From positions 1 to 10,297 of the forward strand of contig JAISBG010000078.1 of assembly GCA_031266315.1 (NCBI GenBank): a stretch of 10,297 bases of DNA. The letters run 5' to 3'. The stretch comes from Planctomycetaceae bacterium. GTDB lineage: Bacteria > Planctomycetota > Planctomycetia > Pirellulales > Thermoguttaceae. The translations under genes were made by a program, and so were the position numbers. Shown here piece by piece: positions 1-10,297 of this stretch (positions are counted from its first letter, which is position 1; each line of letters begins with the position of its first letter). The notes below the pieces were generated by a model that was given only the letters and a program-made list of their open reading frames with translations, searched no databases and was not told the origin of the DNA.

Positions 1-1
1 G

Positions 2-169
2 GCTGAAATCGGACATCGTAGCCTAACGCCTTGTCAATTAACTGTTATTTCGATTCGACTTGGCGGTCGTAAAATTCAATGGGATCCCGAAAAAGAACAA
101 ATCATCGGCGATAAAGAAGCCCAAGCCATGCAAGCACGCGAACAACGTAAACCATACACCATTTCGTAA
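2..169 (+). CDS. Gfo/Idh/MocA-family oxidoreductase, C-terminal fragment
   Basis: The window opens inside this gene. The frame starting at base 2 is open for 55 codons and ends in TAA at 167-169. The visible residues include GHRSLTPCQLT, then IRLGGRKIQWDPEKEQIIGD and a tail ending RKPYTIS. This resembles the C-terminal end of the planctomycete-expanded Gfo/Idh/MocA oxidoreductases, where a T-P-C-H-L-T-N-I-A segment is followed by L-G-R-K-L-x-W-D-P-x-x-E. These are NAD(P)-dependent sugar or inositol dehydrogenase-like enzymes and are often exported through Tat in this phylum. The Rossmann domain and any signal peptide lie outside the window, so substrate and location cannot be given. xseB starts 41 bases after the stop on the same strand and could be cotranscribed. 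The family call rests on remembered motif similarity only. Confidence 0.75.
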   Translation, partial: AEIGHRSLTPCQLTVISIRLGGRKIQWDPEKEQIIGDKEAQAMQAREQRKPYTIS

Positions 170-210
170 CTCTTGTTCTCAATTAAAGTATCAATCATTT
201 TAGGTATTTT

Positions 211-477
211 ATGACACCAAAAACATTTGAAGAATCGTTAATCCGTTTAGAAGAAATCCTACGGCAATTAGATGACGGACAAACCAATTTGGAAACCGCA
301 TTGCTCCGATATGAAGAAGGAGTTCATCTCCTAAAGCATTGCCACAAAATTCTCGAAACCGCACAACGTAAAATCGAAATCCTCCGAAATGGGAATAATA
401 ACGAGAACTCTCTCAATATCGAACCTGTTGACGAAAAAGAATTTAAAACAAATCCCGATAAAATGTTAAAAGAATAA
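211..477 (+). CDS. xseB: Exodeoxyribonuclease VII small subunit
   Basis: XseB is the small, helical subunit of exonuclease VII, which degrades single-stranded DNA to acid-insoluble oligonucleotides. Several XseB chains bind each catalytic XseA chain. The 88-residue product matches the family in length and pattern. The F-E-E-S-L-x-R-L-E-E-I motif is at residues 6-16, and L-D-D-G-Q-T-N-L-E-T-A-L-x-x-Y-E-E-G follows at about 20-37, giving the two antiparallel helices. The remainder, from about residue 60, is a polar Asn/Glu/Lys-rich tail expected to be disordered. The ATG at 211 is the natural start because the conserved helix begins six residues later. Upstream there is only a weak AGG. xseA is not next to it; the preceding gene is an oxidoreductase. 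A long palindrome begins 32 bases after the stop and may end transcription. Confidence 0.93.
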   Translation: MTPKTFEESLIRLEEILRQLDDGQTNLETALLRYEEGVHLLKHCHKILETAQRKIEILRNGNNNENSLNIEPVDEKEFKTNPDKMLKE

Positions 478-508
478 GATATTGTACGAAAGTAAATTAG
501 TAACTCCA

Positions 509-855
509 GTTACGCACCGTAGATAAAAAGTAACTGTTTAAGATGAATCAAAGTCAAGGTGAAGTGTTTATTCATGATTTTTAGTCCGTAGGACTTTCAC
601 GTGGATAACCCCGTGCAAACGAAGTGCAGCACGGGGTATTGAGTCATACACCGCCTCTAACCGAGAACTGCGTAGCAGTTCAACACGCTCACGGCAAGGA
701 TAGCTTTTCTCTGTTGAACTACTACGTAGTTCCGGTGTGGTGTATTACTCAATACCCCGTGCTGCGTTCCACTTGCACGGGGTTATCCATGTTAAAGTCC
801 TACGGACTTAGGAATCAAATATCTTCACCTTGACTTTTTATCTACGGTGCGTAAC
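509..855. repeat. 347-bp imperfect palindrome with perfect 23-bp terminal inverted repeats
   Basis: Bases 509-531 and 833-855 are exact reverse complements (23/23), and the similarity continues inwards through most of the element. Nested hairpins occur in mirrored order: 583-595 (AGTCC, loop GTA), 608-637 (ACCCCGTGC stem, 12-base loop), 665-681 (GAACTGC, loop GTA), 716-732 (GAACTAC, loop TAC), 754-783 (ACCCCGTGC again) and 795-809 (AAGTCC, loop TAC). An inner stem pairs 677-685 with 712-720. The left arm has 23 extra bases (532-554) absent from the right arm, bounded by AAGT repeats. The 70-codon reading frame inside it (624-833) lies entirely in the palindrome and is not credible as a gene. 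It occupies the convergent gap between xseB and uppS, where it could act as a two-way terminator. A non-autonomous mobile element is the likeliest identity; no transposase is seen. Confidence 0.9.
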
Positions 856-1001
856 ATGAGAATTAACAGAAAATCCGACAAATTCTGTAATTTCCACCCA
901 AAATAAAAACCGAATCTTCAAGTAAGAAAAGTATAAAGGATATATCATGTTTCCCTATTTCTGTCAATAGACAATATGTTTATTTTTAGACGGTTGTGAA
1001 G

Positions 1002-1676
1002 TTACAAACCTCCGAAGCGGCGTTTTCGTTTTGAAAAATCGTCCAGTGCTTGCGTAAATAACGGTATATCAAAATCGGGCCAACATTTTTCCGTAACCCA
1101 AATTTCCGCATAACTCAATTGCCAGAGAAGATAATTACTGAGACGTAATTCGCCCGCCGTCCGAATCAAAAGATCCGGTTCCGACATTCCCGAAGTGTAA
1201 AGATGATTCGCAATACAATCTTCGTCGATATTTTCGCACGGAATTGTTTCTTTTACTATTTTTTTCACGGCGTCAACAATTTCACCGCGTGAACCGTAAT
1301 TGATTGCCAGACAAAGACGAAGTCCTTTATTGCCGGCAGTCATCGCAACACTTCGATCCATTTCGTACAGAATTTCTTCCGAAATACCGGTTCGGCGTCC
1401 GATAATCGAAAGTTGAATCCCGTTTTCTATTAAATTTGTCCGTTGACCAACAATATATTCATGGAGCAACGACATCAGGAAATCCAGTTCCTGTTTGGGA
1501 CGTTTCCAGTTTTCGCTGGATAAACAGTACAAAGTCAATTGTTCCAATCCGCGCCGTGCGCATTCTTCCGTAATTTCACGCACTCGAACCGCACCGGCAC
1601 GATGTCCCTCATATCGGGGAAGCCCTTGCCGGTTAGCCCAACGTCCATTGCCGTCCATGATAATTGCGATGTGCAT
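1002..1676 (-). CDS. uppS: Isoprenyl (undecaprenyl diphosphate) synthase
   Basis: UppS is the cytosolic cis-prenyltransferase that adds isopentenyl diphosphate units to farnesyl diphosphate, making the long polyprenyl diphosphate that becomes the lipid carrier for cell-wall and glycan precursors. The 224-residue product shows the family motifs in order: HIAIIMDGNGRWA at 2-14 with the Mg-binding Asp8, GHRAG at 24-28, LTLYCLSSENWKRP at 47-60, INYGSRGEI at 125-133, and SEPDLLIRTAGELRLSNYLL at 165-184 with the diphosphate-binding arginines. It ends WPDF...RKRRFGGL. RTAGE replaces the common RTSGE or RTGGE, which is a tolerated position. The ATG at 1676 is the only reasonable start, because the frame meets TAA about nine codons upstream and the family begins almost at HIAIIMDG. 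The protein is slightly short at the N-terminus compared with many homologues. There is no clear ribosome site. Confidence 0.96.
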   Translation of the reverse strand: MHIAIIMDGNGRWANRQGLPRYEGHRAGAVRVREITEECARRGLEQLTLYCLSSENWKRPKQELDFLMSLLHEYIVGQRTNLIENGIQLSIIGRRTGISEEILYEMDRSVAMTAGNKGLRLCLAINYGSRGEIVDAVKKIVKETIPCENIDEDCIANHLYTSGMSEPDLLIRTAGELRLSNYLLWQLSYAEIWVTEKCWPDFDIPLFTQALDDFSKRKRRFGGL

Positions 1677-1808
1677 TGTGATTGGGAATTTGTGGTTGAG
1701 TTAAGAGTTTGGGGTTTGTGATTTGAGGAAAGCAGAGATACGTGGTCAATTAATGAAGCGCAAATCATAAATTACTATTAACTATTAGTTATTAACTACT
1801 AACTATAA

Positions 1809-2057
1809 TTAATAGGCTTCAAAAAAACGATGATTTGTGCCGCCGGTTCCGATTTTGATTTTGACCGGTTTAAAACATTTTGGACAATGTCCTTCATAAG
1901 CGTTGCCTTCACGGTTGACATAAATTCGTACATAAACTCCGCAACAATTAAATTTAACGCCGATAAAACGGCGTTCCGTCCGGTCTGAATTTTTTTCGTC
2001 GGACACGGGTGTTTGGGAATTTGATACCGGTTCGCTGGAAAGGTCAAGTGAAGACAT
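1809..2057 (-). CDS. Small conserved cysteine-motif protein downstream of queE
   Basis: This is an 82-residue protein of unknown function. Residues 1-28 are polar and Ser/Asp-rich and probably disordered. The conserved-looking part begins at [20 protein letters not shown] (29-48) and continues through GHCPKC to end [13 protein letters not shown]. Cys38-Cys39 and Cys58-x-x-Cys61 look like a small zinc-ribbon or treble-clef arrangement, but metal binding is an inference. I recall similar short proteins in planctomycetes and cannot name a family. I chose the ATG at 2057, 23 bases after the queE stop. A TTG at 2084 would overlap the queE stop as TTGA and give 91 residues beginning [12 protein letters not shown]; that start is possible if translation is coupled, but the added residues look non-conserved. 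It is probably cotranscribed with queE, with uppS 132 bases downstream. Confidence 0.72.
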
Positions 2058-2080
2058 GGGATTGTAAATTAAAAATATTT

Positions 2081-2797
2081 TCAAGTCCGACGTTTATTAC
2101 CGTACCAAATAATCTGCATTCGGGGACAATATTGATGACCGTGCTGTTCACAAAACGGCATAATCCATGTGGCTTTTTCTGTCATCGTTTTAACATTAAC
2201 CGCTTGCGGCATCAAAAGAACCCGCTCCGCAACCACACCGTGAAACTGACTCAAATATTCCTCAATTTCATTAAGATCATTCGGCGTATCCACAACAAAT
2301 TTGAGTTGATAGTTGTATCGCAACATCAAACTCTGAACAATTTCCGGTTTGAAACGGTTTTGTTCGTGCGAGATACTGTGTTCTGTTTTTAGGGGAGTGG
2401 AATTACTTAGTTTCGGGCTAATTGACATCAAATCACATAAAACAGGAGCATCGACAATTCCAGATGTTTCAATGGTGATTTGATAATCAAAATCTTTCAA
2501 GAGCCGTGTCAATTCGACGATTTCCGGTGATTGCATTGGTTCTCCGCCGGTGATGACCACATGCGGCAGTTCCAACAAAAGAACACGACCGACAATTTCC
2601 TCTGCCGAAAGATTCGCGCCAATCCCATTTTCCTCTTCTCCTTCTTCTTCCCAATTTTCCGCTCTATCCTGTTGAGCATAAGGCGTATCACAATAACGGC
2701 AACGCAATGCACAACCAAGTGTTCGGACGAAAATGCTATATTTTCCCGTCCAAAGTCCTTCACCTTGTTTTGATTGGTAAATTTCAACTATCCACAT
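2081..2797 (-). CDS. queE: 7-carboxy-7-deazaguanine synthase (radical SAM)
   Basis: QueE converts 6-carboxy-5,6,7,8-tetrahydropterin to 7-carboxy-7-deazaguanine, the ring contraction step on the way to preQ0 and queuosine in tRNA. The 238-residue protein starts with the typical [20 protein letters not shown]. The 4Fe-4S cluster motif is C29-x3-C33-x2-C36 ([13 protein letters not shown]). GGEP is at 84-87, TIETSG at 108-113, SPKLSNSTP at 127-135 and the C-terminal [10 protein letters not shown] at the end. Between the cluster motif and LSAEEI there is an acidic insert (about residues 44-60, rich in Glu) that most QueE proteins lack or have shorter. The ATG at 2797 sits right before the conserved N-terminus. 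No other queuosine gene is visible in the window. The small cysteine protein follows directly. A palindromic repeat lies about 180 bases upstream, between this gene and the large membrane-protein gene. Confidence 0.95.
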
Positions 2798-2974
2798 GGC
2801 TGATACAACCTAACCGAAAATCCAAATACAACGAACATAAACTACTAATATAAAACACAATGTATAAAATGCAGTGTATAAAAGTGATCAATTCATTATA
2901 CCTTGATTGAGAGAGGCATGAAATAACCCAAAAGAATCCAACTGAAAAATTTTAAAAAACAGTCTGCAAAGGTA

Positions 2975-3119
2975 AGCAATCATCAGGTGGGCGCTAAAAC
3001 ATCGCGTCGGCGTTAGCCGACTGTGAACTAGATTAACTACAGCAAATTGTGTTGCCTTCCGTTTTGGAATCAATACAGCGTCAACCGGTGCGACCGCTCA
3101 GCGGGCGGATCGCCCACCT
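2975..3119 (-). repeat. Palindromic element 1, ends B (left) and A (right)
   Basis: This is one of four related intergenic elements. The left end AGCAATCATCAGGTGGGC (2975-2992) matches the B-type terminus of the copy at 10088. The hairpin GTCGGC-GTTA-GCCGAC is at 3006-3021. The right end is an A-type hairpin, 3090-3113, with stem CCGCTC/GGGCGG, loop AGC and an outer GCGA/TCGC pair, closing at GCCCACCT (3112-3119). Read on the minus strand, the element aligns along its whole length with the copy at 8265-8453, including the core (GGAATCA..., GCAACAC..., GTTAAT...). The usual ten-base B stem is reduced here to GGCGCTAAAACATCGC, so one arm appears deleted. It fills the gap between the large membrane-protein gene and queE. 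The rest of that gap (2798-2974 and 3120-3179) is AT-rich, with a short direct repeat of TGTATAAAA at about 2860-2882. Confidence 0.88.
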
Positions 3120-3179
3120 GTGTTTAACTCACTTGTTTATAACCTACTTGTGTTGATCTAATTTGTGATTACTTTCAAA

Positions 3180-6100
3180 TTACGGTTGAGTGGAGGGTTC
3201 TTTTTTTTCTTCATTTTTTTCCGGTTCGGTTTCTTCGTCGATGATTACGGAATATACTTTTGACGTTTGCGTGGAATCGTCCCAAGTTCTTGAAACAGGA
3301 ACAATCCATTTTTCTTCGTAATACACAATTCGGTAAACATAAGCGGCTCCCAGTGCCAGAAAAACACCAAAAGAGGACGCCTGAAGCATGAGCAATACCG
3401 GAGCCGGTCGGTAAAAAAGAACCGCCAACAACGCAACTCCAAGTCCAAAAAGTGATCCGGCATAACGTGTTCGCGGGAAATAAATTAGCGTCAAACCAAT
3501 AAGAAGTGAAAGACCACTCGAAAATAATACAATAAGTGATCGCCCAACAAGATAAAACGATGTTGCAGAAGCCGGATGAAGTGTACTGAACAAATATTGG
3601 TTTGATCTTGTCGAAATAGCGGAACTTTCCGGCGAATCGTCCGGCAAACCAATATCTTTTTTCTGGAGCGAAGGGATTCGTCCCCAGAACAGGTTGTTCC
3701 ACGCCCAACGGTATTCCGGTGTCCAACCAATAGGAATATCAAGAATGTGTTTGTCTTGCGGAAGAATAACCTGCCAATATTCACAACGGATAAGCGATTC
3801 CGAATTGAAATGGGGCAACTCCAGTTCCAGCAAATTGCGGGCGGTTTCAAACGGAAACCGATAAACCACCTCCACCAAAACAGAACGTTGACGTTGTTCC
3901 AACGTCAACGGAATTGTCAATTCGCTTTTCGACGAAACTTCCGCAAGAACCGGTGTCCGATCAATCGAAACAAAAACTTTGCCCTTACCGGTTGCCGACG
4001 GGAGATTGATTGTGATTGATTCGCGGTCGCTGGTAATCAGATAAACACCGCGATCTTGACGCAATGAACCGGTCAGCCATGTTTGCAGCCACGCACGTTC
4101 GATAATGGTTGTTCCCAGAGCAACATGGTTGGACAGCGAAATGAGCAGCGAAATTTTATCCGGTGTTTGCGATGATTGGAAACTTGTTCCGAGTGTTGAC
4201 GAATCCGGTGTTGTTGCGTTCCAGAGGTGATTCACATTGTCATGAAGTTCTATCAGATAACCCGGCGGAACAATCAGGTTGACGCGATGATCGGAAACCG
4301 CTGTGTCCGCCGGACGAATAAACGATAACGAAAAGGGTGTTGTCATATCGTATTCGATAGGAACCGGCGGAACCGAATACCGGAACACCAATTGAAATTT
4401 GAACAGGGATTCCGGGAGCATAACCAATTTCCGACTCCAATTTTCCTCGCCGGTTTCCGTACCGGTTAACGCAACATCGCGCAACTCCAACGGACGATTC
4501 CCGATTTTTACTTGGAGAGAACCGTTTTCTTCCAACGATTTTGGGACAAGAAAATACAATTTTTCAACCGGAACATACGAAACATCATAGGAGATAATCT
4601 GATCAACCTGATCGTTCAAATCCCGCAACCGAATATCCGTACTCATTGCCGCTGTAATCTTTTGGCGGTGATAACGAATGTCCGCAACGAAAACGGCGTC
4701 CGCCGGTTCGGTTCGGTAAAACAGCGGTTCCTGTTGCCGTTCAGGAATTTCAATCCGAATTGTTTGCGAACGCCGGCTGCGGCGTGTTAATCCGAGAGTT
4801 CGTGTTGGTGCGGAGTTGTCGGATTCCGACTCCGAAACAACCGCCAAACCGGAATCCGTGTCTTCGTCAATCGGAATCACTTCAACGTTGTCCGCCGGAA
4901 CAATTACCACCGGAGCCGGTTCGCTCCAAGTTACCAACGGTTGCGGCAATGGAACAACCAATCGTTGTTTTGCTTCGCCGTCTTCTGTTGAAAGAGGGCG
5001 GTAGGCTTTCAATTCGATTTCAAAGGAACCGTCTGTCGGTGTTCGGAAAGGAATGGTCAAAAGACCGTTTTCGTCTTGTTCGACACCGACCATATCAATA
5101 ATATTGGACGGTTTGATTTCGCCGTTCCACTTCCAACCGGGCAACCGAATCGCAAGACTTTCCGTTTTGGAACCGAGAACCTCATAAGATAATCGCGCCG
5201 TCAGTGAAAGCGAACCTTTATTGATTCCGAGTTGATATTCCGGTTTGACATTGGTTCGAGGTTGCGGGGAAACGATTCGTCCTTGCAACTGGAATGGTTG
5301 CGAGAAAAATTCAAATCGGGCATCGGCTTCTTCGTGGGTTACGGAGTCCGAAATTTCCGTTCGCCGGATACTGCGAATCGGTTTCCAGTTGGAACGCATC
5401 TCCGCAGGAACCGTCGCCGTAAGATAACCGAATTGCCGTTCCGCCCCGATCACTTCAAAACCGCCAAGATCACGCCAAACATCTTGTTTTTCCGCGTCTG
5501 ATTGTTGAATTGCCTTGAGACGAATGTTGACGGGACCGGAAGTTTTTCGGGCAAACCGGATTTCCAGAATCGGAGAGGTTGCGGTTTCTTCTTTAACCAA
5601 ATCAAACGAATATCCGCCGGCGGCTGCATATTTTTCTGTTGTTTCGTGATCCGGAACCGTTCCCGCCGGCAACCGGATTCGCAACCGGTCAAAAACAGAA
5701 GATGGAGGACTGCGTACCGGAAGAATCGCATCATAAACAGTTGATTTGTCTTCCAGTTGCACTTTAATCAGCGCGTCTTCAACATAAAGAACCGGACGAT
5801 CATCAAGCGGTTCTGTTTTTTTCTTCCGCCAAGAGAGTTCAAAATCAGGACTGAGGGCAAGTATTTTGAATTGAGTGATTGGTTTGTCGGGTATTTCGGA
5901 AGTATTGAGCAACGCTCCTTGAGAAACGGCGGCGGCGATTTCTTTTTCAGGAACCAGCAGCACAAACTGGGAACTAACCGCTTGCGGGAATGAAATGGCG
6001 AGCCGGTTTTCTTCGTTCCCGATGCGTGTCAGAGGAAACCAAAAGGGCAAAAACAATTCGTAATGCTGTTCGGAAAGAGTTTTTTCTTCTTTTGTGTCGG

Positions 6101-6767
6101 TGGAGTTGTTTTCTAAGTTTTGCGGCAGGTTTTGCGGCAACTTCTCCGGCAATACAGATATTTCCGGTTCGGCGGCTAGTTCTGCCGAAGAAGTTGCGGC
6201 GGAATTAGCCGGTTGGCTGTTGGAGGATTCGGGAGACTTGGGGCGAATCAACACAAGATATTGACCCGATTGGGGATCAACCGTCAAATCAAAAGAACCC
6301 GGTCCGCGAAGTATTGGTTTTGATGTTCCGTTGGCGGGCAGAATACCTTCTTTCATTCCAATGGGAATGAGAAGCGGGCGATTGTTGAAAGTTGTCAACA
6401 CGATTCGGATTTCGGTTTCGACATGGCGGTCAACAACTTTTCCGGTAACATTGATTTCCTGCAAACCAAATGGTGGCAACGGATTTTTTCTATCGTGCAA
6501 AAGAAAATTCCAGAAATCGTCCAAATCTTCCAAAGGCCAACCTTTGGGAAGATAGAGCAATCGTTTCCCTTCGGAGTTGAAGATTACAACCGCGTCTAGA
6601 GGGGCTTGTTCAATTGCTGGTGATGCCGGACTGATTTTAACTTGTTCCGCCGCCATCTCCCGAACAGCCGAACTCTGAGCCGCAACCCCCAAAACCCAAA
6701 ATCCAATATTAAAAAGTACAAATACCGGCAACCGTGTTCGGCGAATAAGCGAAAAAAACAATCTCAT
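3180..6767 (-). CDS. Large exported protein with three C-terminal membrane helices, function unknown
   Basis: The 1195-residue product starts with a likely Sec signal peptide: basic RR...R, then a hydrophobic stretch at about 13-28, with cleavage probably near VAA-QS at 30. Residues 31 to about 1070 form a long region rich in beta-strand-like sequence, without recognisable catalytic motifs or cysteine clusters. It includes low-complexity Ser/Asn/Glu stretches at about 178-230 and an Arg/Ser-rich patch (TLGLTRRSRRSQTIR). Three hydrophobic segments follow, at about 1074-1097, 1103-1119 and 1121-1150. The last 45 residues are a charged tail (ETEPEKNEEKKEPSTQP). With the signal peptide removed, the large domain would face the periplasm or outside and the tail the cytoplasm. 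I associate this layout with conserved planctomycete proteins of unknown role, from memory only. It appears monocistronic, with a candidate promoter at 6814-6842. The ATG at 6767 is supported by the signal peptide, and no Shine-Dalgarno is visible. Confidence 0.88.
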   Translation of the reverse strand: MRLFFSLIRRTRLPVFVLFNIGFWVLGVAAQSSAVREMAAEQVKISPASPAIEQAPLDAVVIFNSEGKRLLYLPKGWPLEDLDDFWNFLLHDRKNPLPPFGLQEINVTGKVVDRHVETEIRIVLTTFNNRPLLIPIGMKEGILPANGTSKPILRGPGSFDLTVDPQSGQYLVLIRPKSPESSNSQPANSAATSSAELAAEPEISVLPEKLPQNLPQNLENNSTDTKEEKTLSEQHYELFLPFWFPLTRIGNEENRLAISFPQAVSSQFVLLVPEKEIAAAVSQGALLNTSEIPDKPITQFKILALSPDFELSWRKKKTEPLDDRPVLYVEDALIKVQLEDKSTVYDAILPVRSPPSSVFDRLRIRLPAGTVPDHETTEKYAAAGGYSFDLVKEETATSPILEIRFARKTSGPVNIRLKAIQQSDAEKQDVWRDLGGFEVIGAERQFGYLTATVPAEMRSNWKPIRSIRRTEISDSVTHEEADARFEFFSQPFQLQGRIVSPQPRTNVKPEYQLGINKGSLSLTARLSYEVLGSKTESLAIRLPGWKWNGEIKPSNIIDMVGVEQDENGLLTIPFRTPTDGSFEIELKAYRPLSTEDGEAKQRLVVPLPQPLVTWSEPAPVVIVPADNVEVIPIDEDTDSGLAVVSESESDNSAPTRTLGLTRRSRRSQTIRIEIPERQQEPLFYRTEPADAVFVADIRYHRQKITAAMSTDIRLRDLNDQVDQIISYDVSYVPVEKLYFLVPKSLEENGSLQVKIGNRPLELRDVALTGTETGEENWSRKLVMLPESLFKFQLVFRYSVPPVPIEYDMTTPFSLSFIRPADTAVSDHRVNLIVPPGYLIELHDNVNHLWNATTPDSSTLGTSFQSSQTPDKISLLISLSNHVALGTTIIERAWLQTWLTGSLRQDRGVYLITSDRESITINLPSATGKGKVFVSIDRTPVLAEVSSKSELTIPLTLEQRQRSVLVEVVYRFPFETARNLLELELPHFNSESLIRCEYWQVILPQDKHILDIPIGWTPEYRWAWNNLFWGRIPSLQKKDIGLPDDSPESSAISTRSNQYLFSTLHPASATSFYLVGRSLIVLFSSGLSLLIGLTLIYFPRTRYAGSLFGLGVALLAVLFYRPAPVLLMLQASSFGVFLALGAAYVYRIVYYEEKWIVPVSRTWDDSTQTSKVYSVIIDEETEPEKNEEKKEPSTQP

Positions 6768-6813
6768 GGAAATATCACTGGTAAAACCGAATAAATTATA
6801 ATGAACGACGTTA

Positions 6814-6842
6814 ATTATAATAGATTTTCAATACAAAAGCAA
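6814..6842 (-). promoter_or_regulatory. Candidate sigma70-type promoter for the large exported protein
   Basis: On the minus strand, TTGCTT (6842-6837), a 17-base spacer and a perfect TATAAT (6819-6814) precede the ATG at 6767 by about 47 bases. The surroundings are AT-rich. A second TATAAT lies at 6800-6795, but no good -35 box sits at the right distance from it. The -35 match is only moderate (TTG conserved). Confidence 0.45.
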
Positions 6843-6865
6843 CGTTCCCCCAAACCTTTTGCATA

Positions 6866-7075
6866 AGCAATATTAGAACAAACTAGGTGAGGCAAACATA
6901 GGTGAGACAAAAAACGTGGGCGATCCGCCCGCTGGGCGGTCGCGCCGGTTGAGCGGTCATTGATTCCAATCGGTTTGCCCTTTTATCTGCTATTAAATCA
7001 AAAGGAAGGACAAACCCTTCTGGAGTTGAGTAAAACTCAACCGGCGCAACCGCCCAGCGGGCGGATTGCCCACCT
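6866..7075. repeat. Palindromic element 2, ends A and A, with degenerate tandem units on the left
   Basis: The arms 6916-6953 and 7036-7073 are inverted copies over 38 bases with about two differences. Each holds an A-type hairpin. At 6920-6943 the stem is GCGA-T-CCGCCC, loop GCT, GGGCGG-TCGC. At 7046-7069 the outer pair reads GCAA/TTGC instead, so the two differences compensate. To the left, AGCAATATTAG at 6866 and two imperfect TAGGTGAGGCAAACA-like units (6884-6915) resemble decayed versions of the tandem GGTGGGC units of the other copies. The core keeps only the GATTCCAAT start of the shared core and then diverges. It sits between nadC and the large exported-protein gene, both on the minus strand, and could act as a terminator for nadC transcripts. 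Confidence 0.85.
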
Positions 7076-7131
7076 CTCCTATTTAATTAATAAAACACCA
7101 CCATCACCACCCAATTCGGGATACTAGTCAA

Positions 7132-8121
7132 TTATTCCCAATCGAGACCGAAATCTAGGGCGGTTGCGGAATGAGTCAATGCGCCGACACTGATTCGTTC
7201 AACACCGGTTGTTGCGACGGCACTGACTGTTTTTAAGTTAATCCCTCCTGAGGCTTCCAACTCCACTTCAGGCGCCAATCGGTTCCGAATTTCAACCGCT
7301 TGGATCAGTTGCGGTAAGGTCATGTTGTCGAGAAGGACAATATCCGGTCTGACTGTTAAAACCTCTTGCAGTTGTTCCAATGTATCCACTTCGATTTCGA
7401 TAATCGGTACAAGAGGAATCTTTTGAGTTTTTTGATAAGAATTTTCATTTTCATTGGAATATTCGTATTCGGGAAGACGTTCAAAGTGGAAGGAATCGGC
7501 GTGAAGCCGGAAAAATTCGCGGGTTTGAACGACCGCTTCTGCCGGAGTAAATTGTCCGCCGCCGTCCCGCCCAATCGCAAGATGATTATCCTTGATCAAC
7601 ACCGCATCAAAAAGACCGGTTCGGTGATTTCGTCCGCCGCCGCAACGAACCGCGTACTTTTCCAATCGCCGCCAACCAAGTGTTGTTTTCCGTGTGTCGT
7701 AGATTTTTGCGGGAGTTCCGGCTGCGGCGTCCACATATTTTTCCGTCAATGTCGCAATTCCCGAAAGTTTACCGATCAAATTCAACACCAAACGTTCAGC
7801 AATCAACATACTTTGTAGTTGTCCGCTGATTTGACCGATTTTATCGCCGGGTACGATTGATGAACCGTCCGAAATAAACGGTTGCCAGAGGAGAGTCGGA
7901 TTGATGACATGGAGAATTGTCGCAACAGCCTGAATTCCCGCCATCACTCCGCTTTCGCGGGAACGGATAAACGCCGAACCGCATAACTGTTCCGAAACCA
8001 AAGCAAGACTCGTCAAATCGCCGGTAATACCCGTATCTTCCGCAACTGCAATTTTCATAAGTTGTTGAAGTTCCTTTTCGACTTCCGGCGACCAATTGTT
8101 CTGATGAAAATCTCTAAACAT
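7132..8121 (-). CDS. nadC: Nicotinate-nucleotide pyrophosphorylase (carboxylating)
   Basis: NadC (quinolinate phosphoribosyltransferase) converts quinolinate and PRPP to nicotinate mononucleotide, CO2 and diphosphate in de novo NAD synthesis in the cytosol. With the ATG at 8121 the protein has 329 residues. Motifs in order are AEDTGITGDLTS (27-38), AERLVLNLIGKLSGIATLT (108-126), DTRKTTLGWRRLEKYAVRCG (142-161) followed by GGRNHRTGL, LIKDNH with the active-site Lys at about 177, EIEVDTLEQL (242-251), LLDNMT (263-268), LEASGGIN (288-295) and SVGALTHS (311-318). Residues about 205-238 form an insert rich in Glu, Asn, Ser and Tyr that makes the protein 30-45 residues longer than usual. A TTG at 8163 would add 14 residues before MFRDFHQNN; I prefer the ATG, since the first conserved helix follows it. 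No Shine-Dalgarno is visible. nadA and nadB are not in the window. The gene is divergent from ybaB-recR. Confidence 0.95.
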   Translation of the reverse strand: MFRDFHQNNWSPEVEKELQQLMKIAVAEDTGITGDLTSLALVSEQLCGSAFIRSRESGVMAGIQAVATILHVINPTLLWQPFISDGSSIVPGDKIGQISGQLQSMLIAERLVLNLIGKLSGIATLTEKYVDAAAGTPAKIYDTRKTTLGWRRLEKYAVRCGGGRNHRTGLFDAVLIKDNHLAIGRDGGGQFTPAEAVVQTREFFRLHADSFHFERLPEYEYSNENENSYQKTQKIPLVPIIEIEVDTLEQLQEVLTVRPDIVLLDNMTLPQLIQAVEIRNRLAPEVELEASGGINLKTVSAVATTGVERISVGALTHSATALDFGLDWE

Positions 8122-8206
8122 TAATATTAAGGGGTTGTAAATTGAAAATGATGGGGAACGCAAGCGGATAATTTAATTTGTTTTGGTAAATAGCACGCTT
8201 GCAAAC

Positions 8207-8235
8207 TATTCACTCCTGTTACGCAGGGGCTAAAT
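8207..8235. repeat. Fragment resembling the GTTACGCA end of the 509-855 palindrome family
   Basis: The segment CACTCCTGTTACGCA (8211-8225) matches AACTCCAGTTACGCA (497-517 region) at most positions, and GTTACGCA (8218-8225) is the reverse complement of TGCGTAAC at 8523-8530. The match is short, and it is read here as a decayed element end. It is weaker than the other repeat calls. Confidence 0.35.
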
Positions 8236-8264
8236 ATTCAGTTCAAATAGGATTCTCCCGTATT

Positions 8265-8453
8265 AGGTGGGCAATCCGCCCGCTGGGCGGTTGCGCCGGT
8301 TGAGTCTGCATTGACTCCAACACGGAAAGCAACACCATTTACCGTCGTTAAACTGATTCACTGTCGGCTAACGCCGACGCGACCTTTTAGCAAAAGGTCG
8401 CCCACCTACCCAAAGTTGCCCACCTACAAAAAGTTGCCCACCAGATGATTGCC
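8265..8453 (+). repeat. Palindromic element 3, ends A (left) and B (right), with three tandem 18-bp units
   Basis: The left end AGGTGGGC at 8265 leads into an A hairpin at 8271-8294 (GCAA-T-CCGCCC, loop GCT, GGGCGG-TTGC). The core (GGAAAGCAACACC..., CGTCGTTAAACTGATTCA) matches the copies at 10088 and, inverted, at 2975. The right side has GTCGGC-TAAC-GCCGAC at 8363-8378 and then a perfect ten-base B stem, GCGACCTTTT, loop AGC, AAAAGGTCGC (8379-8401). GCCCACC occurs at 8400, 8418 and 8436, an exact 18-base period, and the element closes with GATGATTGCC, matching the AGCAATCAT terminus. It lies in the divergent nadC/ybaB gap. Confidence 0.9.
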
Positions 8454-8505
8454 GATGAAATTTTACCTATTATTTGACGATTCCGATGTTGATGTATGTT
8501 TTGCC

Positions 8506-8546
8506 GACTTTTTTACTTATGGTGCGTAACATGAGCTATTAACGAA
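8506..8546. repeat. Second copy of the right end of the 509-855 palindrome plus its flank
   Basis: Bases 8506-8546 align with 832-873: GACTTTTT, then GGTGCGTAACATGAG, then ATTAAC and GAA. Because the match runs about 15 bases past the 23-bp terminal repeat ending at 855, the true end of this family probably lies further out than the perfect repeat. A small hairpin, GCCCT-TGC-AGGGC (8553-8565), follows immediately. Confidence 0.7.
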
Positions 8547-8590
8547 TACGTTGCCCTTGCAGGGCGGAGGAAAACTTGCAATCCTACACA

Positions 8591-8837
8591 CAGTGTTTTT
8601 TTCTTCCCGACGGCGGAAACAGGAAAAAACACAGCGCTTTTTTCTTCCCGACGGTGTCGGCAAGAAAAAGACATAGCGCTTTTTTCTTCCCGACGGCGGA
8701 AACAGGAAAAAACACAGCGTTTTTTCTTCCCGACAGTGTCGGCAAGAAAAAGACATAGCACCTTTTTCTTCCCGCCAGCGGGGACAGGAAAAAACACAGT
8801 GCTTTTTTCTTCTCGTCGATTGCAGAAAAGGCGCCGT
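8591..8837. repeat. 41-bp tandem repeat array, six units of two alternating types
   Basis: Units begin at 8591, 8632, 8674, 8715, 8756 and 8797 and are 41, 42, 41, 41, 41 and about 41 bases long. All share a C/T-AG(C/T)(A/G) start, a T tract and CTTCCCG. Units 1, 3 and 5 continue with GGCGGAAACAGGAAAAAACA or a variant. Units 2 and 4 continue with GTGTCGGCAAGAAAAAGACA, giving an 82-83-base higher-order repeat. Units 2 and 4 are near-perfect hairpins (TTTTTCTTCCCGAC pairing with GTCGGCAAGAAAAA, three-base loop). Unit 6 is degenerate. CAATCCTAC flanks both sides (about 8579 and 8838). A 41-base period is not a multiple of three, so a peptide repeat is not encoded even though all minus frames stay open. 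There are no spacers, so it is not a CRISPR array. Confidence 0.92.
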
Positions 8838-8940
8838 CAATCCTACGCATCATGCCCCGATTTTCTCATATCTGTAAAAAAGTGTCAACCCAAAACAATA
8901 ATCCCGAACAAATACTTTTTTGAAGGTGTTTTTGAAGGCG

Positions 8941-8969
8941 TTGACATAATTGTTTTGTGGGGATACAAT
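8941..8969 (+). promoter_or_regulatory. Strong sigma70-type promoter for ybaB-recR
   Basis: A perfect TTGACA (8941-8946), a 17-base spacer and TACAAT (8964-8969) precede the ybaB ATG at 9033. Transcription would start near 8976, leaving a leader of about 57 bases. It is the best promoter match seen in the window and lies just downstream of the tandem array. Confidence 0.75.
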
Positions 8970-9032
8970 AGTAGGAGTGTTTGTTATTAGATTCTTTGAA
9001 AATATTTTCTACTTTGTTTCGGGAAAATAATT

Positions 9033-9383
9033 ATGTTTGGTAAAATGTTTGAACTCGGTTCACTGATGAAACAGGCTCACGAATTTGGCGGTAAAGTTCA
9101 AGAAATGAATGATAAACTGAAACAACTTCGTGTTCAAGGTTCTGCTGCCGGCGGTCTGGTGACAGTGGATGTCAATGGGCTTCAGGAAATGGTGGCTTGC
9201 CGAATTGATCCCTCTCTTTTTCAACAGAGTGATGTTGAATTGTTGGAAGAACTCATTGTTACGGCGACCAACGACGCCATCGATGAATCACGCCAACAGC
9301 AAGCCGAATCAATGAAATCGTTGACGGACGGTATGAATCTCGGTAACCTGACCGAAACTCTTGGAAAAATTATACCGCAATAG
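9033..9383 (+). CDS. ybaB: YbaB/EbfC family nucleoid-associated protein
   Basis: YbaB/EbfC proteins are small dimeric DNA-binding proteins, usually encoded just before recR. The 116-residue product fits. An N-terminal helix (SLMKQAHEFGGKVQEMNDKL, about 10-29) is followed by the conserved turn and strands (VQGSAAGGLVTVDVNGLQEM, about 34-53; then ACRIDPSLF), and by the second long helix DVELLEELIVTATNDAIDES with a glutamine-rich continuation. The C-terminus TDGMNLGNL resembles the family's usual Met/Gly/Leu ending. The ATG at 9033 is followed directly by the family start MFGKM. The upstream bases CGGGAAAATAATT give at most a weak ribosome site. recR follows after 33 bases on the same strand and is presumably cotranscribed from the 8941 promoter. 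dnaX, the common third member of this cluster, is not immediately upstream; nadC and repeats occupy that place. Confidence 0.95.
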   Translation: MFGKMFELGSLMKQAHEFGGKVQEMNDKLKQLRVQGSAAGGLVTVDVNGLQEMVACRIDPSLFQQSDVELLEELIVTATNDAIDESRQQQAESMKSLTDGMNLGNLTETLGKIIPQ

Positions 9384-9416
9384 CAAAAATTATTTCTTGT
9401 TCCTGTTTAAAGTATC

Positions 9417-10031
9417 ATGTCGGAATTGACTGAATCCGTAACACGGATGATCAAAGAATTTGAAAAATTGCCCGGACTCGGTAAAAAATCCGCCGAACGG
9501 ATTGCTTATCATTTACTCAAAGTCGAAAAAAAAGAGGCTCTTGCGTTAGCCGATGCAATCTATGCGGTGAAAGAAAATGTCCGATATTGTAAGCATTGTT
9601 TCAATTTAACCGAGCAGGAACTTTGTGAAATCTGCCGAGACCCGAAAAGAAATCAAACGATTCTCTGTGTGGTCGAACAACCGCGTGATCTGATTGCGTT
9701 GGAACAAACCGGACGATATGACGGACTTTATCATATTCTTCTTGGGCGGATTGCTCCGCTTGATAAAATCAGTCCTGACCAATTGACAATTACCGCTCTT
9801 ATAGACCGGATCAAAACAAGTTCATTTACCGAAATTGTCATGGCAACCAATCCAACAATCGAAGGCGATTCAACCGCACTTTATATTATCAAGCAATTGG
9901 AATCTATTCAGGCAAAAGTAAAACCTCGAATTACTCGATTGGCACGCGGAATTACGACCGGAAACGATTTACAATTTGCCAACAAAGAAATGCTTGCCGA
10001 TGCTCTGGCAGAACGTCAATCGTTCCGGTAA
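9417..10031 (+). CDS. recR: Recombination mediator protein RecR
   Basis: RecR works with RecO (and RecF) to load RecA on SSB-coated single-stranded DNA at gaps. The 204-residue product has the expected length and domain order. The helix-hairpin-helix is at about 12-32 (FEKLPGLGKKSAERIAYHLL). The zinc finger has C58-x2-C61 and C70-x2-C73. The Toprim domain begins at TILCVVEQPRDL (81-92) and includes GRYDGLYHILLGRIAPLDKI and then NPTIEGDSTALYI. The C-terminal Walker-B-like end has RLARGITTGNDLQFANKEML. The ATG at 9417 fits the family N-terminus, which puts the helix-hairpin-helix close to the start. The gene follows ybaB by 33 bases with no promoter of its own in view. Downstream, a palindromic repeat begins 57 bases after the stop. 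Confidence 0.97.
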   Translation: MSELTESVTRMIKEFEKLPGLGKKSAERIAYHLLKVEKKEALALADAIYAVKENVRYCKHCFNLTEQELCEICRDPKRNQTILCVVEQPRDLIALEQTGRYDGLYHILLGRIAPLDKISPDQLTITALIDRIKTSSFTEIVMATNPTIEGDSTALYIIKQLESIQAKVKPRITRLARGITTGNDLQFANKEMLADALAERQSFR

Positions 10032-10087
10032 AAATTCCTGATTCTACCGGATTAGGTATTTCCCACCGGAATCGTAAATTAAAGGTC

Positions 10088-10291
10088 AGCAATCATAAGG
10101 TGGGCAACCTTTTGCTAAAAGGTTGCGTCGGCGTTAGCCGACTTGCCCCTGTTAACGGCTGGCAATTTGATTCCAAACCGGAAAGCAATACCGTTTGCCG
10201 TCGTTAATCTGATTCACTGTCGGCTATCGCCGACGCGACCTTTCAGCGAAAGGTCGCCCACCTACAAAAGGTCGCCCACCTAATGATTGCT
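10088..10291. repeat. Palindromic element 4, ends B and B, the most symmetrical copy
   Basis: The termini AGCAATCATAAGGTGGGC (10088-10105) and its inverse at 10274-10291 match at 17 of 18 positions. Each side has the two-hairpin B module. On the left these are GCAACCTTTT-GCT-AAAAGGTTGC (10104-10126) and GTCGGC-GTTA-GCCGAC (10127-10142). On the right they are GTCGGC-TATC-GCCGAC (10219-10234) and GCGACCTTTC-AGC-GAAAGGTCGC (10235-10257). Both ten-base stems pair perfectly although they differ at three positions per arm. GCCCACCT occurs at 10256 and 10274, the same 18-base period as element 3. The core (GGAAAGCAATACCG..., CGTCGTTAATCTGATTCA) matches elements 3 and 1. It lies downstream of recR at the window end. 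Confidence 0.92.
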
Positions 10292-10297
10292 CACTTT

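Follow-up and report, generated by a model that had tools for sequence, protein, structure and literature searches.

The window analyzed here, 10,297 nucleotides of DNA from a planctomycete (Planctomycetaceae bacterium, contig JAISBG010000078.1), contains four REP doublets with GTRG tags outermost, members of a family known so far from one genus plus a second one within the same taxonomic family. In this host, the doublets probably spread today mainly as cargo of DDE-type MITEs, designated T1 and, less often, T2, with exchange of their halves by recombination. REPINs consist of two inverted REPs at high copy, and bacterial MITEs of DDE transposons have terminal inverted repeats, target duplications, and no coding capacity. 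An earlier note on this DNA had proposed mobilization by TnpA-REP/RAYT enzymes and overlooked the carrier; in our best reading, a larger mini-transposon explains the recent spread of doublets in the host better.

Hairpin anatomy and abundance

Each end consists of a GTRG tag, a 10-bp stem, and usually a GCT or GCC triloop. The exact pattern AGGTGGGCNA marks 488 + 476 = 964 ends in the 4.24-Mb host assembly, and the reversed pattern 6 + 5 = 11. A pattern search of the host genome and of related assemblies, where the earlier note had advised looking, found the hairpin pattern genome-wide in the host and also in relatives, which excludes confinement of the elements to the window, an outcome named there as counting against its reading. 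In the 80 fetched contigs plus the window, facing neighbors of the word GGTGGGC lay 110-209 bp apart in 28 of 31 cases, and tail-to-tail neighbors were at least 400 bp apart in 13 of 14, the remaining one at 10-19 bp. Same-strand neighbors were closer than 250 bp in 10 of 14 and 2 of 8 cases, tandem tags included. All 63 sampled elements lay outside ORFs of at least 120 aa.

Among 53 distinct 29-mers, 95.8% of the stem cells were paired (shuffled mean 86.2%, maximum 88.5% in 1000) and 6 of the 10 stem pairs had two-sided, compensatory changes; these ends are nearly all B ends, and their GTRG tag and two outermost pairs are fixed because they were chosen by AGGTRGGC plus a downstream word. The tag was GTAG in 30 and GTGG in 23 (mostly GTGG in the host), and the loop was GCT in 26, GCC in 25, and neither of these in 2. 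The REP-doublet anatomy suggested by the earlier note is therefore borne out: as in the HH dimers of the GTAG REP superfamily, a tetranucleotide tag stands directly before the stem-loop, the tags are outermost, and the elements are intergenic and present in many copies.

The doublets of the window

The earlier note had described four copies built from two alternative ends, A and B, in the pairings B-A, A-A, A-B, and B-B. Four inward-facing hairpin pairs are indeed present (Table 1, with their inner boundaries), and the modules were confirmed in the sequence; the starts given at 2975, 6866, and 10088 had included flanking sequence. There are three pairings and not four, since c1 (B-A) and c3 (A-B), which align at 84% over 127 nt in inverted orientation, are a single form on opposite strands. 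The B-B doublet, c4, has two B-type ends, but its halves are not identical, one continuing inward as TTGCCCCTGTT... (B1) and the other as AGTGAATCAGATT... (B2). End A reads AGGTGGGCRATCCGCCCGCTGRGCGGTYGCRCCGGTTGA, with ACGTGGGC starting one copy instead, and end B reads AGGTGGGCRACCTTTYGCTRAAAGGTYGCGTCGGCG(T/A)TAGCCGAC. The hairpin CCTTTT-GCT-AAAAGG described for end B is altered at two ends: the B end of c1 has lost its 5' arm (an 8-nt gap), and the right hairpin of c4 is the compensated variant CCTTTC-GCT-GAAAGG.

Folded whole or nearly whole with DNA energies, c1, c2, and c3 gave z scores of -3.75 (2985-3119), -6.66 (6914-7063), and -5.74 (8265-8407), values that 0 of 200 shuffles equaled. 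For c4, only the two ends were folded, each separately, giving -6.02 and -6.26. A lone A end (8265-8309) was weaker, with z -2.22 and 7 of 200 shuffles as good. An Rfam search of the window returned no match.

Table 1. Features of the REP doublets and their surroundings in the window
Feature	Position	Strand	Remarks
Outer-B stretch AAGGTAAGCAATCATC adjoining c1	2969-2984		resembles stretches beside other B ends; window alignment
c1, REP doublet form A-B2	2985-3119	-	B2 end 2985-3021, A end 3081-3119; B hairpin minus 5' arm
c2, REP doublet form A-A	6914-7075		left tag ACGTGGGC; 1 of 2 typed A-A among sampled host elements
Probable T2 shell round c3	8218-8530		GTTACGCAGG 8218-8227, GGTGCGTAAC 8521-8530; by eye, pair not listed by the T2 scan (up to 2 mismatches)
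T1 terminal-repeat remnant (GATTCTCCCGTATTAGGTG) fused to c3 A end	8251-8269	+	common word AGGTG; 3 mismatches
c3, REP doublet form A-B2, mosaic	8265-8407	+	c2-like left half, c4-like right half, join TTGACTCCAA 8311-8320
Two additional tandem tag units (GTTGCCCACC) beyond c3 B end	8408-8442		sequence and window alignment
AAAAATTC, left flank of c4 T1 repeat	10030-10037		fits A/T-rich 8-bp target pattern; no partner flank in window
T1 terminal inverted repeat, left end (CTGATTCTACCGGATTAGGTAT), next to c4	10038-10059	+	no right T1 end in window
c4, REP doublet form B1-B2	10098-10263	+	alignment, folding, half typing
One additional tandem tag unit (ACAAAAGGTCGCCCACCT) beyond c4 right end	10264-10281		sequence

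Distribution and probable exchange of half-units

The hairpin pattern was found in 11 of 99 genomes (10 of 21 in the genus and 1 of 40 elsewhere in the taxonomic family), with strongly unequal copy numbers between species; genome G013 alone has 69 matches. An unbiased count of host pairings gave 30 A/B, 12 B/B, and 2 A/A, with 45 of 133 ends unpaired, a figure that includes tandem tags counted as ends. A typing of halves in the host and its relatives used patterns tuned to already-seen sequences and excluded elements with an unrecognized half; in 31 of the 162 elements retained, the B half was neither B1 nor B2. It yielded 46 A-B2, 23 B1-B2, and 2 A-A elements in the host, and A-A, B1-B2, and A-B1 were found again in other assemblies. 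Since, in addition, the relatives' loci had been retrieved by querying with hairpins or elements, half-type counts per species are not unbiased. We dropped the label "B2-B2" for 13 of 16 elements of G004, whose second half, with a GTTGCC hairpin, differs by eye.

End-swapping by recombination, as the earlier note had suggested, gains support from mixed half-units in several species and from c3, a mosaic in which 8267-8320 agrees with the left end of c2 (87%) and 8311-8426 with 10167-10282 of c4 (88%), the two matches overlapping in TTGACTCCAA. The pairings may have arisen by recombination inside the spacer at short common words such as this one. In individual copies, joins inside repeats may be wrong, because the assembly is in many pieces and only 66% complete. 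The A and B ends are often accompanied by outer-A and outer-B stretches, respectively; by a crude count, outer-A was present with 27 of 41 A ends and outer-B with 41 of 92 B ends, the remainder being mostly unclassified.

T1 and T2, the probable carriers

The 22-bp T1 terminal repeat, CTGATTCTACCGGATTAGGTGT, occurs at 205 + 191 = 396 host ends with up to 3 mismatches, and its reversed control at none. The ends of T2 shells read GTTACGCACC and are found around doublets less often. T1 duplicates A/T-rich targets of 8 bp, and exact 8-bp duplications flank 9 of the 24 full, paired T1 copies (shuffled pairings had a mean of 1.3 and a maximum of 6 in 5000). Flanks match at 6 or fewer of the 8 positions in 13 copies and at 7 or more in 11, the latter count not being above shuffles (mean 4.6, maximum 12). 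The target of one copy (L040) recurs nearly uninterrupted at five places with 2-4 mismatches, as paralogous near-empty sites. One of these five, L067, also bears a T1 element of its own, a few bases further. T1 thus has the terminal inverted repeats and the target duplication of fixed length that characterize MITEs, and these repeats and duplications suggest that a DDE-type transposase acts on the T1 ends.

Among 51 near-complete doublets in contigs C1-C79 and the window, 31 were accompanied by T1 or T2 repeats no more than 170 bp away, on one side or both: T1 on both sides in 13, T1 on one side in 9, T1 plus a contig end in 3, T1 and T2 in 1, T2 on both sides in 4, and T2 on one side in 1. 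The other 20 had neither repeat nearby. Reversed patterns gave 0 of 51, and random places away from doublets a mean of 0.65 and a maximum of 2 of 51. G005 and G019 contain T1 elements, 189-217 bp long, that lack a tagged doublet; of four such elements inspected by eye, one (L248) shows an exact duplication. Doublets also lie in T2 shells (L076, L100) and, in G004, G014, and G016, in other flanks, T1 having no match in these genomes at up to 3 mismatches.

A symmetric-shell test set the inverted-repeat score of each element's own flanks against that between elements. The scores were 33.6/29.3 in G000, 17.1/15.3 in JAITQV, and 23.7/29.6 in JAITAZ, and they exceeded the between-element value in G014 (33.8/17.4) and JAIROD (29.0/17.2), two sets from a single species that comprise 5 and 4 elements. 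Because three of the five sets were not clearly higher and the two positive sets represent one species, we do not claim insertion at palindrome centers.

Search for mobilizing enzymes

REPs are thought to be mobilized by a domesticated Y1 enzyme, TnpA-REP (PMC8266576). The 66% complete host assembly has one Y1 gene, which scored above the cut-off of the IS200/IS605 model (63.4 bits against 55), below that of the RAYT model (21.6 against 80), and has none of the doublet hairpins beside it. The cut-off of RAYT model NF047646 was passed in 0 of the 21 genus genomes and in 1 of 14 control genomes; the MAGs are not complete, and low scores are possible for RAYT groups that have diverged. There were 10 weak RAYT-like matches in 6 of the 21 genomes, the doublet-bearing ones being G016 (55 bits) and G014 (39 bits). 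Tagged B-type hairpins were found in none of 36 Y1/RAYT loci by a scan that is blind to A ends and that detects 55 of them over 383 kb of host sequence; an A-type scan of the loci likewise gave no tagged A end, its sole matches being four words of 11 bases at one mismatch. The bare word GGTRGGC occurs in 6 of 26 Y1 loci, with a degenerate hairpin in two (L157, L167). No Y1 match was found in G013, and Y1 genes are about equally frequent in genus members with the hairpin pattern (7 of 10) and without it (7 of 11). The RAYT mobilization put forward in the earlier note is not supported, a Y1 transposase flanked by the same hairpins, which it had advised looking for, was not found, and on present data (Pfam Y1, the NCBIfam RAYT model, and hairpin scans of loci) we reject the RAYT link.

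No transposase gene was found between two T1 ends among 32 of the 100 genus-wide matches to PF01609 or all 4 to PF01610. T1 ends close to two of the three host PF01609 matches at first made these seem promising; both, however, resemble IS fragments lying next to or within a repeat, not between T1 ends, and the third (L250) has only a T1-like word with 5 mismatches. T1 was present at none of the 29 further PF01609 loci that, with the three host loci, make up the 32. PF01610 was found in 1 of 21 genomes, with no T1, and PF00872 in 0 of 21. In G016, inverted GGTAGG tags bracket a gene that we judge to be IS4-like (L346). Further doublet ends are clustered at this locus, however, and the IS possesses long inverted repeats of its own; we note the gene as a lead only.

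Alternative explanations

We consider it unlikely that the doublets are REPINs moved in trans today by TnpA-REP (RAYT), the T1 and T2 shells being mere landing places. The tag, perfect stem, and GCT loop do resemble group-3 REPs (PMC8266576), REP dimers within longer palindromes are already published (PMC3733652), weak RAYT-like matches exist, and 20 of the 51 near-complete doublets have no recognized shell; yet no genus genome rises above the RAYT cut-off, no Y1/RAYT locus has a tagged B-type hairpin, hairpin-rich G013 has no Y1 match, and Y1 frequency is similar with and without the pattern. Still less probable is that these are not REPs but ordinary DDE MITEs with subterminal hairpins of their own. 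T1 ends and 8-bp duplications around many copies would agree with this, as would the outer stretches accompanying A and B, whereas hairpin pairs in T2 shells, hairpin pairs in species without T1 matches, and T1 elements without tagged doublets all argue against it.

Selected RNA structures (terminators or 3'-end stabilizers) in place of mobile DNA are very improbable. Covarying stems, the position of every sampled element outside ORFs, and the share of elements in convergent gaps (14 of 44, against 22 of 126 gaps longer than 80 bp) are in their favor, but covariation is also expected for enzyme-bound DNA hairpins, Rfam has no match in the window, and unequal copy numbers and target duplications point to mobility. 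We give the least credence to the pairings being assembly artefacts of short-read MAGs: the assembly has 883 contigs, several ending inside elements, and c4 lies at the window end, yet many copies in the host have the form A-B2 or B1-B2 and two have A-A, and A-A, B1-B2, and A-B1 recur in other assemblies.

Under the reading that we prefer, spread as MITE cargo, the doublets would owe their first formation to a Y1 (TnpA-REP-like) enzyme that has since been lost or has escaped sampling, and the T1 mini-transposon would now carry them. More tentatively, the family as a whole may have switched vehicle, losing its Y1 partner and becoming DDE-MITE cargo while A, B1, and B2 reassorted and each species amplified its own pairing.

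Comparison with known repeat systems

Spread as MITE cargo, if true, would point to a second route of REP multiplication, for a family with more than 900 tagged ends in one assembly, no RAYT above cut-off, and many members inside mini-transposons with target duplications; in the mixed halves, recombination among the copies would have left a natural record. This proposal has limited reach, since published work already covers REP dimers, hybrid dimers, and REPs inside palindromes (PMC3733652).

GTAG-tagged REP families form HH dimers with conserved spacers and hetero- or hybrid dimers, and are reported in Planctomycetes (PMC3733652). Our elements share with these dimers the GTAG tag beside a stem-loop, the outermost tags, the conserved spacers, the hetero- and hybrid pairings, and the occurrence of some dimers within longer palindromes. 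They differ in the mostly GTGG host tag, the second hairpin inside B ends, carriers with 8-bp target duplications, and the lack of a RAYT gene seen beside the repeats. Like REPtron Sm of Stenotrophomonas maltophilia, with its group-3 TnpA-REP (PMC8266576), they have GTAG directly before a perfect palindrome and a 3-nt GCT loop; unlike it, they have a stem of 10 bp rather than 8, GCC as the loop of 25 among the 53 distinct ends, bulged A ends, and no transposase above the RAYT cut-off. REPINs (PMC3116915) are a further close system; our elements share with them two inverted REPs in many copies, but have mixed halves and MITE carriers and do not show the RAYT link. Bacterial DDE MITEs, for example MITEAba12 (PMC6382973), come closest to T1, which has such terminal inverted repeats and target duplications and lacks coding capacity, but the interior of T1 is a REP doublet that is also present in other shells.

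Hairpin doublets in the window and the host assembly

Four inward-facing pairs of hairpin ends are present in the window (c1 to c4 in the table), and the AGGTGGGCNA end has 964 exact occurrences assembly-wide, compared with 11 for the backwards-read pattern, which confirms the paired hairpins reported in the earlier note. The host assembly comprises 4.24 Mb in 883 contigs and is 66% complete; its G+C content is 36% over 80 fetched contigs and the window.

Positions of repeat elements in the window
Element	Positions	Ends	Remarks
c1, inward-facing end pair	2985-3119		same form as c3, opposite strand
c2, inward-facing end pair	6914-7075	A-A	
c3, inward-facing end pair	8265-8407		same form as c1, opposite strand
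c4, inward-facing end pair	10098-10263	B1-B2	
347-bp inverted-repeat element, T2 family	509-855	GTTACGCACCGT	3' of the 211-477 ORF; no tagged doublet
Tandem array, period about 41 bp (TTTTTTCTTCCCGACGG...)	8590-8820		with inverted-repeat pairs; shares an intergenic gap with c3

In a complete end, AGGT(G/A)G precedes a 10-bp stem capped by a loop of three bases. Among 53 distinct 29-mers from the host and its relatives, almost all of them B ends, 95.8% of stem cells were paired, compared with a mean of 86.2% and a maximum of 88.5% in 1000 shuffles that permuted the 3' arms; the ends were picked by tag and downstream word, so the two outermost stem pairs are fixed. Changes on both sides were seen at six of the ten stem pairs. 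The loops were GCT (26), GCC (25) or other (2), and the tags GTAG (30) or GTGG (23). By eye, B ends carry a second hairpin of 6 bp, and A ends a bulged T followed by GCCGGTTGA. Because this anatomy resembles that of the published GTAG REPs (PMC3733652, PMC8266576), the doublet of two inward-facing tagged ends is a REP dimer by anatomy, and the earlier reading of these elements as REP doublets holds on that ground.

Distribution among genomes

One hairpin form, with the CNTTCGCNGAANG stem, was found in 11 of the 99 genomes searched: 10 of 21 in the genus, 1 of 40 others in the family and 0 of 38 in the order, with all reversed controls at 0. The scan sees this form alone, and genomes with no match may carry others. 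Genomes G018 and G019 have a single match each. Scanning of named genomes for one hairpin form gave at least 78 stretches, and the matches listed were all from Planctomycetaceae bacterium MAGs.

Probable mini-transposon carriers

The flanks of the doublets are themselves repeated. In 100 host contigs and the window, 24 full copies are bounded by paired CTGATTCTACCGGATTAGGTGT repeats (T1, a mini-transposon with a 22-bp terminal repeat), 13 from contigs taken in number order and 11 from 20 contigs chosen for the T1 repeat. Lengths are 237-333 bp in 22 copies and 147 and 165 bp in the other two. Exact 8-bp duplications occur in 9 of the 24 (5 of the 13 and 4 of the 11); shuffled pairings gave a mean of 1.3 and a maximum of 6 in 5000. 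Flank matches of seven or better, in 11 of 24, did not exceed the shuffled counts (mean 4.6, maximum 12). Target sequences are rich in A/T and close to AAAATTTT. At L040 a T1 copy is inserted in a dispersed sequence, near-uninterrupted versions of which occur at five places with 2-4 mismatches. Assembly-wide, with three mismatches or fewer allowed, 396 T1 ends were found, and the reversed control gave none.

Among 51 near-complete doublets in contigs C1-C79 and the window, 31 have an end of T1 or of T2, a second and rarer shell type, no more than 170 bp away on one or both sides, and the other 20 lack such an end within that distance; reversed patterns gave 0 of 51, and random places a mean of 0.65 and a maximum of 2. 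Seven of ten T2 shells lack a doublet, two have one and one has at least one end. Genomes G005 and G019 contain T1 elements of 189-217 bp with no tagged doublet; by eye, four doublet-free T1 elements show one exact duplication, one of 7/8, one of 6/8 and none in the last. The hairpin-rich genomes G004, G014 and G016 gave no match to the T1 repeat. Given these empty carriers and these genomes with no T1 match, carrier and cargo are separable. In two T1 elements (L210:3045-3209 and L227:3370-3516) the whole doublet is shrunk to a single hairpin, AGGTGGGCGACCTTTCGCTATTTGTTAAAAGGTCGCCTACCT.

Pairings and probable exchange of halves

Of 44 facing pairs typed in the host (C1-C79, C697 and the window), 30 were A/B, 12 B/B and 2 A/A; 45 of 133 ends were unpaired, tandem tags counted. 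Host B-B elements consist of two unlike halves, B1 and B2. A wider set of 162 elements, biased and excluding those with an unrecognised half, gave for the host (n=79) 46 A-B2, 23 B1-B2, 2 A-A and 8 with one half unclear; for G014 (n=20) 8 A-B1, 7 B1-B2, 3 A-A and 2 unclear; for G005 (n=7) 5 A-B1, 1 A-A and 1 A-B2; and for G013 9 B1-B1 of 17. A tandem form also recurs, in which a doublet truncated at GTCGGC is joined by a short A-rich link to a second, complete doublet (L060:449, L060:1803, L076:11234, L110:890).

Element c3 is a mosaic: positions 8267-8320 share 87% identity with the left end of c2 and 8311-8426 share 88% with c4, with the switch point within TTGACTCCAA. This supports the earlier proposal that ends are swapped by recombination, c3 being a probable example in which we infer the direction of change.

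Candidate transposases

Mobilisation in trans by TnpA-REP (RAYT) enzymes, also proposed in the earlier note, is not supported. None of the 21 genus genomes had a RAYT match over the cut-off (10 weak matches in six; one of 14 control genomes passes), and at 36 loci, overlapping sets of 26 Y1 and 10 RAYT-model loci, no tagged hairpin with eight or more of its 10 stem pairs intact was found; in 383 kb of host contigs the same scan, which detects only B-type ends, found 55. Scanning the 36 loci for A-type ends gave no tagged A end and four 11-base words with one mismatch. Y1 genes gave 26 matches in 14 of the 21 genomes; four of five proteins tested passed the IS200/IS605 cut-off, and the fifth, from G014, passed neither model, RAYT being its best fit (39 bits; cut-off 80). 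A looser scan found the GGTRGGC word in 6 of the 26 Y1 loci; at two of these 6 a degenerate hairpin is also present. Genome G013, where the hairpin has 69 matches, gave none for Y1.

More of the evidence is accounted for by a MITE carrier and doublet halves that recombine than by the RAYT mechanism. The chief weaknesses are that no transposase was found for the carrier, that the assembly is fragmented and that 20 of 51 doublets have no recognised carrier. No PF01609 gene was found between T1 ends in the 32 of 100 matches examined, nor any PF01610 gene among four matches, all in one genome, and PF00872 was found in 0 of the 21 genus genomes. As the assemblies are incomplete, absence of a transposase match, RAYT included, is weak evidence for any single genome and moderate across the 21.

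The only host Y1 gene found (L001 1860-2383, contig C697) has upstream a tandem palindrome array, CGACCCCTTGCGGGTCG, a different repeat from the doublet ends. In G016, a RAYT-like gene below the cut-off (L336, contig C204; 55 bits) contains the palindrome GTAGGGGCGAAAAATTTTTCGCCCCTAC, and two doublets of that species (L254, L323) have similar words at their core. An IS4-like transposase gene of 389 aa (L346 640-2500, G016 contig C37) lies between two inverted GGTAGG tags, adjoins further doublet ends and has, by eye, long inverted repeats of its own.

Comparison with published REP families

We met no description of a REP dimer carried by a mini-transposon whose target duplication is of fixed length in the open-access literature, searched with few terms. 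Planctomycetes are among the known GTAG REP carriers according to PMC3733652, which reports HH dimers as the privileged type in most REP families, hybrids as about 10% of S. maltophilia REP dimers, and no obvious correlation between REP families and tyrosine transposase genes. In PMC8266576, the S. maltophilia group-3 enzyme uses GTAG immediately 5' of a perfect palindrome whose loop is GCT, and GTGG substrates are still cleaved by a Marinomonas enzyme. Dimers of Anabaena GTAG-15 and Halothiobacillus CGTC-1 are described as lying within longer palindromes (PMC3733652).
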